Of a stretch of DNA of 64,000 nucleotides, positions 1 through 64,000 are shown one piece after another (positions within the stretch are counted from its first letter, which is position 1; each line of letters opens with the position of its first letter). Source of the DNA: Oscillatoriaceae cyanobacterium Prado104. Its GTDB lineage: Bacteria; Cyanobacteriota; Cyanobacteriia; Cyanobacteriales; Microcoleaceae. Made by a program: the position numbers and the translations under genes. The notes under the pieces are model-generated. The model saw only the letters and a program-made list of their open reading frames with translations. It was not told the DNA's origin and ran no database searches. The stretch lies in assembly GCA_025454405.1 (NCBI GenBank), contig JALOON010000046.1:1-64000 (forward strand), given 5' to 3'.

Positions 1-227
1 CATGTAAGACTTGCCATCAAAAAGCAATCGCCCTAGAATGGAATCAAACACTCGATCGAATGAAACCCTCACTACATATGCGTTTCAGCGATTGTACCCA
101 TGTATGGTGGCTCTAAAATACTTGGAAGTCGCACAGTGAGACAGTTTCAAGTTTTTGCCAGGGGGGAACTTCAGCTTAAAGAAACCGGATTTCTGGGCTG
201 TACTTCAGAAACCTCGATCGAGCGGGT

Positions 228-1004
228 TCATTCACCTAACCGAGTACCGCACATTTTACAGAATTTAGCATCAGCATCGTGTACGGACCACCCGCAACTC
301 TGGCAAACATTATCTACTCGATCGGTCGTTTTAACTAATTGTTTGATTAAATCCCCCAACTGCCAAGGAATCAGAGCAATTCCCGTCAAAATCATCAAAA
401 TAGTTAAAAAACGACCAGATTCCGAAATCGGAGTAACATCACCAAATCCCACAGTCGTCATCGTGACAACCGAAAAATAAACGGCATCTAAAAACGTGCC
501 GAAACTTTGAGGATTTGTCGGGTGTTCTACTTGATAAATCAAACCAGAATAAACAAAAACAATTGCCAGCAACGTAAACATGATTCTGGCAAAAATAGCG
601 CCATCTTCGCTGCTGATGCGGAACACAGAAATTTTTAGTTCCAGAAAGCGAATGAGCCGAAGAATTCTAAACCAGCGAAAAATTCTGATGAAACTGACAT
701 TGACAAATCCCAGCAAAAATGGTAAGATTGCCAGCAAATCGACGATCGAGAACAAACTAAAAATAAACCGAAATTTATTTTCAGCGCACCACAATCGCAG
801 TAAATATTCAACTACAAAAACAACTAACAGAACAGTATCGAGACTTTGAAATTTCATCCTCATAGATGCCGAAAGCGGGTAAGTTTCGGCGATAAAACTT
901 GCGGAAGAGAGGAGAATGAGTCCGGTAATAATTAAACTGACAGTTCGGCCAGTTGGGGTTTCAATGTCTTCTAGATAAAATGCAAGTTGTTTTCTGTTTA
1001 ACAT
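228..1004 (-). CDS. Voltage-gated-type potassium channel with C-terminal zinc ribbon
   Basis: Six-transmembrane ion channel of 258 aa, expected in the cytoplasmic membrane. Hydrophobic segments lie near residues 22-41, 55-73, 80-100, 136-158 and 197-218. A basic S4-like segment (RIFRWFRILRLIRF, about 107-120) precedes the pore. The pore loop carries the potassium selectivity filter TVGFGD at 184-189. Downstream of S6 the cytoplasmic tail is short and ends in a CxxC...CxxC zinc ribbon (Cys 234, 237, 249, 252), an unusual addition for a bacterial Kv-like channel. The gene is divergent from terD with only 46 bp between the start codons, so the two share a promoter region. Potassium selectivity is inferred from the filter; gating and the role of the zinc ribbon are unknown. 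Confidence 0.88.
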   Translation of the reverse strand: MLNRKQLAFYLEDIETPTGRTVSLIITGLILLSSASFIAETYPLSASMRMKFQSLDTVLLVVFVVEYLLRLWCAENKFRFIFSLFSIVDLLAILPFLLGFVNVSFIRIFRWFRILRLIRFLELKISVFRISSEDGAIFARIMFTLLAIVFVYSGLIYQVEHPTNPQSFGTFLDAVYFSVVTMTTVGFGDVTPISESGRFLTILMILTGIALIPWQLGDLIKQLVKTTDRVDNVCQSCGWSVHDADAKFCKMCGTRLGE

Positions 1005-1050
1005 ACATGAGATAATTTATACCATTTATGAGGTAAGGGAATTATCGCCA

Positions 1051-1632
1051 ATGAGCATCGAATTAACGAAGGGTGAAAGATTCAATATTTCTCGCGAATC
1101 TCCCGATTTCAATAAAATTGCGATCGCCCTGGGTTGGCAAGTCAGCGAAACAGCACAAAACTGCGACATTGACGCATCTGTTTTCATGTTAGGCGCGGGC
1201 GATCGAATTCCCGACGAAAGATATTTTTTATTTTACAACAATTTGTCATCGCCAGATGGTGCGGTGCGGCACTCGAGAGACAACACAACCGGGCAAATCG
1301 AAGGTGATGACGAGACGATTTATGTGGATTTGAGTAAAATCAATTCGGCGATTCAGGAAATTGTGTTTGTCGTTACCATTCACGAGGGACAGGAAAAGAA
1401 TCAAAATTTCAGTCAGGTGAGAAATGCTTTTATTAGACTTTACAATTCTGAGACGGGAATCGAACTTTTTCGGTATAATTTAAAAGAGGTTTTTTCCCAA
1501 GAAACGGCTTGAGAATTTGGACGGTTGTACCAGAAGAATGGCGAATGGAGATTTCAGGCGGTAGGACAGGGATATAATGCTGTGTTGCAAAGTTTTGTAG
1601 ATAAGTATTATGTTGAAAATTGGTGCGATTAA
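1051..1632 (+). pseudogene. TerD-family gene interrupted by an in-frame UGA
   Basis: The first reading frame (1051-1512) gives 153 aa of a TerD/CABP-type protein, including the calcium-site sequence CDIDASVF and the later GDDETIYVDL. It stops at TGA 1510-1512. Reading on in the same frame gives EFGRLYQKNGEW, then RFQAVGQGY and a terminal helix, to a TAA at 1630-1632. These are the conserved last strands of TerD. The full frame is 194 codons, matching the usual length of about 190 aa. TerD proteins are cytoplasmic calcium-binding stress proteins linked to tellurite and phage resistance. The gene is either a nonsense pseudogene, a truncated but expressed protein, a read-through gene, or a sequencing error. 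An inverted repeat starts right after the original stop. Confidence 0.8.
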
Positions 1633-1698
1633 AGAAACCGGGTTTTTTACCGAATTTACAGGCTAAAACGAAATATTTTGGCGAAAAACCCGGTTTCT
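1633..1698. repeat. Inverted repeat of the AAACCCGGTTTCT family
   Basis: The arms AGAAACCGGGTTTTT (from 1633) and AAAAACCCGGTTTCT (to about 1698) face each other around an AT-rich centre. Related copies occur near 21716-21970 and 57978-58047, and single arms elsewhere (near 178). As a transcript it would fold into a long hairpin, so it may act as a terminator between terD and the convergent DUF4276 gene. It is a dispersed intergenic repeat of unknown mobility. Confidence 0.6.
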
Positions 1699-1723
1699 GG
1701 GAGCTCGTTTTAGATTGCGTTGT

Positions 1724-2350
1724 TCAATTACCTGGTTCCATGAGTTCGGTGAGAGTTGCAAACATTCGATCGCACCCTACAGAAGCCTCACGAACCTTGC
1801 CAACATCCAACATTTCTAATAGCTGATAAGCATGCTGTATCTTTTGATATTCGCCTTTCGATTTTGTGTCGCGGGTAGCTGCTTTCAGACTTCGTTCTAA
1901 CAAATCCTTGTCAATCTTCTCTACATTTCTATGTTTAGGTATCGCATTTTCTTTAAATCCCTGCCCGTAAAATCTTTTTAAAGTATCAATATCCGCAATC
2001 AACAAAGCTTCCATCGCTTGAATTATTAGATAACAATGACTGTCATCAACGCCTGGGGAATCCCAATTATCCCTCGACTTCAAATGCTCCCAAGGCGACT
2101 GTTTGACAACAGGCGCTTCTGAGTCAACCAGAAGTATAATAAAGGCATTTGGGTAATCTGACAAAGCATTCTTAAAATCCCTGAAAGCATTATTCCGAGA
2201 ACCGCAAACAATTAGATTCCACTTAATTTTATTGTTGCGGGCAACCTGCACGAGTTCTTTGAAAAAACTGCTAAATCCTTGTCGGAGCAATTGCTTTGTA
2301 TTCTTGCCATCGCCGCGGCCTTCGATGTAAATGCGAACCTCTTTTACCAT
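1724..2350 (-). CDS. DUF4276 (TOPRIM-like) protein paired with an ATPase
   Basis: A 208-aa protein with the DUF4276 pattern. The N-terminal strand ends IYIEGRGDG (Glu10), and a second acidic motif LLVDSE (Asp76, Glu78) follows; this spacing is typical of TOPRIM-like metal sites. Further on are the family motifs HCYLIIQAMEALLIAD, YGQGF and ATRDTKSKGEYQKI. It overlaps the upstream ATPase gene by 7 bp, so the two are translationally coupled. In known ATPase/TOPRIM pairs (OLD family, PARIS, AbiL-like) the TOPRIM protein is the nuclease effector and the ATPase the sensor. That role here is inference; DUF4276 itself is poorly characterised. Confidence 0.72.
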   Translation of the reverse strand: MVKEVRIYIEGRGDGKNTKQLLRQGFSSFFKELVQVARNNKIKWNLIVCGSRNNAFRDFKNALSDYPNAFIILLVDSEAPVVKQSPWEHLKSRDNWDSPGVDDSHCYLIIQAMEALLIADIDTLKRFYGQGFKENAIPKHRNVEKIDKDLLERSLKAATRDTKSKGEYQKIQHAYQLLEMLDVGKVREASVGCDRMFATLTELMEPGN

Positions 2351-3561
2351 CGGTTTCCCCCGATTTCTCCCATCCGCCAGAGGTCCCCCAAACTGTAATT
2401 CTCAAGCCATTTTTTTAGTCGTTCTGGATCGAGACGGCGCAGGTGACTTCCTCGATCGTCTCGATCGCATATTAACACGGACTCAGGACTCAGCGCCGAC
2501 ACCAAAGCATCGGAATGAGTTGTCACAATTAGTTGCGTTCGCTGCGAAGCTTCGATCAACATTTCAGCAATAGCAGGCAGTATGTCGGGATGCAAGCCAA
2601 TCTCCGGTTCTTCAATACAAATAAGTGGCGGTGGAGTTGGATCTAAAAGTAAAGCTATTAAGAATAAATAGCGCAGCGTACCGTCTGATAAACGAGTTGC
2701 AGGAATTGGCTGACTCAATCCGGTTTCCCTGATGAATATCTGGACTGTACCGCCATAAATCTTGATACTCAATTCTTCGGCTGGATCGTAGAACAGTTTT
2801 AATTTTTCAATAATCTGCCTGCTTCCTAATTGATACTGTAAGTTGTTTAAAACTAATCCTAAGTTGCTACCATCTTCTAGCAGCGGATGTTCCGGCAAGT
2901 CTGTTTGCTGAGCCTTTCTCGCTCCTGAATCTTGTCCTGTCTGGCTGTTACGATACAAGCCAATTTCTGCAAATTTATTTGCCAGATATGATAGCTCTGG
3001 ATATTGTTCTGGATCTTTTCTTTGAGATAAGATAGATTGAGTTGAAATTATATCTTCTCGCCGCAGAGTCCGCAGCTTTCTTGTTTGCCGATCGCCTTCA
3101 TCTGTAACGTTGATAACTGAACGCCCCCGATCGCTGTAACGGTAGTAAAAAAATGGCTCGCTTTCCGAACTATTGCGCGGTTCCATATCTTCTATAGCTT
3201 CGTCTACTACTTCAATTCTTTGACCTACTGCGGTAAAACTAATCTGATAGCGCAGCGGTATCGTTCCTTCTGGATAATCTAAAATAGCCTCTATTTTTGC
3301 TGTGGGAATGCCTGGTTTGCCTTTCCACAAAAAATCGCTGATGCCTCCCCCTTGACGGATCGGAGCAGGTAAGTCTGTAGGTGTTGCTTTCAAAAGTGCG
3401 ATCGCTTCAATTAAGTTAGACTTGCCGGATGCGTTAGGACCGATCGACACATTTAAAGGTTGCAGTTCTATTTGTTCTCCTTCACTTCCATAGGAAAGGA
3501 AGTTTTGCAGTCGCACGGAGTGAATAAATCTTTTGCCTTTCAACTTTTCCTCCTCTGTCAA
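2344..3561 (-). CDS. AAA15/AAA21-type ATPase, RecF/OLD-like
   Basis: A 405-aa SMC-like ABC ATPase without a long coiled coil. Walker A is GPNASGKSN (41-49). The signature-like motif is RLSDGTLRYL, Walker B is LICIEEPE with following GLHPD (about 313-325), and the H-loop is TTHSD (about 345-349). This is the RecF/OLD-type head found in stand-alone defence ATPases. It is first in a two-gene unit, with the DUF4276 start inside its 3' end. An intergenic region rich in palindromic repeats separates it from the upstream kinase. It is probably a nucleotide-dependent sensor or clamp that works with the DUF4276 partner; the target is unknown. Confidence 0.78.
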   Translation of the reverse strand: MTEEEKLKGKRFIHSVRLQNFLSYGSEGEQIELQPLNVSIGPNASGKSNLIEAIALLKATPTDLPAPIRQGGGISDFLWKGKPGIPTAKIEAILDYPEGTIPLRYQISFTAVGQRIEVVDEAIEDMEPRNSSESEPFFYYRYSDRGRSVINVTDEGDRQTRKLRTLRREDIISTQSILSQRKDPEQYPELSYLANKFAEIGLYRNSQTGQDSGARKAQQTDLPEHPLLEDGSNLGLVLNNLQYQLGSRQIIEKLKLFYDPAEELSIKIYGGTVQIFIRETGLSQPIPATRLSDGTLRYLFLIALLLDPTPPPLICIEEPEIGLHPDILPAIAEMLIEASQRTQLIVTTHSDALVSALSPESVLICDRDDRGSHLRRLDPERLKKWLENYSLGDLWRMGEIGGNRW

Positions 3562-3631
3562 TTCTTAATTATTATACTTTGCGCAAGCTTGCGTTTTTAC
3601 TCTTTATTTGACTGAGTTTAAAAAATACAAT

Positions 3632-3690
3632 GTTTGTAGTAAGGACGGAAGTTATTTGAAAAAGAAGGACTGAAGTCCTCACTACGAACC
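3632..3690. repeat. GTTTGTAGT/ACTACGAAC inverted repeat
   Basis: An imperfect palindrome whose arms read TTTGTAGTAAGGAC and GGACTGAAGTCCTCACTACGAAC. It belongs to the same family as elements at 10551-10609, 26712-26768, 30361-30414 and 55287-55341. All are intergenic and about 55-60 bp long. Confidence 0.6.
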
Positions 3691-3707
3691 TTAATTTACT
3701 CGTTTAC

Positions 3708-3823
3708 TCGTTACCAGGCAGAGCCTGGTAACGCAGATCCGCGAGGCTGTGCCTCGCCTGGGTCTCACGAGGCACAGCCTCGCTGACATGGGTTCCCAGG
3801 CACAGCCTGGGAACCAGTTCAAC
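3708..3823. repeat. Cluster of REP-like palindromes
   Basis: Nested short palindromes follow one another: GTTACCAGGCAGAGCCTGGTAAC, then the pair GAGGCTGTGCCTC and GAGGCACAGCCTC, then GGTTCCCAGGC facing GCCTGGGAACC. They fill the space downstream of the kinase stop codon at 3858 and could fold strongly in RNA. The kinase and ATPase are both on the minus strand, so this may stop kinase transcription before the ATPase gene. Confidence 0.6.
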
Positions 3824-3857
3824 CCATGTTTTTGGTAATAAGAACTTTAATTCACTG

Positions 3858-6800
3858 CTAAATTGGCAGCCGCACGTAGAAAGTTGAGCCGAGCCCTTCT
3901 CCCGGACTTTCAACCCAAACTGTGCCGCCGTGCAGTTCCACCAAATGCCGGACGATCGCCAGTCCCAAGCCCAAACCTCCGTGATATCGCGCGCGAGTGC
4001 TGTCTGCTTGGCGGAAGCGATCGAACGCAAACGGCAAAAACTCCTTGCTGATGCCAATTCCCGTATCGCTGACAGAAATTAAAGCAAAATCTCCCGCCAC
4101 CTCCGATAGGCGGATTTCGACGCGACCTCCCGAAGGTGTAAACTTAACAGCATTTGTCAGTAAATTCCACACTACCTGCTGCAAGCGCGCTGCATCGCCC
4201 CCGATCGGCCCGATCCCTTCGCCAACAACCACAGTCAATTCAATCTCTTTAGCTTCAGCATCGGCGCGCACCGCAGCCGCAGCCAATTCGATCGCCCTTG
4301 CCAAATCCACTCGCCGCCGGATCAAACACAGATTGCCGCTGACAATTCGCGAAATCTCCAGCAAATCGTCGATCGTCTGAGTCAGCAAGCGGGAGTTGCG
4401 CTCGATCGCCTCCAAACCCACAGCCGTTTTTTCAGGACTCAACTTGCGCTGCCGCAACATCTGCGCCCAGCCCAAAATCGCGTTCAGAGGCGTCCGCAAT
4501 TCGTGAGACAGCGTTCCCAAAAACTCATCCTTAATCCGGTTTGCCTCCTGGGCTTCCCGGTAAAGCCGCGCATTGTCGATCGCCACCGCCGCATCCCGCG
4601 CCAAATCCTCCACCACCGCCAAATCCGCAGCCCCGAAACCCCGACCGACATTCCCGCACAGCAGCGAAATCGCTCCCAACGTCCGCCCGCGAGCGATCAG
4701 CGGCACGCACATCGCCGACAGCGGACTATCCTGCTGCAGCATTTCCAGCAACTCGGCATCCGGCACGACGGTCGAGAGTACGGATTCGGGTATATTTGCA
4801 TACCGCTTCGATATTCCCGCGCGCAGGACTTTGGCGACTCCGTGGCGTCCATCGGGATCGACGGGCGCGCGCCGATCGATTTGCCACAACAGAGCAACTT
4901 TTTGGGGATCGGAATGGGCGACGGCTTGCAACACGATCGAACCGTCAGTCTGCAGCAAGTGGACGCAGCACCAGTCCGCCAGCGCCGGTACGGCTAAATC
5001 CGCCAAACCTTGCAGGGCCGCGTCCATGTCCAGGGATGCTGAAGACAGCAAAGCTAGAGCTCTAGCCCGGAAATCCGCTGTCTCGGCTTCCCGCTTGCGA
5101 TCGTCAATATCCGTACAAGTCCCGAACCATTTAATAATTTTCCCAGTCTCATCCCGCACCGGCAAAGCCCGCCCTAAATGCCAGCGGTAAGCCCCGTCAG
5201 CAGCGCGTTTAAAGCGGTATTCTACCTCGTAAGTCTCCCCCGTTTGCACTGCCCGATTCCAGCGTTCCAGGCAGTTCTGAAGGTCGTCTGGATGCAAGAC
5301 CGGCTGCCACCCCCAGCCTTGAGTTTCTTCCAACGTCATGCCGGTGTATTCAAACCAGCGCTGGTTGTAATAGTCTGTCCCCCCGTCGGGCCAAGCAGTC
5401 CAAACTATCTGGGGGATGGCTTCAGCGAGGACGCGGTAAAGCTGTTCCCCGGCTTGAGCTTCGCGGCGGGCGATTTGTTCCCGCGCTAGGGCGAGATTCC
5501 GCTGGGATTCGGCTTGCTTGCGGGCGGTGATGTCGCCGATCGCGCCGATCCACTTGCAGGGATTGCCGCGATCGTCCCGGACTGCTTTGCCCCGATCGAT
5601 CCAGTGCAGCGCGCCCCCGCGGCGGGACATCACTCGGTACTCTTGCAAAAATGGGGCATCCGAACTGTCGCTGGTTTTTAAATAGGCTGCGACTGCTGCT
5701 GCAACTCTCGCGCGGTCTTCCGGATGCAAAATATCCTCCCAAGCTTGCCTGGTTCTGGGGAATTCGCCTCTTTCGTAGCCTAAATGTTCGTCGGCGCGGC
5801 CGAACCACAACATGATGCCGCTGTTGATATCCCATTCGTAAATTAAATCGCTGGCGCTTTCTGCCGCAATCCGAAATCGCTCTTCTGATTGTCGCAAAAC
5901 TTCTAAAAAGTTAAAGCGTTCGGTAACGTCTAAAACTAGAGACAGCACCGATACCAACTCTCCCGATTCGCTGTAAAAAGCTGAGTTGTACCACTCGCAG
6001 CGCGCGCTCGTACCGCCTTTGCGATCGTTGCGGGTGCGCAGGATGTTGCACCTTTCTTTCCCGCTTTTTAAGTTAGAAATACCCGCGTTGAAAGTTGCCA
6101 AATCGCCTGGAAAAATTAAGTTACACTCGCTAAAATGCAAGTCTAAAACTTCTACTGCTTGCCACCCAAAAATTTTTTCTGCTGCGGGCGACCACCGACA
6201 GCAGCACAAATTTTCATCCCATTCGATCGTTGCTAGCGGCGAGTTCTCGAAGTGCGAATTGAGTTTTTGCAGCGCGCCGCGCAGCGATGCTTCTGTTTGC
6301 TTGCGAACGCTAATATCGCTAAAGGAAATCGCGATGCCGTCCCCCAGTTTAACAGTCATGTTCCGAAACCAACCGACTATGCCTTCGCTGTTGTAGGAAA
6401 TCTCGATGTCGTGAGGAATTCCTGTTTCTGCTACTCGCGCGTAACTGTCGAACAAATCGCTGTTTGTAAGATCTGGAAATACTTCCAGCAAGCGCTTGCC
6501 GATTAATTCTGTTGGAGTCCGACCCTGAATTTTTGCTGCTGCGGGATTGACGTATTCCCATTCAAAATCTGCAATTTTGCCGCTGCTGTCGCGGATGCTC
6601 CGCAGCACGTTAAATCCGTCTAGAGATAGCTCTTGAAAAGCTTTGAAGCGGGCTTCGCTGTCTTTGAGGGCTGTTTCGATGTTTTTTTGCTTCGTGATGT
6701 CTCGAACGAAAAATGCACCGCTGTTGGGATTGTTCCAAATTGCGGGGGCGATCGCGATCGGAATCCGGCGACCGTCTTTGCGGGTAAATTCTGTTTCTTG

Positions 6801-7670
6801 AAGGTTATTGAAGGAAGAGTTGATAGTTGGGAATTGGGCATTGGGAATTGGGAATTGGGCATTGGGCATTCTCCCACTCTCCCACTCTCCCCATCCCCCC
6901 ACTCTCCCACTCTCCCGCTCTCCCAGTGTCTCGGGATCGGGGCGAGCGTCCGTATTTATTAGTTCTGGAAGTGCGATCGCTTGCCAGTCGATTTTCCCCG
7001 ATCGCAAATCTTCTTGCGTGTATCCGACGATCTCCAGCAGAGTGTTGTTAGCTTCGGTAATTTTGCCGCTGGCATCCCAAAAAACTATGCCGATCGGGCT
7101 GGATTCTACTAATTGCTGAAATCTGGAATTTGCCTGCACCAGTTGCTCTGCTATTTGCTGTCTGCTGGCGATTTCTTGGAGCAATTGTTCTTGAATTTCC
7201 AAGAATTCTGTTTGACTGAATTTGGCGGTATTTTCCACCGAGCGATCGACTGTTTTTATCGATTCAATAGTTTTAATGTTTTTCGCAAAAACGGCATCAT
7301 TTGCACCCGCTATTTCCTCCAAGGAAAAGCGAGCTAAAATTAGGGGAATTAACGGTAAAAATTTTACAGCAGCCCACAAAGAAATTGCAGCAGTTACTGC
7401 CTCGATCGAACTCAATGGTAAATCGCTCGCAGGCGGTGTTGTCCGGACGGCTATCAGGTGAGTAGCGCCGATTCCGAAACAGCAGGCTCCCAACAGAACA
7501 AAGCTGTTGCTCGATCGCGCCTCACCCTGCTTGCGCCAGTAAATCAGGAAAGCTGGAATTGAGCAATAAGTCAAGGCAATTAACAAATTGCTGACTGCGT
7601 GCAGGGCGAGTAACTGCGATTGCCATTGGCAGCATCCACCTAAGGAAATAAAATTGTAGTTAAATGACAT
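3858..7670 (-). CDS. Ethylene-receptor-like multi-PAS/GAF sensor histidine kinase
   Basis: A 1270-aa membrane hybrid-free kinase. The first 110 residues form a three-helix membrane domain matching plant ETR1 and cyanobacterial Slr1212 (LLIALTYCSIP at 29-39, GATHL at 68-72). Then come a coiled coil, about five PAS modules (roughly 180-870), a GAF domain (about 890-1035), HisKA with LSHELRTPLN (His1056), and HATPase with NAVKF, DTGIGIS and GLGLGLAIV. Compared with ETR1, Tyr32, Ile35, Pro36 and His69 are kept, but Asp25 is Asn28 and copper-ligand Cys65 is Ile67. The first PAS region carries an in-frame insert of intergenic repeat DNA at 6811-6930. I chose ATG 7670; a TTG at 7691 would add seven residues. 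No receiver domain or response regulator is adjacent. Confidence 0.88.
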   Translation of the reverse strand: MSFNYNFISLGGCCQWQSQLLALHAVSNLLIALTYCSIPAFLIYWRKQGEARSSNSFVLLGACCFGIGATHLIAVRTTPPASDLPLSSIEAVTAAISLWAAVKFLPLIPLILARFSLEEIAGANDAVFAKNIKTIESIKTVDRSVENTAKFSQTEFLEIQEQLLQEIASRQQIAEQLVQANSRFQQLVESSPIGIVFWDASGKITEANNTLLEIVGYTQEDLRSGKIDWQAIALPELINTDARPDPETLGERESGRVGGWGEWESGRMPNAQFPIPNAQFPTINSSFNNLQETEFTRKDGRRIPIAIAPAIWNNPNSGAFFVRDITKQKNIETALKDSEARFKAFQELSLDGFNVLRSIRDSSGKIADFEWEYVNPAAAKIQGRTPTELIGKRLLEVFPDLTNSDLFDSYARVAETGIPHDIEISYNSEGIVGWFRNMTVKLGDGIAISFSDISVRKQTEASLRGALQKLNSHFENSPLATIEWDENLCCCRWSPAAEKIFGWQAVEVLDLHFSECNLIFPGDLATFNAGISNLKSGKERCNILRTRNDRKGGTSARCEWYNSAFYSESGELVSVLSLVLDVTERFNFLEVLRQSEERFRIAAESASDLIYEWDINSGIMLWFGRADEHLGYERGEFPRTRQAWEDILHPEDRARVAAAVAAYLKTSDSSDAPFLQEYRVMSRRGGALHWIDRGKAVRDDRGNPCKWIGAIGDITARKQAESQRNLALAREQIARREAQAGEQLYRVLAEAIPQIVWTAWPDGGTDYYNQRWFEYTGMTLEETQGWGWQPVLHPDDLQNCLERWNRAVQTGETYEVEYRFKRAADGAYRWHLGRALPVRDETGKIIKWFGTCTDIDDRKREAETADFRARALALLSSASLDMDAALQGLADLAVPALADWCCVHLLQTDGSIVLQAVAHSDPQKVALLWQIDRRAPVDPDGRHGVAKVLRAGISKRYANIPESVLSTVVPDAELLEMLQQDSPLSAMCVPLIARGRTLGAISLLCGNVGRGFGAADLAVVEDLARDAAVAIDNARLYREAQEANRIKDEFLGTLSHELRTPLNAILGWAQMLRQRKLSPEKTAVGLEAIERNSRLLTQTIDDLLEISRIVSGNLCLIRRRVDLARAIELAAAAVRADAEAKEIELTVVVGEGIGPIGGDAARLQQVVWNLLTNAVKFTPSGGRVEIRLSEVAGDFALISVSDTGIGISKEFLPFAFDRFRQADSTRARYHGGLGLGLAIVRHLVELHGGTVWVESPGEGLGSTFYVRLPI
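6811..6930. repeat. Intergenic-type repeat mosaic inside the kinase coding sequence
   Basis: About 120 bp (40 codons) made of the modules AAGGAAG, GTTGATAG, repeated GGGAATT/GGGCATT, and CTCCCACT. On the minus strand it is translated into a low-complexity stretch (GERESGRVGGWGEW... to PNAQFPIPNAQF...). The same modules in the same order, reverse-complemented, form the intergenic tract at about 23936-24073. The frame is kept, so the kinase remains intact. PAS sequence resumes with EFTRKDGRRIPI. Confidence 0.85.
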
Positions 7671-8211
7671 AAAATTGAAAAATTCTAGCAATTCGCTGTG
7701 GACTGCGCGATCGCCCCGATCGAAAAACCCCCGGCTGGCAACAACTCTGACGAAAGTAAAAGGTACAAATTAGAAAGTAAAATCAAAAATTTATCCTTCA
7801 GCCTCCAAATGACTTGCTCCCCTGTTGTCGATCTGCTAATTTCTAGTGTATTTGCTAATTCCCTGGATGCGATGGCGTCGAATTAGAAACTAATGCCTGC
7901 CTGTATCAAAGTCTACTAAATTCCGCTGGCAAATCGGTTAATGTCACTTAATTACCAAAAAATAGGCTCTCGCATTCGGGCCTCAACCAGTCAAAAGTTT
8001 TGAGAAACGGGTACAGCGTAGCGGAAGGTTAAATCGGGAACCCGCAAACACCGCCCTCCACTGTCCCAGGTAAGGTGCGTCGCTATTAAATTGTCGATTT
8101 TTTTAGGGATTGTTGGTAGCGGTGCACCCTACGACTGTCTTTAACTCAAAACTCAAAATTCAAAACTCAAAACTCCTTACCAACTGTCAACTGTCAACTG
8201 TTTAAACCTCC
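7671..8211. other. Divergent promoter region between the kinase and ntcB
   Basis: A 541-bp gap between the kinase start and ntcB. It holds the NtcA box and -10 element (listed separately), then a leader of about 260 nt that ends in heptamer repeats (CAAAACT and CAACTGT families, about 8144-8202). A short open frame at 7698-7886 has no recognisable product and is not called. Confidence 0.6.
7903..7944 (+). promoter_or_regulatory. NtcA-activated (class II) promoter of ntcB
   Basis: GTA at 7903-7905, eight bases, then TAC at 7914-7916 form the exact NtcA consensus GTA-N8-TAC. Twenty-two bases further on, TAATGT (7939-7944) fits the TAN3T -10 box used in NtcA-activated promoters. Transcription would start near 7950 and run into ntcB. 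NtcA is the CRP-family nitrogen regulator that senses 2-oxoglutarate, and ntcB is a known NtcA target. The match is by sequence only. Confidence 0.75.
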
Positions 8212-9198
8212 ATGCGCCTAGAGCAGCTTCAAGCATTTCTTTCTGTTGCTGAAACCGGCAGCTTTCAGCAAGCTGCGGGGAAATGCGGCGTTACTCAATC
8301 AACGATCAGCCGCCAAGTGCAGGGACTGGAAGCTGAACTGGGCCTGTCGCTGTTTCACCGCACGGCTCAAGCTAAGCTGACTTTGGGAGGCGAGCGCCTG
8401 CTGCCCCACGCCCGCAAAATCTGTCAGACTTGGCACAATGCAACGCAGGAATTGGCGGATTTGTTGGCGGGGAAGCAGCCGGAACTTTGCGTGGCAGCCA
8501 TTCACTCGGTGTGCGCTGCTTATTTGCCTCCGGTACTGCAAAAATTTTGCCGGGACTACCCGGAAGTGCAGTTGCGCGTCACTGCTTTAGGAAGCGATCG
8601 CGCTTTGAAGGTACTCAAAGATGGTTTGGTAGATGTGGCAGTGGTGATGAACAACCGCTATTTTACTCAAGCGCCGGAAATGTTGGTTGAGGTACTATAC
8701 AGCGAACCGATCGAGGTGTTGATGGCGGCAGGCCACCCGCTGACAAAGTACGATCGAGTCCCTTGGGAAGAATTGATTGCTTTCCCGCAAGTGGTGTTTA
8801 AAGATGGGTACGGAATGCAGCGGATGGTACAAGAGCAATTCGGACGCATGGGTGCTAAACTGCAAGCTGTTTTGGAGTTGAACACTCTCGATGCTTTCCG
8901 GGGAGTGGTGCGACAGGGAGAATTGATCGCCCTGCTGCCGCATTCTGCTTTGTCGGATGCCCGCGGCGATCGCACTTTAGCAATCCGCCCGATCGAAAGC
9001 AACAGCCCGAATTCTAAGGTTTCCGAACTCAGCAGCAGAGCAAACTCTGGGATTTGGAATCGCGAAGTCGTGTTGGTGACAACAGTCGATCGGATGCAAA
9101 TTCCCCCGATCGCTCATTTCTGGAAGCTAGTCCGCGAATTAGTCCGCCCGCCATTAGATTTAGTTAAAGTCGAAAAAACCAAAGAGTTAATTTTGTAG
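8212..9198 (+). CDS. ntcB: LysR-type nitrate assimilation activator NtcB
   Basis: A 328-aa LysR regulator. The N-terminal winged helix runs from MRLEQLQAFLSVAETGSF through TQSTISRQVQ to the dimerisation helix; the effector-binding domain follows from about residue 90 (ELCVAAIHSV, NTLDAFRGVVRQGELIALLP). It resembles cyanobacterial NtcB, which increases transcription of the nitrate/nitrite genes when nitrite is present. The next gene is a cnaT homologue and mobA follows, the arrangement expected of a nitrate-assimilation control block. Nitrate transport and reductase genes are not in the window. The upstream NtcA promoter indicates induction under nitrogen limitation. The residues after about 265 (SNSPNSKVSELSSRANSG) look like a variable loop. 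Confidence 0.85.
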   Translation: MRLEQLQAFLSVAETGSFQQAAGKCGVTQSTISRQVQGLEAELGLSLFHRTAQAKLTLGGERLLPHARKICQTWHNATQELADLLAGKQPELCVAAIHSVCAAYLPPVLQKFCRDYPEVQLRVTALGSDRALKVLKDGLVDVAVVMNNRYFTQAPEMLVEVLYSEPIEVLMAAGHPLTKYDRVPWEELIAFPQVVFKDGYGMQRMVQEQFGRMGAKLQAVLELNTLDAFRGVVRQGELIALLPHSALSDARGDRTLAIRPIESNSPNSKVSELSSRANSGIWNREVVLVTTVDRMQIPPIAHFWKLVRELVRPPLDLVKVEKTKELIL

Positions 9199-9360
9199 CA
9201 GAAAAGGAAAAGAAGCAAAAAATATGATTTAATCAATCAAGTAACTACACTTAAATTTAACGTAAAATATCCGAGCTAACCAAAGGATTCCCCCCTCTGA
9301 CTAATGAAGTTCGCGAGCGTGGATGCTCGCACTAATGACTGGGGTCAACAGCCAACTCTT

Positions 9361-9414
9361 CCTTCTTCCTTCTTCCCTCTTCCTTCTTCCTTCTTCCTTC
9401 TTCCTTCTTCCTTC
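9361..9414. repeat. CTTCCTT heptamer tract abutting cnaT
   Basis: Seven-base tandem repeats of the CTTCCTT type fill the region immediately upstream of the ATG at 9421, leaving only a short A-run between. No Shine-Dalgarno sequence is visible. A longer open frame starting at 9304 merely translates this tract. Confidence 0.75.
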
Positions 9415-9420
9415 AAAAAA

Positions 9421-10482
9421 ATGAGTAATGCTTTTAGAGAATTGCTGCGGAAAATTGGCAGCGGAACGCATACAGGAGAAAATTTAACTCGATCGGAAGC
9501 AGCAGCAGCGACGCGAATGATGCTGTTGCAAGAAGCAACGCCGGCACAAATTGGTGCTTTTATGATTTCCCACCGCATCAAAAGGCCGACGGGTGAAGAA
9601 TTGGCAGGAATGCTCGATGCTTATGAAGAATTGGGACCGAAAATTGCTCCTCCAAACAGAGAAAGCGGGTTTGCAGTATCTAGCGTTGCAGTGTTTTGCA
9701 ATCCCTACGACGGTCGATCTCGCACCGCACCAATTAGTCCCGTAACAGCTCTAATTTTAGCCGCCGCAGGCGTTCCCGCCTTGATGCACGGGGGCGATCG
9801 AATGCCTACAAAAGAAGGCATTCCCCTCATTGAAATTTGGCGCGATTTGGGAGTTGACTGGACAAAACTAGATTTAGCAAAAGTCCAGCAAGTTTTTGAC
9901 AGTACCGGTTTGGGTTTTGTTTATATTTGCAGGCATTTTCCCGAAGCTGCGGGTTTAGTTTCTTACCGCCGCGAAATCGGCAAGCGACCGCCTTTTTCCA
10001 CACTAGAATTGATGTGGTGTCCCTGTGCGGGAGATGTTAATGTTATTTCCGGCTACGTCCACCCGCCGACGGAAGGGATGTTTCAAAAAGCTTTTGAACT
10101 GCGGGGAGTTAATAATTATACCACAATTAAAGGCTTGGAAGGAAGCTGCGATTTGCCGCGCGATCGAACTGCGATTATCGGCATTGCTAAGCCGGATTCT
10201 CCCTTTGAAAGAGTGCTTTTAGCCCACGGAGATTGCGGCTTTACTAGCGTCAATCCCGCTCTTGAATCAACCGCTGAGTTAATTGCCAACCTCAAAGAAG
10301 TATTGTTGGGAAAACCATCGGAGTTGATGCAATCTGCGATTTGGAACGGCGGATTTTACCTGTGGCGGTGCGGAATTTGCCCGGATGTAAATTCTGGTTT
10401 TATCAAAGCCGAAAGTTTGTTAAGCAGCGGTCAAGTTATGCAAAAGCTTGAAGAAGTTAGCAAAACAATCGATCGATTTTAG
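9421..10482 (+). CDS. cnaT: CnaT-like protein of the anthranilate phosphoribosyltransferase (TrpD) fold
   Basis: 353 aa, from MSNAFRELLRKIG. The N-terminal helical domain (SEAAAATRMMLL, AQIGAFMISHRIK, MLDAYEELG) and the nucleoside-phosphorylase-like core (LILAAAGVPALMHGGDR, REIGKRPPFSTLELM) match the TrpD family, but it stands apart from a trp operon. In Anabaena the gene next to ntcB, cnaT, encodes such a TrpD-like protein and is needed for expression of the nir operon. The position right after ntcB supports the same identity here. The reaction, if any, is unknown; an alternative is a TrpD2/YbiB-like nucleic-acid-binding protein. I chose ATG 9421 because upstream codons lie in heptamer repeat. 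Confidence 0.72.
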   Translation: MSNAFRELLRKIGSGTHTGENLTRSEAAAATRMMLLQEATPAQIGAFMISHRIKRPTGEELAGMLDAYEELGPKIAPPNRESGFAVSSVAVFCNPYDGRSRTAPISPVTALILAAAGVPALMHGGDRMPTKEGIPLIEIWRDLGVDWTKLDLAKVQQVFDSTGLGFVYICRHFPEAAGLVSYRREIGKRPPFSTLELMWCPCAGDVNVISGYVHPPTEGMFQKAFELRGVNNYTTIKGLEGSCDLPRDRTAIIGIAKPDSPFERVLLAHGDCGFTSVNPALESTAELIANLKEVLLGKPSELMQSAIWNGGFYLWRCGICPDVNSGFIKAESLLSSGQVMQKLEEVSKTIDRF

Positions 10483-10550
10483 ATTTTAGATTTTAGATTG
10501 AGGGATTTGCGATTGCGGTTCGATCTTATGTAGGGGTGAAGCATTTGAAG

Positions 10551-10609
10551 GTTCGTAGTGCGGACTTCAGTCCGCTCCCATATCGCGGACTGAAGTCCGC
10601 ACTACAAAC
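10551..10609. repeat. GTTCGTAGT/ACTACAAAC inverted repeat
   Basis: A near-perfect palindrome: GTTCGTAGTGCGGACTTCAG opposite CTGAAGTCCGCACTAC. It is the best-preserved copy of the family also present at 3632, 26712, 30361 and 55287. It lies between cnaT and mobA and could attenuate read-through. Confidence 0.7.
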
Positions 10610-10666
10610 GAATTTTATCGCGGTCGATCGGACACGATATAATTTCTTTTTAGGAGATGTCTGCTG

Positions 10667-11275
10667 ATGATTGACAACCAAATAGTAGCTATAATTCTTG
10701 CTGGCGGTCAAAGTTCGCGGATGGGAACGGATAAGGCTTTGTTAGAAATTGCGGGCAAATATTTATTGCTGCGATCGTGCAAAATTGCCTCTCAATTAAC
10801 CTCGGAAGTTTATGTTTTGACGGCTTGGCCCGATCGCTACCGATCGGCTTTAACCGCAGAATATAAATTTATGTTAGAACACAATCCGGGTGCTGGACCT
10901 TTAGTTGCTTTATCTCAGGGATTGAGCGAAGTTAAGGCTGAGTGGATACTACTTTTAGGTTGCGATTTGCCTTTGCTGGATTCGGATATTATCCAAGATT
11001 GGGCCAGTCAGTTGCCAGAATTACCAACATCTACTTTAGCAGTTGTTCCCTATCAAAACAGTCGGTGGGAACCTTTGTGCGGCTTCTACCGCAATCAATC
11101 CCTGTCGAGTTTGCAAAAGTTTATTGAGGAAGGCGGGCGCTCTTTTCAAGTTTGGTTGAGCAAAATTCCCGCAGTACCTTTACCAGTGGGCGATCGAGCA
11201 TCATTGATGCTGTCGAATTGCAATACACCTGAAGAATTCGATCGATTAAAAGATAAAATAAGTAATAGGGCATAG
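10667..11275 (+). CDS. mobA: Molybdenum cofactor guanylyltransferase MobA
   Basis: A 202-aa cytoplasmic nucleotidyltransferase. It begins with the family P-loop-like motif ILAGGQSSRMGTDKALL (about 10-26). LLGCDLPLL carries the metal-binding aspartate (about 103-104), and RWEPLCGFY is the later conserved segment. It transfers GMP from GTP to molybdopterin to give Mo-MGD, the cofactor of bacterial-type nitrate reductase (NarB), which fits its place after ntcB and cnaT. A Shine-Dalgarno AGGAG sits about 10 bp upstream of the ATG, and the gene is separated from cnaT by a palindromic repeat. Confidence 0.9.
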   Translation: MIDNQIVAIILAGGQSSRMGTDKALLEIAGKYLLLRSCKIASQLTSEVYVLTAWPDRYRSALTAEYKFMLEHNPGAGPLVALSQGLSEVKAEWILLLGCDLPLLDSDIIQDWASQLPELPTSTLAVVPYQNSRWEPLCGFYRNQSLSSLQKFIEEGGRSFQVWLSKIPAVPLPVGDRASLMLSNCNTPEEFDRLKDKISNRA

Positions 11276-11298
11276 GGTATCGGGAATCGGGCATCGGT

Positions 11299-11469
11299 AA
11301 ATTTGGGTGCGATCGAATCCAGGATTTACTAAATTATTAGAGTGCGATCGGCTTCAAACTCTCCTACAGAGCGATAAACTTATTTGTAACAAGCTAAAAT
11401 GTCAGTGCTAAGATGAAAGTATCAACAGCTCGGATAAGAAAGCTATGGACGTTGAAGAATTATATCGGC
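11299..11469. repeat. First copy of a 185-bp-spaced duplication (with a gene 5' stub)
   Basis: About 170 bp that recur at 11484-11654 with roughly 90 percent identity. The copy includes the presumed promoter/leader and an ATG at 11445 whose first codons (MDVEELYRL) match the start of the pentapeptide gene at 11630. The frame then runs into the second copy and stops soon after. The first copy is thus a leftover gene start. Confidence 0.8.
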
Positions 11470-11483
11470 TAATTAAATTGCAG

Positions 11484-11654
11484 AAATTTGGGTTGCGATC
11501 GAACCCAAGATTTACTAAATTATTAGAGTGCGATCGGCTTCAAACTCTCCTACAGAGCGATAAATTTATTGTAACAAGCTAAAATGTCAGTGATAAGATA
11601 AAAGTATCAACAGCTCGAACAAAAAAGCTATGAACGTTGAAGAACTGTATCGGC
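11484..11654. repeat. Second copy of the duplication, upstream of the pentapeptide gene
   Basis: It matches 11299-11469 at an offset of 185-186 bp, including TTTACTAAATTATTAGAGTG and TACAGAGCGATAAA. It supplies the 5' region and first codons of the intact gene at 11630. Confidence 0.8.
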
Positions 11655-12118
11655 GTTACGCTGCAGGAGAAAGGGATTTCTCAGGAGTTGATTTAAGTCA
11701 TGCTGACTTAAACATTGATAAAGTGGATTATCCAGAAGAACTCGAACCAGGTAAAAATGATTTGAGCGGTGTCAATCTCAGCAGTGCAAACTTGACCGAA
11801 GCTAGACTGAGTTATGTTAATCTCAGCGGTGCAAAATTGAGTAGTGCGAACTTAGAATCTGCTATTTTAGAGTATACAATATTGACTGGTGCTAATTTGA
11901 GTGATGCTATCCTAGATTATGCCGAATTGGGAGGCCAACTGATTGATGTAGACTTGAGGGAAGCTAGTCTGTTTTGTACGCGATTAGTTACTACCGATCT
12001 TACCAGAGCAAACTTGATGGGGGCAACATTTCAAGTCCATGTAGATGGATATTTAGTTTTTAATGATACCATCATGCCTGACGGTACTATTAATAATGAA
12101 GATGAAGATTGTGAGTAA
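11630..12118 (+). CDS. Pentapeptide-repeat protein
   Basis: A 162-aa protein made mostly of A(D/N)LxX pentapeptides: DFSGVDLSHADLN, DLSGVNLSSANLT, ANLSDAILDYAEL, DLTRANLMGATF. This repeat folds into a right-handed quadrilateral beta-helix. No signal peptide or membrane segment is visible, so it is probably cytoplasmic. The acidic end (NNEDEDCE) follows the helix. Pentapeptide proteins are abundant in cyanobacteria and mostly of unknown function; some mimic DNA. A 170-bp duplication upstream contains a second, dead copy of its start. The exact role cannot be read from the sequence. Confidence 0.85.
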   Translation: MNVEELYRRYAAGERDFSGVDLSHADLNIDKVDYPEELEPGKNDLSGVNLSSANLTEARLSYVNLSGAKLSSANLESAILEYTILTGANLSDAILDYAELGGQLIDVDLREASLFCTRLVTTDLTRANLMGATFQVHVDGYLVFNDTIMPDGTINNEDEDCE

Positions 12119-12179
12119 CCTCTATTTTTTGTATGTTGAATAACCTATTATAGCAATAAGGGTAGAACGCGAAGATAAG

Positions 12180-12398
12180 AAGGAAGAAGAAGGAAGAAAG
12201 GAAGATTTGATATGTGACAATAGAAAATTCCAAGTCTAAAATCGAAAATCGTCTGACAGTTGACAGTTGGCAGTTGATCGTTGATAGTTGATAGTTGGCG
12301 GTGAAGTTTTTCAGAAAGGGATTGAGCGCGGACTGATGACTGCTGGCTGCTGACTAATGACTAATGACTGATGACTGCTAACTAATGACTGTTAACTG
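12180..12398. repeat. Heptamer repeat mosaic upstream of the aminotransferase
   Basis: Successive modules AAGGAAG, TTGACAG/TTGATAG and GACTAAT/GACTGAT fill the gap. The last module contains the start codon of the aminotransferase itself (the ATGACT of the repeat is the ATG ACT of the gene). Confidence 0.75.
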
Positions 12399-13574
12399 AT
12401 GACTACCGAACATTGGCTGCTCGATCGCGAGATAACTTTCCTCAATCACGGTTCTTTTGGTGCTTGTCCGATTCCCGTACTCGAAGCGCAAACATACTTT
12501 CGAGAACAGTTAGAAAGGGAACCTTTGCGCTTTTTTATGCGCGAATTTGAACCGCTATTAGATAATGCTAGAAATGAATTAGCTGCTTTTGTTGGTGCGG
12601 GTGCCGATGAATTGGCATTTGTGCCGAATGCAACGACGGGAATCAATGCAATTTTGCGATCGATCTCTTTTTCCCCAGGCGACGAATTGCTAACTACTAA
12701 TCAGGAATACAACGCTTGTCGCAACGTCCTCGATTATGTTGCCGATCGCGCTGGCGCTCAAGTAATTGTAGCACAAATACCGTTTCCCATTGAATCGCCT
12801 GAACAAATTATCGAAGCAATAATTAAACAAGTTTCGCCCCGAACAAAATTAGCATTATTAGACCACATTGTCAGCCAAACAGGTTTAATATTTCCGATTC
12901 AAAGATTAGTTAAAGAATTAGCTAACTGCGGCGTCGATGTCTTGGTAGACGGAGCACACGCGCCGGGAATGCTAGCTCTAAATTTAGATGAAATTGGCGC
13001 AGCTTTCTACACCGGAAATTGTCACAAATGGCTGTGCGCGCCGAAAGGAGCAGGCTTTTTGTACGTGCGGCGCGACAAACAAAATGACATTCGGCCGACA
13101 ACTATCAGTCACGGTGCTAATTCGCCCCGCACCGACAAATCGCGCTTTCAACTAGAATTTGACTGGATGGGAACCGGCGATCCGAGTCCCTATTTGTGCG
13201 TGCCAGTTGCAATTAATTTCATGGGTTCTTTATTGGCAGGCGGGTGGCCGGAATTGATGGCAAAAAATCACGATTTAGCGCTAGCTGGCAGACAAATATT
13301 GCTGGAAAAATTGGATTTACCGCTACCTTGTCCCGCTGAAATGGTAGGTTCAATGGCAGTTGTACCGCTGCCCGATGATAACTCTGATACTGTCGCCAAG
13401 GGAGGAATTTCCCCTTTGCAAGATGCCTTGTGGGAGGTTTTTAAAATCGAAGTGCCGGTAATTCCTTGGCCGGATGCTAGCAAGCGGATGGTAAGGATTT
13501 CGGCTCAATTTTACAATACCTTGCCGCAGTATGAATATTTGGCGAAAGCATTGATTGAGTTAATCGGAAATTAA
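12399..13574 (+). CDS. Class V aminotransferase, isopenicillin-N-epimerase-like
   Basis: A 391-aa PLP enzyme of fold type I. The N-terminus has FLNHGSFGACP, typical of the CefD-like group. VPNATTGINAIL forms the cofactor phosphate pocket, VDGAHAPGML carries the PLP-pyridine aspartate, and GNCHKWLCAPKGAGFL has the Schiff-base lysine (about 209). No active-site cysteine loop of a cysteine desulfurase is present in the C-terminal half, so it is not a DndA/IscS despite lying near Dnd-type genes. The substrate is not predictable. The start codon lies inside a GACTGAT repeat tract and no ribosome-binding site is seen. Confidence 0.82.
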   Translation: MTTEHWLLDREITFLNHGSFGACPIPVLEAQTYFREQLEREPLRFFMREFEPLLDNARNELAAFVGAGADELAFVPNATTGINAILRSISFSPGDELLTTNQEYNACRNVLDYVADRAGAQVIVAQIPFPIESPEQIIEAIIKQVSPRTKLALLDHIVSQTGLIFPIQRLVKELANCGVDVLVDGAHAPGMLALNLDEIGAAFYTGNCHKWLCAPKGAGFLYVRRDKQNDIRPTTISHGANSPRTDKSRFQLEFDWMGTGDPSPYLCVPVAINFMGSLLAGGWPELMAKNHDLALAGRQILLEKLDLPLPCPAEMVGSMAVVPLPDDNSDTVAKGGISPLQDALWEVFKIEVPVIPWPDASKRMVRISAQFYNTLPQYEYLAKALIELIGN

Positions 13575-13609
13575 GCAGAAAGAAGAAAGAGATGGGGAGA
13601 GTGGGAGAG

Positions 13610-13798
13610 GGGAAGTTCTGAGTTTTAAGTTTTGAGTTATGAATTAAGAACTGTTTTTAACTCAAAGCTCAAAACTCAAAATTCACAACTCCTGAGAACT
13701 GTCTTTAACTTAAAGCTCAAAACTCAAAACTCCTGAAAACTTTCTTTAACTCAAAACTCAAAATTCAAAACTCAAAACTCCTTACCAACTGTCAACTA
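13610..13798. repeat. CAAAACT/CAACTGT heptamer repeats between convergent genes
   Basis: Repeated AACTCAAAACTC units with TTGAGTTATGAATTAAG and CAACTGTCAACT modules. They fill the gap between the aminotransferase and the convergent EEP-family gene. Confidence 0.7.
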
Positions 13799-13799
13799 T

Positions 13800-14843
13800 C
13801 TACTTAGCCGAACTCAATAAAACCAATTCTGCTGCTAGAGGTAAATGATCTGATTCCGTTGCCTCTAAAACTGAACTGGATTTAGCACCCCAATCTTTTG
13901 AATACCAAACATAATCTATCCTGCACACCGGATAGGACAAGTTCATGTTAAGCCTTTTGGCAAAAAAACTGCGAGGCCAGGTAAAACCAAACCCAAATCC
14001 AGCTTTTAGGAAAGCATCTTGCATGACTTTTTGCACGCTGTAATAGTCTTGAGCTTCGTCTGTCATATTAAAATCACCCGCCACAATTAATGGCAGAGTT
14101 TCTTGTTTAACTCGCTCTACTAAATCTTCAATTTCTGGGGAACGATGGGCATATTTGTAAATGGGGATTTTGATAAATGGCAATTTTCTAGAAATTCTAA
14201 ACCACGGCCCGGTAGCTTGCATATTATAAACGACTATTTCTTGGTTTTTAAATTTAATAATTGCTCGCTGCTGGGTTTCGGGATGGCCTGCTAAGTGTAG
14301 TGTTTCGCTAGATAAAATTGGATATTTACTGAGAATACCTACAGGTGGAATACCTATTTGATAGGGATATTCTGCTTGCAACCATGCGAAAGCTCTCAGG
14401 GTGTGTTTGCGAACGATTTCTTGTAAAAATATCAGATCCGGTTGTTCTTGCTTTATCAGTTGAACTAAAGTTGGCGATTGGACGGCATACCAACCGACAT
14501 TATGAGATAAAATTTTGAGGCTGGGTTGCGCGCTGGCAATGCTTGTTGATTCGGGAGAAAAATATTTGACGTGCAGCCAACTTAATAGTACAATACAAGC
14601 AATTGATGAGCCAATAGAAAACCAGTGGTTTTTGATAATTAAAAATCCTAGAAAGGGCAACAATAAAATTGGCAGTAAAATTAAAGGCAGGAAATTGCCA
14701 AGTAAAGCTACAACCCACAGCCGATCCCAAAATATTAGTCGCAGGATGAAATAGCAGAGAATGAATGCACAGTAGCTGTAAGTTAAGAATTTAACAGCTT
14801 GTTTCAAAACAGTCTTAATTGTGTCTGCTAGTGTGTATTGCAT
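13800..14843 (-). CDS. Membrane-anchored endonuclease/exonuclease/phosphatase-family protein
   Basis: 347 aa. Three hydrophobic segments occupy about residues 20-110 (YCAFILCYFILRLIFW, LLGNFLPLILLPILLL, SIACIVLLSWL), followed by an EEP-fold catalytic domain. Catalytic motifs: LSHNVGW, IFLQEI (metal-binding Glu), VAGDFNMTDEA (Asp/Asn), IDYVWYS and SDHLPLAAEL (the catalytic His). Such membrane EEP proteins may act on nucleic acids, phosphoinositide-like lipids or other phosphodiesters; the substrate is unknown. Its start lies 19 bp after the stop of the phosphorothioation-associated gene on the same strand, so it may be the last gene of that transcript. Confidence 0.8.
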   Translation of the reverse strand: MQYTLADTIKTVLKQAVKFLTYSYCAFILCYFILRLIFWDRLWVVALLGNFLPLILLPILLLPFLGFLIIKNHWFSIGSSIACIVLLSWLHVKYFSPESTSIASAQPSLKILSHNVGWYAVQSPTLVQLIKQEQPDLIFLQEIVRKHTLRAFAWLQAEYPYQIGIPPVGILSKYPILSSETLHLAGHPETQQRAIIKFKNQEIVVYNMQATGPWFRISRKLPFIKIPIYKYAHRSPEIEDLVERVKQETLPLIVAGDFNMTDEAQDYYSVQKVMQDAFLKAGFGFGFTWPRSFFAKRLNMNLSYPVCRIDYVWYSKDWGAKSSSVLEATESDHLPLAAELVLLSSAK

Positions 14844-14862
14844 GGGTAATTAATTTTTTAGT

Positions 14863-15336
14863 TCAAAATAAGAACTTGGTCAGATCGAATTCTTCATTCG
14901 ATCGACCTCGATCGTCCCTTTCGCTAATTAAAAACAACAAAAGTCGATCGGTATAATCCGCTGCACCCCGAAACTCTTCTCGCAATATTTCCAAACCACC
15001 GTTAGCATATTCTTCAAAAATTTGCAACCTTTTTGCCTCTAATTCTCCGTCACTATGGGAGAGAATTTGCGGATTTTTGGTTTCGGCGATCGCAATTAAT
15101 TTAATAGCTAGATCGTAACCCCTAGATACAAAAATATCAAGATCTATCGAACCGGGTTCTCGTTTAGAAATTTCTCCCAAAGGCGAGCGTTTTTTCCGCT
15201 TGTTTCCCAGCGCTGCGGCAAAGGCGATGACATCGGCGTAAGTTTGGAAAGGTCCCCCTGTTTTGTTATCCGATAAAGTTAAGGATTTAACTAACTCGGC
15301 TTTGTCTTTAGCAACTCTAATTCTGTTAGCACTCAT
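14863..15336 (-). CDS. DNA phosphorothioation-associated protein (dnd_assoc_4-like)
   Basis: 157 aa, starting [19 protein letters not shown]. It resembles the small Dnd-associated family often called DNA phosphorothioation-associated protein 4: [22 protein letters not shown] helix, the PGSIDLDIF strand and [12 protein letters not shown] near the C-terminus. It is soluble, with no known catalytic motif. The family occurs beside DNA sulfur-modification genes, and here it follows the DndD-like and helicase genes on the same strand. GGGAATT-type repeats occupy the 50 bp up to the start codon, leaving no Shine-Dalgarno sequence. Family assignment is from memory of the pattern. Confidence 0.6.
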
Positions 15337-15337
15337 T

Positions 15338-15440
15338 TGGGAATTGGGAATTGGGGATTGGGAATTGGGAATTGGGAATTGGGAAAAATGTAGCGAAAAA
15401 ATTGGAAATTGTCAACTGTCAACTGTCAACTATCAACTGT
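15338..15440. repeat. GGGAATT and CAACTGT heptamer tracts
   Basis: Seven-base GGGAATT/GGGGATT units (15338-15384) directly abut the minus-strand ATG at 15336. A CAACTGT/CAACTAT tract (about 15412-15440) follows, ending at the stop of the MazG-like gene. Confidence 0.8.
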
Positions 15441-15761
15441 TTAAGATGTTCGCAACAGCATGATTTTTTTTGCAAAGCCTCCTCTTGCTTGCCGTCTTTT
15501 GATTTGTTCTTGCAAAACTCGATCGCCCGCAATTTCGTAACTCGCCACCAGCGCATCTATAACCTCATATAAATCTGCCAATTCTGTTACCAAATCTTCC
15601 CCCTCAGCTTCCGCAACTTCCGCAGCTTCTTCAATCAATTTCAGCCGTAAAGCTTGACGGTATTCTGCATCCGATAAAATTGCAATCTCGCAATTATTAC
15701 CGCTTTGACGGATGATTTCAGGAATGCGATCGCGCACCAATTTATTGTACTCTGTTACCAC
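15441..15761 (-). CDS. MazG-like nucleoside triphosphate pyrophosphohydrolase
   Basis: A 106-aa all-alpha NTP pyrophosphatase. It starts [13 protein letters not shown], the usual opening of this subfamily, and has the metal-binding pair [11 protein letters not shown] and [10 protein letters not shown] (ExxE...ExxD). Such enzymes hydrolyse abnormal or excess nucleotides to the monophosphate; small ones also appear in defence islands, where they deplete nucleotides. The start is a GTG with GGAG about 8 bp upstream. One base separates it from the Uma2 stop, so the two are co-translated. Confidence 0.82.
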
Positions 15762-15762
15762 G

Positions 15763-16431
15763 TCAAATACTCCTTGAACCTTGACTAAAAGTTTGAATCA
15801 ACCAGCGATTAATTGCCGCATCATCTTCTGTTTGACTGCGGTGCAAAGCTTCCTCAACTACAGCTATTTCCAACCCAGGTAAAACCTGCGATTGATGAAT
15901 TCTACCGCTACCTTCATTATTAATTACAAACGCAACAAGCGATCGCCTGTTAGCGTTATTTACCCAATATTCGCGGATTCCTGCTTGTTCGTAAAGCAAT
16001 CGCTTGACTCCTAAATCATCGTTAAAAGAAGATGCACCAATTTCCACTACCAAACTAGGTGGATCGTATAGATCCAAATTGATAGGCGAGTTGTTGTCAT
16101 CAGGAGGTACTCTTAAACCAGAACCGATATAGTAAGCTAAATCGGGTTGAAACTCGCGAAGGCCTGCTTTGCGAAAACTGGTGTTAGCAAACTGAACTAC
16201 TTGGATATTTCCGAAAGTGGCAAACAGAATAACTGCATAGGGTATAATCGAGTTTTGACGGCCGTGCGATGGTCCTACTGGTGACATTTCTACCCTCATT
16301 TGTTCTTCATAATAATAGAATTTGCCTTTTTCGCAAGCTGAATTTCCAGCGAAGGCTAGAAATTCTTCCCATGTCGCCCTTACCCAAACATCAGTTTCTA
16401 AAAACTGCCGGATTGCCGAATTAGAAGCCAT
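15763..16431 (-). CDS. Uma2-family (DUF820) PD-(D/E)XK nuclease-like protein
   Basis: A 222-aa Uma2 protein. The core motifs are EFQPDLAYY (Asp), PSLVVEIGASS (ExG in place of ExK) and YEQAGIREYWV. The fold is that of restriction-endonuclease-like nucleases; cyanobacteria have many copies of unknown function. The ATG overlaps the end of the DndD-like gene by 11 bp, with GAGGTG inside that gene as ribosome-binding site. Tight coupling to a DNA-modification ATPase suggests a role in the same system, which is inference. Confidence 0.82.
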   Translation of the reverse strand: MASNSAIRQFLETDVWVRATWEEFLAFAGNSACEKGKFYYYEEQMRVEMSPVGPSHGRQNSIIPYAVILFATFGNIQVVQFANTSFRKAGLREFQPDLAYYIGSGLRVPPDDNNSPINLDLYDPPSLVVEIGASSFNDDLGVKRLLYEQAGIREYWVNNANRRSLVAFVINNEGSGRIHQSQVLPGLEIAVVEEALHRSQTEDDAAINRWLIQTFSQGSRSI

Positions 16432-18487
16432 AATCCACCTCTACAATTTCTGTATATTCAAATTCATTCGGACTGCGCTTAACCAAAGGATAGCGCGAAC
16501 CGCCAAGTTCGATCGCATCTTCTTCGCAATCAGCTTTTGGAGAATTGTACACCAGCACGTATTCCCTACCGGTGCAGTTTTCCATCTCTCTAGCAACTTC
16601 TCCCCGCCACTGAGTTTTAGTTACCAAAACAATTAATTGATTTGCCAACTTTGGCAGTTTATTTGCAATTTGCTTCCGATAAATTTCGTCCAAACTCCCA
16701 AAAGGAGAATCCATCACAATGGGAAACGTACTGCTATCGGGTCCCATCAAAGTATTCTTTTGACTCCACTCCCGCACGCCGTCAATAATTCCCCCAATAA
16801 ATGACAAACTGAGAATTTGATTTTCGCCAGTAGAAGCAGCTACTAAAGCTTCTCTACCAGAAGTATTCTCTACTAAAGTAAGTTCGTATTTATCGCTTAG
16901 TTTTGGAATGTAAGGAGTAAAGGAAATTTGGCTGAAAATATCCCGCACTCGCTTTTCTAGCTGAGAACAAAACTGTTTTTCCAAGCGCGATCGCACTTCA
17001 ATTAAACGGTCGATCGCATCCTGAGTTGCAGCAATCCGTCGTTGTGCCAATACTTGCCTTTCCTCATTCATTTGCTGCTTGTCAATTTGCTTTTTTAAAC
17101 TTGCAAACTGCACCTTCAAACTCTCAACTTGCTGCTGGCTGTAACCAGTTTCTCGGTGCAAATCGCTAATTTTGTTCTCAATTTCATCCAAGTTTTTTTG
17201 CAAGCCACTGACATCGCCGTCAGGATAATTGCGCAGCTTGTTATTAATATCTTCTAACTGGTTTTCTATCCGAGAAAGTTCAGTGCGATCGCGACTTATA
17301 CTGCCTTGCAAACGATCGATTTCCTCCCAAAAATCTGCAATTTGCTTGTCAATTTCATTAACTCGATCGCTAATCCGAATTGTAGTTTCTTCTACATCCC
17401 CAACTCCCGCTTTTTTCAGCCACCCTTTGACATTTTCGCAGGCTATTGAGCCCTCATTCAATTCCGCACCGCAAATGCACTGCTGCAGCGCTAATATCCC
17501 TTCTACAAAAGGTCGCTGAATGCCAGACAGCAATTCGCCTTTTTCCCGCAAACTCGCAAAAATTGCTTGAAATTCAGCCGCTGCATCCGGTAGAAATATC
17601 GCATAAGCGCGCCCGGAAATCGCTTTTTTTATTGCATCGCTAGCCCGCGCCAGTTGTTCCTTAAATAAAGCTTTCTGGATCTCCAATTCATCTCGCAACT
17701 TTTGCAATTCGCCCGCACCGCTGAGTTCCAACAAGCTAGCGCTAATAGTTCTTTTGACTTCTCCTAAATTTGCCAATTCTTTCTCGATTTCATCTTGTCT
17801 TTTTGCCAATTCTTCTAATTCTTTTTCGCATTTATTTTTATCGAGCAACAACTTTTTACTTTCCGCATCGCCGACTATTGTTAAATCGGTTTCTAAAGAC
17901 TTTCTGGCATCGTTTAAATGTCGGATCGATCGATTCAACACTTCTACACCCAACAATTCTTTTGTAGCTTCCGCAATTTCTGCTCTTTTATCGTACCGGA
18001 CAATGTGTTCGATGCGTTCCCCGTCAAAAAAGAAATATTGATGCAAACTTTCCGGCAAAATCCGCCCGATAATATCATCGGGATGTTGCGCTGTCGGCAT
18101 CCAGCGCCCGTCATCTTTTGCTAGCGTCAGTGACAGTTCGCTGGGACTGTGTTCTACGGAGTTTTCACTTTTGTACGCGCGACAAACGCGATATGCTTTA
18201 TAGCGATTGTTGTCATGTTCAAAGACTATTTCCGCCCAACAGGCTACAGCTTTTCCGATTTCTGCCTCAGCAATAGCGCGCTTGTTTACTAACTGTTCTT
18301 CGGCTGCAAAAGCAGCGCTAAATTTTTCGTAAAGCACCCAGGTAAAAGCATTCATTAAAGCCGTTTTCCCAGCGCCGTTGTTGCCGTGAATTACTGTAGT
18401 ATTTTGCGCCCCGCAAGCCAGCTTGATTTCTGGAGTTTTACCGTAAAATTGCCGAAAGTTGCACAGAATAATTGAAATTAACTTCAT
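16421..18487 (-). CDS. DndD-like SMC/Rad50-type ATPase
   Basis: 688 aa from MKLISIILCNFRQF. Walker A is GNNGAGKT (35-42). A long coiled coil (about 240-590) is broken by an apex containing QQCICGAEL, only part of a Rad50 zinc hook. The C-terminal half has LSLSFIGGI and Walker B IVMDSPFGSLDE. This architecture matches DndD, the ATPase of the DNA phosphorothioation (Dnd) system; a generic Rad50-like defence ATPase is the alternative. The Dnd-type restriction helicase and associated protein nearby support DndD. AAGGAAG repeats lie just upstream of the ATG, and earlier codons of the open frame translate only that repeat. Confidence 0.72.
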   Translation of the reverse strand: MKLISIILCNFRQFYGKTPEIKLACGAQNTTVIHGNNGAGKTALMNAFTWVLYEKFSAAFAAEEQLVNKRAIAEAEIGKAVACWAEIVFEHDNNRYKAYRVCRAYKSENSVEHSPSELSLTLAKDDGRWMPTAQHPDDIIGRILPESLHQYFFFDGERIEHIVRYDKRAEIAEATKELLGVEVLNRSIRHLNDARKSLETDLTIVGDAESKKLLLDKNKCEKELEELAKRQDEIEKELANLGEVKRTISASLLELSGAGELQKLRDELEIQKALFKEQLARASDAIKKAISGRAYAIFLPDAAAEFQAIFASLREKGELLSGIQRPFVEGILALQQCICGAELNEGSIACENVKGWLKKAGVGDVEETTIRISDRVNEIDKQIADFWEEIDRLQGSISRDRTELSRIENQLEDINNKLRNYPDGDVSGLQKNLDEIENKISDLHRETGYSQQQVESLKVQFASLKKQIDKQQMNEERQVLAQRRIAATQDAIDRLIEVRSRLEKQFCSQLEKRVRDIFSQISFTPYIPKLSDKYELTLVENTSGREALVAASTGENQILSLSFIGGIIDGVREWSQKNTLMGPDSSTFPIVMDSPFGSLDEIYRKQIANKLPKLANQLIVLVTKTQWRGEVAREMENCTGREYVLVYNSPKADCEEDAIELGGSRYPLVKRSPNEFEYTEIVEVDYGF

Positions 18488-18489
18488 AT

Positions 18490-18720
18490 GGCAGAAGGAA
18501 GATTTGACAGTTTTTACGAAGGAAGAAAGAAGAAGGAAGAAGGAAGAAGGAAGAAAGAAGAAGGAAGAAGGAAGAAGGAAGAGTTGATAATTTTCAATCC
18601 TCCCAATCCAAAATCCAAAATCCAAAATCCAAAATCTTAAATCGTTTGACAGTTGACAATCTTCAATCCTCCAATCCAAAATCTAAAATCTAAAATCTAA
18701 AATCGTTTGACTGATGACTG
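18490..18720. repeat. AAGGAAG and ATCCAAA heptamer mosaic upstream of the DndD-like gene
   Basis: Tandem GAAGGAA units (about 18491-18583), then ATCCAAA/ATCTAAA units with two TTTGACAG/TTTGACTG pieces. The tract separates the small protein gene from the DndD-like gene and reaches to within a few bases of the latter's start codon. Confidence 0.8.
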
Positions 18721-18729
18721 GGACGATTG

Positions 18730-19038
18730 CTATACAATCGCTTCCTTAATAATTTTTAAAATGTCATCGCTGATGTAGCGGGGAGATTTCATGTACAATT
18801 TATCTTTCTCAATTTCCAATACACGCTCGATAATTTGCCTCACTTCCGGCGTCGCGCTTGTAATCGGTTCCTGTACGCTGGTCAAATCTCGATCGAGCTG
18901 GTAGGAAGCGCGTTTTTCTGCTAAAATATCTGTAGATATTATCGGACTTGCATTGTTGCCGTATCTAAAGATCGATGTCTCTTTGGGAATCTCGTTGGCG
19001 ATCGAATATTCCAGCCAATTTTCTAGCGAACTTTCCAT
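18730..19038 (-). CDS. Small protein associated with the Dnd-type block
   Basis: 102 aa, charged and soluble, with no membrane segment. Parts read NWLEYSIANEIPKETSIFRYGN and EVRQIIERVLEIEKDKLYM. It lies directly upstream of the DndD-like gene on the same strand. It is not DndE by sequence: there is no recognisable DndE motif. Small proteins of similar size are annotated beside other DNA-modification systems, and I think it belongs to that group. ATG 19038 has GAGGT about 8-10 bp upstream; a TTG one codon earlier is less likely. Confidence 0.55.
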   Translation of the reverse strand: MESSLENWLEYSIANEIPKETSIFRYGNNASPIISTDILAEKRASYQLDRDLTSVQEPITSATPEVRQIIERVLEIEKDKLYMKSPRYISDDILKIIKEAIV

Positions 19039-19457
19039 CAAATTTTACCTCGCATTTTTTAGTATAGCAACTCAAACAGCCCGCGAATCTAGCGATTCTC
19101 AAGTAAGAGAGTTAAACAGTTGACAGTTGAGTTTTTTCAAGCTGGAATTTAAACTGAACCCTCAACACAATCCGCCGACACAATTCGGGAACTAATAACC
19201 CTTAGTATTTAGTCATACCAAATCCGGGTATCGTATCCCCTTTATTTCTGAAACCCGCGCAGGCGGGTTTTGTATGTATAGAAGCGGTTTCAACCGCCGA
19301 GTCTTATCAGGGATATCTAACCCGGATTTGGTATCAGCCCCGATCGTTCTCAATTACCAATTTCCAATAACCCAGAATAGCTGATTTTTCTGAAAACTGC
19401 TATGCGGATATATTTTCAACATAAACCCAAGCAGAATAAATGTCAAATATCTAAATG
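19039..19457. other. Intergenic region of 419 bp in the Dnd-type block
   Basis: Between the helicase 3' end and the small gene's promoter. It contains the 120-bp inverted-repeat element at 19215-19334 and short TTGACAG-like pieces. No coding frame or RNA gene is seen. Confidence 0.5.
19215..19334. repeat. MITE-like element with ATACCAAATCCGGGT ends
   Basis: Terminal inverted repeats ATACCAAATCCGGGT (19215) and ACCCGGATTTGGTAT (ending 19334) enclose 90 bp that contain smaller hairpins (AACCCGCGCAGGCGGGTTTT and AGCGGTTTCAACCGCC). A second, diverged copy lies at 33120-33225. There is no coding capacity; transposition would need a transposase elsewhere. Confidence 0.65.
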
Positions 19458-20825
19458 TCAAATATCTAACAATCCGTACCGCTTTTGAAGTTGCAGTAAT
19501 TTCACTCTCGCCTCCCCAGCATTGTCAGCCAAATCGGCAAATTCTAAAAACCTTTTCAACTCTTTTCTCAGCAAATTGCGCTCGACTTCTAAGGTATCCC
19601 TGCCCAAATCGGGAGGTAAAACTACCATATCAAATAAAGTGGCCCTTTCCTTCCCCGGATGCGGCCGCAAAATCCGCCCGCGACGCTGAATAAACTGGCG
19701 CGGGTTGCTGCTGCTGGCTAAAATTACAGCATGGCGAATTGCCGGAATATCAACGCCTTCATCCAAACAGCGAATTGCTACCAAACCTTGCAATTCTCCC
19801 CTTTCAAATTGCTGTCGCAATCGTTCTCTTTCTGCTACTGGAGTCGCGGCAGTATAAGTGTTAATGCGATAGCCCAATTCTGAACCCAATAACTTCGCAG
19901 TTGCTGTTAGCTGTCTTTGGTTGTGGCGAGTGCCGGATTCGATCGCGCCGTCACCGCAGTAAAATAAAGTATGCGTGGTATCGAGACGGTTAAGCATCAA
20001 CTCCCGCAACGCATTTAACTTATTCGCAGCCGCCCCAATCAACCGCGCCCGCTGCATTAACAAAGGCGTTAAAGCATCGTTATCTTCTACTTTTGCATCG
20101 CCCCACAGCGCCCAACCAATCTTTTGAGTCAAGCGGGAATACTTGCGAGTTTCAGCTTCAGTCAATTCTACTAAAATCGGATAGTATAAATAATGTACTA
20201 ATGCTTTTTGGCGGATGGCATCAGCTAAGGTAAGTTCCGGCTGCAAAACCGGGCCGAAATAATCTAAAATAGTCTCAGTTCCCTCTCCGTCAAAATGCCT
20301 TTCTGGCGTTGCAGAAAGGGCGAGGCGCAGCCCGATATTGCGCGGCAAACTTTGCCCCAAACGCGGCGCGCCCAAATTGTGAACTTCGTCTCCCACAATC
20401 AAAGTTTTTTCGGGAAAATATCGCAGTTGCGACTGCAAGCTATCTGACATTAATGTAGCGTTTGTCGCGATAATTGTCAGAAATTGCCCTGAAGCGCAGC
20501 TATCCTGCAGGGAATCGCCCGCACGCACTTGATACAAACCAAAACTCAGTCGATCTTGCCAATTTTTGGCTCGATCGAATGCTAAAATAGGTTGCAAACC
20601 AAATTTCTCCGCTTCCCGCGCCCACTGATTTACTAAGTGACAGTAAGGGCAAATTACTAGCAGGACTTGCAAGTTAATTTTTTGATATAATTCAGTTGCG
20701 ATCGCCAGTGCAGTAATCGTCTTGCCGCTACCCGTCGCCATCTTCAGCGTGCCGCGCCCCCGATTCGCAAACCAATTAGCAACCGCCTCTCGCTGGTACT
20801 GTCGCAATTGCAGCGATGGCGGCAT
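19458..20825 (-). CDS. DEAD/DEAH-type helicase of the Dnd restriction family
   Basis: 455 aa, superfamily 2 helicase. LRQYQREAVANW is the Q-motif region and MATGSGKT Walker A. VGDEVHNLG is motif II (DEVH), LSATPERHF motif III, ARCLDEG-like VAIRCLDEGVDIPAI motif V, and QRRGRILRP motif VI. The match is to the enzyme described as the DNA phosphorothioation system restriction enzyme, which attacks unmodified DNA. I chose ATG 20825; a GTG at 20870 would add 15 residues (MNRSTINHSQ...). No nuclease domain is fused. The helicase lies upstream of the DndD-like block on the same strand. Confidence 0.75.
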   Translation of the reverse strand: MPPSLQLRQYQREAVANWFANRGRGTLKMATGSGKTITALAIATELYQKINLQVLLVICPYCHLVNQWAREAEKFGLQPILAFDRAKNWQDRLSFGLYQVRAGDSLQDSCASGQFLTIIATNATLMSDSLQSQLRYFPEKTLIVGDEVHNLGAPRLGQSLPRNIGLRLALSATPERHFDGEGTETILDYFGPVLQPELTLADAIRQKALVHYLYYPILVELTEAETRKYSRLTQKIGWALWGDAKVEDNDALTPLLMQRARLIGAAANKLNALRELMLNRLDTTHTLFYCGDGAIESGTRHNQRQLTATAKLLGSELGYRINTYTAATPVAERERLRQQFERGELQGLVAIRCLDEGVDIPAIRHAVILASSSNPRQFIQRRGRILRPHPGKERATLFDMVVLPPDLGRDTLEVERNLLRKELKRFLEFADLADNAGEARVKLLQLQKRYGLLDI

Positions 20826-20921
20826 TTTCGGAAACCCAAATTGCGAATGATTGATGGTCGATCGATTCACTGGTAGATGCGGTTAGATGCAAAATTTCTT
20901 AAATTTAACTGTAACTCATGT

Positions 20922-21140
20922 CTAACCAAAACTTAACAGATCGAACAAATTTGCTACCGACAGTTGCAAATCCGACAGTACATCGAGTACGGGTAAAACT
21001 CCTTGTGGCAGATCTTTTTGATAAATTTCTCCATCAACATACTCGCTAGCAGGCTTAGTTTCTGGAAGCAGCAAAAACTCTTCCAGAGAAATTTTGGGCG
21101 GAGACTGAATTGACGAGATCGTAAATAATTCAACCCTCAA
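20922..21140 (-). pseudogene. Uma2 gene remnant with a large in-frame internal deletion
   Basis: The 72-residue frame joins a Uma2 N-terminus (KISLEEFLLLPETKPASEY, GEIYQKDLPQG) directly to a Uma2 C-terminus (VLPVLDVLSDLQLSV, FDLLSFG). The central 100 or so residues, which carry the PD-(D/E)XK active site, are missing. The only start is a TTG close to the stop of the gene before it. It cannot be an active nuclease. Confidence 0.75.
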
Positions 21141-21146
21141 AAACTC

Positions 21147-21590
21147 TCAAAATTCCGTATCGCCATCAGCTTCCCAATCGGGACAGCTATCAGATTCCAC
21201 ACCAGTAGGGTGCATCGCACAAACCAACAAATTTCCCCCGTAAACTTGACCGTGATAATTGCGGCAACCCCGACAAGCCGACTGCTGCGTTGCTGAAGGT
21301 TCTACATAAGTCACCAGCGACAAATCTATCTGGTCAAACTCCGGATCGAACTCCCGGCAAATTCCAATTATCGGTTCGATAAATTCATTAAATAAACCGT
21401 CAAATTCATTGAAATAACCGTCAATATCGTTAACCAGATTGTTTTGTACTTGTTCTGCAAACTCTTCCGACATTTTTGTCAAAACATCTAGCATTTCGAC
21501 AAATTCATCGCTCACGTCGTTGAAAAAATGCTCTACTTCAGACACAGCATTTTCCATTACTTCAAAAAAACCTTTTGACCAATCTTCCAT
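21147..21590 (-). CDS. Cyanobacterial hypothetical protein with Cys-rich tail
   Basis: 147 aa, not recognised. Residues 1-90 are acidic and helical (VENAVSEVEHFFNDVSDEF-like, NEFDGLFNEFIEPI). The tail has CRGCRNYHGQVYGGNLLVCAMHP and later SDSCPDW, giving four cysteines spaced CxxC...C...C plus a histidine, suitable for a metal site. No signal peptide is seen. It precedes the Uma2 remnant. Function unknown. Confidence 0.65.
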   Translation of the reverse strand: MEDWSKGFFEVMENAVSEVEHFFNDVSDEFVEMLDVLTKMSEEFAEQVQNNLVNDIDGYFNEFDGLFNEFIEPIIGICREFDPEFDQIDLSLVTYVEPSATQQSACRGCRNYHGQVYGGNLLVCAMHPTGVESDSCPDWEADGDTEF

Positions 21591-21715
21591 TGATTTGCAA
21601 ACTTAATGTTGAGAAATGTTTAACATAGATATGCGGGCAGCCTCAGGCACAATCCTGCAAGCTACTTTCAATTTTATTACCTATTGGCCTGGATTTGTCC
21701 ATATTTGCAGGGGCA

Positions 21716-21970
21716 GGCAGAAACCCGGTTGTTTGCGACAATACTATCACCTCGCCGTTGGTTTGCTCGGAAACCCGGTTTCTTTGGTTTAACGGGCAGC
21801 CAGAAACCGGGTTTTTTCGCGACAATACTTCCCACTCACCTGCCAATAACCTGCAGTTCCTGCAAAAAATCTGGTTTCTTTGGTTTAATGGGCAGTCAGA
21901 AACCTGTTTTTTGCCGCGATAAGTCGCATTCACCCGTAGATTCAGTCAAAAACTCTGTTTTTTTGGTTTT
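21716..21970. repeat. Series of AAACCCGGTTTCTTTGG repeats
   Basis: Four diverging copies of GAAACCCGGTTTCTTTGGTTT followed by GGGCAGYCAGAAAC lie in direct and inverted order around CGACAATACT pieces. They belong to the same family as 1633-1698. They sit in the 460-bp gap before the phasin-like terminator; nothing else is seen there. Confidence 0.6.
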
Positions 21971-22010
21971 TAAAAAGGGAATCTGAGGTGCTGACCCCAG
22001 ATTCCCTTCT
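21970..22010 (-). terminator. Rho-independent terminator of the phasin-like gene
   Basis: A perfect 11-bp stem, AAGGGAATCTG with CAGATTCCCTT, closes a 12-base loop. On the minus strand it is followed by a run of T residues. It lies about 40 bp after the stop codon at 22050. Confidence 0.85.
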
Positions 22011-22049
22011 TAATGTACGATCGAGATGTACGATCGAACTTATTCGCGC

Positions 22050-22427
22050 TCAATCCCGCTTTAAATTTCGCAATTCTTCCTGTAAATTTTGCACCTGTTC
22101 CCGCAACTTGTCTACGCCGGCAGTATCCTTAGCATCTTTTTTGGGAGAATCTTCTTCTTCAGAAACAATTTCAATGCGACGGGGCTCTGCAGGTTTTTCA
22201 TCCTTAACTGCTTCTGCCGGCTGTTGCTGGGCTTGCTGCACCATATCTTCCACAAAACGGCGGGCTTCTTCCGTGGACATTTCGCCCCGCTTCACCAATT
22301 CATCTGCCAGCTTTTGGGCTTCAGCGCGCAATTCATTCAGCTTGTTACCTGCTTTCTCACCAGCGTAGGAAGCAAGTCCGACGCCCAGGTAAACTGCTTT
22401 TTGTAAAATATCTCCAAAACCAGGCAT
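22050..22427 (-). CDS. Phasin-like coiled-coil protein
   Basis: 125 aa. The N-terminus (GFGDILQKAVYLGVGLASYAGEKAG) and the helix LRAEAQKLADELVKRGEM match PhaI/PhaF-type phasin-family proteins. A disordered acidic linker (PAEPRRIEIVSEEEDSPKK) leads to a C-terminal coiled coil (VDKLREQVQNLQEELRNLK). Phasins coat polyhydroxyalkanoate granules, but in cyanobacteria this small form is widespread and may have another role. The gene ends in a strong terminator. Confidence 0.7.
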   Translation of the reverse strand: MPGFGDILQKAVYLGVGLASYAGEKAGNKLNELRAEAQKLADELVKRGEMSTEEARRFVEDMVQQAQQQPAEAVKDEKPAEPRRIEIVSEEEDSPKKDAKDTAGVDKLREQVQNLQEELRNLKRD

Positions 22428-22450
22428 AGGAACTACACCTCATAAAACGG

Positions 22451-22549
22451 GGTGAACCGGAGACCACGCCTATTACAAGCATCCCGTGTTGCTGCTACCT
22501 TCCGGTCCTGACAAGGTTTGGGCGTTGGAATCGCATGGGTCCAGTTCAT
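22451..22549 (-). ncRNA. ffs: Signal recognition particle RNA (small bacterial type)
   Basis: On the minus strand the conserved SRP domain IV reads GTCAGGACCGGAAGGTAGCAGC, with the GGAA-type tetraloop region and asymmetric loop. The ends (TGAAC near 22549 and GTTCA near 22453) pair to close the hairpin. The length of about 97 nt suits the 4.5S-like SRP RNA that partners Ffh in membrane targeting. The ends are estimated to within a few bases. Confidence 0.92.
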
Positions 22550-22571
22550 TTACAACTATAACACACTTAAT

Positions 22572-22838
22572 TTATTCTTCAACAACACACCAGTGATAAA
22601 TTTCGTAAGTAACGCAGCCGTTCTTTACCAGGGGGTCTTCAGCGACGATCGCCCTTGCCTCATCCATCGAACCTGCCTCAAACAGTAGCATACCGCCTCC
22701 CCGCCTTGCCCAGTAGCCGGTTTTCGCCCGATGTCCTTTAGCAATCAACTCTCGGACATAGGCCCTGTGGGCTGGCACGTATTGGTCAAATACGGGCTTT
22801 TCGACAATTCCTTTCTCAATTTTGACAAACCAAGGCAT
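22572..22838 (-). CDS. YciI-family protein
   Basis: An 88-aa ferredoxin-like dimeric barrel protein. MPWFVKIEKGIVEKPVFDQYVPAHRAYV leads to the conserved GHRAKTGYW and MLLFEAGSMDEARAIVAEDPLVK motifs, with the histidine/aspartate pair typical of YciI. No partner gene indicates a pathway. It is next to the SRP RNA on the same strand. Confidence 0.85.
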   Translation of the reverse strand: MPWFVKIEKGIVEKPVFDQYVPAHRAYVRELIAKGHRAKTGYWARRGGGMLLFEAGSMDEARAIVAEDPLVKNGCVTYEIYHWCVVEE

Positions 22839-22845
22839 TTTGATG

Positions 22846-23030
22846 ATTTTAGATTTTAGATTTTAGATTTTAGATTGTTAGATTGGGGATTAGGCGATTT
22901 TAGATTTTCGATTTTAGATTTTAGATTGGGGATTAGGTGATTTTAGATTTTCGATCGGAAATTGGGGATTAGGCGATTTTCGATTGGGGGATTGGGGATT
23001 GGGGATTGTAGATTGGGAAAAGTTCATTGT
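22846..23030. repeat. TTTTAGA and GGGGATT heptamer tract
   Basis: Repeated ATTTTAG units mixed with GATTGGGGATTAGGCG-like pieces and GGATTGG units. It fills the divergent gap between YciI and the RNA ligase-like gene, where both promoters must lie. Confidence 0.75.
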
Positions 23031-23049
23031 CAAATTAAACCTTATTTTT

Positions 23050-23607
23050 ATGAACCAGTCAAAACAGCGGTTTTTTATTGCTCTGGTGCCGCCTCCCGAC
23101 ATTCAACAGCAGATTACTCAGATTAAACTGTATTTTGCAGAACACTATAACAGCCGCGGTGCATTGAAATCGCCACCGCACGTCACGCTGCAACCTCCTT
23201 TTGAATGGCCTGTCGCGGATGTTCCCCGATTGGAGGAAAGCTTGAGGGCGTTTGCGGCAAACAGGCTGCCGGTTGGGGTTACTCTGTCCGGTTTTGCTGC
23301 TTTTGCGCCTCGCGTGATTTACGCTAATGTTGTCAAATCGCCGCTGTTGCTGGAACTGCAAACAGATTTAATGGATTATGTGGAGGCGAATTTGAGAATT
23401 GTCCATCCCGTTGCTCGAACTCGCCCTTTTGTACCGCACATGACTGTAGCTTTTCGCGATTTGACCAAGCAGAATTTCAAAGCTGCTTGGCCGGAATTTG
23501 CAGGTCGATCGCTCTACTTTGAGTTTACCGCGGCCGAGCTGACTCTATTGATTCACGATGGCGACCGCTGGAATGTTGCCAGTGAGTTTCAGTTGGCTGC
23601 AAACTAG
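23050..23607 (+). CDS. 2'-5' RNA ligase/LigT-like 2H phosphoesterase
   Basis: 185 aa from MNQSKQRFFIALVPP. The two HxT motifs of the 2H superfamily are HVTLQPPFEW (about 46) and HMTVAFRDL (about 137). Such enzymes (ThpR/LigT) open 2',3'-cyclic phosphates or join 2'-5' ends of RNA. I chose ATG 23050; upstream codons of the frame lie in heptamer repeat. The stop is 59 bp before tRNA-Thr on the other strand. Confidence 0.85.
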   Translation: MNQSKQRFFIALVPPPDIQQQITQIKLYFAEHYNSRGALKSPPHVTLQPPFEWPVADVPRLEESLRAFAANRLPVGVTLSGFAAFAPRVIYANVVKSPLLLELQTDLMDYVEANLRIVHPVARTRPFVPHMTVAFRDLTKQNFKAAWPEFAGRSLYFEFTAAELTLLIHDGDRWNVASEFQLAAN

Positions 23608-23666
23608 ACTAAGCTATATTGGAAATGCTGCGATCGGCATTCTCTAAAAATGGGAAGTTTTTTTAA

Positions 23667-23738
23667 AGCCCGTGACGAGATTTGAACTCGTGGCTTCCTC
23701 CTTACCAAGGAGGTACTCTACCCCTGAGTTACACGGGC
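23667..23738 (-). tRNA. trnT: tRNA-Thr (GGU anticodon)
   Basis: Cloverleaf of 72 nt with acceptor GCCCGTG/CACGGGC, anticodon loop CTTGGTAAG giving anticodon GGT, and T-loop GTTCAAATC. CCA is not encoded. Confidence 0.95.
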
Positions 23739-23819
23739 ATAAAAAATTAAGAATGGCATCGCTAAAACTTCAATTAAAAACTTTAACTTTTAATCCTTAA
23801 CTTTTACTTGTTTAAAATG

Positions 23820-23904
23820 TGGTGGGCCGAGCTAGATTCGAACTAGCGTAGGCTTAGCCAGCGGATTTACAGTCCGCCCCCATTAACCGCTCGGGCATCG
23901 ACCC
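23820..23904 (-). tRNA. trnY: tRNA-Tyr (GUA anticodon)
   Basis: Class II tRNA of 85 nt including an encoded CCA. The acceptor is GGGTCGA/TCGGCCC, anticodon loop CTGTAAA with GTA, a long variable arm, and T-loop GTTCGAATC. It is 82 bp upstream-oriented from tRNA-Thr on the same strand, so the two may be co-transcribed Tyr then Thr, as in many bacteria. Confidence 0.95.
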
Positions 23905-23935
23905 TTTTGAATAACAGCGGGAGATATAAGTGAAG

Positions 23936-24073
23936 GAGGGGGAGAGGGGGAGAGGGGGAGGGGGAGAGTGGGAGAGGAGGAGAGGGGGAGAGTGGGAGAG
24001 TGGGGGAGGGGGAGAATTCCCAATTCCCAATTCCCAACTATCAACTATCAACTATCAACTCTTCCTTCTTCCT
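23936..24073. repeat. Composite short-repeat mosaic between tRNA-Tyr and the ABC exporter
   Basis: In order: GGAGAGGG units (period 8), AATTCCC units, AACTATC units, then CTTCCTT. The reverse complement of this arrangement is the insert inside the histidine kinase at 6811-6930. The right end touches the stop codon of the ABC exporter. Confidence 0.85.
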
Positions 24074-25897
24074 TTAACTAACTAACTCCCCGGTTTCTTG
24101 GAGAGAATGCAGCCGGTGGTAAATCCCTTCTTGCCTCAAAAGTTCGTCGTGACTGCCAACTTCCACAATTTTACCGCCGTCCAGAACCACGATCGCATCA
24201 GCTTCGCGAACCGTACTCAATCGGTGGGCAATAATTATCGTCGTGCGCGTACCGAGAATATTCCGCATCGCTAACTGGATCGATCGCTCGCTTTCATAAT
24301 CCAAACTAGAAGTAGCTTCGTCAAAGACTAACACATCTGGCTCCACCAACAGCGCCCTGGCAATCCCCAATCGCTGCCGCTGACCGCCAGACAAGCGCAT
24401 TCCCCGCTCCCCAACTACGGTAGAGTAACCTTGGGGCAACTGCTTGACAAACTCATCTACTCTGGCAATGCGACAAGCCTCCTCAACTTGTGCAAAAGTC
24501 GCCTCCCTGTTGCCGTAAGTCAAATTTTCCAGCAAAGTCCCGTTAAACACATCCACTTCTTGGTGGACGATGGCCAAACGCTTGCGGTAGCCCCTCACGT
24601 CAAGAGTGCGAATGTCCTCGCCGTCAATTAAAATGCGGCCGGTGTCGGGTTCAAAGTACCGGAACAACAGTTTAACTAAAGTTGATTTCCCCGAGCCCGA
24701 TCGCCCGACTAATGCTATAGTTTGACGCGGGTGAATCAATAAATTCACATCCTGCAACACGGGTTTTTGACTGTCGTACCCGAAGCTTAAACCGCAAAGC
24801 TCGATCTTGCCAGTAAAGCTGTAAGATGGCGGCGCATTCCCAGCATTTTCTGCTGCTAAATTCACCGCATCCACGCCATCTGACAACTGCATGAACTCGT
24901 GGAACCGAATCATTGAAGAATAGCGGCGGGCAAATAATTCAGCGACAACGCTAATCGGCCCGAGTTGGGAATAAGCCATGCTTGCCAAGGTGTAAATCGT
25001 GACAAAATATCCCAGAGATATCCTGCCTCCGGCTGTTGCTGCCAAGCTAAAACCGAGAACTGAAAACAAGCAAAACTGTACGAAGGTCTGCTGGTAAGTT
25101 CCCAGTGTAACGTATCCTTTGTGAATCCGGTTAATGACAACTTTCAACTCGCGATCGAGCCTGGTATTTTGTCTTTTGAGTTCCTCTGTTTCAGCAGCAA
25201 AAGCTTTGACTGTTTTGATGTTTGTGATAATTTCCGAGTTGCGGCTTTCGGTATCTTCCATGTATTCATCCAGTTTTTCTTCTCTGCGGGTAAGTACCAT
25301 CAGATTTTTTAAGGTGAAACCGAGGATGAACAGGAATGAAGCCAAAATTAACAAGCCCAGCCGCCATTCAATTAACCAGATAACTGCAAAGATGCCGATT
25401 AAGCGGACGACTTCCGGGATGAATTCAGCGGCAATTTCTGGATATGTCCAAGTATGGTTGGCGATGCCTTTGGCAATGCGGCTGGCAATCCGGCCGGCGT
25501 TGTTTTCATCGTAAAATTCTAAGGGTAATGTGAGGATTTTGCCGATCGCCCCTTGCATTCGATCTCGCCTCGCACTCAACGGTATTACCCAGTGAAACCA
25601 GTTGCCCACCCAAGGCTGTACTGGCGCTTTGGCGACTGTTACCAGAAAAATTAAACCCAACAAAACGGATAGCGATAATGTTTTGCTGGGTGATTGTTGG
25701 GTCAGCGAGGCGATCGCCTCGATCGCTCTTTGGGTTACTATATCTGTAGGTTGACCGGACAGTACGTTCAACATTTGCCCGATCGCGTAGGGCGCAGCTA
25801 AATCGGCGAGTTCAAAAACGCTGGACGCACCGATGCTGAAAATTGAGACTTTCCAGTAGCGGCTGTAGTATTTGAAGATGTCCCGAAAACTTGCCAT
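24074..25897 (-). CDS. ABC exporter, fused permease and ATPase (half-transporter)
   Basis: 607 aa. Six-helix ABC type 1 membrane domain at about 15-330, then a nucleotide-binding domain. Walker A is GRSGSGKST, the signature LSGGQRQRLGIARALL, Walker B VLVFDEATSSLD, and the H-loop AHRLSTV. It should act as a homodimer like MsbA/HlyB-type exporters and move lipid, peptide or drug outward. It is downstream of a TetR regulator and a P450 on the same strand, suggesting export of a compound. I chose ATG 25897; a GTG at 25930 would add 11 residues. Neither has a strong ribosome-binding site. Confidence 0.85.
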   Translation of the reverse strand: MASFRDIFKYYSRYWKVSIFSIGASSVFELADLAAPYAIGQMLNVLSGQPTDIVTQRAIEAIASLTQQSPSKTLSLSVLLGLIFLVTVAKAPVQPWVGNWFHWVIPLSARRDRMQGAIGKILTLPLEFYDENNAGRIASRIAKGIANHTWTYPEIAAEFIPEVVRLIGIFAVIWLIEWRLGLLILASFLFILGFTLKNLMVLTRREEKLDEYMEDTESRNSEIITNIKTVKAFAAETEELKRQNTRLDRELKVVINRIHKGYVTLGTYQQTFVQFCLFSVLGFSLAATAGGRISLGYFVTIYTLASMAYSQLGPISVVAELFARRYSSMIRFHEFMQLSDGVDAVNLAAENAGNAPPSYSFTGKIELCGLSFGYDSQKPVLQDVNLLIHPRQTIALVGRSGSGKSTLVKLLFRYFEPDTGRILIDGEDIRTLDVRGYRKRLAIVHQEVDVFNGTLLENLTYGNREATFAQVEEACRIARVDEFVKQLPQGYSTVVGERGMRLSGGQRQRLGIARALLVEPDVLVFDEATSSLDYESERSIQLAMRNILGTRTTIIIAHRLSTVREADAIVVLDGGKIVEVGSHDELLRQEGIYHRLHSLQETGELVS

Positions 25898-26072
25898 AGA
25901 TTTTTTTTGAGATACATCCCTTGCCAGCACTTAAAGCCAGCATTTCAATCGGAAACTGCCTGCTGGCGCGCTTCAATTACAAGTGTACTACAAAAGTAGT
26001 CGATCGGGCAAGTCTCTCGAATCATTCTATGGAGCAGGGCGATCGGGCGATATGATGGCGATCGAGCCACCA

Positions 26073-26657
26073 TCACTTGCGAGACCACTGTTTGATAAAC
26101 CAGTCAACGACAAGCAGCAGTTTTTCCTCTGACGGCTCGTAATACTTTTCGCTGGTAGGAAGCGGAAAAAAATAACCGATTGAGTACAAAAATACCTCTA
26201 GATCTTGCTCCGGGCGATCGATCCGAAACAAATTTGCCCGCACTCCTTCTTGTAGAATGCTCGATAAATTATCCTTGACTGCTTTCCCTTGTTTTTCTTG
26301 CAACTCTGGTTTCAAGCGAATTACAGCGCGAGCGAGTTCGGCAGCATGAGATCCGCTGAGGCGATTTTCTCGAACTGCGCGGAAACGATTAATCAGATAA
26401 GCTTTAAGTTTTTCCGGCGCGGGTATGGGATCTCGCAAAATCTTCTCGCTGTCTGCAATGTGTTGTTGAGTGTAGGCTTCTGCCGTCGCAATCAGAATTT
26501 CGTTCTTGTTTTTGAAATACAAATACAGCGTTCCGACTGCAATGCCCGCATCTTCAGCTATTTCTTGCATGGTTGTTTTCCTGACACCGTATTGACTCAG
26601 GCGCTGCTTTGCTGCTTGCAAAATTGCTGTTCGTTTTGCTTCATCCAATCGTTGCAT
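26073..26657 (-). CDS. TetR/AcrR-family repressor
   Basis: 194 aa. The N-terminal helix-turn-helix runs from TAILQAAKQRLSQYG to MQEIAEDAGIAVGTLYLYFKNK (about 10-50), followed by a helical ligand-binding domain that is not specific in sequence. It lies between a P450 and an ABC exporter, all on the same strand. Inverted and direct TTATATGTAAT boxes just upstream are a candidate operator, suggesting autorepression and drug-like ligand control of the exporter. Confidence 0.88.
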   Translation of the reverse strand: MQRLDEAKRTAILQAAKQRLSQYGVRKTTMQEIAEDAGIAVGTLYLYFKNKNEILIATAEAYTQQHIADSEKILRDPIPAPEKLKAYLINRFRAVRENRLSGSHAAELARAVIRLKPELQEKQGKAVKDNLSSILQEGVRANLFRIDRPEQDLEVFLYSIGYFFPLPTSEKYYEPSEEKLLLVVDWFIKQWSRK

Positions 26658-26674
26658 TGTCGGATCTATCGGGA

Positions 26675-26711
26675 ATTACACATACAGTTTATATGTAATT
26701 TTATATGTAAT
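26675..26711 (-). promoter_or_regulatory. Candidate TetR operator
   Basis: ATTACA (26675-26680) and TGTAAT (26694-26699) form an inverted repeat; TATATGTAATT then occurs twice in direct order (from about 26691 and 26703). The site lies 18-54 bp upstream of the TetR start codon, where an autorepressor would bind. Confidence 0.4.
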
Positions 26712-26768
26712 TTGTAGTGCAGACCTAAGTTTGCAAAATATGAGCGGACTCAAGTCCGCACTACAAAC
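26712..26768. repeat. TTTGTAGT/ACTACAAA inverted repeat
   Basis: Arms TTTGTAGTGCAGAC and GAGCGGACTCAAGTCCGCACTACAAA. It fills the space from the candidate operator to the P450 stop codon at 26769. Same family as 10551-10609. Confidence 0.6.
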
Positions 26769-28187
26769 CTAATGTCTTTTGCGCGCTGTTACTTGAATGC
26801 CATATTTCGGACGCAATGTGAATCTCGGATCGATTTCAATAGTTTGATTGCGGAGCAATTCAATATGAAACCGCTGGACGATCGCTGCCAAAATTGTAAT
26901 AGATTCAATTAGAGCATAGTTTTTCCCGATGCAGGTGTGAGGGCCTGCCCCAAAGGGAAGATAAGCAAACTTTGGTCTTCGATCGGCGCATTCAGGTAAA
27001 AAGCGATCGGGGTTAAATTGTTCTGGATTGTCCCAAAATTCAGGATGCCGCCAGGTAAAGTACGCACCAATTATAAAAGTTGCTCCTTTCGGAATAAAAT
27101 ATCCCTGAATTTCGTCATCTTCTAGTGCAACTCTGGGTGCCATTGCCAATCCTGCCGGACAAAACCGGATCGATTCGTCGAATACTTGGCGAGTATATTG
27201 GAGTTGCGGCAAACTTTCCAATGTTGGAGGGCTGCCGTGCAAAACAGTCTGAATTTCATCCTGCATTTTTGCCATAATATCTGGATGGGAACCCAACAGA
27301 TACCAAGTCCAAGTTAATGTCGTTGCTGTGGTTTCGTGTCCGGCGTTAATCAACGTGATAATTTCATCTTGCAGTTCGCGATCGCTCATGCCTTCTCCTG
27401 TTTCTTCATCCCGACAAGTTAGTAAAATGGATAGCAAATCGGGTCGATCGATGGGATTTTGACGGCGCGATCGCACGATTTCTAAAACAATCTCATCTAA
27501 GGTTTGTTTGGCTTGATGGAACTTGAGATTTCTCGGTGTGAGTATCCAAGTTGCCAGCGCCAGCGGATTGTTCAGGCGATAGTAAACATATTCCAAAGCT
27601 GTTCGCAGCGCTTGTCCGAGTCGGTTAGACTCCTCGCTGATATCGATACTAAATAAAGTCAAGCCGAGAATTTTCAAAGTAAGCTGAGTCATTGCAGGTG
27701 CAATATCAAATACCTCGCCATCTGGCTTGCTTTCCCAGTCGCGCAGCAGTTCTTCTACACAATGCAGCATCACGGCCTGAAGATTGACTAATTGCTTTTG
27801 TTGAAAGGCAGGCTGCATTAAGCGGCGCTGTTTTCGCCAATATTCCCCTTCACTGGAAAAAAGCCCTTTTCCCTGTACTAATCCCATCGGTTTGAGGAAA
27901 AAATCTGGTTTGACATATCTGTCTGGATGCTGGGACAAAATATGTTCTGCTGCTTCTGGATGAACTGCAAAAAACATGGTAAAACCCGGCATTATAGGTA
28001 AACGAACTAAATCGCCATATTCCCACCAAAGAGAACTCAAATATTCGATCGGTCGATGCTGTAGCGCTGATAGTTTGAGCAGCAAATATCCTTGGGGACC
28101 CGGTGGTAAAGGGCGATTCCCTGCACCATTCCTGTGCTTCACGCGCTTTTTTGTAGCTTGAGTTGAGGATGTTTTAATTTCAGACAT
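26769..28187 (-). CDS. Cytochrome P450
   Basis: 472 aa, soluble-type P450. The oxygen-activation helix I has AGHETTATTLTW, helix K has the ExxR motif ESIRF, and the heme loop is FGAGPHTCIG with ligand Cys419. A basic N-terminus (TKKRVKHRNGAGNRPLPPGPQGY) ends in the proline-rich hinge typical of P450s. It oxidises a lipid, terpene or fatty acid; the substrate is unknown. It is first in a P450-TetR-ABC series. No ferredoxin partner is adjacent. Confidence 0.93.
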   Translation of the reverse strand: MSEIKTSSTQATKKRVKHRNGAGNRPLPPGPQGYLLLKLSALQHRPIEYLSSLWWEYGDLVRLPIMPGFTMFFAVHPEAAEHILSQHPDRYVKPDFFLKPMGLVQGKGLFSSEGEYWRKQRRLMQPAFQQKQLVNLQAVMLHCVEELLRDWESKPDGEVFDIAPAMTQLTLKILGLTLFSIDISEESNRLGQALRTALEYVYYRLNNPLALATWILTPRNLKFHQAKQTLDEIVLEIVRSRRQNPIDRPDLLSILLTCRDEETGEGMSDRELQDEIITLINAGHETTATTLTWTWYLLGSHPDIMAKMQDEIQTVLHGSPPTLESLPQLQYTRQVFDESIRFCPAGLAMAPRVALEDDEIQGYFIPKGATFIIGAYFTWRHPEFWDNPEQFNPDRFLPECADRRPKFAYLPFGAGPHTCIGKNYALIESITILAAIVQRFHIELLRNQTIEIDPRFTLRPKYGIQVTARKRH

Positions 28188-29107
28188 CGGATTGTCGCAA
28201 AAACGAATAATAAATATAATAACTCATTATTCATTAAAAGCAAGTGATTGGCGTTACAAAAGTTTATACAATGCATATGTCAGGCAATTGCTCTCGCATC
28301 CTTGGAGAATGGCGATCGCGCCCTTGGTCTTCCAGTCTGGCGCACAAAATATATCCACAGCGAGGGGAATACCATAAAAACACTTAAGCATAAATATCTA
28401 GTGAATGAGGAAAATAGGGGTAAATTGAGCCGAAAACCACAAAAATTTTCATAATGCGGTCGAATAATATAAATTTTTGATAAAGTTGGCCAAATCCTAT
28501 TGACCTTTATACGTACTTCCCGAGATGATGCTATATATCAGGTAGGTTGACATTAGTTTTTAAACTTCAAGTCTAGTTGAGATAACCATCAGAACTGCTA
28601 TGGCAACTCATATAACTGGATTCAGGGGCTGTGTGAAGTACACGGACGAGTGGCTTTCACAGTAAAATAAACTTATCGAAGTAAATGTGAAACGCAAAAG
28701 ATGGCAAGTCGATCGAGAACGCAAAGACGAAATCCGAAATCAGCTCGAGTACGGATGCACTGCTCCTAAAGTAACGGGTTTCTTTGTAGTTCTCTTAGGA
28801 CTAAAAGTCTTGTAAGTCACTACCAGAAAATTCAGAGCTTCGGAAGTAGAGTCTTTCTTCCCTAAGTTGCTTTATCATAGGGTATTCTAACAGTCTGTTA
28901 TATTTCGGAGACACCCAGAGAAATTGCAGCCAAGTTAGACCATTAAGTAAGGATATGTAAGGAGTCAAAACTTCTATTTTTTAACTTAAAGTCGCTTGGG
29001 GTCTAGCTTCATATCAAGGTAAGAAATTACCTGCGATATACCATTTCTATGCGATTCACAATAAGGCTAAAACATCGTACAACTCGGATTCCAAGGAGTG
29101 CAGCCAT
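28188..29107. other. 920-bp intergenic region before the polysaccharide locus
   Basis: Holds no clear gene. A compound hairpin occurs at 28629-28662. A GTG-started frame of 42 codons at 28687-28815 (KRKRWQVDRERKDEIRNQLE...) has no ribosome-binding site and is not called. The right end has a good Shine-Dalgarno AAGGAG for the gene at 29108. The length suggests a long regulated leader. Confidence 0.5.
28629..28662 (+). other. Compound hairpin
   Basis: CTGTG pairs with CACAG, GAAG with CTTT, and CAC with GTG around the loop GGACGA, with small bulges. It lies 450 bp upstream of the first glycosyltransferase and may be a leader structure. No known riboswitch is matched. Confidence 0.35.
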
Positions 29108-30316
29108 ATGTTTGCTAACAACACTTTAACTATTTTGCAGCCCCTACAAGCAAAACTATTGCCGAACGGTAAAGTTTTGCTCACTCGAAAACTTATTGAA
29201 GCCGTTGTCGAATTAAGCAATTATTGGGATGGTTCCATTACAGTAATGATGGAAGAAACCCAAACAGGTAACGATAATATAGATTGCAAAGTTTTCAATC
29301 TTGATGAATTGCCATTCAAGTTGGAAGTAATTTCTTTCGATCGAATCACTCCTGCATTGTTGCGCCAACACCAGACTGCGCTGGTATTGGCAGTGCCTGG
29401 ATACCGACAAAATCACATTACTAATATTTGCCACTTAGCGGGAATACCGTGCATTTACGTTTCTGAATACACTCTAAAAACTCGCAAACAAATTGCCAGC
29501 GTAAATGCGAGCAATCCGCTCGGGCGCCTGCGGAAAATAGCTTGGGAACAAAATCAAGAAATTAAACAGCGGGTGGCGATCGCGGGTGCTGATGGTTTGC
29601 AGTGCAACGGCACTCCCACTTACAAAGAATACTTGAATCTGAATCCCAATGCGCTACTTTTCTTTGACACGCGGATTAGCGAGGATATGCTAGCAACTCC
29701 CAGGGATATTGAAATGCGAACTGCAAATCGCTCTGCAGATATGCCCTTGCGCCTGTTGTTTTCAGGTCGCCTAATTAAAATGAAAGGCGCGGATCATTTA
29801 ATGAATGTTGCCATAGAACTAAAAAAACAGGCAGCAAATTTTGAAATGTTCATCAGCGGTGCCGGCGACTTAGAAAAGATGATGCACGACACCATAGCAA
29901 ACAATCAACTTCAAGATTGCGTGAAAATGCTCGGCGTCCCGGATTTTAAAACTGAGTTCTTCCCGTTTGTCAAGCAGAATATCGATTTGTTTGTTTGCTG
30001 TCACAGGCAAGGAGACCCCTCCTGTACTTATGTAGAAACTATGTCTTGCGGTGTACCCATTGTTGGTTATGCTAACGAGGCATTCGAGGGAATTTCTGAA
30101 ATTTCTGAGACGGGATGGGTTGTGCCAATGGATCGACCTAAGCTGATGGCGCAGCAAATTATTCAACTCAGCTACAACCGAGAAATTATCAGAGCTATGT
30201 CTTACAAGTCGCTGGATTTTGCTCGCCAGCACACTTTTGAGAAGACTTTTAAGGCTCGCACAGAACACATGCAGCAGGTGGCGGAGAACTCGATCTGGGC
30301 GAGAAAAGCTGCTTGA
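29108..30316 (+). CDS. Family 4-type glycosyltransferase (GT-B)
   Basis: 402 aa. The C-terminal nucleotide-sugar domain has LRLLFSGRLIKMKGADHLM, the GVPDF loop, and the acidic pocket TYVETMSCGVPIVGY, the E-x7-E-like motif of GT4 retaining enzymes. The N-terminal acceptor domain is diverged. No signal peptide is present; it acts in the cytoplasm on a lipid-linked intermediate. It is the first gene of the exopolysaccharide locus and opposite in strand to most of it. Strong AAGGAG upstream. Confidence 0.82.
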   Translation: MFANNTLTILQPLQAKLLPNGKVLLTRKLIEAVVELSNYWDGSITVMMEETQTGNDNIDCKVFNLDELPFKLEVISFDRITPALLRQHQTALVLAVPGYRQNHITNICHLAGIPCIYVSEYTLKTRKQIASVNASNPLGRLRKIAWEQNQEIKQRVAIAGADGLQCNGTPTYKEYLNLNPNALLFFDTRISEDMLATPRDIEMRTANRSADMPLRLLFSGRLIKMKGADHLMNVAIELKKQAANFEMFISGAGDLEKMMHDTIANNQLQDCVKMLGVPDFKTEFFPFVKQNIDLFVCCHRQGDPSCTYVETMSCGVPIVGYANEAFEGISEISETGWVVPMDRPKLMAQQIIQLSYNREIIRAMSYKSLDFARQHTFEKTFKARTEHMQQVAENSIWARKAA

Positions 30317-30360
30317 AAATAATCGGAATGGTGTTATGTTCTATCGCTCGACCCAATAAG

Positions 30361-30414
30361 GTTTGTAGTGAGAAATTGAGTTCTCAGAAACGGACTAAAG
30401 TCCTCACTACAAAC
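30361..30414. repeat. GTTTGTAGT/ACTACAAAC inverted repeat
   Basis: Arms GTTTGTAGTGAGAAATTGAG and ACTAAAGTCCTCACTACAAAC. Same family as 10551-10609. It lies after the glycosyltransferase and may terminate it. Confidence 0.6.
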
Positions 30415-30422
30415 GGTTTTAT

Positions 30423-30960
30423 TTAAGGCAGCCAGCGGGGGCGAAATCCTGTTAAATTGAGTTCTTGTGAGGGTGGCAAACTGTTAAATTTCGGCGCGTT
30501 TTCTAAGTTGATGAGGACGATAGTTGAAGAGTCGATCGTCCTGCCTTCCTCAGTTTTCAAATCTCCTTTTTGGGGAAATTTCCGGCTGCAATACCCACGA
30601 ACCTATATCTCCTGGATTGCTTCTATTTGCCCGCACAACTGCGATGCCTTGCCGTCGGGAGATCGATCGAATTTGAGATTTTCATAGTCTAGATTGCCTA
30701 AAATCTGCCGGCTCTTGCCCGGTTTTTGAGTCGGATCGGAACTGATTCCTGTAGTTACTGAATACAAAGATTGTTCGGACTAGCCGGGCGATAATCCGCC
30801 CATTTACTAGCGGAAAATAAAACGCGATCGCCCGCTGGATAAATTTTAAAATCTTTAACAGCTAAGTTTTCGGGAGTCAGGATGATTTTGTGTTGGCGCG
30901 TCAAGTTGTAAAGAATTAACCGCCCTTAATTTCGATCCTCAGCACGCAACAATTAGCTGC
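30423..30960 (-). pseudogene. Decayed beta-propeller-like gene, several frameshifts
   Basis: Reading the minus strand in pieces recovers a continuous protein: LILYNLTRQHKIILTPENLA, FKIYPAGDRVLFSASKWAD, then SLYSVTTGISSDPTQKPG and LGNLDYENLKFD, then IAVVRANRSNPGDIGSWVL, then RTIDSSTIVLINLENAP to RPRWLP and a TAA at 30423. Each join needs a frame change (near 30770, 30644 and 30556). The pattern (SPDGKAIAVVRA) suggests a TolB/WD40-like propeller. The N-terminal part is missing. It is a dead gene, probably once periplasmic. Confidence 0.65.
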
Positions 30961-31035
30961 CAACTGTAAACTTGACTGGCAAATTTGACTGACCAACACC
31001 AAAAAAAAAGATTGCAACAACCCTTGAAAATTTAT

Positions 31036-31899
31036 TTAACCGTACAGCGTTTCGTGCCTGGGAGGCGTAGCATCTTTCGGATCGAAGCGTTTCAATTTAA
31101 AAGCCTGCAACAGGAACAGCCAGATATAGAGAGGATTCAACAAAACGTAGCGCTGCCAAAGCCTCCCCGGTTCCATTGCCAAACGAAACAGCCATTCTAA
31201 ACCCATCTTCCCTAAAAACTCAGGAGCTTTCGCTAAATTTCCGGCATGAAAATCGTAAGCTGCACCTACAGCGATCAGGGGCATGGGCAAGTCATCGCGG
31301 TATTCGTAAGCCCAAATTTCTTGTCGCGGGCATCCCAAACCGACAAACGTAATTGCTGCGCCGCTGCTGCGAATTTGCTGGACGATTTCCTGTTTCTCTT
31401 CCGGGGTAATTTGCCTAAATTTAGAAGGCATAGTCCCAGCAATAATTAACTTGGGAAAACGCTTGCGGAGATTGCGACATAAATCCTTAAGTACAGAAGG
31501 TTTAGAACCGTACAAAAATATCGGCAGCCCTTCTTCAGCGGCGCGTTCGCAAATTGCTAACATTGCATTCGGACCGCAAACTCGATCGGGCAATCCCGTA
31601 TTGTGGAGCAAATTTAAAGCCCACCTCACCGGCTGTCCGTCTGGCAAAACTAAGTCAATATGATTGAGGCGGTAGCGATGGGTTCGATCGAGCACTCCAG
31701 TCATGACACCATGTACCGCTAGGGCCGAAACCGACATCGGTTTGCGCGCGCGGGCTGCGGTAATAATTTTGCTGACAGTTGCCGTGTAATCAACAGCGTC
31801 TACTAAGATGCCTAGAACATTCTGTTTGCCTTTATCAATCCCTTTATCGAGCACGATGGGAGTCTCCTGTTGCAATTTATCAATTGGGATAGCAGTCAT
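31036..31899 (-). CDS. WecG/TagA/CpsF-family glycosyltransferase (GT26)
   Basis: 287 aa. Conserved motifs: LGILVDAVDYTATV, ALAVHGVMTGV, DLVLPDGQPVRWALN, VCGPNAML, IFLYGSKPSV, FVGLGCPRQEIWAYEY and GVGAAYDFHAG-like VGAAYDFHAGNLAKAP. GT26 enzymes add the second sugar (ManNAcA or similar) to a polyprenyl carrier. I chose ATG 31899 because AGGAG is 9 bp upstream; a longer start adds 16 residues. Its neighbour upstream is the SDR epimerase, on the same strand. Confidence 0.88.
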   Translation of the reverse strand: MTAIPIDKLQQETPIVLDKGIDKGKQNVLGILVDAVDYTATVSKIITAARARKPMSVSALAVHGVMTGVLDRTHRYRLNHIDLVLPDGQPVRWALNLLHNTGLPDRVCGPNAMLAICERAAEEGLPIFLYGSKPSVLKDLCRNLRKRFPKLIIAGTMPSKFRQITPEEKQEIVQQIRSSGAAITFVGLGCPRQEIWAYEYRDDLPMPLIAVGAAYDFHAGNLAKAPEFLGKMGLEWLFRLAMEPGRLWQRYVLLNPLYIWLFLLQAFKLKRFDPKDATPPRHETLYG

Positions 31900-31971
31900 A
31901 TTTTTTCTCCTGAATTTGTGGGAAATTTGGTTTAATTTTTTGCTCAAATCAGCGGGGTATTTTTGTAGTCC

Positions 31972-33057
31972 CTATCCATCCTTAGAAACTTCTTGCAACC
32001 ACCGTTCGTGGTTGCATTCGTAAATTTCCTGGAGGATTTGTTTGACGTTGTATTTCATTTTCCAATTTGGGTAGTGGTTGGCAAATTTTCCGTTGTCGCT
32101 AATCCACCAAATGTGATCGCCGATACGGTTGCCTTCAGCATAAGTCCAATTGAATTTGCGACCGGCAATTTCTTCGGACATTTGGATAGCTTCTAGCATC
32201 GAACAATTGCTATACCTACCACCTCCTGTGTTGTAAACTTCCGCAATTCTTGGAGCTTTAAAGAACTCATTAAATGCTGAAATTAAGTCAGCGCTGTGAA
32301 TGTTGTCGCGGACTTGTTTGCCTTTGTAGCCGAATACGGTGTAAGGAGTTCCCGTGGCCGCGCACTTCATTAAATATGCTAAAAATCCGTGCAATTGAGC
32401 TCCCGAATGATTGGGACCTGTGAGACAGCCTCCGCGAAAACAGGCCGTGTGCATGCTGAAATAGCGACCGTATTCTTGAACTAAAACATCGGCTGCTACT
32501 TTAGAAGCACCAAACAAACTGTGCAGGCATTGGTCGATCGACATATCTTCGCGAATGCCGCCTTCGTAAGTGTGACCCGGTTCAATTTCCCACCTGTGTT
32601 CTAATTCTATTAATGGCAGCTTGTTCGGCGTATCGCCATATACTTTGTTGGTAGATGTGAAAATGAAAACAGCGTGGGGACAGTGCAAGCGGGTTGCTTC
32701 CAAAAGATTGATCGTACCGTTAGCGTTGACGGTAAAATCTATTTTTGGTGCCCGGGCCGCCCAATCGTGGCTGGGCTGGGCTGCGGTGTGAATTACTAAT
32801 TCGATCGACTTGCCGTACCGCTGAAAGATGTTGATAATCGCTTCGTAATCGCGAATGTCCACATCTAGGTGATAATATTTGGTTCCTAAGGACTTTTCGA
32901 GCTGTTGGCGGTTCCAATTAGTAGAACCGTCAGCGCCGAAAAAGAACTGTCGCATATTGTTATCGATTCCTACTATTTCCAACCCTTGTTGGGCAAAAAA
33001 CTTGCAGGCTTCCGATCCGATTAAACCGGCCGATCCTGTAATAATTGCAACGCTCAC
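31972..33057 (-). CDS. NAD-dependent sugar epimerase/dehydratase (SDR)
   Basis: 361 aa. The Rossmann motif is [16 protein letters not shown], then [30 protein letters not shown] and [13 protein letters not shown]. It resembles CDP-paratose 2-epimerase-like SDRs. The usual catalytic YxxxK is FGASK here, so Tyr is replaced by Phe; this group of proteins commonly shows this sequence. It should supply an unusual nucleotide sugar for the polymer. The start is GTG at 33057 with an excellent GAGGAGGTG just upstream. Confidence 0.82.
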
Positions 33058-33119
33058 GTTTCACCTCCTCACTAAATAAAATTTTTCAGGTTTTGTTTCG
33101 ATCGCTCAAATCCTAAGTT

Positions 33120-33225
33120 ATACCGAATCCGGGTTATGTACCCGCTTTATTTTAATTGTCAAACCTTTAGGGGCACGGCAGTGCCGTGTCCCTAAAACCG
33201 GGGATGAGTACCCCGGATTTGGTAT
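33120..33225. repeat. MITE-like element, second copy
   Basis: Ends ATACCGAATCCGGGT and ACCCCGGATTTGGTAT match the element at 19215-19334. The interior differs but has a hairpin (GGGGCACGGCAGTGCCGTGTCCC). Its last base is part of the stop codon of the glycosyltransferase at 33225. Confidence 0.65.
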
Positions 33226-34454
33226 TATCCAGATTTTCGATCGAATACATCTTCCCACAGTTGAGCGAAGAATTTACCTTTAACATCCCAGTCGTAGACT
33301 TCCCTGATGCGCTTGCGACCCGCTTGACTCATGCGATCCCGCAGTTGAGGATCGGCAGCTAAACACACTATAGCCTCAGCTAAACACTGCACTGTGCGAT
33401 CGGCGTCATGGGTGGCTACTTTAATTCCGGTTTCAGCAGTTACTTGAGTTGCCGGGCCGCCCAAATCCAAACAGATGGTCGGGCGGCCGATACCCATCAT
33501 TTCCGTGCAGACAAAGCCACCGGAATCGTGCAAGCTGGGGTGCAGTAAAACGTGAGATTCTGCCATTTTAGAAAGAGTTTCTGTGCGAGTTAATGCCCCC
33601 CAAAAATGTACTCGATCGGCGATGCCTAATTCTGTTGCCAATAATTCTAAACGCTGTTTTTCTGGTCCATCGCCCACAATCCAATATTCAGCTTCCGGCA
33701 GTTTTGCCGCCGCAAACGATCGCAGCCCTAAGTGCACTCCTTTCCAGTGTAGGAGCCTTCCCACACTGATAAATCTAATTGGCTGTTCCGGAGGGTTTTT
33801 AAATTGTTCTAGGTGTTGAATTTCTGGCTTTGACAAACCGACTTGAGAGAAAATTTTCACGTTTTTTGCTTTGAGAAATCGCAATCTCGCTGCAGTTTCT
33901 TCCGTCGTTGCCAGGGCAATTGCGCTGCGACGTGCGGTCAGCCCCACAAACGGATCTCGTTCTCCCAATCCTTGGGCTATTGCCCGCAAAGTTTCGTAAA
34001 TTTTACCCCTACGGCTGAAATCTTTCCAAAAAGGTTTTGGTGCCGCTTCTGCACCTCCAACAGGTCCCCAAATAAAAGGCTGGGGCAGCAAAGCTAGGAA
34101 ACTTGGAGACCAATGCTTGACATAAGTTACGTGCTGTACTAAGTCAAAACCGATCGAGCGATCGAGTTTGCGAGCGGTAAAATAAGCCCAAATTTGCCAC
34201 AAATAATAGTGAAGTTGCAGCAATCCTTGTTTGCCTTTCCAATCATCGCTCCACCCGAAGGGATCGAAGTAGATAAAATGCAAATTCGGCACTGGATTGC
34301 GTTTGAGTTCTTCCTCAATAAAAGAGCGACAAAATGTCCGAGTAAACACCCAAGTTTCGTGATATTTTGCAGCTTGCAATGCAGTATTCCATCCCACTCC
34401 TTCTTCGGAGCCGAGATTGGGTTCGCAGGCAAAGGCAGACAAAAGAATTTTCAT
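33225..34454 (-). CDS. Glycosyltransferase, GT4-type
   Basis: 409 aa. N-terminus MKILLSAFACEPNLGSEEGVGWN is typical of a GT-B acceptor domain with the PNxGSExG motif. The C-terminal domain has IRFISVGRLLHWKGVHLGL, WIVGDGPEK and LLHPSLHDSGGFVCTEMMGIGRP, the sugar-nucleotide pocket. It acts in polymer assembly at the inner face of the membrane. Its stop overlaps the MITE-like element. The next gene upstream is a second GT4. Confidence 0.87.
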   Translation of the reverse strand: MKILLSAFACEPNLGSEEGVGWNTALQAAKYHETWVFTRTFCRSFIEEELKRNPVPNLHFIYFDPFGWSDDWKGKQGLLQLHYYLWQIWAYFTARKLDRSIGFDLVQHVTYVKHWSPSFLALLPQPFIWGPVGGAEAAPKPFWKDFSRRGKIYETLRAIAQGLGERDPFVGLTARRSAIALATTEETAARLRFLKAKNVKIFSQVGLSKPEIQHLEQFKNPPEQPIRFISVGRLLHWKGVHLGLRSFAAAKLPEAEYWIVGDGPEKQRLELLATELGIADRVHFWGALTRTETLSKMAESHVLLHPSLHDSGGFVCTEMMGIGRPTICLDLGGPATQVTAETGIKVATHDADRTVQCLAEAIVCLAADPQLRDRMSQAGRKRIREVYDWDVKGKFFAQLWEDVFDRKSG

Positions 34455-34541
34455 TAGAATTGGTAATTGGTAATTGGTAATCGGTAATTGGTAATTAGTA
34501 ATTGGTAGGTTAAAGTTATATTTTTTCCCTCTTCTTCCTTC

Positions 34542-35726
34542 TTACCTCATCCTTCTTTCTTCTTCCTTCTTCCTTCTTCCTTCTTCCATTAAAAATGATG
34601 TAACTTCGATATAGGCTTTGGCAGCGGTTTCCGGGGTGGTGCGATCGATCGATTGGCGCGATCGTTTTCCCATTGTTTCAATTAAATTTGGATTGTCTAA
34701 AAAAACCTGCATTTTATCTGCCAATTCCCCCGCATTATTCGGGTCAAAAATATAACCGTTTTCGCCTTCTACAATCAATTCGCAAGAAGCAGCACCGCTA
34801 GAACACAGCACAGGTTTGCCAAACACCATCGCCTCAGGAACTACCATTCCCCAAACATCCTCAAAAGTAGGAAACACAAAAATATCGGCTTGCTGAAAAT
34901 AAGCGCCCAAACTGCCATAATCCACCCATCCCAGCCACTTTACCCGAGCGCCAAAACCTCGATCGCGAATAAAATTTTCTAATTCTTCCTGTTGGTCTCC
35001 CTTGCCCGCGATCGCCAGCGTATAGTTAGAATATCCGCGCTCTTGCAGCAGCGCGCAAGCTTCTAACAACGTTTTAATTCCCTTCCTCGCCGTAATCCGC
35101 CCCGCATACAGAAAAATCGGTTTTTGCAAATCTAACTTTGACGGTTCTGCTGTTGCCAAACGCTTCAACAGCGCTTCCGCATCCGGTACTAAATAAGTCC
35201 TCGCAAACACTTTTGATTCCGGAACTTTGAGAACTTCCATCAAGTATTTTTTTCCTGCTTGACTGTTAGCCACAAAAGCACCGGCAAACTTTGCTAAAAT
35301 GCGCCGCACAAACGTGCGAAAATTGGAATCTCGAAAATCTGTATTCGGGGAACTGCCGTCGTAAATAATGGCGATTTTCCAGCCGCACAGCGGTTTGAGC
35401 AGCACCACCAAAACAGTCCACAGCGAGAAAGCTTGGGGAAAAACTACGTGGGGTCTGAATTTGAGTAAATAACCGATAATGCTCGGCGATACGGCAATAA
35501 AACCCCGATCGTACCCTGTTTCTATCTTTTGGGTTTCGACAAATTTAGTCTCTCCCACTAATTGAATTGCTGACGCACCCGGAAGTGTTCGATCGAAACC
35601 AGACCAAACGCGGCCGGTGTAAAACACGGTGTTTTTAAACACTTTCGTGAATTCTCTCAATACTGGTTGCCAGTAAGCACCTAATTCTACTTCCGGCACC
35701 AGCCAAGCGATTCGCAATTCATCCAT
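34542..35726 (-). CDS. Glycosyltransferase, GT4-type, with repeat-encoded tail
   Basis: 394 aa. The C-terminal domain has PIFLYAGRITARKGIKTLLEA, LAIAGKGDQQEELE, and FVFPTFEDVWGMVVPEAMVFGKPVL with the catalytic E-x7-E (EDVWGMVVPE). The last dozen residues (EEGRRKKEEERRMR) are encoded by an intergenic CTTCCTT repeat that replaces the original end. The native C-terminus probably ended near SFLM. Confidence 0.87.
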   Translation of the reverse strand: MDELRIAWLVPEVELGAYWQPVLREFTKVFKNTVFYTGRVWSGFDRTLPGASAIQLVGETKFVETQKIETGYDRGFIAVSPSIIGYLLKFRPHVVFPQAFSLWTVLVVLLKPLCGWKIAIIYDGSSPNTDFRDSNFRTFVRRILAKFAGAFVANSQAGKKYLMEVLKVPESKVFARTYLVPDAEALLKRLATAEPSKLDLQKPIFLYAGRITARKGIKTLLEACALLQERGYSNYTLAIAGKGDQQEELENFIRDRGFGARVKWLGWVDYGSLGAYFQQADIFVFPTFEDVWGMVVPEAMVFGKPVLCSSGAASCELIVEGENGYIFDPNNAGELADKMQVFLDNPNLIETMGKRSRQSIDRTTPETAAKAYIEVTSFLMEEGRRKKEEERRMR

Positions 35727-35750
35727 TTAATGTTTACCTCGAACGCATTT

Positions 35751-36611
35751 TTAAGCTTTAGGAATTGCGAGAATGTTTCCTTCCTGCGGGGCGGTGGCGC
35801 TTTGCAGTTCTCCCGTATCATTGACAGTAAAAAATTCGTAACCCAAGTTTTTCAAGAAATTCCAGGCACCCGACTCTGAGAGCTTGAATCTCTCGATCGC
35901 TTTTTCATTAATTTCAAATAGCACCTTCGGTCGCATTTTAGCAAACAGCGACTTCGCACCCTGCAGGACGTATTCTTCTGCACCCTCTACGTCCATTTTA
36001 ATAAAATCTACTCGATCGATTCCTTCGCGGTCAAGAACGCTGTCGATCGTTGTTGTAGTTACTTCTTCGTAAGTTGTATTTTCGCTGCCGTCGCCTCCGA
36101 GGGAGTAGCTGTTGGGAGCGTTGTCAATGTGGTAAAATTTTGCCGTGCCTTCTGTATCTGACAGAGCGGATTTAAATAGTTTTACCTGGCTCAAATTGTT
36201 GAGTTTGACATTGCGATCGAGATTTTGATAAGATTCTTCTCCAGGCTCGAAGGACAGAACTTTTCCACTCTCTCCTACTAATTTTGCTGCTAAAACCGTG
36301 TAAATTCCGGTGTTGGCTCCCGCATCGATAAATACTGACCCTGGAGAGAGAGATCGCTCTAAATAATACAGTTCCGGTTCGTAATCTTCGCGCAGGACAA
36401 AAATCCCTGTAGAACCTGCTTGTTTGAACTTTGCGGGTAAGAAAAAGCGGCACTGCCATTTAGGAATTTCTACAGTTGCCGGGATGCCCAACTGACAAAG
36501 TACAGCCCAATATATCGTCCGAAAAATTGCCGTTGCCGGAGCTTTTTTAAAGGCTCTGTGATTTTTGAGATAGTTCCATTTGGTGGTAAAGTAACTCGAA
36601 TTTGCTTGCAT
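35751..36611 (-). CDS. FkbM-family methyltransferase
   Basis: 286 aa. The SAM motif I is FIDAGANTGIYTVLAA (about 104-119), then VLSFEPGEESYQNLDRNV and the acidic VDFIKMDVEGAEEYVL. FkbM enzymes O-methylate sugars in exopolysaccharides and other glycans, so the polymer is likely methylated. The start MQANSSYFT has no N-terminal transmembrane helix. It lies 24 bp before the GT4 gene downstream, on the same strand. Confidence 0.88.
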   Translation of the reverse strand: MQANSSYFTTKWNYLKNHRAFKKAPATAIFRTIYWAVLCQLGIPATVEIPKWQCRFFLPAKFKQAGSTGIFVLREDYEPELYYLERSLSPGSVFIDAGANTGIYTVLAAKLVGESGKVLSFEPGEESYQNLDRNVKLNNLSQVKLFKSALSDTEGTAKFYHIDNAPNSYSLGGDGSENTTYEEVTTTTIDSVLDREGIDRVDFIKMDVEGAEEYVLQGAKSLFAKMRPKVLFEINEKAIERFKLSESGAWNFLKNLGYEFFTVNDTGELQSATAPQEGNILAIPKA

Positions 36612-36844
36612 TTTTGTTTGTTTTTAAGTGTGCGATCTGTCAACCTTGATTTTCAATGAGTAAAAGCTCAATTGTTTGCCAAATATCAAGTATCTCAATT
36701 CCTATCTTTTGAAGTTAAGTCGATCTTTTTGAGAACTAGATTTAAATACCGTTCCAAACACCTCTACCTCAACTGTCAACTATCAACTCAAAACTCTCCC
36801 ATTCCTCAATAACTTAAAACTCAAAACTCAAAATTCAAAACTAT

Positions 36845-37732
36845 TTAAGCTCCTTTTAATCTGGCCATAAAAGACATCCAAATCAACCTGCGGTAGGGCA
36901 GCAGCCAATATATCGGCCACAGCAAACCGCCGTGACGCTGGGTGTAAACTTTCCATTCTTCTAAAGGTTGTAGAGTTACATCTTGAAGTGCTAAACCTTT
37001 AGGCTTGCTAACTTTCTCCAATTGCTCGGTTAAAGGCCTCTCGGGTACTGCTGTCGGTTTGGGATTGAGGGCGCAAGTGCCGATATAACCGGGCGCGATC
37101 CACACCGTACATCCTTGTTGTTTTGCCCGCCATCCGTAATCGTAGTCGGCTGCGTAGTGAATGAAAGCCGGGTCTAAATTGCCGGCTATCCGAACAACTG
37201 CTTTAGGAATAAGTACGAAATTACCGTTCATCGTATCGCAAGGTTGGGGTCGATCGCTCGGTTCTACCGCGCGCAAATAAATCGGGTGCCACCACCGACT
37301 TTGCACCATTCCCCCGTAGGTGAAAACACCAGTTTCGGGATCGCAAGTAGAACCCGCAACAATTGCTTTTGTTTCTCCCTGGGCGATTAATTGGCGGCTG
37401 GTTTCTAGCAGTGTATTTAACGCTTGCGGGTAAAGTACCGTATCGTCATTGAGCCACAAACAGTAGTCGGGATCGTCTTTTAGAGCTTCGCTGAAAGCTA
37501 GGCGCATTCCCCCATTCCAAAACAAACTGCCATCGCCGCTAAAAATCTTGACTTGAGGATAATTTTCGCGTACTGCGGCGGCCGTACCGTCAGTGCTCCC
37601 GTCATCTACCAGATAAACGGTGAGGTCAATTTCACTTGTTAATATTTGCTCGAACAGCGACTTTAAAGTAACCAAGGTCTTTGATTTGCGGTTGTGGCAA
37701 GTCATCAAGACTGCTATGTTTGTGGGCTTCAT
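36845..37732 (-). CDS. Family 2 glycosyltransferase (GT-A)
   Basis: 295 aa. NIAVLMTCHNRKSKTL, VYLVDDGSTDGTA (DDGST motif) and YCLWLNDDTVLYPQAL (DxD) place it in GT2. A hydrophobic patch near the C-terminus (LPYRRLIWMSFM) may touch the membrane. It likely transfers the polymer's sugar residues. It is separated from the fucosyltransferase-like gene by about 170 bp. Confidence 0.88.
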   Translation of the reverse strand: MKPTNIAVLMTCHNRKSKTLVTLKSLFEQILTSEIDLTVYLVDDGSTDGTAAAVRENYPQVKIFSGDGSLFWNGGMRLAFSEALKDDPDYCLWLNDDTVLYPQALNTLLETSRQLIAQGETKAIVAGSTCDPETGVFTYGGMVQSRWWHPIYLRAVEPSDRPQPCDTMNGNFVLIPKAVVRIAGNLDPAFIHYAADYDYGWRAKQQGCTVWIAPGYIGTCALNPKPTAVPERPLTEQLEKVSKPKGLALQDVTLQPLEEWKVYTQRHGGLLWPIYWLLPYRRLIWMSFMARLKGA

Positions 37733-37904
37733 CTGGGTTTCATCTACGTATAAATATCGAGTTGTCTATCAACAAATTGTCCGATCGCGATCGACGATAC
37801 CGCTTGATTTCACTTCCTATTTAATTAATAACTTAAATTGCCCGCAGCATCAAGAGTTTAACTGTAAATTTATTTCTTTGTCCTGCGGGCAAGCGTCAGA
37901 ATCC

Positions 37905-39014
37905 TTACAAACAGTATTCCTCCTCTGTTAGCAGCCCGCAATATTCGCCATCGCAGGCAATTTTGTAATTTGCTTTCTGATTGCCCAATCTTGCCCCGGC
38001 CATAATTGCGTAAGAGGTCATTGTAGAAATCAGGACATCGCACTCTCCGAGGATATACCAATCAATCATTGCGGAAAGGGGCTGCCGCTTGCGAAACCTT
38101 AGATGTTGCAATCCTAAGGTTCTCTTAACTCTTTTCAAGAAAGTGGAAATTCTCAAGTGCCGGTCGATACCGGTGTGAACTACAGGCTCTGTATCGTACA
38201 TCACTTGTCCCCAAGGAAACAATACATTTGCCAGCCGCAGTTTTACGTTAATTTGATCCGTGGTGATAAAAAATTGCAAGCGTTGGCTGCGAGACAGCAT
38301 TTTGAATTCATTTTCGACTAGATGGTGCAATTTGCTGACAAAATTTTCCACGTACTTTAAATTTGCTAGCTGGTCATCGTAAAAAGCGCGAAACTGAACG
38401 GCGATCGTGGCACAATTGTTGGACAGTCCCAGTTGTTGTTTCTTGCGATCGACTGCATCCACAAACCAGCTACTGGGTTTTTGCATCAAGAATTTAGCTA
38501 TCTGTCCGAATTTCTCCCGGCGCGATGCGTAACTATTACCAAACAGTTTCCTCAGTTTAGCTGCACAGAAGGGATTTGCCACAATCGCTTCGTCAAAGGT
38601 ATTCCCTTGTTGGTGAATGATGAAGGTTTCGGGAAATGCTGCTGTTAGATTGACAGTTGCCAGCATTTCCATTTCCTCTGGCCTGTGACACGGATCGATG
38701 TATACTTTAGATTCGTCCCGAAACAGCAATTTATATTTTGCAAAATCCCATTCAATCCCTTCGGGCGGCTCGAAGTATTCTAACATGAGGGGGTAATCGA
38801 TCAGGAGGATGCGATCGGTTACTAAAGCTAACAAAAAAGCCGAGCAAATACCGCGCAGTTTATTTCCCCATCCAGTACAATCGCCGTCTTGATAAACCAC
38901 AAAACGCTTTGGCAAAGTTCCGTCTAGTAGTTTTTGGTAATTTTGCCTGTAAGCAGCAATAAAGTTCGGTTCAGTTTTAGTTGTTAAGTATTCTTGAATT
39001 TGAGTTTGTGGCAT
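37905..39014 (-). CDS. Fucosyltransferase-like protein
   Basis: 369 aa. The N-terminal half has GDCTGWGNKLRGICSAFLLALVTDRILLIDYPLMLEYF, the pattern of xyloglucan/alpha-1,2-fucosyltransferase-like enzymes (GNKLRGI...DRILLID). SNNCATIAVQFRAFYDDQ fits the donor-binding region, and the end has DVLISTMTSYAIMAGARLG. A soluble GT-B enzyme adding fucose, or another 6-deoxy sugar, is the likely role. It is a distant member and the family is not certain. Confidence 0.62.
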   Translation of the reverse strand: MPQTQIQEYLTTKTEPNFIAAYRQNYQKLLDGTLPKRFVVYQDGDCTGWGNKLRGICSAFLLALVTDRILLIDYPLMLEYFEPPEGIEWDFAKYKLLFRDESKVYIDPCHRPEEMEMLATVNLTAAFPETFIIHQQGNTFDEAIVANPFCAAKLRKLFGNSYASRREKFGQIAKFLMQKPSSWFVDAVDRKKQQLGLSNNCATIAVQFRAFYDDQLANLKYVENFVSKLHHLVENEFKMLSRSQRLQFFITTDQINVKLRLANVLFPWGQVMYDTEPVVHTGIDRHLRISTFLKRVKRTLGLQHLRFRKRQPLSAMIDWYILGECDVLISTMTSYAIMAGARLGNQKANYKIACDGEYCGLLTEEEYCL

Positions 39015-39941
39015 CGATTTAATTCCCCGTTATTCACTTCTGGCGACATAACATCAAGCAAGTTAAGCGATTTGAAATTTTAGATTTACCTCAAAAGCTG
39101 CTGCTTGGTAATTGAGGAATCGCTCTCTTTCCCAAGACAAACTTGACGCTTGTCCAGGTGAAGCGGCTTTGAGTTCATCTAAACATTTCTGTCAAATCTA
39201 AAGTTTTTAACCTATTTGATTCCGTTACTCTCACCTGTTGGTTTACTTTGTATGAACTGAAATGTTCCGATACTTACCGGTGCGCTCTTACTTTCCAACC
39301 CAACCCATAACTCACTAGCCATTTGTGTTGGCCATTACCAAGTTATCAGAACGAAACATTCCGATACTTGGCTGTTCTATCTTATTTTCCAACCTAACCC
39401 ATAACCCGCTAGCCAGTTGTGTTGGCTATTACCAAATTGTCAGAACCAAATAAAAAAACCTAACTGTACTGTCAAAGCTCCCGATCGAAATTTCGCTGGA
39501 ACTTTGCTTTCACCCACAGCGATCGGCGCTGTTGACGGCGTTAGAATACACCAAGAGCGATCGATCGGACAACATTTCCACATTCGCGCATTCGCGCAGT
39601 AAAAATATCCATTTGCAATAGCAGGCATTGCCTCGCGATCGCAAACTTACCCACCCCAGCGCAATTCCTGCTAGAAAGACGGCTGATTTTGCTCAAAGTT
39701 CCTGAACCTAGATCCCTGAAGCCAGACAACAATTAACACCATACTCAGGTTTCCAAACAGGGTGATTTGAGCTACCCCCCTTCTGTTACCGCAGCAGGCT
39801 CGATCGAGCGAACATCAGTAATTCGCCCTCCGGCAAGTGTCACAGTCTCAAACGAAATTGTCACACTTTAATAGGATTTTCTGATGCCCCAATCTTCGAC
39901 ACAGCAGGAAAAATTAGGGTTTTCCCAACGGGGCATCCTAC
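39015..39941. other. 927-bp intergenic region with tandem duplication
   Basis: It separates two minus-strand glycosyltransferase genes. A 94-bp unit is repeated in tandem at 39259-39352 and 39353-39446. No coding frame, RNA gene or transposase is found; reported short frames at 39417-39732 have no features. Confidence 0.55.
39259..39446. repeat. Two tandem copies of a 94-bp unit
   Basis: Unit one 39259-39352, unit two 39353-39446. Shared stretches include TTCCGATACTT, TTTTCCAACC/CTTTCCAACC and TGTGTTGGCCATTACCAA/TGTGTTGGCTATTACCAA. Identity is about 80 percent. No coding sense is seen. Confidence 0.8.
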
Positions 39942-41213
39942 CTACTTCGCCTTTGGCAAGTTTAGTTTAGCAGCTTGCCAAACTTTTTCATATAGGTTAG
40001 AATACTCGCGAGCTTGCAACTCTAATGTAAAGTTTTGTTCGACTTTAATGCGAGCGTTGCGGCAAAGATTTTGGTGCCGTTGGCGGTCTTCTAAAACCCA
40101 AGCAATGCCTCGCGCTAAATCTTCAGTATCGTAAGGTCGAGCCAGATAGCCGTTGTCTCGATCGTCCACAATATCTTTCAATCCTGTCACATCAAAAGCG
40201 ACTACAGGAGTACCGGCAGCCAAAGCTTCCGATGCCGTCTGTCCGAAAGCTTCGTAGCGCGAAGGCACCACCATCACATCAGCCGCAGCATAAACTTTGG
40301 CTAATCTTTCATCATCCAACCTGCCGAGATAATGAGTTTTAAAACCTACATCGATCGGACTTTCAGGCTGTGGGCATCCGAATACCAAAAGCTCAATTTT
40401 ATCCTGCCATCCCGATTGACTGAGGCGCAACAAAGCCGGGACCAACAGCGGAAAACCCTTCCACCGATCGCCCGTTCCTTGCATTGCTCCAAACAATACT
40501 AATTTTTTATCATGCGGCAAATGCAAATTAGCTCTAACCTCCGGACGATTTAGCGGTTTGTAAAGTTCCGCATCAAGGCCGTTGCCAATTGCTTTTACTG
40601 GATAATCGCGCAACAGCGAACTAGATTTAGCGCATTCGGCCAACCAACGACTTGGAGTCACCAAAGTCAAATTCAAATTTTGCCAAGCCTGCGCTTTGCG
40701 CTGCCAAATCCAGCGAGAAATATCCGCTTCTTTCGTGCTGTGAAGTTGCGGGCAAGCACCGCAAGAATTCAAATAGCGATCGCAATCTTCGCTGTAGTGA
40801 CAGCCGCCCGTAAACGCCCACATATCATGCAGCGTCCACACCAAGGGTTTGTTAAATTTTGCCAGCGTTTCAATTTGCATGTAGCCTTCACAAACCCAGT
40901 GCAAATTAATCACATCTGGATCGATTTTTGCCACTTCTGCAACCAGAGAATCCGGCACCCATTGAGGCGAAAAAATCACTTGACCCAGTTGAGGGTAAGC
41001 TTTGAGGGGCAAGCGATTTAATTTTGCTCGCAAGTCCTTAAATTTGCCTCCAAATGCGACAGGCAACTCCACAATGCTGTCATCTTCGATCGACTTATAT
41101 CCCGTCAAAATTTGGGAATCGACGCCGATACTTTGCAAACCTTGGTGCAAGCGGTAAGTTGCGCGCGCCGCACCGCCTTTAACATCGTAATTGCTCAGAA
41201 TTAAAACTTTCAT
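39942..41213 (-). CDS. Glycosyltransferase, GT4-type
   Basis: 423 aa, from MKVLILSNYDVKGGAARATYRLHQGL, which is typical for this subfamily. The C-terminal domain has KKLVLFGAMQGTGDRWKGF, VMVVPSRYEAFGQTASEALAAGTPVVAF with catalytic EAFGQTASE and a loop VDDRDNGYLARPYD. Several cysteines (CHYSEDC, CGACPQ) lie around residues 150-170, a feature of a known GT4 subset. I chose ATG 41213; a longer open frame to 41405 lies in repeat DNA. CTTCCTT repeats abut the start codon. Confidence 0.87.
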   Translation of the reverse strand: MKVLILSNYDVKGGAARATYRLHQGLQSIGVDSQILTGYKSIEDDSIVELPVAFGGKFKDLRAKLNRLPLKAYPQLGQVIFSPQWVPDSLVAEVAKIDPDVINLHWVCEGYMQIETLAKFNKPLVWTLHDMWAFTGGCHYSEDCDRYLNSCGACPQLHSTKEADISRWIWQRKAQAWQNLNLTLVTPSRWLAECAKSSSLLRDYPVKAIGNGLDAELYKPLNRPEVRANLHLPHDKKLVLFGAMQGTGDRWKGFPLLVPALLRLSQSGWQDKIELLVFGCPQPESPIDVGFKTHYLGRLDDERLAKVYAAADVMVVPSRYEAFGQTASEALAAGTPVVAFDVTGLKDIVDDRDNGYLARPYDTEDLARGIAWVLEDRQRHQNLCRNARIKVEQNFTLELQAREYSNLYEKVWQAAKLNLPKAK

Positions 41214-41485
41214 TGTACAGAAGGAAGAAGGAAGAAGGATGAGGGAATAAGGATGAGTGTGGGGGGCGAGTTTACTGGATTTTTCATTTGTATTGCAGAT
41301 CGATCGCGAACCCGCCCCTACAGGAATCACGACCAGCCGAACGGACACAATATCACTTGTTAAAACTTGCTTATTATCTGCCTGACGATCGAGATTTTGA
41401 CACATTAATTATAGCAGTTTTCACGCGCTAGCTAATTATAGTAGTAAGGTGCGCGCTGCGCACCCTACAAAAACTCAAAAAACCG

Positions 41486-42412
41486 CTAGATTTTCAAAAG
41501 TTGTTTGATTTTCCTTTGTACTTTTTTAACCAACTTCGGATCGTAATCGTACAAAGTATTTTGAGTAAAATTATCAGCTTGCGCATCGCGAATTACAAAC
41601 GGCGGATGTTTCAGAGGAAACACCATCTCTTGCACAGACATATTATTGTAAGGACTGTTGATATCGTCCGTGTGAGTTCCTCCGCTTCCGTGTCCGATAT
41701 TTGCAGCCAAATTGACGTTAGCCAAAATATTCAAACCATTTTGAATAAAACTAGCAAACGTCCATTGAAAATCCCAAGTATCGATCGCGCCTTCGTAACA
41801 CAACTGACAAGTTTTATGCCAGATTTTCGCAGCATGGGGATCGCCCAAAATATCCATCAAAAAATTGCCATCGCGAACTTGCGGCCACAGTTTCATCTCT
41901 AAATCGTAATGCTGCCAAGCGCGCCGCCAACTCGCCCAACTCCAGCAGTGAGTATAGCGAGAAAAGTAGTAACTGAAATCAGTACGCTGCTTGCCAAACT
42001 GCACGTTTTGACCCGATATTGACATAATTCGCTCGTCATCTCGGTAGCGATCGAGCAATTCTTCAGCAAAGTAGAAAAAACTCTGGTGCGGCAAGCAATC
42101 ATCTTCGATAATAATCGCTTCTTCTACTGTATCGAACACCCAATTCAAGCCGCTAGAAACGCGCCGGCGGCATCCTAAATTGCTGCCTGCATAATTTTGC
42201 AAAACCTCGCATTCCCAGTCTACCTGTTCGATAACGGCGCGTGCTGCCGCGCACTGCAAGTCTTCTCCGGGTTTGTCGGGGCGGGGGCCATCTGCTACTA
42301 CTAATAATTTAGGCGGCTTGACTTTGCGGATTTCTGCAAATACTCTTTGAGTTTCTGCGGGGCGTTTGAAAATAATAAAAGCAACGGGGGTTTTTAAAGG
42401 TCGATCGATCAT
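41486..42412 (-). CDS. GT2-like glycosyltransferase
   Basis: 308 aa. MIDRPLKTPVAFIIFKRPAETQRVF, LLVVADGPRP and EAIIIEDDCLPHQSFFYF (DxD-like EDD) are as in GT2/GT13-type enzymes with a GNT-I-like catalytic domain. Cysteines and aromatic residues (YTHCWSWASWRRAWQ) form the acceptor site. It belongs to a group often misnamed hemolytic protein HlpA. The role is sugar transfer in the EPS pathway. Confidence 0.8.
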   Translation of the reverse strand: MIDRPLKTPVAFIIFKRPAETQRVFAEIRKVKPPKLLVVADGPRPDKPGEDLQCAAARAVIEQVDWECEVLQNYAGSNLGCRRRVSSGLNWVFDTVEEAIIIEDDCLPHQSFFYFAEELLDRYRDDERIMSISGQNVQFGKQRTDFSYYFSRYTHCWSWASWRRAWQHYDLEMKLWPQVRDGNFLMDILGDPHAAKIWHKTCQLCYEGAIDTWDFQWTFASFIQNGLNILANVNLAANIGHGSGGTHTDDINSPYNNMSVQEMVFPLKHPPFVIRDAQADNFTQNTLYDYDPKLVKKVQRKIKQLLKI

Positions 42413-42852
42413 TGATATCGCTCCACTCTTTTATTTTAATTGATTGATTGAAACGCGAAGGCGCGTTCGGCGAAGCCGTTCCCGTAGGGTAGAACGCGAA
42501 GGAAGAAATAGATAGGATTATCTTGAATCTAGTTATGCAGGGTGCGCAGTGCGCACCTTACTGTATGTGTAGGGTGCGCAGTGCGCACCGTTGGTAAATC
42601 TCGTTTTTCCTTGAGTCTCGATCCCCCTAAATCCCCCTTAAAAAGGGGGACTTCAGATGTTTCCGGTTCCCCCCTTTTCAAGGGGGGGGAGTTGGTAAAT
42701 CTCGTTTTTCCTTGAGTCTCGATCCCCCTAAATCCCCCTTAAGAAGGGGGACTTCAGATGTTTCCGGTTCCCCCCTTTTCAAGGGGGGCTAGGGGGGATC
42801 GGATATTTCCGGTTCCCCCCTTTTTAAGGGGGGCTAGGGGGGATCGCACAAT
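42413..42852. other. 440-bp intergenic region of repeats
   Basis: A leftover 'GCGAAGGCGCG' palindromic region, two GTGCGCAGTGCGCAC elements (about 42541 and 42571), then a 101-bp tandem duplication. No gene is seen; a frame at 42758-42976 translates only the GGGGG repeats. Confidence 0.6.
42590..42790. repeat. Two tandem copies of a 101-bp GGGGGA/CCCCCT unit
   Basis: Each copy contains TTGGTAAATCTCG, GATCCCCCTAAATCCCCC and TTTCCGGTTCCCCCC with internal palindromes. A shorter third copy follows at about 42805-42846. These belong to common cyanobacterial CCCCCTAAATCCCCC palindromic repeats. Confidence 0.75.
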
Positions 42853-43932
42853 TTATTCGGCACTTGCAATTAAAGAATTTGTGACTTTTGACAGCCTCCT
42901 TTTGATCCCAGAAACCCGGTTATCAAACATATCCAAAAATGTCTTGGGAGTATTGCGTTTCGGAATGCCGACATAACCTGCCACATACTTAGCAAACTCC
43001 TCTCCTACAGGCAGGTTCCAAAAATCTGAATTGGGATTTGCTACTTGAGAAAACAGCCGCTTAATTCCGTAGCCTTTTTCCGCCGGCAAGTGCCACACAT
43101 CCATTTTTAAATCTGCCTCCGTTGCCGTATAAATTAGCGGCGATGTCCAGACTCGGTTGAAGTATGTGTTGCCGGTGCTGCGGGCATATCCCAGCTTGTT
43201 GTAAATGTAGCTGAGCATCTGTTCTTCCGTATTAAATTTGCTTTTGCCTTCCGCATATCTTTGCAGGCAAGTTTCCCAGATCGAGTCTACTTCGTCCGAC
43301 AAAATTTTCATGTGTTTGCCGCTACCTACAATGAATTCTGCGCCAAAATACTTGGGCGGATCGTCTATTTTGTACCCTAACTCTTCATAGATTTTCTGCA
43401 TTTCTTGTCGCGACAAACCGCTAATTTTTTTGTCTGCTGGTTCGTACAAGTCATAAGTTACCAAACCGTTTTTTTCAATGTCTGCCAGCGTTCGATCGAC
43501 CGATTTAATCCACACGCAGTCTGAGTCTAATGCAATGCACCGATCGCTCGCTATTGAATTGTTTTTCAAGTATTTAATAATGTCAAACTTAAAAAACGTA
43601 CTGCGAAATGCGTGGTAGTATTCCATTGGTGGCTGGTAGGTAAACGGAATTTGCTCGACTTTGACGCCAATTTTGTCGAAGAATTCTGCGGTGTTGAAGT
43701 TTTCAATGTTGGGAATGCGATCGGCATTCGTAAATAAGATATGCTGAGCATTTGGGTTATTTCTAAAGCTGGAAGCAAAATAGACTGCTACACACCGCCA
43801 GTAAACTGATTGAAACTTTTCTGAAGAAGATTTAGCATCCGAACCCTGAGGATATTTACTTTCTTGGCCTTCTTCATCGCAGCACATTCCCGTAACTATA
43901 TAAACTGAACCGCTATTGTTCATGGCTGACAC
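42853..43932 (-). CDS. Putative GT-A-like glycosyltransferase
   Basis: 359 aa, no confident family. The central part has IPFTYQPPMEYYHAFRSTFFKFDI, then RCIALDSDCVWIKSVD, a DxD-like motif (DSDCVW) typical of GT-A glycosyltransferases. PKYFGAEFIVGSGKHM and FNTEEQMLSYIYNKLGY resemble the acceptor region of GT8/GT32-like enzymes. It is soluble. Its location in the EPS locus supports sugar transfer. Confidence 0.6.
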   Translation of the reverse strand: MSAMNNSGSVYIVTGMCCDEEGQESKYPQGSDAKSSSEKFQSVYWRCVAVYFASSFRNNPNAQHILFTNADRIPNIENFNTAEFFDKIGVKVEQIPFTYQPPMEYYHAFRSTFFKFDIIKYLKNNSIASDRCIALDSDCVWIKSVDRTLADIEKNGLVTYDLYEPADKKISGLSRQEMQKIYEELGYKIDDPPKYFGAEFIVGSGKHMKILSDEVDSIWETCLQRYAEGKSKFNTEEQMLSYIYNKLGYARSTGNTYFNRVWTSPLIYTATEADLKMDVWHLPAEKGYGIKRLFSQVANPNSDFWNLPVGEEFAKYVAGYVGIPKRNTPKTFLDMFDNRVSGIKRRLSKVTNSLIASAE

Positions 43933-43969
43933 TCTTGTTATTTTTTAAATTTGGGGTTATTTAAATCCG

Positions 43970-45181
43970 CTAAGCTAAGCTAACTTCACCTCGGGAATCC
44001 CCCGTCATGTGAAAGTAGAAATCCTCGCGCTTGAGAATCATTTCTGTTGCCACGTGCGCCAAAACATCTACACTAATTTGCAGTGGCAAATATCGGTAGC
44101 GAAACGAAGCCAATCGGGGGTCGGTTTCTTGATATAAAATATCTTGAGCGAAGTTGCCCCACCTTTCTTCGATCGCATCGATCGTCATGCCGGCATGGCC
44201 TGAAGGCAGCAGCATATTGGAACCGTGAATGCCGATTGCCAACCTGCTGTCCGAGTAAACCTGACACATTTCTCGTTCTATTTTTTCATCAAATTTATCG
44301 GCGCGAAAATCTTCGATCCATTCAGGAAAGTTCGTGCTTTTGCCCAAACCGGCAACTGCAAACTTAGCTGAAGGCAGCGATTTTCGCATCTTGGCAAACA
44401 ACCTCCTGACGTTCCAATTTTGAATGCTTAAGGGAATTTGCAGCAGTTTCAGTTTTCTGCAAACTTGAAAAATCCATTTATTGCACCACAGCCGATCTTC
44501 CCGCCACACGAAGGTAATTTTGTATGCTTCTTGGTTAAAATCGTGTTTGGGAACTCCCGTAAATTTGCTGATATCGAAGCGACTGGGATGAGAATAGGCT
44601 TCGCTGACGTAAACTTCGTCAAAACGTTCTAGTTGTTTGCTGACAAATTCATCAAAGCTGGGGTAATAACACCGCCCGTTTTTGAGAGATACAGGTACTG
44701 TCCAGATTTCCGCAACTCCTTCGGGAACCATCCACCTGAGAAACTTTTGCACTATAACAATCAATCCCAAATCCGGGTTAGATTCTAGATGCCTTTGGGC
44801 GTTCAGTAACTTTAACAGGCTGTGTCCGTAGAGGTAATCGACGCAGTTTAAGATAATTACTCGCTGGTGCGATCGAAATATTTCTTGCGAAATTTCCAGT
44901 TTTTCGGGGCGGGGATTTTGCAGGGAATCCAGCAAAGGTTTTGCTAAAAATTCCTCAGCATATTTGTCGCCGCTAAAGGTTGCTTGTTTGGTTAAGTCAA
45001 TTTGATAGGGAGTTTTGGCTGCGTGTCCGATCCTCAACTCGTCAATTATTTGGCTGCCTGCTGGAGACTCCGACACCCCGCAAACATGAGTTCCGTGCCA
45101 CAGTATTTTAACTGGTATCAGTTCCTTACCAGAATAAGGACAGCGCGATCGGTGTTGGAGGTTTGGTTTAATTTCGATCAT
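43970..45181 (-). CDS. Unknown protein of the EPS locus, GT-B-like
   Basis: 403 aa, not recognised. It has no membrane segment or signal peptide. Residues 107-160 (RVIILNCVDYLYGHSLLKLLN, LIVIVQKFLRWMVP) look like a Rossmann half, and SRLAIGIHGSNMLLPSGHAGMTIDAI near the C-terminus recalls the nucleotide-sugar loop of GT-B or GT61-like enzymes. Its ATG overlaps the Wzx stop by 4 bp, so it is translated together with the flippase. A glycosyltransferase role is plausible only from context. Confidence 0.5.
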   Translation of the reverse strand: MIEIKPNLQHRSRCPYSGKELIPVKILWHGTHVCGVSESPAGSQIIDELRIGHAAKTPYQIDLTKQATFSGDKYAEEFLAKPLLDSLQNPRPEKLEISQEIFRSHQRVIILNCVDYLYGHSLLKLLNAQRHLESNPDLGLIVIVQKFLRWMVPEGVAEIWTVPVSLKNGRCYYPSFDEFVSKQLERFDEVYVSEAYSHPSRFDISKFTGVPKHDFNQEAYKITFVWREDRLWCNKWIFQVCRKLKLLQIPLSIQNWNVRRLFAKMRKSLPSAKFAVAGLGKSTNFPEWIEDFRADKFDEKIEREMCQVYSDSRLAIGIHGSNMLLPSGHAGMTIDAIEERWGNFAQDILYQETDPRLASFRYRYLPLQISVDVLAHVATEMILKREDFYFHMTGDSRGEVSLA

Positions 45182-46512
45182 CTGACTAATCCCACCAACC
45201 GGGAAACAGCTTTGAATACATTGAGCGAGTTAAAAATTAATTTGCCAAACGGTCTCAATTCTTTAATCAAGAAGTTGACCAGTATAATTACATAGAAATA
45301 AGTCATTAAAGTTGCCACCGTCGCTCCAAAAGCGCCATATCTGGGAATTAACAAAGAGTTCAATACTATATTAAAAATTGAACCGACAACCGTCAAGTAA
45401 AGACCGTAACGCAGTTGCCCTTCCAAAGCAAAATAAGTATTTCTCGCCACTCCGAAATTGCTGCCGAATTGCGCCCAGACGTAGACTGCAAGTACGCTGG
45501 CTGAAGCTGCGTATTGCTTGCCGTAAAGAATCTGGACGATAAAAGGAGCCATCAGAGAGACGGGAACTGCAACTGCCAGCCACAGCAGCAACATGGCATC
45601 CGAGTAAATTTGAAACTTTTTGATGTATTCGCCGTAATCTTTTTCTCTTAACAGTGCCAGCTTGGGAAAAATCGAGGATGCGATAATTACTGGCAAGAAA
45701 TCGCAGATTTCCGAAATTTTAACTGCAACTGCGTAATATCCCAACTCAGTTTTATTTAAAGAACCGAGCATGAGCTGGTCGATTTTGGAATAAATATAAA
45801 CTGCCAAGCTTGACAGCACCAGCGGCCAACTTTCCTTAAGCAGTTGTTTGCCCCGCTGCCAACTGACTCGCCACAGCCTGAAATCATTGCCTTTGTTTTG
45901 ATAAATCAGTGCGATTGCCACTCCTGACAAAGCCACTTCTCCCAATCTCACCCAAGCAAAAGCAATCAATGGTGCTTGCAGTTGAATCATGCCAATTCTG
46001 ATGCCTGCAATCAGTAATGATACGGAGTTCTTAGCAACAACCGTATACTTAGATTGAACTTGGGACTGAAACCAAAAGTTAATCGTTTCAAAGGACTGAA
46101 AAATAGTTCCGGCGGCGATGACTGCTACCAGAGTGCGAGTTAAACTGTCGTTGGGATTCAGCAATGAAATCGCTGTCACTGTCAGCAGCAAAGTAACAAC
46201 GCCGCCTGCAAATTGGATGGCAAAAGCTGTTCCCAAAGTTTCTTCCTTGCAGTCGGGATTGCGAGCGATATCCCGCACTACCAGAGTACCCAATCCCATC
46301 GTCGCTACCGAGGCAAACAGCGACACAAAGGCGATAGCGTAATTGAGCAAACCAAACTGTTCCGGTCCCAAATACCGAGCCACCCACACCCCGACAAACA
46401 AACCCAGACCCATCTGCAAAATTTGGTCTGTCAGCAGCCACGCCAGATTTCTGAGTACCTGAAGGAGGCCGGGGCCGAGCTTTTGACCGACCGCATTTAG
46501 CTTATCTAACAT
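45178..46512 (-). CDS. Wzx-type polysaccharide flippase
   Basis: 444 aa, about 12 hydrophobic helices. NLAWLLTDQILQMGLGLFVGVWVARYLGP at the start and FASVATMGLGTLVVRDIARNP fit the oligosaccharide flippase family (MOP superfamily). It should flip lipid-linked repeat units to the periplasm. I chose ATG 46512 because the family starts close to LNAVGQKL; an upstream start at 46587 adds 25 residues. Neither has a clear ribosome-binding site. Confidence 0.88.
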   Translation of the reverse strand: MLDKLNAVGQKLGPGLLQVLRNLAWLLTDQILQMGLGLFVGVWVARYLGPEQFGLLNYAIAFVSLFASVATMGLGTLVVRDIARNPDCKEETLGTAFAIQFAGGVVTLLLTVTAISLLNPNDSLTRTLVAVIAAGTIFQSFETINFWFQSQVQSKYTVVAKNSVSLLIAGIRIGMIQLQAPLIAFAWVRLGEVALSGVAIALIYQNKGNDFRLWRVSWQRGKQLLKESWPLVLSSLAVYIYSKIDQLMLGSLNKTELGYYAVAVKISEICDFLPVIIASSIFPKLALLREKDYGEYIKKFQIYSDAMLLLWLAVAVPVSLMAPFIVQILYGKQYAASASVLAVYVWAQFGSNFGVARNTYFALEGQLRYGLYLTVVGSIFNIVLNSLLIPRYGAFGATVATLMTYFYVIILVNFLIKELRPFGKLIFNSLNVFKAVSRLVGLVR

Positions 46513-46641
46513 CAGAAAGTCTTGAGTCCTTATCAGAAATAAATATACTTGACGAGCGCTGGAGAATGCGTCACAAACCAGCCTCATTGATATGATATAT
46601 CATATTTATTCCATTTGTAACATTATCAAGATAATTCGGTT

Positions 46642-48048
46642 TTAATCTGGATGGAAGGAAGCTCCTAACTGGCGATCGTAACTGCGGTTGTTGCCGGATG
46701 CAGACTTAGCGCTATCTACGCTCAGCCTAACTGTCACTAACAAGTAAGCCAGCCAAACATCCCCAATATCCGCGATCGAACCTTCAGTCATGTTATTTAA
46801 AATAATAAACACTAAGTAAATAATCGGTATTCCCGATTCAGCTAGCGGCCGGCGGCTGAGTTCCCGCACGGCAAAAAACAGATTGGTACACAGGGAAATC
46901 ATTATCATTGCTAACCCCGGATAGCCAAAAGACAAAAGTACCGATATTGCTCCGTTGTGCGCAGTTCTGGGTTGAAATCCGATCGAAGTATAGATAAAAT
47001 AAGCGGGAGTTTTCGCGCCCAGAGTATCTTGCTGAAAAAAGCCTTCAAATCCGTAACCCAACCAAGGCCGCTGATTAGCTGCCGCAATTAACTGAGGCCA
47101 AAACTCCGTCCGCCCGGTCAAAGTCAAATCCTTGCCCAAACCTCCAACAACAATAGACTCCAAGTTTTCTACTATATAAACGCTGCCGATCGTCCCCAGT
47201 ACCATAAAACCCACTAGAAAAGTAAACGACCACTGAAACTTCAACTTACTCAAAAAATTTAAAGACGACACTAAAACAATTAGCATCAAACTATTAACTA
47301 GAGAACCGCCAGAGCTAGTAGCCCTCACCAAATAAAATGAAAAGAACATCAACAGCAAAGATATCCACTTTTCTTTCTGAGTTTTAGCAGTTTGCGAATA
47401 GTGCAAATACCACAGTGCCGTACTCAACACCATCAGACCGCCCAGAGAATTTTTGTGGCTGGTAATCCCTGCAAATTCGCGTCCGACATTTGGATTCCGC
47501 AAAACGCTAACTATGGCGATCGCAGTATAGCCCCACCGCAACAAGCCAGAAAGTTGGCTCCACTCGTAACGCGCGCCTATGTAAAAACCAACAATCGTAA
47601 ATCCTGTAAACGCCAGCCCCGCTTTGAGGGTAACTTCAGGAACTAGCGACCACAGCGCCGAGATGACAGGCAGAAAACAATAGAGCAAAAAGCAAGGATT
47701 TCTCAGCGCCAAAAATGACAGAGTTTCGACGAATTGATGCTTAAAAAACTGAATGAATCTCCCGCAGAGGACAAAGACAATCCACGGGTAAAAAACGTAG
47801 GGAAGTTGAGTGACAGCTCCTCCGTTTACAGCAGCAAGATTAATAAAATGCAAGTAATTAAAAGGAGGTACGTTGACGTGAGGAGATATGAATATATAAA
47901 AGATAGCAAACATTTTTTCAAAAGCCAAACCCCACCTTCTATGACTGGCAAATTGAAAAATTAAAAGCGTGATAATTAACCCGGCAACAGCCAATAAAGT
48001 CAGCAATAAACTATTGCCTAAAATGAGTTCTCTAATCAATCTAGCCAT
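46642..48048 (-). CDS. Wzy/O-antigen ligase-like membrane protein
   Basis: 468 aa with about ten transmembrane helices. The large periplasmic loop and TGRTEFWPQLIAAANQRPWLGYGFEGFF, AHNGAISVLLSFG (the histidine-containing region) match the O-antigen ligase/Wzy superfamily. It likely polymerises repeat units or ligates the polymer to a carrier. It precedes wzx on the same strand. The divergent wza-like gene is 247 bp away. Confidence 0.85.
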   Translation of the reverse strand: MARLIRELILGNSLLLTLLAVAGLIITLLIFQFASHRRWGLAFEKMFAIFYIFISPHVNVPPFNYLHFINLAAVNGGAVTQLPYVFYPWIVFVLCGRFIQFFKHQFVETLSFLALRNPCFLLYCFLPVISALWSLVPEVTLKAGLAFTGFTIVGFYIGARYEWSQLSGLLRWGYTAIAIVSVLRNPNVGREFAGITSHKNSLGGLMVLSTALWYLHYSQTAKTQKEKWISLLLMFFSFYLVRATSSGGSLVNSLMLIVLVSSLNFLSKLKFQWSFTFLVGFMVLGTIGSVYIVENLESIVVGGLGKDLTLTGRTEFWPQLIAAANQRPWLGYGFEGFFQQDTLGAKTPAYFIYTSIGFQPRTAHNGAISVLLSFGYPGLAMIMISLCTNLFFAVRELSRRPLAESGIPIIYLVFIILNNMTEGSIADIGDVWLAYLLVTVRLSVDSAKSASGNNRSYDRQLGASFHPD

Positions 48049-48295
48049 AAATAGCTACTCTCTGAGAAACAGGATTTACCAAAGTGGAATCTGAGAAACC
48101 GGAAATTAGCTTGCGGCATCGATCGAGCATTATAACCTCGTTTTCCGGCTGTCTCCGGGAAGAAAAATCCAGAGGTTCTGCTCGATCGCAGAGCGTTACA
48201 GCAGCATTTTTCTGGGCAAAATGCTTGAAAACCGACATTGCATTTCAAAAATCAGGGATTAAAATGGCGATCGATACTCGAACGATAGGAAGCCA

Positions 48296-49777
48296 GTGGT
48301 TAAACCCAATTTTCCTAAACAAAATATAACAGCGCCGCTCGCTCGCTTGACCTGCTGCGCGATCGCGATGACCAGCATTGCTGCCGGGTTCCCGCTGAGT
48401 GCCTCAGCGCAATTGTCGCTGCGACCCAACCCCGTTACCGTGGCCCAAGCTGGCTTCCGGCGATCCCCAGAAAGCTACAAACTCGGCGGGGGCGATCGCA
48501 TCCAAGTAGAAATACTCGAAGTCCCCGAACTCACCCGCCCCTACGAAGTCCTCTCCGACGGTTCGGTCAACCTGCCCCTGATCGGCTTGATCTCCATCCG
48601 CGGGCGCACCCTCGTCGAAGCCACTAACATCATCCGCAGCGCCTACCGCCGCGTCCTGAAAGACCCCGTAGTGTCGGTCAGCTTGATCGCGGCCCGCCCC
48701 CTCAACGTCGGCGTGATCGGAGAAGTCACTAGACCCGGAAACTTTACGATTACCCTAACTCCGGGTCCCGGCGTCGCGCCCTCAGTCCAATACCCGACAG
48801 TCACTCAAGCCATCAGACTTGCCGAAGGCGTCACCGGCGTCGCCGACCTCCGCAACATCCAAGTGCGCCGTCCCCAGCCCGACGGCCCGGACCAAGTGCT
48901 CAACGTCAACCTGTGGAGGTTCCTGCAAGAAGGAGACATTTCTCAAGACATCATTTTGCAAGATCGAGACACCATCATCGTTCCTACCGTCGCCAACTTC
49001 AACCAAGCAGAATCGCGCCAATTCGCCACCGCCAACTTTTCCCCCCCGCCAGAAAAACCCCGATCGGTCTCGATCGTCGGTCAAGTCAACCGTCCGGGGG
49101 CTTACGTAGTCATCGGCGGCAGCACTAACAGCGACATCAGCCGCGAAGGCTTTCCCACAGTCATCAGGGCGATTCAGCTAGCCGGCGGCATTACCCCGGA
49201 CGCCGACATCCGCCAAATCCAAGTGCGCCGCCTCACCAGAAGGGGCGAACAAATTATCCCGGTCAATCTCATGCAGTTTTTGGAGTCGGGTGACTCCGCT
49301 CAAGATACGATCCTGCAACAGGGAGACACGATCGTCGTGCCCAAAGCTGCGATCGTCAACCCCGCCGAAGCCGGATTGCTAGCTAACAATAACTTTGCTC
49401 CCCCCGGCATCAACGTGTTTGTAGTTGGAGAACTCAGAACTTCCCTCGATCCCTTGAGACTGCCTGCCAATGCTACCCTCAATCAAGCTTTGGTCTCCCG
49501 CGGCTTTTTCGGCTACGAGAATAATCGAGCCAGAAGGAATAAAGTTGAGTTAGTGCGCCTCAACAGAGACGGCACCGCTACCACACGCACGATCGAAGTC
49601 GATTTAAGCCAAGGAATTAACGAGGAAATCAATCCTCAACTCCGCGACAACGACATGATTATCGTGTCCCGCAGCGGCCTGGCTAAAGTTGTAGACCGCA
49701 TGAACTCGATATTTGGCCCTTTAGCCCCGGCTAGCGGAGTGTTAAATTTTATAAACCTACTCAGGTCTATATTTTAG
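48296..49777 (+). CDS. Wza-like polysaccharide export protein with SLBB domains
   Basis: 493 aa. A signal peptide (CCAIAMTSIAAGFPLSASAQ) is followed by a Poly_export domain (YKLGGGDRIQVEILEVPELTRPYEV, SVNLPLIGLISIRG) and at least two or three SLBB-like modules, each ending ...QDTILQQGDTIVVPKA or QDIILQDRDTIIVPTV. No lipobox cysteine is obvious after the signal peptide, so it may not be lipidated like E. coli Wza. It probably forms the outer-membrane/periplasmic export channel. GTG start at 48296 with AGGA about 8 bp upstream. Confidence 0.88.
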   Translation: MVKPNFPKQNITAPLARLTCCAIAMTSIAAGFPLSASAQLSLRPNPVTVAQAGFRRSPESYKLGGGDRIQVEILEVPELTRPYEVLSDGSVNLPLIGLISIRGRTLVEATNIIRSAYRRVLKDPVVSVSLIAARPLNVGVIGEVTRPGNFTITLTPGPGVAPSVQYPTVTQAIRLAEGVTGVADLRNIQVRRPQPDGPDQVLNVNLWRFLQEGDISQDIILQDRDTIIVPTVANFNQAESRQFATANFSPPPEKPRSVSIVGQVNRPGAYVVIGGSTNSDISREGFPTVIRAIQLAGGITPDADIRQIQVRRLTRRGEQIIPVNLMQFLESGDSAQDTILQQGDTIVVPKAAIVNPAEAGLLANNNFAPPGINVFVVGELRTSLDPLRLPANATLNQALVSRGFFGYENNRARRNKVELVRLNRDGTATTRTIEVDLSQGINEEINPQLRDNDMIIVSRSGLAKVVDRMNSIFGPLAPASGVLNFINLLRSIF

Positions 49778-49984
49778 GGAAAAATCGAGCGCGACATTGG
49801 AGGCAATCAGATCTGCACGGACTGGCAAAACTCAACCGCCAAGCAGTCCCAACCCATCAAGTCCGATCGAGTCTCGCAGCCAGCAGTTAGAATGGAGCAG
49901 GGGGATCTCAACAACAGCCGCCGCGCAGCAACCTCAAAAATATCAAACTCAAAAATATCCACCTTAAAAACACGCAAGCCGAAC

Positions 49985-52315
49985 ATGGATAGCAGACAAG
50001 ATTACCAACCATTCATACCAAAATCCAACGGCAAATTGCCTCCCTTGTCGGCTCACAATTACAGAGATAAGTTTGAGGAGACAGAGGAAGAAAAACTCGA
50101 TTTATCGTGGCTGTTTGGCGTCCTGCGCCGCCGCATCCTGGTTATGGCAGCAGCTACGATTGCTTTGAGTGCTATTGCCGGCGCGGCGATCGTCACCAAT
50201 TCTAAAACAATGACGATCGAATACGAAGGTTCGTTTTCCCTGTTAGTAGAACCGGCTACCGCTGAAGGTTTGCTGTCGAAACAGCTAGACAATACCGTAG
50301 CAGCAGACTTAGCAAAAATAAATGTAGAAAGTCTGAGCTTGGTAGACTACGAAACTCAAATTAGAATTTTGCGCAGCCCCAAAATGATGGACAAGGTGCT
50401 TCAGGAGTTGCGCGCTTGGCACCCCAACATGACCTACGGGGAATTAATGTCAAAACTGACGATCGAACGGATTAGCTATACAAAAGATGGCAAACAACAA
50501 GGAACAAAAATTTTAGAAGTTCGCTATAAAGATGCCGATCCCCGGAAAATTTACGGGGTGTTGGATAAAATTTCTCAAGCTTATTTAGAGTACAGCTTGC
50601 AGCAGCGGCTGACCGGAATCAATCAAGGAATTAAATTTATAGATATGGAGCTGCCCAGGCTCCGAGAAAGAGTGGAAGTTTTGCAATTGCAAGTCCAGAG
50701 GTTGCGACAGCAGAAAAACTTGTTCGAGCCACAGCTTGAAGGAAAATCCCTCTCCGAACAAGTGCAAAGCATTCGCGGGCAGCAAGTAGGTCTCAGAGTC
50801 CAGCTAAAAGGAATGCGCAGCCTTTATGAAAGCTATGAAAATTTGCTGGCCCAAAACAATCCCGTTGGGGTGCTGATGACTCAAGGACAAGCTTACGGCG
50901 GATTGTTAAGTCAAATCCAAAAGGTAGACTCGGATTTGTCGCTAAAATTAGCTCAGTATAGAGAAGACAGTTTGCCCGTGATCGCCCTGCAAAAAAGTCG
51001 GGAAGAACTGATCGCAACAGCGACTCAACAAGCAAAAGAAGTGGTGATGGCTAATTTAGCCAGCCAAATCCAAGAAGTTGAAGCGCGCGATCGAGAAATG
51101 ACCAGAGCGCAAGCAGACCTCAACCAAAAAATTAGAAACTTTTCTGTCACAACGCGAGAATACGACAACCTGCAACGGGAACTGCAAGTTGTTACTAAAA
51201 GCTTGTCTGATTTCTTGGCAAAACGAGAAGCTTTGCGCATCGACGCTGCCCAGCAGCAAATTCCTTGGGTGCTGATCAATCCGCCGGCAATCCCGCTGGA
51301 TAAATTCGGCAGGCACATAGCTGCTACCGTCAAACAAACTCGCAAACAGTTAGCGCTGGCACTAATTTTAAGCAGCTTGCTGGGAATAGCAGTCGGTCTG
51401 CTAGTAGAGGTTTTAAATACTGTTTTCCACACGCCAGAATCCGTGAGAATGGCAACAAAATTGCCAGTAATCGGCGTGATTCCGCATACCAAAAAAGTCA
51501 AGCGCCGGCTGCCTGTCAGACAGAAGAAACTTGCTGGCGGTAAAGTTGCAGTGGAGGCAATCGATGATGTTAAAAATATCGGGCAGACCTTCACAGAACG
51601 CCCCAAAAGTATGTTTAGCGACATGGACTACAAGTTCCTCGAAGCATTTCGATCTCTCTACACCAACATTCACTTGCTGAGTACGGATCGGGCGATCCGA
51701 TCCCTTCTTGTCGGGTCGGCTGTGGCCGGAGATGGCAAATCTACGGTGGCCCTGCACCTGGCTGCCACTGCAGCAGCAGTCGGCCAGCGGGTGCTGTTGG
51801 TAGACGCAGATTTGCGCTGCCCGCAACTGCACGCTAAATTGGGACTGCCTAACGTGCGCGGACTCAGCGATGCCATCTCTACGGACATCAGCCTCAACGA
51901 TGCCATCCAACGCGCCCCCTCGGAAGAAAACCTGTTCGTACTCACGGCAGGTCAAATTCCCCCAGATCCGATCAAGCTGCTGTCATCCAAAAAAATGCAG
52001 TACCTGATGGAGCAATTTCAGGCCTTTTTTGACCTGGTAATTTACGATACGCCACCCCTTGTCGGCTTGGCAGACGGCCACTTGCTTGCGGCTCACACAG
52101 ACGGCACAATTATGGTCGTGCAAATCGCTCAAACAGACCGATCGCAAGTTCGCAAAGCTCTGGAAGAATTAAAAATTTCTGGAGCCTCCGTTTTGGGGAT
52201 CGTAGCTAACGGATGCAAAGACGACCGCCACAGCGACCGCCAGCGCCAAGTGGGCTTAGACGCGGCGCTCTACGACCAAGCGCTACCCGTTTTAAGCAGC
52301 AAAAACCGCAATTAG
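49985..52315 (+). CDS. Wzc-like polysaccharide co-polymerase with BY-kinase domain
   Basis: About 776 aa. Wzz domain with a membrane helix at about 51-73 (ILVMAAATIALSAIAGAAIV), a long periplasmic coiled coil (DMELPRLRERVEVLQLQVQRL), a second helix near 463 (LALALILSSLLGIAVGLLVEV), then a cytoplasmic tyrosine-kinase ATPase. Walker A GSAVAGDGKST, Walker A' VLLVDADLRCPQLH and Walker B LVIYDTPPLVG. It controls polymer length and export together with Wza. The C-terminal tail has only one or two Tyr (ALYDQAL), unlike the Tyr-rich tail of Wzc. I chose ATG 49985; an upstream ATG at 49892 adds 31 low-complexity residues. Confidence 0.87.
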   Translation: MDSRQDYQPFIPKSNGKLPPLSAHNYRDKFEETEEEKLDLSWLFGVLRRRILVMAAATIALSAIAGAAIVTNSKTMTIEYEGSFSLLVEPATAEGLLSKQLDNTVAADLAKINVESLSLVDYETQIRILRSPKMMDKVLQELRAWHPNMTYGELMSKLTIERISYTKDGKQQGTKILEVRYKDADPRKIYGVLDKISQAYLEYSLQQRLTGINQGIKFIDMELPRLRERVEVLQLQVQRLRQQKNLFEPQLEGKSLSEQVQSIRGQQVGLRVQLKGMRSLYESYENLLAQNNPVGVLMTQGQAYGGLLSQIQKVDSDLSLKLAQYREDSLPVIALQKSREELIATATQQAKEVVMANLASQIQEVEARDREMTRAQADLNQKIRNFSVTTREYDNLQRELQVVTKSLSDFLAKREALRIDAAQQQIPWVLINPPAIPLDKFGRHIAATVKQTRKQLALALILSSLLGIAVGLLVEVLNTVFHTPESVRMATKLPVIGVIPHTKKVKRRLPVRQKKLAGGKVAVEAIDDVKNIGQTFTERPKSMFSDMDYKFLEAFRSLYTNIHLLSTDRAIRSLLVGSAVAGDGKSTVALHLAATAAAVGQRVLLVDADLRCPQLHAKLGLPNVRGLSDAISTDISLNDAIQRAPSEENLFVLTAGQIPPDPIKLLSSKKMQYLMEQFQAFFDLVIYDTPPLVGLADGHLLAAHTDGTIMVVQIAQTDRSQVRKALEELKISGASVLGIVANGCKDDRHSDRQRQVGLDAALYDQALPVLSSKNRN

Positions 52316-52893
52316 ACAAATCGCGCGCGATCGTCGGGCGACAGGTGCAAATCCGGACGCTAGACATCACCCGAAATTCACAACTAAGTCAAAAACATGA
52401 TTTTTTGATGAATAAAGAACCATTTAGGGGAGGAAATGATAGACTAGCAAGCACAGTAGGGTGCGTCAAGCGCATTTTTGCGGGTATTCGCTAGCCGCGA
52501 ATATTAGTAAATTCAACAACCAGACCCGAAAAGGGATGGGGCTTGACCGAAGCAATTCGGACAACGCAAAAGTTGAATAATGCATCGAAACACAGTTTGG
52601 TACGCACAATCAGATATTCCAAGTCCGGGCTATCTGTAAATCCGATCGGTTCGAGCATAGTGCAACGGAGGGGTCGGGTAAAGCCAAGATATCTTAAACT
52701 GTGTTGCTGTAAGGGAAACACAACGAGTTCGCTATTAGATTTGTCTAGTTATGAGTAGTTGTGAATCAGTCTTAATGTAACGGAAATGACCGAAAGTGGG
52801 TAAGCTACAGATAACAGAGTGCAATCTCGATCGGGGCCAGCCACCTTCTATTTGTGAACGTTTCAACCCAGAAACTTGGTAGGGACTATCTAT
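52316..52893. other. 578-bp region between wzc-like gene and response regulator
   Basis: It contains a symmetric structure at about 52587-52708. Two overlapping short frames lie on it: 76 codons on the minus strand (52491-52721) and 71 on the plus (52543-52758). Neither is supported by a ribosome-binding site, and the palindromic framework explains why both strands stay open. No other feature is visible. Confidence 0.5.
52587..52708. other. Long-range inverted repeat, candidate structured RNA
   Basis: AAACACAGTTT (from about 52587) and AAACTGTGTT (to about 52708) form an outer stem; inside, CAGATA...TATCTG (about 52611-52636) and AAGATATCTT are local hairpins. Such nesting is consistent with a non-coding RNA or a regulatory leader. 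The strand is unknown. Confidence 0.35.
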
Positions 52894-53259
52894 ATGAGTA
52901 CAGTTATGGTTGTTGATGATAGCGTCACTCTGCGGGAGATGATCGCCGACTTGCTCAAAGGAAGAGGGCTGAATGTCACTGTAGCTAGCGACGGCGTTGA
53001 AGCTCTAGAGCAAATTAAGGCCAATCGCCCCGATCTGGTCGTCTTAGATATTGTGATGCCACGGATGAACGGTTACGAAGTTTGCCGGCGGCTTAAAAGC
53101 GACCCAAAAACTCAAAATTTGCCAGTGGTAATGTGTTCTAGCAAAAGCGAAGAGTTCGATCGCTACTGGGGAATGAAGCAAGGAGCTGACGCTTACATCG
53201 CAAAGCCGTTCCACCCTCAGGAATTGGTAGGGACGATCAAACAATTGCTGCGGGGTTGA
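52894..53259 (+). CDS. Single-domain CheY-like response regulator
   Basis: 121 aa, receiver only. Acid pocket Asp8-Asp9 (VDDS), phospho-acceptor Asp52 (VLDIVMP) and Lys in IAKPF. PilH/TaxP-type regulators of this size control type IV pilus motility in cyanobacteria; the resemblance is in length and the MSTVMVVDDSVT start. It lies 580 bp after the polysaccharide export genes, so it may link motility and slime secretion. I chose ATG 52894; the TTG at 52876 is less likely. Confidence 0.8.
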   Translation: MSTVMVVDDSVTLREMIADLLKGRGLNVTVASDGVEALEQIKANRPDLVVLDIVMPRMNGYEVCRRLKSDPKTQNLPVVMCSSKSEEFDRYWGMKQGADAYIAKPFHPQELVGTIKQLLRG

Positions 53260-53285
53260 TTGCTCCCCCGAGTGAGTTGACAGCC

Positions 53286-53318
53286 GACAGCGGACAGCGA
53301 CTGGTGTTGTCCGCTGTC
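53286..53318 (+). terminator. Strong hairpin after the response regulator
   Basis: GACAGCGGACA and TGTCCGCTGTC pair perfectly over 11 bp with an 11-base loop. The stem follows the stop codon at 53259 by 26 bp and extends partly to AGTTGAC/CTCAACT. There is no U-tract, so it may be a hairpin of a repeat rather than a factor-independent terminator. Confidence 0.45.
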
Positions 53319-53358
53319 CGCGCTCTCAACTGTTGCAGAAATCTCAAATGCAGAAATC

Positions 53359-53862
53359 TCAAACAACTCGATTGACGATCGTCCAAACATCACCGTCCGA
53401 TCGCACGTAAGGTACGGAAATGCTCTTAAAACCGGTAATAAAAGGCTTGTAGTAAACCTGCCAGTAGCTGGGGCTGATGCGATCTGCGATGGCTTTGAGT
53501 TCTTTCACTTCACCGGCCAATTCTGCTGCTAGTTCGTTGATCCGTTCCGCGTGCTCGCGCGCCCGCATTCTTCCCTCTTCCACTGCTTGCTCGACGGGGC
53601 TGAGTTTTTGCCAATTTTGACTTTGCTGCTGTTTTTGGCTCAATTGCGCGGACAAAGCGGCGATCGCATCATCTATCCCCTTGACTTCTGCCGATAATTG
53701 TGCTGTTTCGCGAGCGTGACGGCGGTAAGCCTCGGCGATTGCTTGTGGCGAATCACCCTCCGGGGTGGCAGCCCCGATGCTAAGCTGTTCGCGTTCCCGT
53801 TGCAAAGCTTCAATTTGCGAAGCAATGGCTTCGATCTCGGCTTGAAGTTTATCCATTCTCAT
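53359..53862 (-). CDS. Coiled-coil hypothetical protein
   Basis: 167 aa. The first 120 residues form an almost continuous coiled coil (MRMDKLQAEIEAIASQIEALQ, QLSAEVKGIDDAIAALSAQLSQKQQQ), rich in Gln and Ala. A short globular end (PSYWQVYYKPFITGFKSISVPYVRSD) follows. No membrane segment. Not recognised; probably a cyanobacterial protein of unknown role. Confidence 0.65.
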   Translation of the reverse strand: MRMDKLQAEIEAIASQIEALQREREQLSIGAATPEGDSPQAIAEAYRRHARETAQLSAEVKGIDDAIAALSAQLSQKQQQSQNWQKLSPVEQAVEEGRMRAREHAERINELAAELAGEVKELKAIADRISPSYWQVYYKPFITGFKSISVPYVRSDGDVWTIVNRVV

Positions 53863-54349
53863 ACCTATTTTTTGATAGATTTTAGCATATTACTCCCTTC
53901 CCACTAAAAGACTATGTACTTCTTTCTTCTTCTTCTCTTCGCGTTCTTCGCGTCTTCGCGGTTCGTTAAATACAAATTATTCTGGTGGGAAGGGAGTAAG
54001 TCAGTTGGCATAATTAAATAGTTGACAGTTGACAGTTGTCTAGAAGGAAGAAGGAAGAAGGAAGAAGGAAGAGTTGACAGTTGACAGTTGTTATTAGTCA
54101 TTATTCATCAGGAAGAAGGAAGAAGGAAGAAGGAAGAGTTGATAGTTGACAGTTGACAATCTTCAATCCCTCACTCGAAAATCTCAAAGCGATTGATAGT
54201 TGACATCGGTTGGTAACTGCTCGGGCATGAGATTTTATTTACCGCAGAGAACGCAGAGAACGCAGAGAGAGAAAAGAGAGAATTAACTGTGTTTATTTTT
54301 CTTCCTTTCTCTCTATCTTTTCCTCTTTCTTAATCTTTTTTTTTTACAT
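53863..54349. other. 487-bp intergenic region of heptamer repeats
   Basis: Contains AAGGAAG (about 54042-54072 and 54109-54136), TTGACAG and an ATTCGCGTTCTTCGCGTCTTCGCGG motif (about 53937-53962). It separates the coiled-coil gene from the phosphodiester glycosidase. No gene is seen. Confidence 0.6.
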
Positions 54350-55297
54350 ATGAATGGAATCACTAAATATTCGGTCTTGTTAATTGTTTTTGCTTGGGCG
54401 GCGATCGGGCTGTTTATTTATTTAGCAAACGCACAGTCTTTAACTCCCAATAATTCTTTCGACCCCATTGATGTCAGAGATGGTGCAGGACTGTACAAAA
54501 AACAATTGGCTAACGGCAATGCAGCTTATTTGCAACTTATCGACCTGCGGAAAACGCAAATAGACCAGCTAATTGGGGAAACCGAAGAAATAGGTGAAGG
54601 TCAAGGTTTATACTATCGAGGAGCCAATCAATATCGCAACCCGTTCTTTAAAAGAAAACTTTTTTCGGAAGTGGCGGATTCCTATGTAAAAACTTACACA
54701 GAGCGCGTGTTTTCCATAATTAACTGTGCTTTTTTTGAACAATACCAACCCGCCACACAGCTATCTTTTCCCGTTAAAATTAACGGTCAAGTGATTGCGG
54801 GCGGCAATAGCCCCTACGGCCCGATCGAGCAACCAAAAGATCCCAGATATAAAAACATTCGCCTCAAGGCTTTGGTTTGGGACGACCGCCGAGCATACGT
54901 AACCGATTACGACCCGCAAACAGGGAAACCCCTGAGCGAAACAGAGGTAAAAAATGCGATCGTTACTTACAAATATAGCGACCATCCAGCTAAAATATTA
55001 GCGAACGATCGGACTAACAGATATCACGTCATGGCGACGCTCGATCGAGATGGTAACGGTGGCGACGAACTGCTAGCAATTATTACAGTTAACAAAGCAA
55101 CGTTGGAAGAATCTGCTAATTTATTGCGCGAGTTGGGAGCGCCAGGAGATATTATTGCGATCGATGGCGGCACATCAGTCTATTTATTTAACTCTAAAGT
55201 TGGGAATATTATGCTACCTCAATCGGGTAATGGCGGTACTCGCGAACTGCCGCATTACTTGGGATTTAGAACGAGACTTATACAAAAAGAGGACTGA
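54350..55297 (+). CDS. Phosphodiester glycosidase (NAGPA-like) family protein
   Basis: 315 aa. The N-terminal signal or membrane anchor (YSVLLIVFAWAAIGLFIYLANAQS) places the domain outside the cytoplasm. The end of the NAGPA/DUF2233 fold is clear: GAPGDIIAIDGGTSVYLF and LPQSGNGGTRELPHYLGFRTRL. Such proteins cleave phosphodiester-linked sugars in glycans. It is an isolated gene. It could process the polymer of the nearby EPS locus, which is inference. Confidence 0.8.
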   Translation: MNGITKYSVLLIVFAWAAIGLFIYLANAQSLTPNNSFDPIDVRDGAGLYKKQLANGNAAYLQLIDLRKTQIDQLIGETEEIGEGQGLYYRGANQYRNPFFKRKLFSEVADSYVKTYTERVFSIINCAFFEQYQPATQLSFPVKINGQVIAGGNSPYGPIEQPKDPRYKNIRLKALVWDDRRAYVTDYDPQTGKPLSETEVKNAIVTYKYSDHPAKILANDRTNRYHVMATLDRDGNGGDELLAIITVNKATLEESANLLRELGAPGDIIAIDGGTSVYLFNSKVGNIMLPQSGNGGTRELPHYLGFRTRLIQKED

Positions 55298-55341
55298 AGT
55301 CCTCACTACGAACATGTTTGTAGTATGGACTTCAGTCCTTA
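55287..55341. repeat. GTAGTGAGGACTTCAG-family inverted repeat
   Basis: GAGGACTGAAGTCCTCACTACGAAC and its partner GTTTGTAGTATGGACTTCAGTCC lie back to back, with arms in the reverse order compared with the other copies. It overlaps the stop codon region of the glycosidase (55297). Confidence 0.6.
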
Positions 55342-55348
55342 TTGCCTA

Positions 55349-56197
55349 TTAAATAAGTTGCAAATTGTGAGTTGAATCGCGCAAATTGTGCGATCGATAC
55401 ACTTCGTACATCAGCAAACTGCCAGCTACCCCGAGATTCAAAGAATCTGCCATCCCTACCATCGGAATCCGAACCAGATGCTGGCAAAAATCGCGCTGCT
55501 GCTGAGTCAAACCCTGACGTTCTTCACCCAGAAATAACACGGTCGATCGGGGATAATCAAATGAGTGAAAATCTGCAGTACCGTCAGGCGAAGCGCCGAC
55601 AGCGCGGCCGCCGTGGCGTCGCATCCAGCGCTCCAAAGCCCGAAAGTCCGTGCGGACAAACTGCTGGGAAAACAGCGCGCCCATCGAAGCCCGCACGGCA
55701 TCCGCATCAAACGGATCGGCCCGCCCTCCGACGAATATGAAGCCAGCGCCGCCCACAGCTTCCGAAGTGCGGATCAAAGTCCCCAAATTGCCGGGCGATC
55801 GCACGTTTTCTAAAACTATCCAGCACAAGCCGGCTTGGGGCGAGATCTCGTCCAATTTAAACCATTGCTGGCGGACGATCGCGCCTACGCCCGAAGCGCG
55901 TTCGGTTTTGCAAACGCGCCGGAATTGTTCGGGAGTGACTGAGATAGTGGGAATTCCGGATCGGCGGGCACCGCGCACCATTTTGCGGGCCAGGGGGGCG
56001 ACGAGCAATTTTTCGCTGAACAAAATTGCTGAAATCTCGAAGCGGCGATCGATTACTTGTACGAAATTGCGAACGCCTTCGACGTAAAACAGGCTGTGGG
56101 TATCGCGGTAGGCGCGATCGAATTGAAGCCTTTCGATTCTAGCCAGGGCAGCCTCCACCTCTGGCCGATCGGGGCTGGAACTTTTAGTACCAGCCAT
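55349..56197 (-). CDS. TrmH/SpoU-family RNA 2'-O-methyltransferase
   Basis: 282 aa. Substrate-binding region at about 10-100, then a SPOUT domain with motif 1 ENVRSPGNLGTLIRTSEA, motif 2 VLFLGEERQGL and motif 3 IPMVGMADSLNLGVAGSLLMYE, the SAM-binding knot. It methylates ribose in tRNA or 23S rRNA. Its upstream region has no obvious operon. Its stop lies a few bases from a palindromic repeat. Confidence 0.9.
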   Translation of the reverse strand: MAGTKSSSPDRPEVEAALARIERLQFDRAYRDTHSLFYVEGVRNFVQVIDRRFEISAILFSEKLLVAPLARKMVRGARRSGIPTISVTPEQFRRVCKTERASGVGAIVRQQWFKLDEISPQAGLCWIVLENVRSPGNLGTLIRTSEAVGGAGFIFVGGRADPFDADAVRASMGALFSQQFVRTDFRALERWMRRHGGRAVGASPDGTADFHSFDYPRSTVLFLGEERQGLTQQQRDFCQHLVRIPMVGMADSLNLGVAGSLLMYEVYRSHNLRDSTHNLQLI

Positions 56198-56886
56198 CCT
56201 CCTTTTGCGGAGCCAAATGGCTCTCTACAAGCGAGATTTGAATTGACATAAATTGCTACAGAAATCGCTCTGTAGAACTCAACTTAGTCTATTATAACTA
56301 AAATTTTGCACAATGTCAATTTGGGGTTGTCCGTGGGGTGGGGGCGGCTTTATTTAACCTATTTGCTGCGTTTAAATCTGTTGGTGAACCCGCCCCTACA
56401 GGACTGTTGATAATGATGCAAGATGTGAGTTATAAAACTGTTTGGTGAAATTGCGATCCTTCGATCGCCTGGGCGTGTTTTTACACTAGAGCGATCGCAA
56501 ATCATTCGTAAATTGTTTGACCCCACCCCAGCCCTCCCTTGATTAAGGGGAGGGAGCAAGAGATTTACAAATCATTGACGATCGCTATATGTTTGTTAAG
56601 TTTTATAGAGGTTGGAGAGTGCGGGATCTTTCATATGATGTTCGATTGCGATCGATCGCACATAATATTAACGGGCGATCGAATCTATTAAATTATTGCT
56701 ATATTCATCGTTCGATCGCCAAAGGATACTTGTTAGATGAATAATTCAAATTTTCTATCTAAAGGTAGATCGATCTCTGCCAGTTTTATTGTATTATGAC
56801 CTCGAAAACCTACCCTCCAGTGACGGCAACAGTTGAGCAAATATCGATCTAAACTGTTAACAGCCAACAACTAACGGAAGGGTGAA
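56198..56886. other. 689-bp intergenic region
   Basis: Promoter region of the methyltransferase (minus) and of the aldo/keto reductase (plus). It contains repeat fragments (GAACCCGCCCCTACAG, about 56385-56400; CCAGCCCTCCCTTG/AAGGGGAGGGAG, about 56526-56555) and clustered GATCG words. No gene is seen. Confidence 0.5.
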
Positions 56887-57924
56887 ATGAGATACAAACT
56901 ACTAGGTCGCAGCGGACTTCGCGTTTCGGAAATCTGCCTCGGAACCATGACTTTTGGTGAAGAATGGGGTTGGGGCGGTTCCTACGAAGAAAGCCGCAAA
57001 ATGTTCGACGCTTTTGCAGAAGCCGGCGGCAATTTTATCGATACGGCAAACCTCTACACCAACGGTACTAGCGAAAAATATGTAGGCGATTTCATTGCGG
57101 CCGATCGCGAAAAATGGGTTGTTGCCACTAAATACAGCCTGAACATGAAAAACGGCGAAGTTAACGGTTTTGGCAACCACCGCAAAAATATGGTGCAAGC
57201 AGTAGAAGCAAGTTTGAAGCGGTTGCAAGTTGAATACATTGATTTGTTGTGGCTGCACGCTTGGGATTTTACCACGCCTGTCGAAGAAGTGATGCGCGCT
57301 TTTGACGATTTGGTGCGCGCCGGCAAGGTTTTATATATCGGCGTTTCCGATACGCCTGCTTGGATTATTTCTCAAGCAAATACGATCGCCAATTTGCGAG
57401 GTTGGACGGCATTTATCGGTTTGCAAATCGAGTATTCTTTGAAAGAAAGAACTCCCGAAAGAGATTTGCTGCCGATGGCAAAAGCTTTTGATATCGGCGT
57501 CACAGCTTGGGGTCCCCTAGCAGCAGGTTTGCTGACAGGAAAATACAACACTTCGGAAACAGCAGGCGAAGCAAAACGGCTTGATTCTACTGAATCTGGA
57601 AAAATTAGCGAACGAGATCTCAATATTGCTGCTGAAGTCAGCAAAATTGCAGCAGAAATTGGCAAACCTGCTTCTCAAGTAGCGCTGAATTGGTTGCGCC
57701 AGCAGTCGATCGATGTGATTCCAATTGTCGGTTCCCGCAAACTCTCGCAGCTTCAAGAAAATCTCGCTTGTGTGGAGTTTGAATTAACTCCCGAACAAAT
57801 GCAAAGATTGGACGCAGCAAGCGCGATCGAATTGGGTTTCCCCCACGACTTTTTAAAGAGTTCGATCGTCCAGGATTTTGCCTTTGGAGGGGCAATGACA
57901 AAAATTGACAATCACCGACTTTAA
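56887..57924 (+). CDS. Aldo/keto reductase
   Basis: 345 aa TIM-barrel oxidoreductase. MRYKLLGRSGLRVSEICLGTMTFG start, FIDTANLYTNGTSEKYVGDF (catalytic Asp and Tyr), VATKYSLN (Lys), IDLLWLHAWD (His) and PIVGSRKLSQLQENL (NADPH binding). It reduces aldehydes or ketones with NADPH; it resembles the YajO/Tas-like group. An AGGG motif lies just upstream of ATG 56887. Confidence 0.92.
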   Translation: MRYKLLGRSGLRVSEICLGTMTFGEEWGWGGSYEESRKMFDAFAEAGGNFIDTANLYTNGTSEKYVGDFIAADREKWVVATKYSLNMKNGEVNGFGNHRKNMVQAVEASLKRLQVEYIDLLWLHAWDFTTPVEEVMRAFDDLVRAGKVLYIGVSDTPAWIISQANTIANLRGWTAFIGLQIEYSLKERTPERDLLPMAKAFDIGVTAWGPLAAGLLTGKYNTSETAGEAKRLDSTESGKISERDLNIAAEVSKIAAEIGKPASQVALNWLRQQSIDVIPIVGSRKLSQLQENLACVEFELTPEQMQRLDAASAIELGFPHDFLKSSIVQDFAFGGAMTKIDNHRL

Positions 57925-58807
57925 ATTTGAACCATAGCAGTTTTCAGTTGATTGCCGTGCTGTTCTGAACGCATCAATACCAAAAAAACCGGGTTTTTCA
58001 TCGATATAAAAACTTCGATGCAGTTTTAGGAAACAACCCGGTTTCTGCGCGAGTCCGATCGTAACAGTCTCAAATCCGGTAGCATCGGAGTAATGAATTT
58101 TTCTCCTCTTTCTCTCGTGACTCTGCGCCCTGGAGTGGTTTAATAATTCCGTTGTTACCCGAAGTAATCTAAGACTTGAACGAGGAATTGCTTTTTCCAA
58201 ATCGGGATTTTAATCATCTAAACGCACCCTTGTAAATCTATCGGAAGTTACAAAGTCGATCGAATTATTTTGTATTGTAAAATACATTTTTTTACTGCTG
58301 ACGCGGGCGGCGAGTTTAAAAAAGCAGCAGTTTGTCAGATAGACAGGTAAAAAAACTTGTAAAGCGAATCTATCCCAAAGGTAATCGCAACTGTTCTGTA
58401 ATTTGCCAAATAATGCAATAAAGGCGATCGGTTTGAACGCCAGCAGCGCCGATTAACAAGCGTTAAGCAAGTTCGTTCTGTATTTTAACCTCTTTTGAAG
58501 CGAGCCTGCAAGTTAGTGAGTTCCGAACTCGAAGTCATCCTTCAGATAGAAGTAATAGCAAGAAAACTGAGTTAGATTTATCAACAATAGCAAGTCTAAG
58601 AAGAGTAACTTATCTCAGAATTTTACTTTCAGAAAAAGCAGATAAGTGTATTTTACTGCCACCTAGCAGTTGCTTTATTTTGAAAAATGAATGAGGCGCT
58701 TGCTGTCAATATATTCTCTCAGCTTGGCGCTAGCAATTAGCCACTCGGTGATGCTTGCTAAGTGCCGATGAGAACTAGCTTGTCTTGACAAATTCCCGAT
58801 ACTAATT
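57925..58807. other. 883-bp intergenic region
   Basis: Begins with an AAACCGGGTTTTTC / AACAACCCGGTTTCTG inverted repeat (57978-58047), then AT-rich DNA with no coding frame. The length suggests a regulated leader for the glycosyltransferase at 58808. No RNA gene or riboswitch was recognised. Confidence 0.5.
57978..58047. repeat. AAACCCGGTTTCT-family inverted repeat
   Basis: Arms AAAAAAACCGGGTTTTTC and AAACAACCCGGTTTCTGC surround ATCGATATAAAAACTTCGATG, another small hairpin. Same family as 1633-1698. Confidence 0.6.
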
Positions 58808-60097
58808 ATGTCTCCTCTAGCCAACTCAGTCAACAGTAAATATAAGAATAAAGGTCGAGCGTGGGAGATACGATTTACCTCTATAGATACAGCGCGATCG
58901 CTCTCTCAACTCGCCCCGCCACCTGCGGTACGAACTAAGTTATCAAACGCTGCGGCTTTAAGCGAACCAGATTTAGTTTGCCTGTCGCATTTGCGGTGGA
59001 ATTTTGTATACCAACGTCCCCAGCACCTGCTGAGTCGCAGCGCTAAAAACCGCCGGGTATTCTTTGTGGAAGAACCGATATTTTGCTCCGGTACTGATTG
59101 GTGGCTTGATGTCAGCATTCATGAAAGCGGAGTGTGGGTAATAGTGCCTCATCTCAGTGAAGGGATTAGCGAAGAAACAGCACAAACGGCGCAGCAAGCC
59201 ATGCTTGATGACCTGTTTCAAGCAACTGAAATTCACCAGTACATTCTGTGGTACTACACTCCGATGGCTGTAAGTTTCACCAACCAATTAAAGCCTCTGG
59301 CCGTAATCTACGACTGCATGGACGAACTGTCAGCATTCCACGGCGCTCATCCCGCTTTAAAAGCCAATGAAAGCCAACTTTTAAAGCGCGCTGATGTAGT
59401 ATTTACGGGCGGACAAAGCCTTTACCAAGCGAAACAAAACCAGCACCCAAACATTCATGCTTTTCCCAGCAGCATCGAAAAAGAACACTTTGCAACAGCA
59501 AGAAATCTTGCAGAAGAACCGGCAGACCAAAAAGATATTCCTCACCCGCGTTTGGGATTTTTTGGTGTCATAGACGAACGCATGGATATCGAACTGCTGC
59601 GCGGCATTGCTGAAGCGAAACCGGACTGGCATTTGGTTATCATCGGCCCTGTCGTAAAAATCGATCCTGCAATTCTACCTGCTTGCCCGAACATTCACTA
59701 TCTCGGCAGCAAATCCTATCAAGAATTGCCTGCGTATATTGGTGGATGGGATATAGCAATGCTACCGTTTGCAATTAACGAATCGACTAAATTTATCAGT
59801 CCGACAAAAACTCCCGAATACCTCGCAGCAGGCAAACCAGTAATTTCAACTCCCATCGGCGACGTGGTGAAACCTTACGGAGAAAATGGCTTAGTTCGGA
59901 TTGCTAGCAGCGTTGCCGAATTTGTTGCTTGTGCTGAAGAAATCATGAATGAAAGTGCGGTCGATCGCGCCAATTGGCTCAGCAAAGTTGATGCTTTTTT
60001 AGCAGACAATTCCTGGGACAGAACTTGGCAAGAAATGCAGGATTTAATCGCAAGTGCGATCGCCAACAAAAAGCAAAAATCCGAAGTCATTAGTTAG
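58808..60097 (+). CDS. Glycosyltransferase (GT-B) linked to UDP-galactopyranose mutase
   Basis: 429 aa. CLSHLRWNFVYQRPQHLLSR, LGFFGVIDERMDIELLRGIAEAKPDWHLVIIGPV and EYLAAGKPVISTPIGDVV give a clear GT-B fold; related genes sit beside UDP-galactopyranose mutase in other cyanobacteria. It may transfer galactofuranose. The first 50 residues are poorly conserved, and the exact start is uncertain because no ribosome-binding site is visible. Confidence 0.78.
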   Translation: MSPLANSVNSKYKNKGRAWEIRFTSIDTARSLSQLAPPPAVRTKLSNAAALSEPDLVCLSHLRWNFVYQRPQHLLSRSAKNRRVFFVEEPIFCSGTDWWLDVSIHESGVWVIVPHLSEGISEETAQTAQQAMLDDLFQATEIHQYILWYYTPMAVSFTNQLKPLAVIYDCMDELSAFHGAHPALKANESQLLKRADVVFTGGQSLYQAKQNQHPNIHAFPSSIEKEHFATARNLAEEPADQKDIPHPRLGFFGVIDERMDIELLRGIAEAKPDWHLVIIGPVVKIDPAILPACPNIHYLGSKSYQELPAYIGGWDIAMLPFAINESTKFISPTKTPEYLAAGKPVISTPIGDVVKPYGENGLVRIASSVAEFVACAEEIMNESAVDRANWLSKVDAFLADNSWDRTWQEMQDLIASAIANKKQKSEVIS

Positions 60098-60102
60098 AAA
60101 GA

Positions 60103-60215
60103 AGAAGGAAGAAGGAAGAGGGAAGAAGGAAGAAGGAAGAGGAAAACTATCAACTGTCAACTCTCAACTTAAAACTCTCAACTCAAAACTCAAAACTCAA
60201 AACTCAAAACTCCTA
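60103..60215. repeat. Heptamer repeat mosaic between the GT and glf
   Basis: AAGGAAG units, then CAACTGT/CAACTCT, then CAAAACT units, in that order. The mosaic ends just before AGAGG, the glf ribosome-binding site. Confidence 0.8.
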
Positions 60216-60237
60216 AATAACTATCAGAGGTGTTCTA

Positions 60238-61467
60238 ATGTTTGATTATCTAATTGTCGGAGCCGGATTTGCAGGCAGCGTCATCGCCGAACGCTTAGCC
60301 AGCCAAGCGGGAAAAAAAGTTTTAATAATCGATACCCGCAACCACATCGGCGGCAACGCCTACGATTGTTACGACAACCACGGCATCCTGATTCACAAAT
60401 ACGGTCCCCACATTTTTCACACCAATTCCCGCCAAGTTTTCGAGTACCTTTCGCAGTTCACCGAATGGCGACCCTACGAACATCGCGTCTTAGCCAGCGT
60501 TGACGGTCAACTATTACCAATTCCCATCAATCTCAACACCGTAAACAAACTTTACGGACTGAATCTTACCTCCTTTGAAGTAGAAGATTTCTTCGCCAAA
60601 GTTGCCGAACCGATGAACTACATCCGCACTTCCGAAGATGTAGTTGTCAGCAAAGTGGGTCGCGAACTTTACGAGAAATTCTTCCGCAATTACACTCGGA
60701 AACAGTGGGGAATGGACCCTTCGGAACTCGACAAATCAGTGATTGCCCGCGTACCCACCCGCACCAATCGGGACGATCGCTATTTTACCGATACCTATCA
60801 AGCAATGCCCCTGCACGGCTACACTCGGATGTTTGAAAAGATGCTTTCCCATCCAAACATTAAGGTAATGCTGAATACAGACTACCGCGAAATTGAAGGT
60901 CTTATTCCTTACGGGGAAATGATTTACACCGGGCCGGTAGATGCCTATTTCAATAATTGCTACGGCAAACTTCCCTACCGTTCTTTAGAATTCAAACACG
61001 AAACGTTGAACGCAGCCGTACACCAAGCGGCACCAGTTGTAAATTACCCCAACGAGCATTTATATACTCGCTGTACCGAGTTTAAATACCTCACCGGACA
61101 AGAACATCAAAAAACAAGCGTTGTCTACGAATACCCGCAAGCTGAAGGAGACCCTTACTACCCAGTTCCGCGACCGGAAAATGCCGAAATTTACAAGAAA
61201 TACAAGGCTTTAGCTGATGCGACTCTGGGAGTTTATTTTGTAGGCAGGCTGGCAACTTACAGGTATTACAACATGGATCAAGTTGTCGCTCAAGCCCTGA
61301 CTACATACACTCAAATTGTGGCAAAACCGACGATCGAATTAGTGTCCGATCTTAACGGTTCTACTCCTAATTTAGGCTTGAATAAAGCTGCCGATCGCCC
61401 CGTACCGCTAGAAGTTGCATCCGCCAGTAGCAACGGCAAAAGCACCGCTAAATCAGCAACTAAGTAG
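60238..61467 (+). CDS. glf: UDP-galactopyranose mutase
   Basis: 409 aa flavoenzyme. FAD-binding MFDYLIVGAGFAGSVIAERL (1-20), then HIGGNAYD, YGPHIFHT, RKQWGMDPSEL and VYFVGRLATYRYYNMDQV (active-site Arg/Tyr) match Glf. It interconverts UDP-galactopyranose and UDP-galactofuranose, so cells likely make a galactofuranose-containing glycan. GAGG is 9 bp upstream of ATG. The last 40 residues are Ser/Ala/Lys-rich and not conserved. Confidence 0.96.
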   Translation: MFDYLIVGAGFAGSVIAERLASQAGKKVLIIDTRNHIGGNAYDCYDNHGILIHKYGPHIFHTNSRQVFEYLSQFTEWRPYEHRVLASVDGQLLPIPINLNTVNKLYGLNLTSFEVEDFFAKVAEPMNYIRTSEDVVVSKVGRELYEKFFRNYTRKQWGMDPSELDKSVIARVPTRTNRDDRYFTDTYQAMPLHGYTRMFEKMLSHPNIKVMLNTDYREIEGLIPYGEMIYTGPVDAYFNNCYGKLPYRSLEFKHETLNAAVHQAAPVVNYPNEHLYTRCTEFKYLTGQEHQKTSVVYEYPQAEGDPYYPVPRPENAEIYKKYKALADATLGVYFVGRLATYRYYNMDQVVAQALTTYTQIVAKPTIELVSDLNGSTPNLGLNKAADRPVPLEVASASSNGKSTAKSATK

Positions 61468-61499
61468 TTAGTAGAAAAGGTGGTAGGTTTCAGGTTGTA

Positions 61500-61605
61500 G
61501 AAGACGATCGTTTGTAGGACTAAATAGAATACAAACCTCACACCTCACAGCTAACGCCTCACACCTGAAACCTAACACCTAACACCTCAAACCTAACACA
61601 AACAC
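61500..61605. repeat. CACCTAA-type heptamer tract
   Basis: Runs of ACCTCAC, CTAACAC and CCTAACA units between glf and the STAS gene. It ends in the leader shortly before the ribosome-binding site GAGG at about 61623. Confidence 0.6.
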
Positions 61606-61633
61606 CTAAGTTCACATCACAATTGAGGTAAAA

Positions 61634-62041
61634 ATGAGCGTTCTCGTTAAAAAGATTATTTTGTCTCATGAGGTTCTGGAAAGTTCTCAGTTTCCTCATT
61701 TTAAGAAAGAGATAGAGCGCTCGATCGCCAGCGGGGGAAAAATTTTGCTGCTCGATTTCTCAAACATCGCTTTTTTGAACAATTCCGAATTAATGGCTGT
61801 AGTGGCGATCGTGAAATTAGTCAAAGCTAGCCCTTGCATGTTGTTGATATCTTCGATGAGCGATCGAGTGAGAATGTTATTTGAACTTACGGGACTCGAA
61901 CAAATATTTCAGTATTTGTCATCTGCGGAAGATCCTGCCCTGCCAAATGAAATAACTGAACCGTTGGGAGGGCGGAAAAATGTTGCCTTTAACAGAGAAG
62001 TAACTCAGCCATTGGGAGGATTGCAAAACATTGCCAGCTAA
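61634..62041 (+). CDS. STAS-domain anti-sigma-factor antagonist-like protein
   Basis: 135 aa. The STAS fold is SVLVKKIILSHEVLESSQF, KILLLDFSNIAFLNNSELMAVVAIVKLV (the phosphorylatable Ser/Thr loop at about 54-58) and SDRVRMLFELTGLEQIFQYL. It could switch an anti-sigma factor or a kinase. The tail contains two near-copies of a short unit, TEPLGGRKNVAF and TQPLGGLQNIAS. It follows glf by 166 bp and may belong to the polysaccharide-regulation genes. Confidence 0.8.
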   Translation: MSVLVKKIILSHEVLESSQFPHFKKEIERSIASGGKILLLDFSNIAFLNNSELMAVVAIVKLVKASPCMLLISSMSDRVRMLFELTGLEQIFQYLSSAEDPALPNEITEPLGGRKNVAFNREVTQPLGGLQNIAS

Positions 62042-62531
62042 ACCAAAATTTACGATCGGGAGTTACAGCGTATTTCAGCTTTTTCGGGGCAATGCAGTGC
62101 CTTTCATCATGTCAAATTAAGATTGAATGCTGCATCAATATTGTTGGCAAACCCGACAGTCCGACAGGGAATCAATTCCCTGTCTCATAGCGAAAGTCCT
62201 CTCAAAGAGGACTGAAATCGGTAGCATTTTTAGTTACTTTGTTTGACAAGTATCCTGTTTTTAACAGTTGTACTCCCCAGTCGGTTTTAACCGACTTAAG
62301 CTATGAGGCAGGGGTTTAAACCCCTGCCGGACTCTGGATTTGACGCCAGATTTTATGACAAGCAATCGATCGAATGCACTTTGAGAAGAAGCGGACACAA
62401 GTCTAACTAAAGTTCAGGCTGTTTGAAGCAGAAAATTTTGATGTTTGAGCGATAAATAAGCTTGCCAAAAAATTGTCAAATTCTGGATAATTGCTACTAA
62501 CCTATAGATATAACTTAGGGTAGATGTGCGG
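62042..62531. other. 490-bp intergenic region with nested palindromes
   Basis: Contains the composite inverted repeat at 62150-62335; no gene or RNA is recognised in the rest, and the promoter of the GH2 gene presumably lies near 62450-62530. Confidence 0.5.
62150..62335. repeat. Composite palindromic element
   Basis: Palindromes ACAGGGAATCAATTCCCTGT, AGTCCTCTCAAAGAGGACT, AGTCGGTTTTAACCGACTT and GGCAGGGGTTTAAACCCCTGCC in a row, with CATAGC and GCTATG near the two ends pairing over a distance. The whole forms a large foldable unit. Confidence 0.7.
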
Positions 62532-64000
62532 ATGAGTTGGTTAGGTAGAGAACTGGAAAATTGCGATATTGAAGAGTCAGCAAATCCTGACAGCAAGGTA
62601 ACAGTTGAAGGGCGAAAAACTGGTTATCCCCGCCCTCAATTGCGCCGGGGCAATTGGATTTGTCTTAACGGTTTGTGGAGGTTTGCATGCGACGATCGCG
62701 GCAAGTGGGTGCAGCCGATCGATATTCCTGAATGGACTCACTCGATCGAAGTGCCCTTCGCCCCAGAATCGGCAAAAAGCGGGATCGGGGACACGAATTT
62801 TCACCCTAACTGCTGGTACGATCGCGAGTTTGACGTGCCGCAAGCAGAGGGCCGAGTTTTGCTGCACTTCGGGGCGGTAGACTACCGCGCCCGCGTTTGG
62901 GTGAACGGTCAATTCGTCATCGAACACGAAGGGGGTCACACTCCTTTCACCGCTGACATTACAGCAGTTGTGAACCCCACCGGGCCGCAGCGGGTGACAG
63001 TCTGGGCCCAAGATGACCCGCAAGATTTGGCCAAGCCCCGCGGCAAGCAAGATTGGCAAGTGGAACCCCACAGCATCTGGTATCCGCGCACCACGGGCAT
63101 TTGGCAGACGGTGTGGGTAGAATTGGTGCCGCACACTTATATCGCTCGCATCCGGTGGACTCCGCAGTTTGAACGCTGGGAAATCGGCTTTGAGGCGTTT
63201 GTTGCGGGCGATCGCACTTCGGGAATTCAGATTAAAGTTAAACTGTCGATCGGCTGTTTGCTGCTGGTCAACGACACCTACGAAGTCATCAACGGCGAAA
63301 TCCACCGCCGCATTGCGCTGTCCGATCCGGGTATCGATGACTACCGCAACGAACTGCTGTGGAGTCCCGAAAAACCTACATTAATCAACGCTCAAGTGCA
63401 GTTGTGGGCCGACGGCAAACTGCTCGACGAGGTAAAATCTTATACCGCCATGCGGACGGTCAGCATCCAGCGCGATCGGTTCATGCTGAACGGCCGCCCC
63501 TACTATTTGCGGCTGGTACTCGACCAAGGCTACTGGCCCGACACGCTAATGACCGCCCCCTCCGACGAAGCATTGCGCCGCGATGTCGAATTAGTCAAAG
63601 CAATGGGCTTCAACGGCGTCCGCAAACACCAAAAAATCGAAGACCCCCGATTTTTGTACTGGGCCGACACCCTCGGCTTGCTAGTTTGGGAAGAAATGCC
63701 CAGCGCCTACCGCTTCACTCCCAAAGCCGTCGAACGGCTGACGCGGGAATGGACCGAAGTAATCGATCGCGACGCCAGCCACCCCTGCATCGTCGTCTGG
63801 GTGCCCTTCAACGAATCCTGGGGAGTGCCGAATTTAGTCGAAGCCCAAGCCCACCGCAACTACGTACAAGCCCTTTATTTCCTCACCAAAACCCTCGATC
63901 CGACTCGCCCGGTAATCGGCAACGACGGCTGGGAAAGTACGGATACCGACATCCTCGCCATCCACGACTACGACAACAACCCGCACACATTGGCAAAACG
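62532..64000 (+). CDS. Glycoside hydrolase family 2 protein (3' end outside the window)
   Basis: At least 489 codons, open to the window end, so incomplete. Sugar-binding N-domain: [41 protein letters not shown]. Immunoglobulin-like middle: [18 protein letters not shown]-barrel: [34 protein letters not shown] and [15 protein letters not shown], whose Glu (about residue 435) is the general acid/base. Like beta-galactosidase/glucuronidase in GH2, it cleaves beta-linked sugars. There is no signal peptide, so it seems cytoplasmic. ATG 62532; GTG six bases earlier also possible. Confidence 0.88.

Follow-up and report, generated by a model that had tools for sequence, protein, structure and literature searches.

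A cyanobacterial receptor kinase that is most likely ethylene-blind by nature, with a probable relic membrane domain

Main finding

The sensor histidine kinase described here, encoded within a 64,000-nucleotide stretch of cyanobacterial DNA (hereafter the window), is most likely a naturally ethylene-blind receptor kinase whose membrane domain would persist as a relic anchor. It probably derives from a copper-binding ethylene receptor whose site was, most simply, lost once, and it is expected now to be ethylene-blind and PAS/GAF-driven, with the former sensor domain serving as a membrane anchor.

Gene and domain architecture

The open reading frame was verified on the minus strand, where it extends over 1270 aa from an ATG at 7670 to a stop codon ending at 3858 (Table 1). 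Orthologues possess a similar seven-residue N-terminal extension, and the in-frame TTG at 7691 is therefore the likelier start. Residues 20-113 match the Pfam family PF25487 (ETR1_N) with an E value of 5.7e-15 and a score of 55.8 bits (cut-off 27), which is far beyond chance, and the PAS, GAF, HisKA (58.0 bits) and HATPase_c (106.1 bits) families each exceed their Pfam cut-offs as well. The five PAS modules and GAF domain of the original prediction are correct, since the TIGR00229 "sensory box" model hits five stretches and the GAF family scores above its cut-off, with generic GAF models alone matched in Pfam. The H, N, and G boxes of the kinase are unchanged in all 11 orthologues compared, and the profile search returned no receiver domain match in the window kinase.

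Table 1. Features of the kinase gene and its neighbors (window positions; residue equivalents refer to ETR1).
Feature	Position	Strand	Remarks
Ethylene-receptor-like sensor histidine kinase	3858..7691	-	1277 aa from TTG 7691; 1270 aa from ATG 7670
ETR1_N (ethylene-binding-like) membrane domain	7332..7670	-	Residues 1-113; predicted membrane helices; copper site lost
Asn28	7587..7589	-	Replaces Asp25
Cys63-Cys64 pair	7479..7484	-	At positions 61 and 62, where Phe and Ile are usual
Ile67	7470..7472	-	Replaces copper ligand Cys65
His71	7458..7460	-	Equivalent of His69, kept
Glu90	7401..7403	-	Replaces Lys91
PAS1	6681..7124	-	Repeat-like insert; 33% identity to a stretch of sister-genus orthologue P0016
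PAS2	6297..6659	-	No match in sister-genus orthologues
PAS3	5907..6269	-	Common to sister-genus orthologues
PAS4	5496..5903	-	Common to sister-genus orthologues
PAS5	5073..5459	-	Partial match only, to PAS4-equivalent stretch of sister-genus orthologues
GAF domain	4572..5033	-	Pfam
HisKA	4338..4532	-	H box intact (LSHELRTPLN)
HATPase_c	3864..4199	-	N and G boxes intact
Divergent LysR-type regulator	8212..9198	+	
Anthranilate phosphoribosyltransferase-like protein PRK07394	9304..10482	+	
Molybdenum cofactor guanylyltransferase (mobA)	10667..11275	+	

Loss of the copper and ethylene site

The PF25487 match and the alignment to ETR1 confirm the proposed ETR1-like N-terminal membrane domain, which keeps His69, Tyr32, Ile35, and Pro36; the alignment likewise upholds the replacement of Cys65 by Ile67 and of Asp25 by Asn28, and the reading frame contains the expected cysteines at residues 63 and 64. 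Two further changes were found beyond those already predicted, namely Cys64 rather than Ile at ETR1 position 62 and Glu90 rather than Lys at position 91. The Cu(I) ligand pair formed by Cys65 and His69 is thus incomplete in the window protein (Ile67 and His71), and if the seven ethylene-binding residues are taken, as we assume, to be D25, Y32, I35, P36, I62, C65, and H69, four of the seven are kept. Domain match and residues together bear out the original description: a kinase of ethylene-receptor type in which the copper-ligating cysteine is missing. Two papers give seven as the number of residues needed for ethylene binding (PMC6682694, PMC11819568), and one of them states that mutation of C65 or D25 abolishes binding in ETR1, as does changing the equivalent Cys of SynEtr1 (PMC11819568). 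With this cysteine absent, the window kinase should therefore not sense ethylene normally. A sequencing error is unlikely to be the cause, because orthologues also do without Cys65, though their exact residues differ.

The domain is predicted to form helices at residues 10-47, 55-76, and 85-104 (and 107-123) in a model of moderate quality (pLDDT 69, pTM 0.44), and the three helix stretches are still hydrophobic, with mean hydropathies of 1.68, 1.94, and 1.74. A search of solved structures with the domain gave two matches (E 0.61 and 0.84), which were taken as chance.

The loss extends across the orthologues, which comprise 28 domains, 18 from genomes (the window's included) and 10 from database proteins, 27 of them distinct. 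Cys65 and His69 occur together in none of the 27: position 65 is Gly in 21 and I, T, R, C, D, or A in one each, and the sole orthologue with Cys65 (L085) has Tyr at position 69. His69 and Asp25 are kept in 22 rows each, while Lys91 appears in 0 of 26 and Ile62 in 0 of 27. The comparison set consisted of 133 distinct intact rows selected for having both ligands, among which Y32 and F61 are present in all 133, D25 in 131, and K91 in 130. Mean hydropathy of helix 2 is 1.23 in the orthologue group vs. 1.84 in intact domains.

Chromosomal slot and origin of the loss

The kinase gene diverges from a cluster of a LysR-type regulator, which we take to be NtcB, a PRK07394 protein, presumably CnaT, and mobA. 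Each of the 39 relatives examined has a single match to the LysR protein at E ≤ 1e-60, and NCBIfam did not name this protein above any cut-off. In both sister-genus genomes examined, the same slot holds an intact orthologue (P0015, P0016). These proteins share with the window kinase the slot, PAS3, PAS4, GAF, and kinase, with PAS1 present in P0016 only; unlike the window kinase, they have intact D25, C65, H69, and K91 and show neither a PAS2 match nor a full PAS5 match. A tree separates P0015 and P0016 from all 20 copper-less proteins included. Most simply, the copper/ethylene site would have been lost once, in the stem of the genus lineage.

Of the 136 scorable ethylene domains in 29 genomes of the genus, 42 are without the Cys65/His69 pair. 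These counts were drawn from genome stretches in place of a wide protein search, which returned 2437 matches of which the best 120 were close relatives of the query. The original description of an unusual sensor is hence only partly right: the architecture stands, but the copper pair is repeatedly missing among cyanobacterial ethylene domains. Among the titles and abstract openings listed by searches on ethylene receptors and the copper site, none described cyanobacterial ethylene domains without a copper ligand.

Constraint on the membrane domain after the loss

Among 16 orthologues, the membrane domain has a pN/pS of 0.547 vs. 0.316 for the kinase, and the domain exceeds the kinase in 120 of 120 pairs, values obtained by simple counting rather than likelihood from pairs that share ancestry. 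Of the folded domains measured in the copper-less proteins (PAS1 not among them), the membrane domain is under the weakest constraint, PAS2-5 being at 0.32-0.40. In the intact pair P0015/P0016, a single pair, the ethylene domain is instead the most constrained domain measured, at 0.123 vs. 0.229 for the kinase. Domain values are 0.164, 0.165, and 0.178 in three paralogous groups of the genus that are intact throughout; in a fourth group, the 23 intact rows give 0.286. A first clustering at 70% identity pooled three paralogous groups, and in it the group of the window protein showed no pN excess, with 62 of 120 pairs; it was replaced by a split on motifs chosen by the analyst, though the coarse clustering nonetheless gave a pN/pS contrast of 0.564 vs. 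0.321.

Alternative explanations

The two new cysteines had suggested a metal site of shifted geometry, in which Cys63/Cys64, or a Cys at ETR1 position 64 elsewhere in the group, would bind Cu(I) or another metal together with His so that gas or metal is still sensed. Most orthologues do carry a Cys just before position 65 (Cys64 in 22 of 27, Cys61 in three, and Cys62 in one, the window protein), and a separate paralogue in the same genome (L010) combines Cys64 with Ser65 and His69. Yet the adjacent pair is private to the window protein and cysteine positions differ within the group, where position 61 is Trp in 21 and position 62 Phe in 26 of 27 rows, so Cys63/Cys64 do not covary with Cys65 loss. 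The pair would also lie seven to eight residues ahead of the His in one predicted helix of the moderate model, and seven to eight residues along a helix correspond to about 10-12 Å; the suggested coordination through Cys63/Cys64 found no support. Compensation by Cys64 was considered as the main reading and dropped, as the window's clade is without Cys64, another group (CCG type) combines the residue with an intact Cys65, and carriers P0004, P0009, L084, and L085 have lost H69. With His69 gone in five of 27 orthologues and the domain under relaxed constraint, a shifted site is very improbable, although some metal binding in relatives remains conceivable because His69, Asp25, and Cys64 each occur in 22 of 27. 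Only a little less improbable is a new role for the domain in binding something other than a metal, for example a lipid, a quinone, or another gas. Because pN/pS stays below one, something is still selected in the domain, to which an unknown ligand may contribute; positions 59 and 70 are moreover fixed in the orthologue group and variable among intact domains. The former-site positions 32, 61, 65, and 69, however, stand with 48, 77, 82, and 108 as the eight showing the largest gain in variability, no new conserved polar pocket was noticed on casual inspection, and sensing of something else in the membrane fits poorly with the domain being the least constrained folded part measured.

Outright decay of the gene, leaving a kinase without remaining function, is quite unlikely. 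A group-level match is absent from 11 of the 29 genus genomes, some of them incomplete assemblies, and in two of these decayed kinase remnants (L296, L306) lie beside the LysR gene, a pattern that also speaks against a newly acquired ligand; but in the window the frame is open over 1270 aa, the kinase and PAS2-5 remain constrained, and the catalytic boxes are invariant. A further proposal, compatible with the relic-anchor explanation and unlikely in itself, is that the protein sets ethylene sensitivity dominantly, in etr1-1 fashion, by joining the cell's intact receptors in mixed clusters. An intact domain is encoded in every one of the 29 genomes, and 20 of them encode broken ones as well; intact and blind kinases nevertheless differ in architecture, and contact between them is an assumption. 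The broader conjecture that ethylene-blind receptors are recurrent and functional in cyanobacteria is hardly less doubtful: several lineages would keep natural etr1-1-like proteins beside intact ones, tuning the cell's ethylene response or passing the kinase to new PAS inputs, and the Cys64 clade might even have preserved a metal site in shifted register.

Proposed history and comparison with known receptors

In the favored relic-anchor explanation, the ancestor would have been a copper-binding ethylene receptor histidine kinase that lost its site a single time in the genus stem, the same-slot orthologues of the sister genus still having it. The three-helix domain, still hydrophobic, would now serve to anchor the protein in the membrane and as a dimer arm while, released from gas-sensor constraint, it drifts, the relaxation itself being shown by counting. 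Input to the kinase would now come from its cytosolic PAS/GAF modules, among which PAS2 and PAS5 have no true equivalent in the intact orthologues, and the protein would be locked in the ethylene-free state in the manner of a natural etr1-1 type allele. With the site lost and the constraint on the domain relaxed, the kinase is expected to bind neither Cu(I) nor ethylene; a single loss with later drift thus most likely leaves an ethylene-blind relic anchoring an otherwise working kinase.

A probable functional parallel, etr1-1 of Arabidopsis (Cys65Tyr), is also a receptor without a copper ligand and is locked in the ethylene-free state, but it is a laboratory mutant, whereas the window kinase belongs to a natural lineage. 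Plant ETR1 similarly combines a three-helix domain with GAF, HisKA, and HATPase domains and shares Tyr32, Ile35, Pro36, and His69; the window kinase differs in the missing ligand Cys65, its five PAS domains, and the absence of a receiver match. SynEtr1/Slr1212 (UirS, PixA) of Synechocystis, also cyanobacterial, likewise is a histidine kinase that begins with a membrane domain of the ethylene-binding type; unlike SynEtr1, the window kinase has lost Cys65, Asp25, Ile62, and Lys91 and carries five PAS modules and a GAF with generic matches only. One paper describes SynEtr1 as an ethylene and light receptor; according to the same paper, GeiEtr2 of Geitlerinema PCC 7105, in which the domain is also followed by PAS, GAF, and kinase, differs from the window kinase in conserving all seven ethylene-binding residues and in its C-terminal receiver (PMC6682694).

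Significance

PF25487 matches are easily taken to mean "ethylene receptor," a reading that would mislead in about one third of cases in this genus, because 42 of 136 domains are without the ligand pair. A chromosomal slot occupied by an intact receptor in one genus and by its blind orthologue in the sister genus offers a natural experiment on what becomes of a receptor kinase after its gas sensor is lost.

Domain Architecture and Copper-Site Residues

The window kinase carries an N-terminal ETR1_N domain at residues 20-113 (Pfam; 55.8 bits against a cut-off of 27), together with Pfam matches to PAS families, GAF, HisKA, and HATPase_c and five stretches matched by TIGR00229. A TTG at 7691 is its likelier start, since a similar seven-residue extension is common to the orthologues. 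Positions are numbered by an ETR1 reference sequence. The original prediction held that His69, Tyr32, Ile35, and Pro36 are kept, that Ile67 and Asn28 of the window protein replace Cys65 and Asp25, and that cysteines occupy its residues 63 and 64; every residue it named is correct, and further changes place Cys64 at position 62 and Glu90 at position 91. Mean hydropathy of its helix stretches is 1.68, 1.94, and 1.74, and the helix 2 mean of its group (1.23) falls below that of intact domains (1.84). In published work, substitution of either C65 or D25 eliminates binding by ETR1, and SynEtr1 likewise requires the equivalent Cys; models have D25 positioning H69 and bonding to K91, a residue that takes part in output (PMC11819568). 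Other sources identify the essential copper site as Asp25, Cys65, and His69 (PMC12643061), treat C65 and H69 as the proposed ligands and report one Cu per monomer (PMC6586836), and describe all seven ethylene-binding residues as conserved in two Geitlerinema receptors (PMC6682694).

An AlphaFold model of the domain, built from a 36-row alignment and of moderate confidence (mean pLDDT 69, pTM 0.44), predicts helices at 10-47, 55-76, 85-104, and 107-123, the second of which holds C63, C64, I67, and H71 together. Helices rise 1.5 Å per residue. Because C64 and H71 would lie ~10 Å apart along this modelled helix, they appear too distant for one shared Cu(I), which counts against the earlier suggestion of metal held in a shifted geometry.

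Coordinates of the window kinase and of features noted in the window and in relatives
Feature	Location	Strand	Remarks
ETR1_N sensor kinase ORF	window 3858-7670	minus	1270 aa
Repeat-like DNA in PAS1 of the kinase	window about 6826-6932	minus	in frame (gagagtgggagagtggg..., cccaatgcccaattccc...); ~35 extra residues relative to orthologue P0003
AAA ATPase and partner	window 1724-3561	minus	match candidate anti-phage system HEC-01 (PADLOC; A 597 bits, B 270 bits)
ORF like voltage-gated potassium channel	window 228-1004	minus	TTVGFGD filter motif read by eye
Decayed kinase piece beside LysR gene	L296:1197-1402
Decayed kinase piece beside LysR gene	L306:95-332
Second broken-site group	L069:4621-6849 and relatives		19 genus genomes; ETR1_N kinase of ~740-810 aa; Pro36 to Ala
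Same-genome paralogue	L068:364-3159		Cys64-Ser65 against Ser64-Cys65 in most relatives, as if swapped

Range of the Group and Loss of the Copper Site

The window kinase has lost its ligands and kept intact kinase motifs, and an orthologue with an intact site occupies the same chromosomal slot. Used as the query of a protein search, residues 1-125 recovered 11 proteins, the query itself among them; the five that carry an organism name all come from Microcoleus. Eight of the 11 domains were built into a profile that matches 18 of 29 genus genomes at 161-239 bits, followed by two sister-genus genomes at 156 bits, while the remaining matches listed for the family's 61 genomes reach at most 129 bits; across 291 genomes of the order, with up to 15 candidates scored per genome, nothing outside the genus exceeded 156 bits. 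By these family and order scores, the group is restricted to the genus within the sampled genomes.

Flanking stretches were compared for 16 of the 17 further orthologues found in genomes, leaving out the fragment in genome G412, and for the two sister-genus genes, P0015 and P0016. A LysR-type regulator gene adjoins the kinase in both sister-genus stretches and in 15 of 16 orthologue stretches (the exception, L111, is a 5.5 kb contig), and genes for a PRT-like (anthranilate phosphoribosyltransferase-like) protein, mobA, and an aminotransferase come next wherever the stretch is long enough. A HEAT-repeat gene shares the kinase contig in 12 of the 16 orthologue stretches, with none in the window. 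D25, C65, H69, and K91 are all present in P0015 and P0016, whose PAS3, PAS4, GAF, HisKA, and HATPase domains match those of the window kinase at 54-72% identity by domain; this domain-by-domain comparison yielded a PAS1 counterpart in P0016 only, a partial PAS5 counterpart, and no PAS2 match in either.

A 22-protein tree (midpoint-rooted for drawing) splits P0015 and P0016 from 20 copper-less proteins with full support and places the window protein beside L107, P0002, and P0003, a foursome with I, G, G, and D, respectively, at position 65 and, in P0003, Arg at 69. The sole Cys65 in the group, in L085 (tree label L114, deeply nested), is paired with Tyr at 69. When 27 distinct group rows are set against 133 intact rows, the eight largest gains in variability include those at positions 65 and 69, with larger gains at 82 and 48 than at 65; P36, G66, T94, and A95 are fixed across the 27. 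The simplest account of these sequences would be a single loss of the site in the stem, followed by drift.

A genus census covered 141 domain matches in 29 genomes, five of them fragments without the needed columns, and found Cys65 and His69 together in 94 of 136 scored domains and the pair absent in 42. The copper-less domains comprise all 18 of the window's group, a second group of 19 that includes a paralogue on G000:C30, 4/27 in the group containing the G000:C28 paralogue (position 65 being Ser or Asn), and 1/9 in one further group. In the second group, which clustering returned as 17 domains in one cluster and two apart before our merger, Gln, Lys, or Glu takes the place of His69, and some members have Trp or Asp for Cys65. 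Each genus genome has at least one intact domain, and intact and broken domains occur together in 20 of the 29. Beyond the genus, a sample of 50 domains, mainly the best-scoring ones and so biased upward, has the intact pair in all 50. Outside the family, where 116 matches came from 54 of the 79 genomes with a match (taken in handle order), the pair is absent in 13 of 60 lower-scoring rows (60 of 62 such rows covered); several of these 13 have scores close to the family cut-off and may lie outside the family proper. Five additional rows from other genera of the family (L229-L233), which enter neither count, include four scorable ones, one with Phe at 65 (L232).

Constraint on the Ethylene Domain

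Constraint on the ethylene domain is relaxed, as judged from counts of non-synonymous and synonymous differences, taken as Nei-Gojobori type proportions, in 16 full-length orthologues, with the cut-off L100 left out. The domain has a pN/pS of 0.547 and the kinase 0.316, with PAS2-5 at 0.315-0.395 and GAF at 0.378; among these measured segments and the linker after the domain, only the linker (0.782) stands higher than the domain. The domain exceeds the kinase in 120/120 orthologue pairs, and dropping genomes one at a time shifts the two values only slightly (0.531-0.561 against 0.303-0.321). The order is reversed in the one intact pair, P0015/P0016, at 0.123 for the domain (7 non-synonymous changes) versus 0.229 for the kinase, with PAS3 at 0.219, PAS4 at 0.233, and GAF at 0.215.

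Among paralogous groups of the same genus, partly split by sequence motifs of our choosing, domain pN/pS is 0.178 (18 rows), 0.165 (10 rows), and 0.164 (22 rows) in three wholly intact groups, 0.300 (27 rows) in a mostly intact one (0.286 for its 23 intact rows), 0.465 (17 rows) in the second broken group, and 0.556 (17 rows) in the window's group. Paired by genome, pN is higher in the window's group in 76/78, 36/36, and 90/91 pairs against the three intact groups, 117/120 against the mostly intact group (64/66 for its intact rows), and 75/91 against the other broken group, counts that are descriptions rather than tests because the pairs are not independent. With three paralogous groups pooled, as in a previous grouping, the window's group had the higher pN in 62/120 pairs.

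Gene Loss, Neighbors, and Proposed Function

The LysR gene persists in all 11 genomes of the genus that lack a group member, several of these assemblies being incomplete (74-99%). Decayed kinase pieces lie beside the gene in two, and none was found in eight others within flanks of up to 1.5 kb; a weak 17-residue match in L308, the remaining stretch, lies in the PAS1 repeat-like insert and was not counted. Some strains thus seem able to do without the kinase.

The PRT-like gene near the window kinase is a putative cnaT. Published work assigns cnaT a positive role in nirA operon expression (PMC9430850). A reading by eye of the ORFs in the window's first 14 kb turned up no response regulator. The neighboring cluster suggests, at most, a link to nitrate assimilation. 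The window kinase itself would bind neither Cu(I) nor ethylene, its ETR1_N domain may serve as a membrane anchor, and its control would pass to the PAS and GAF domains.
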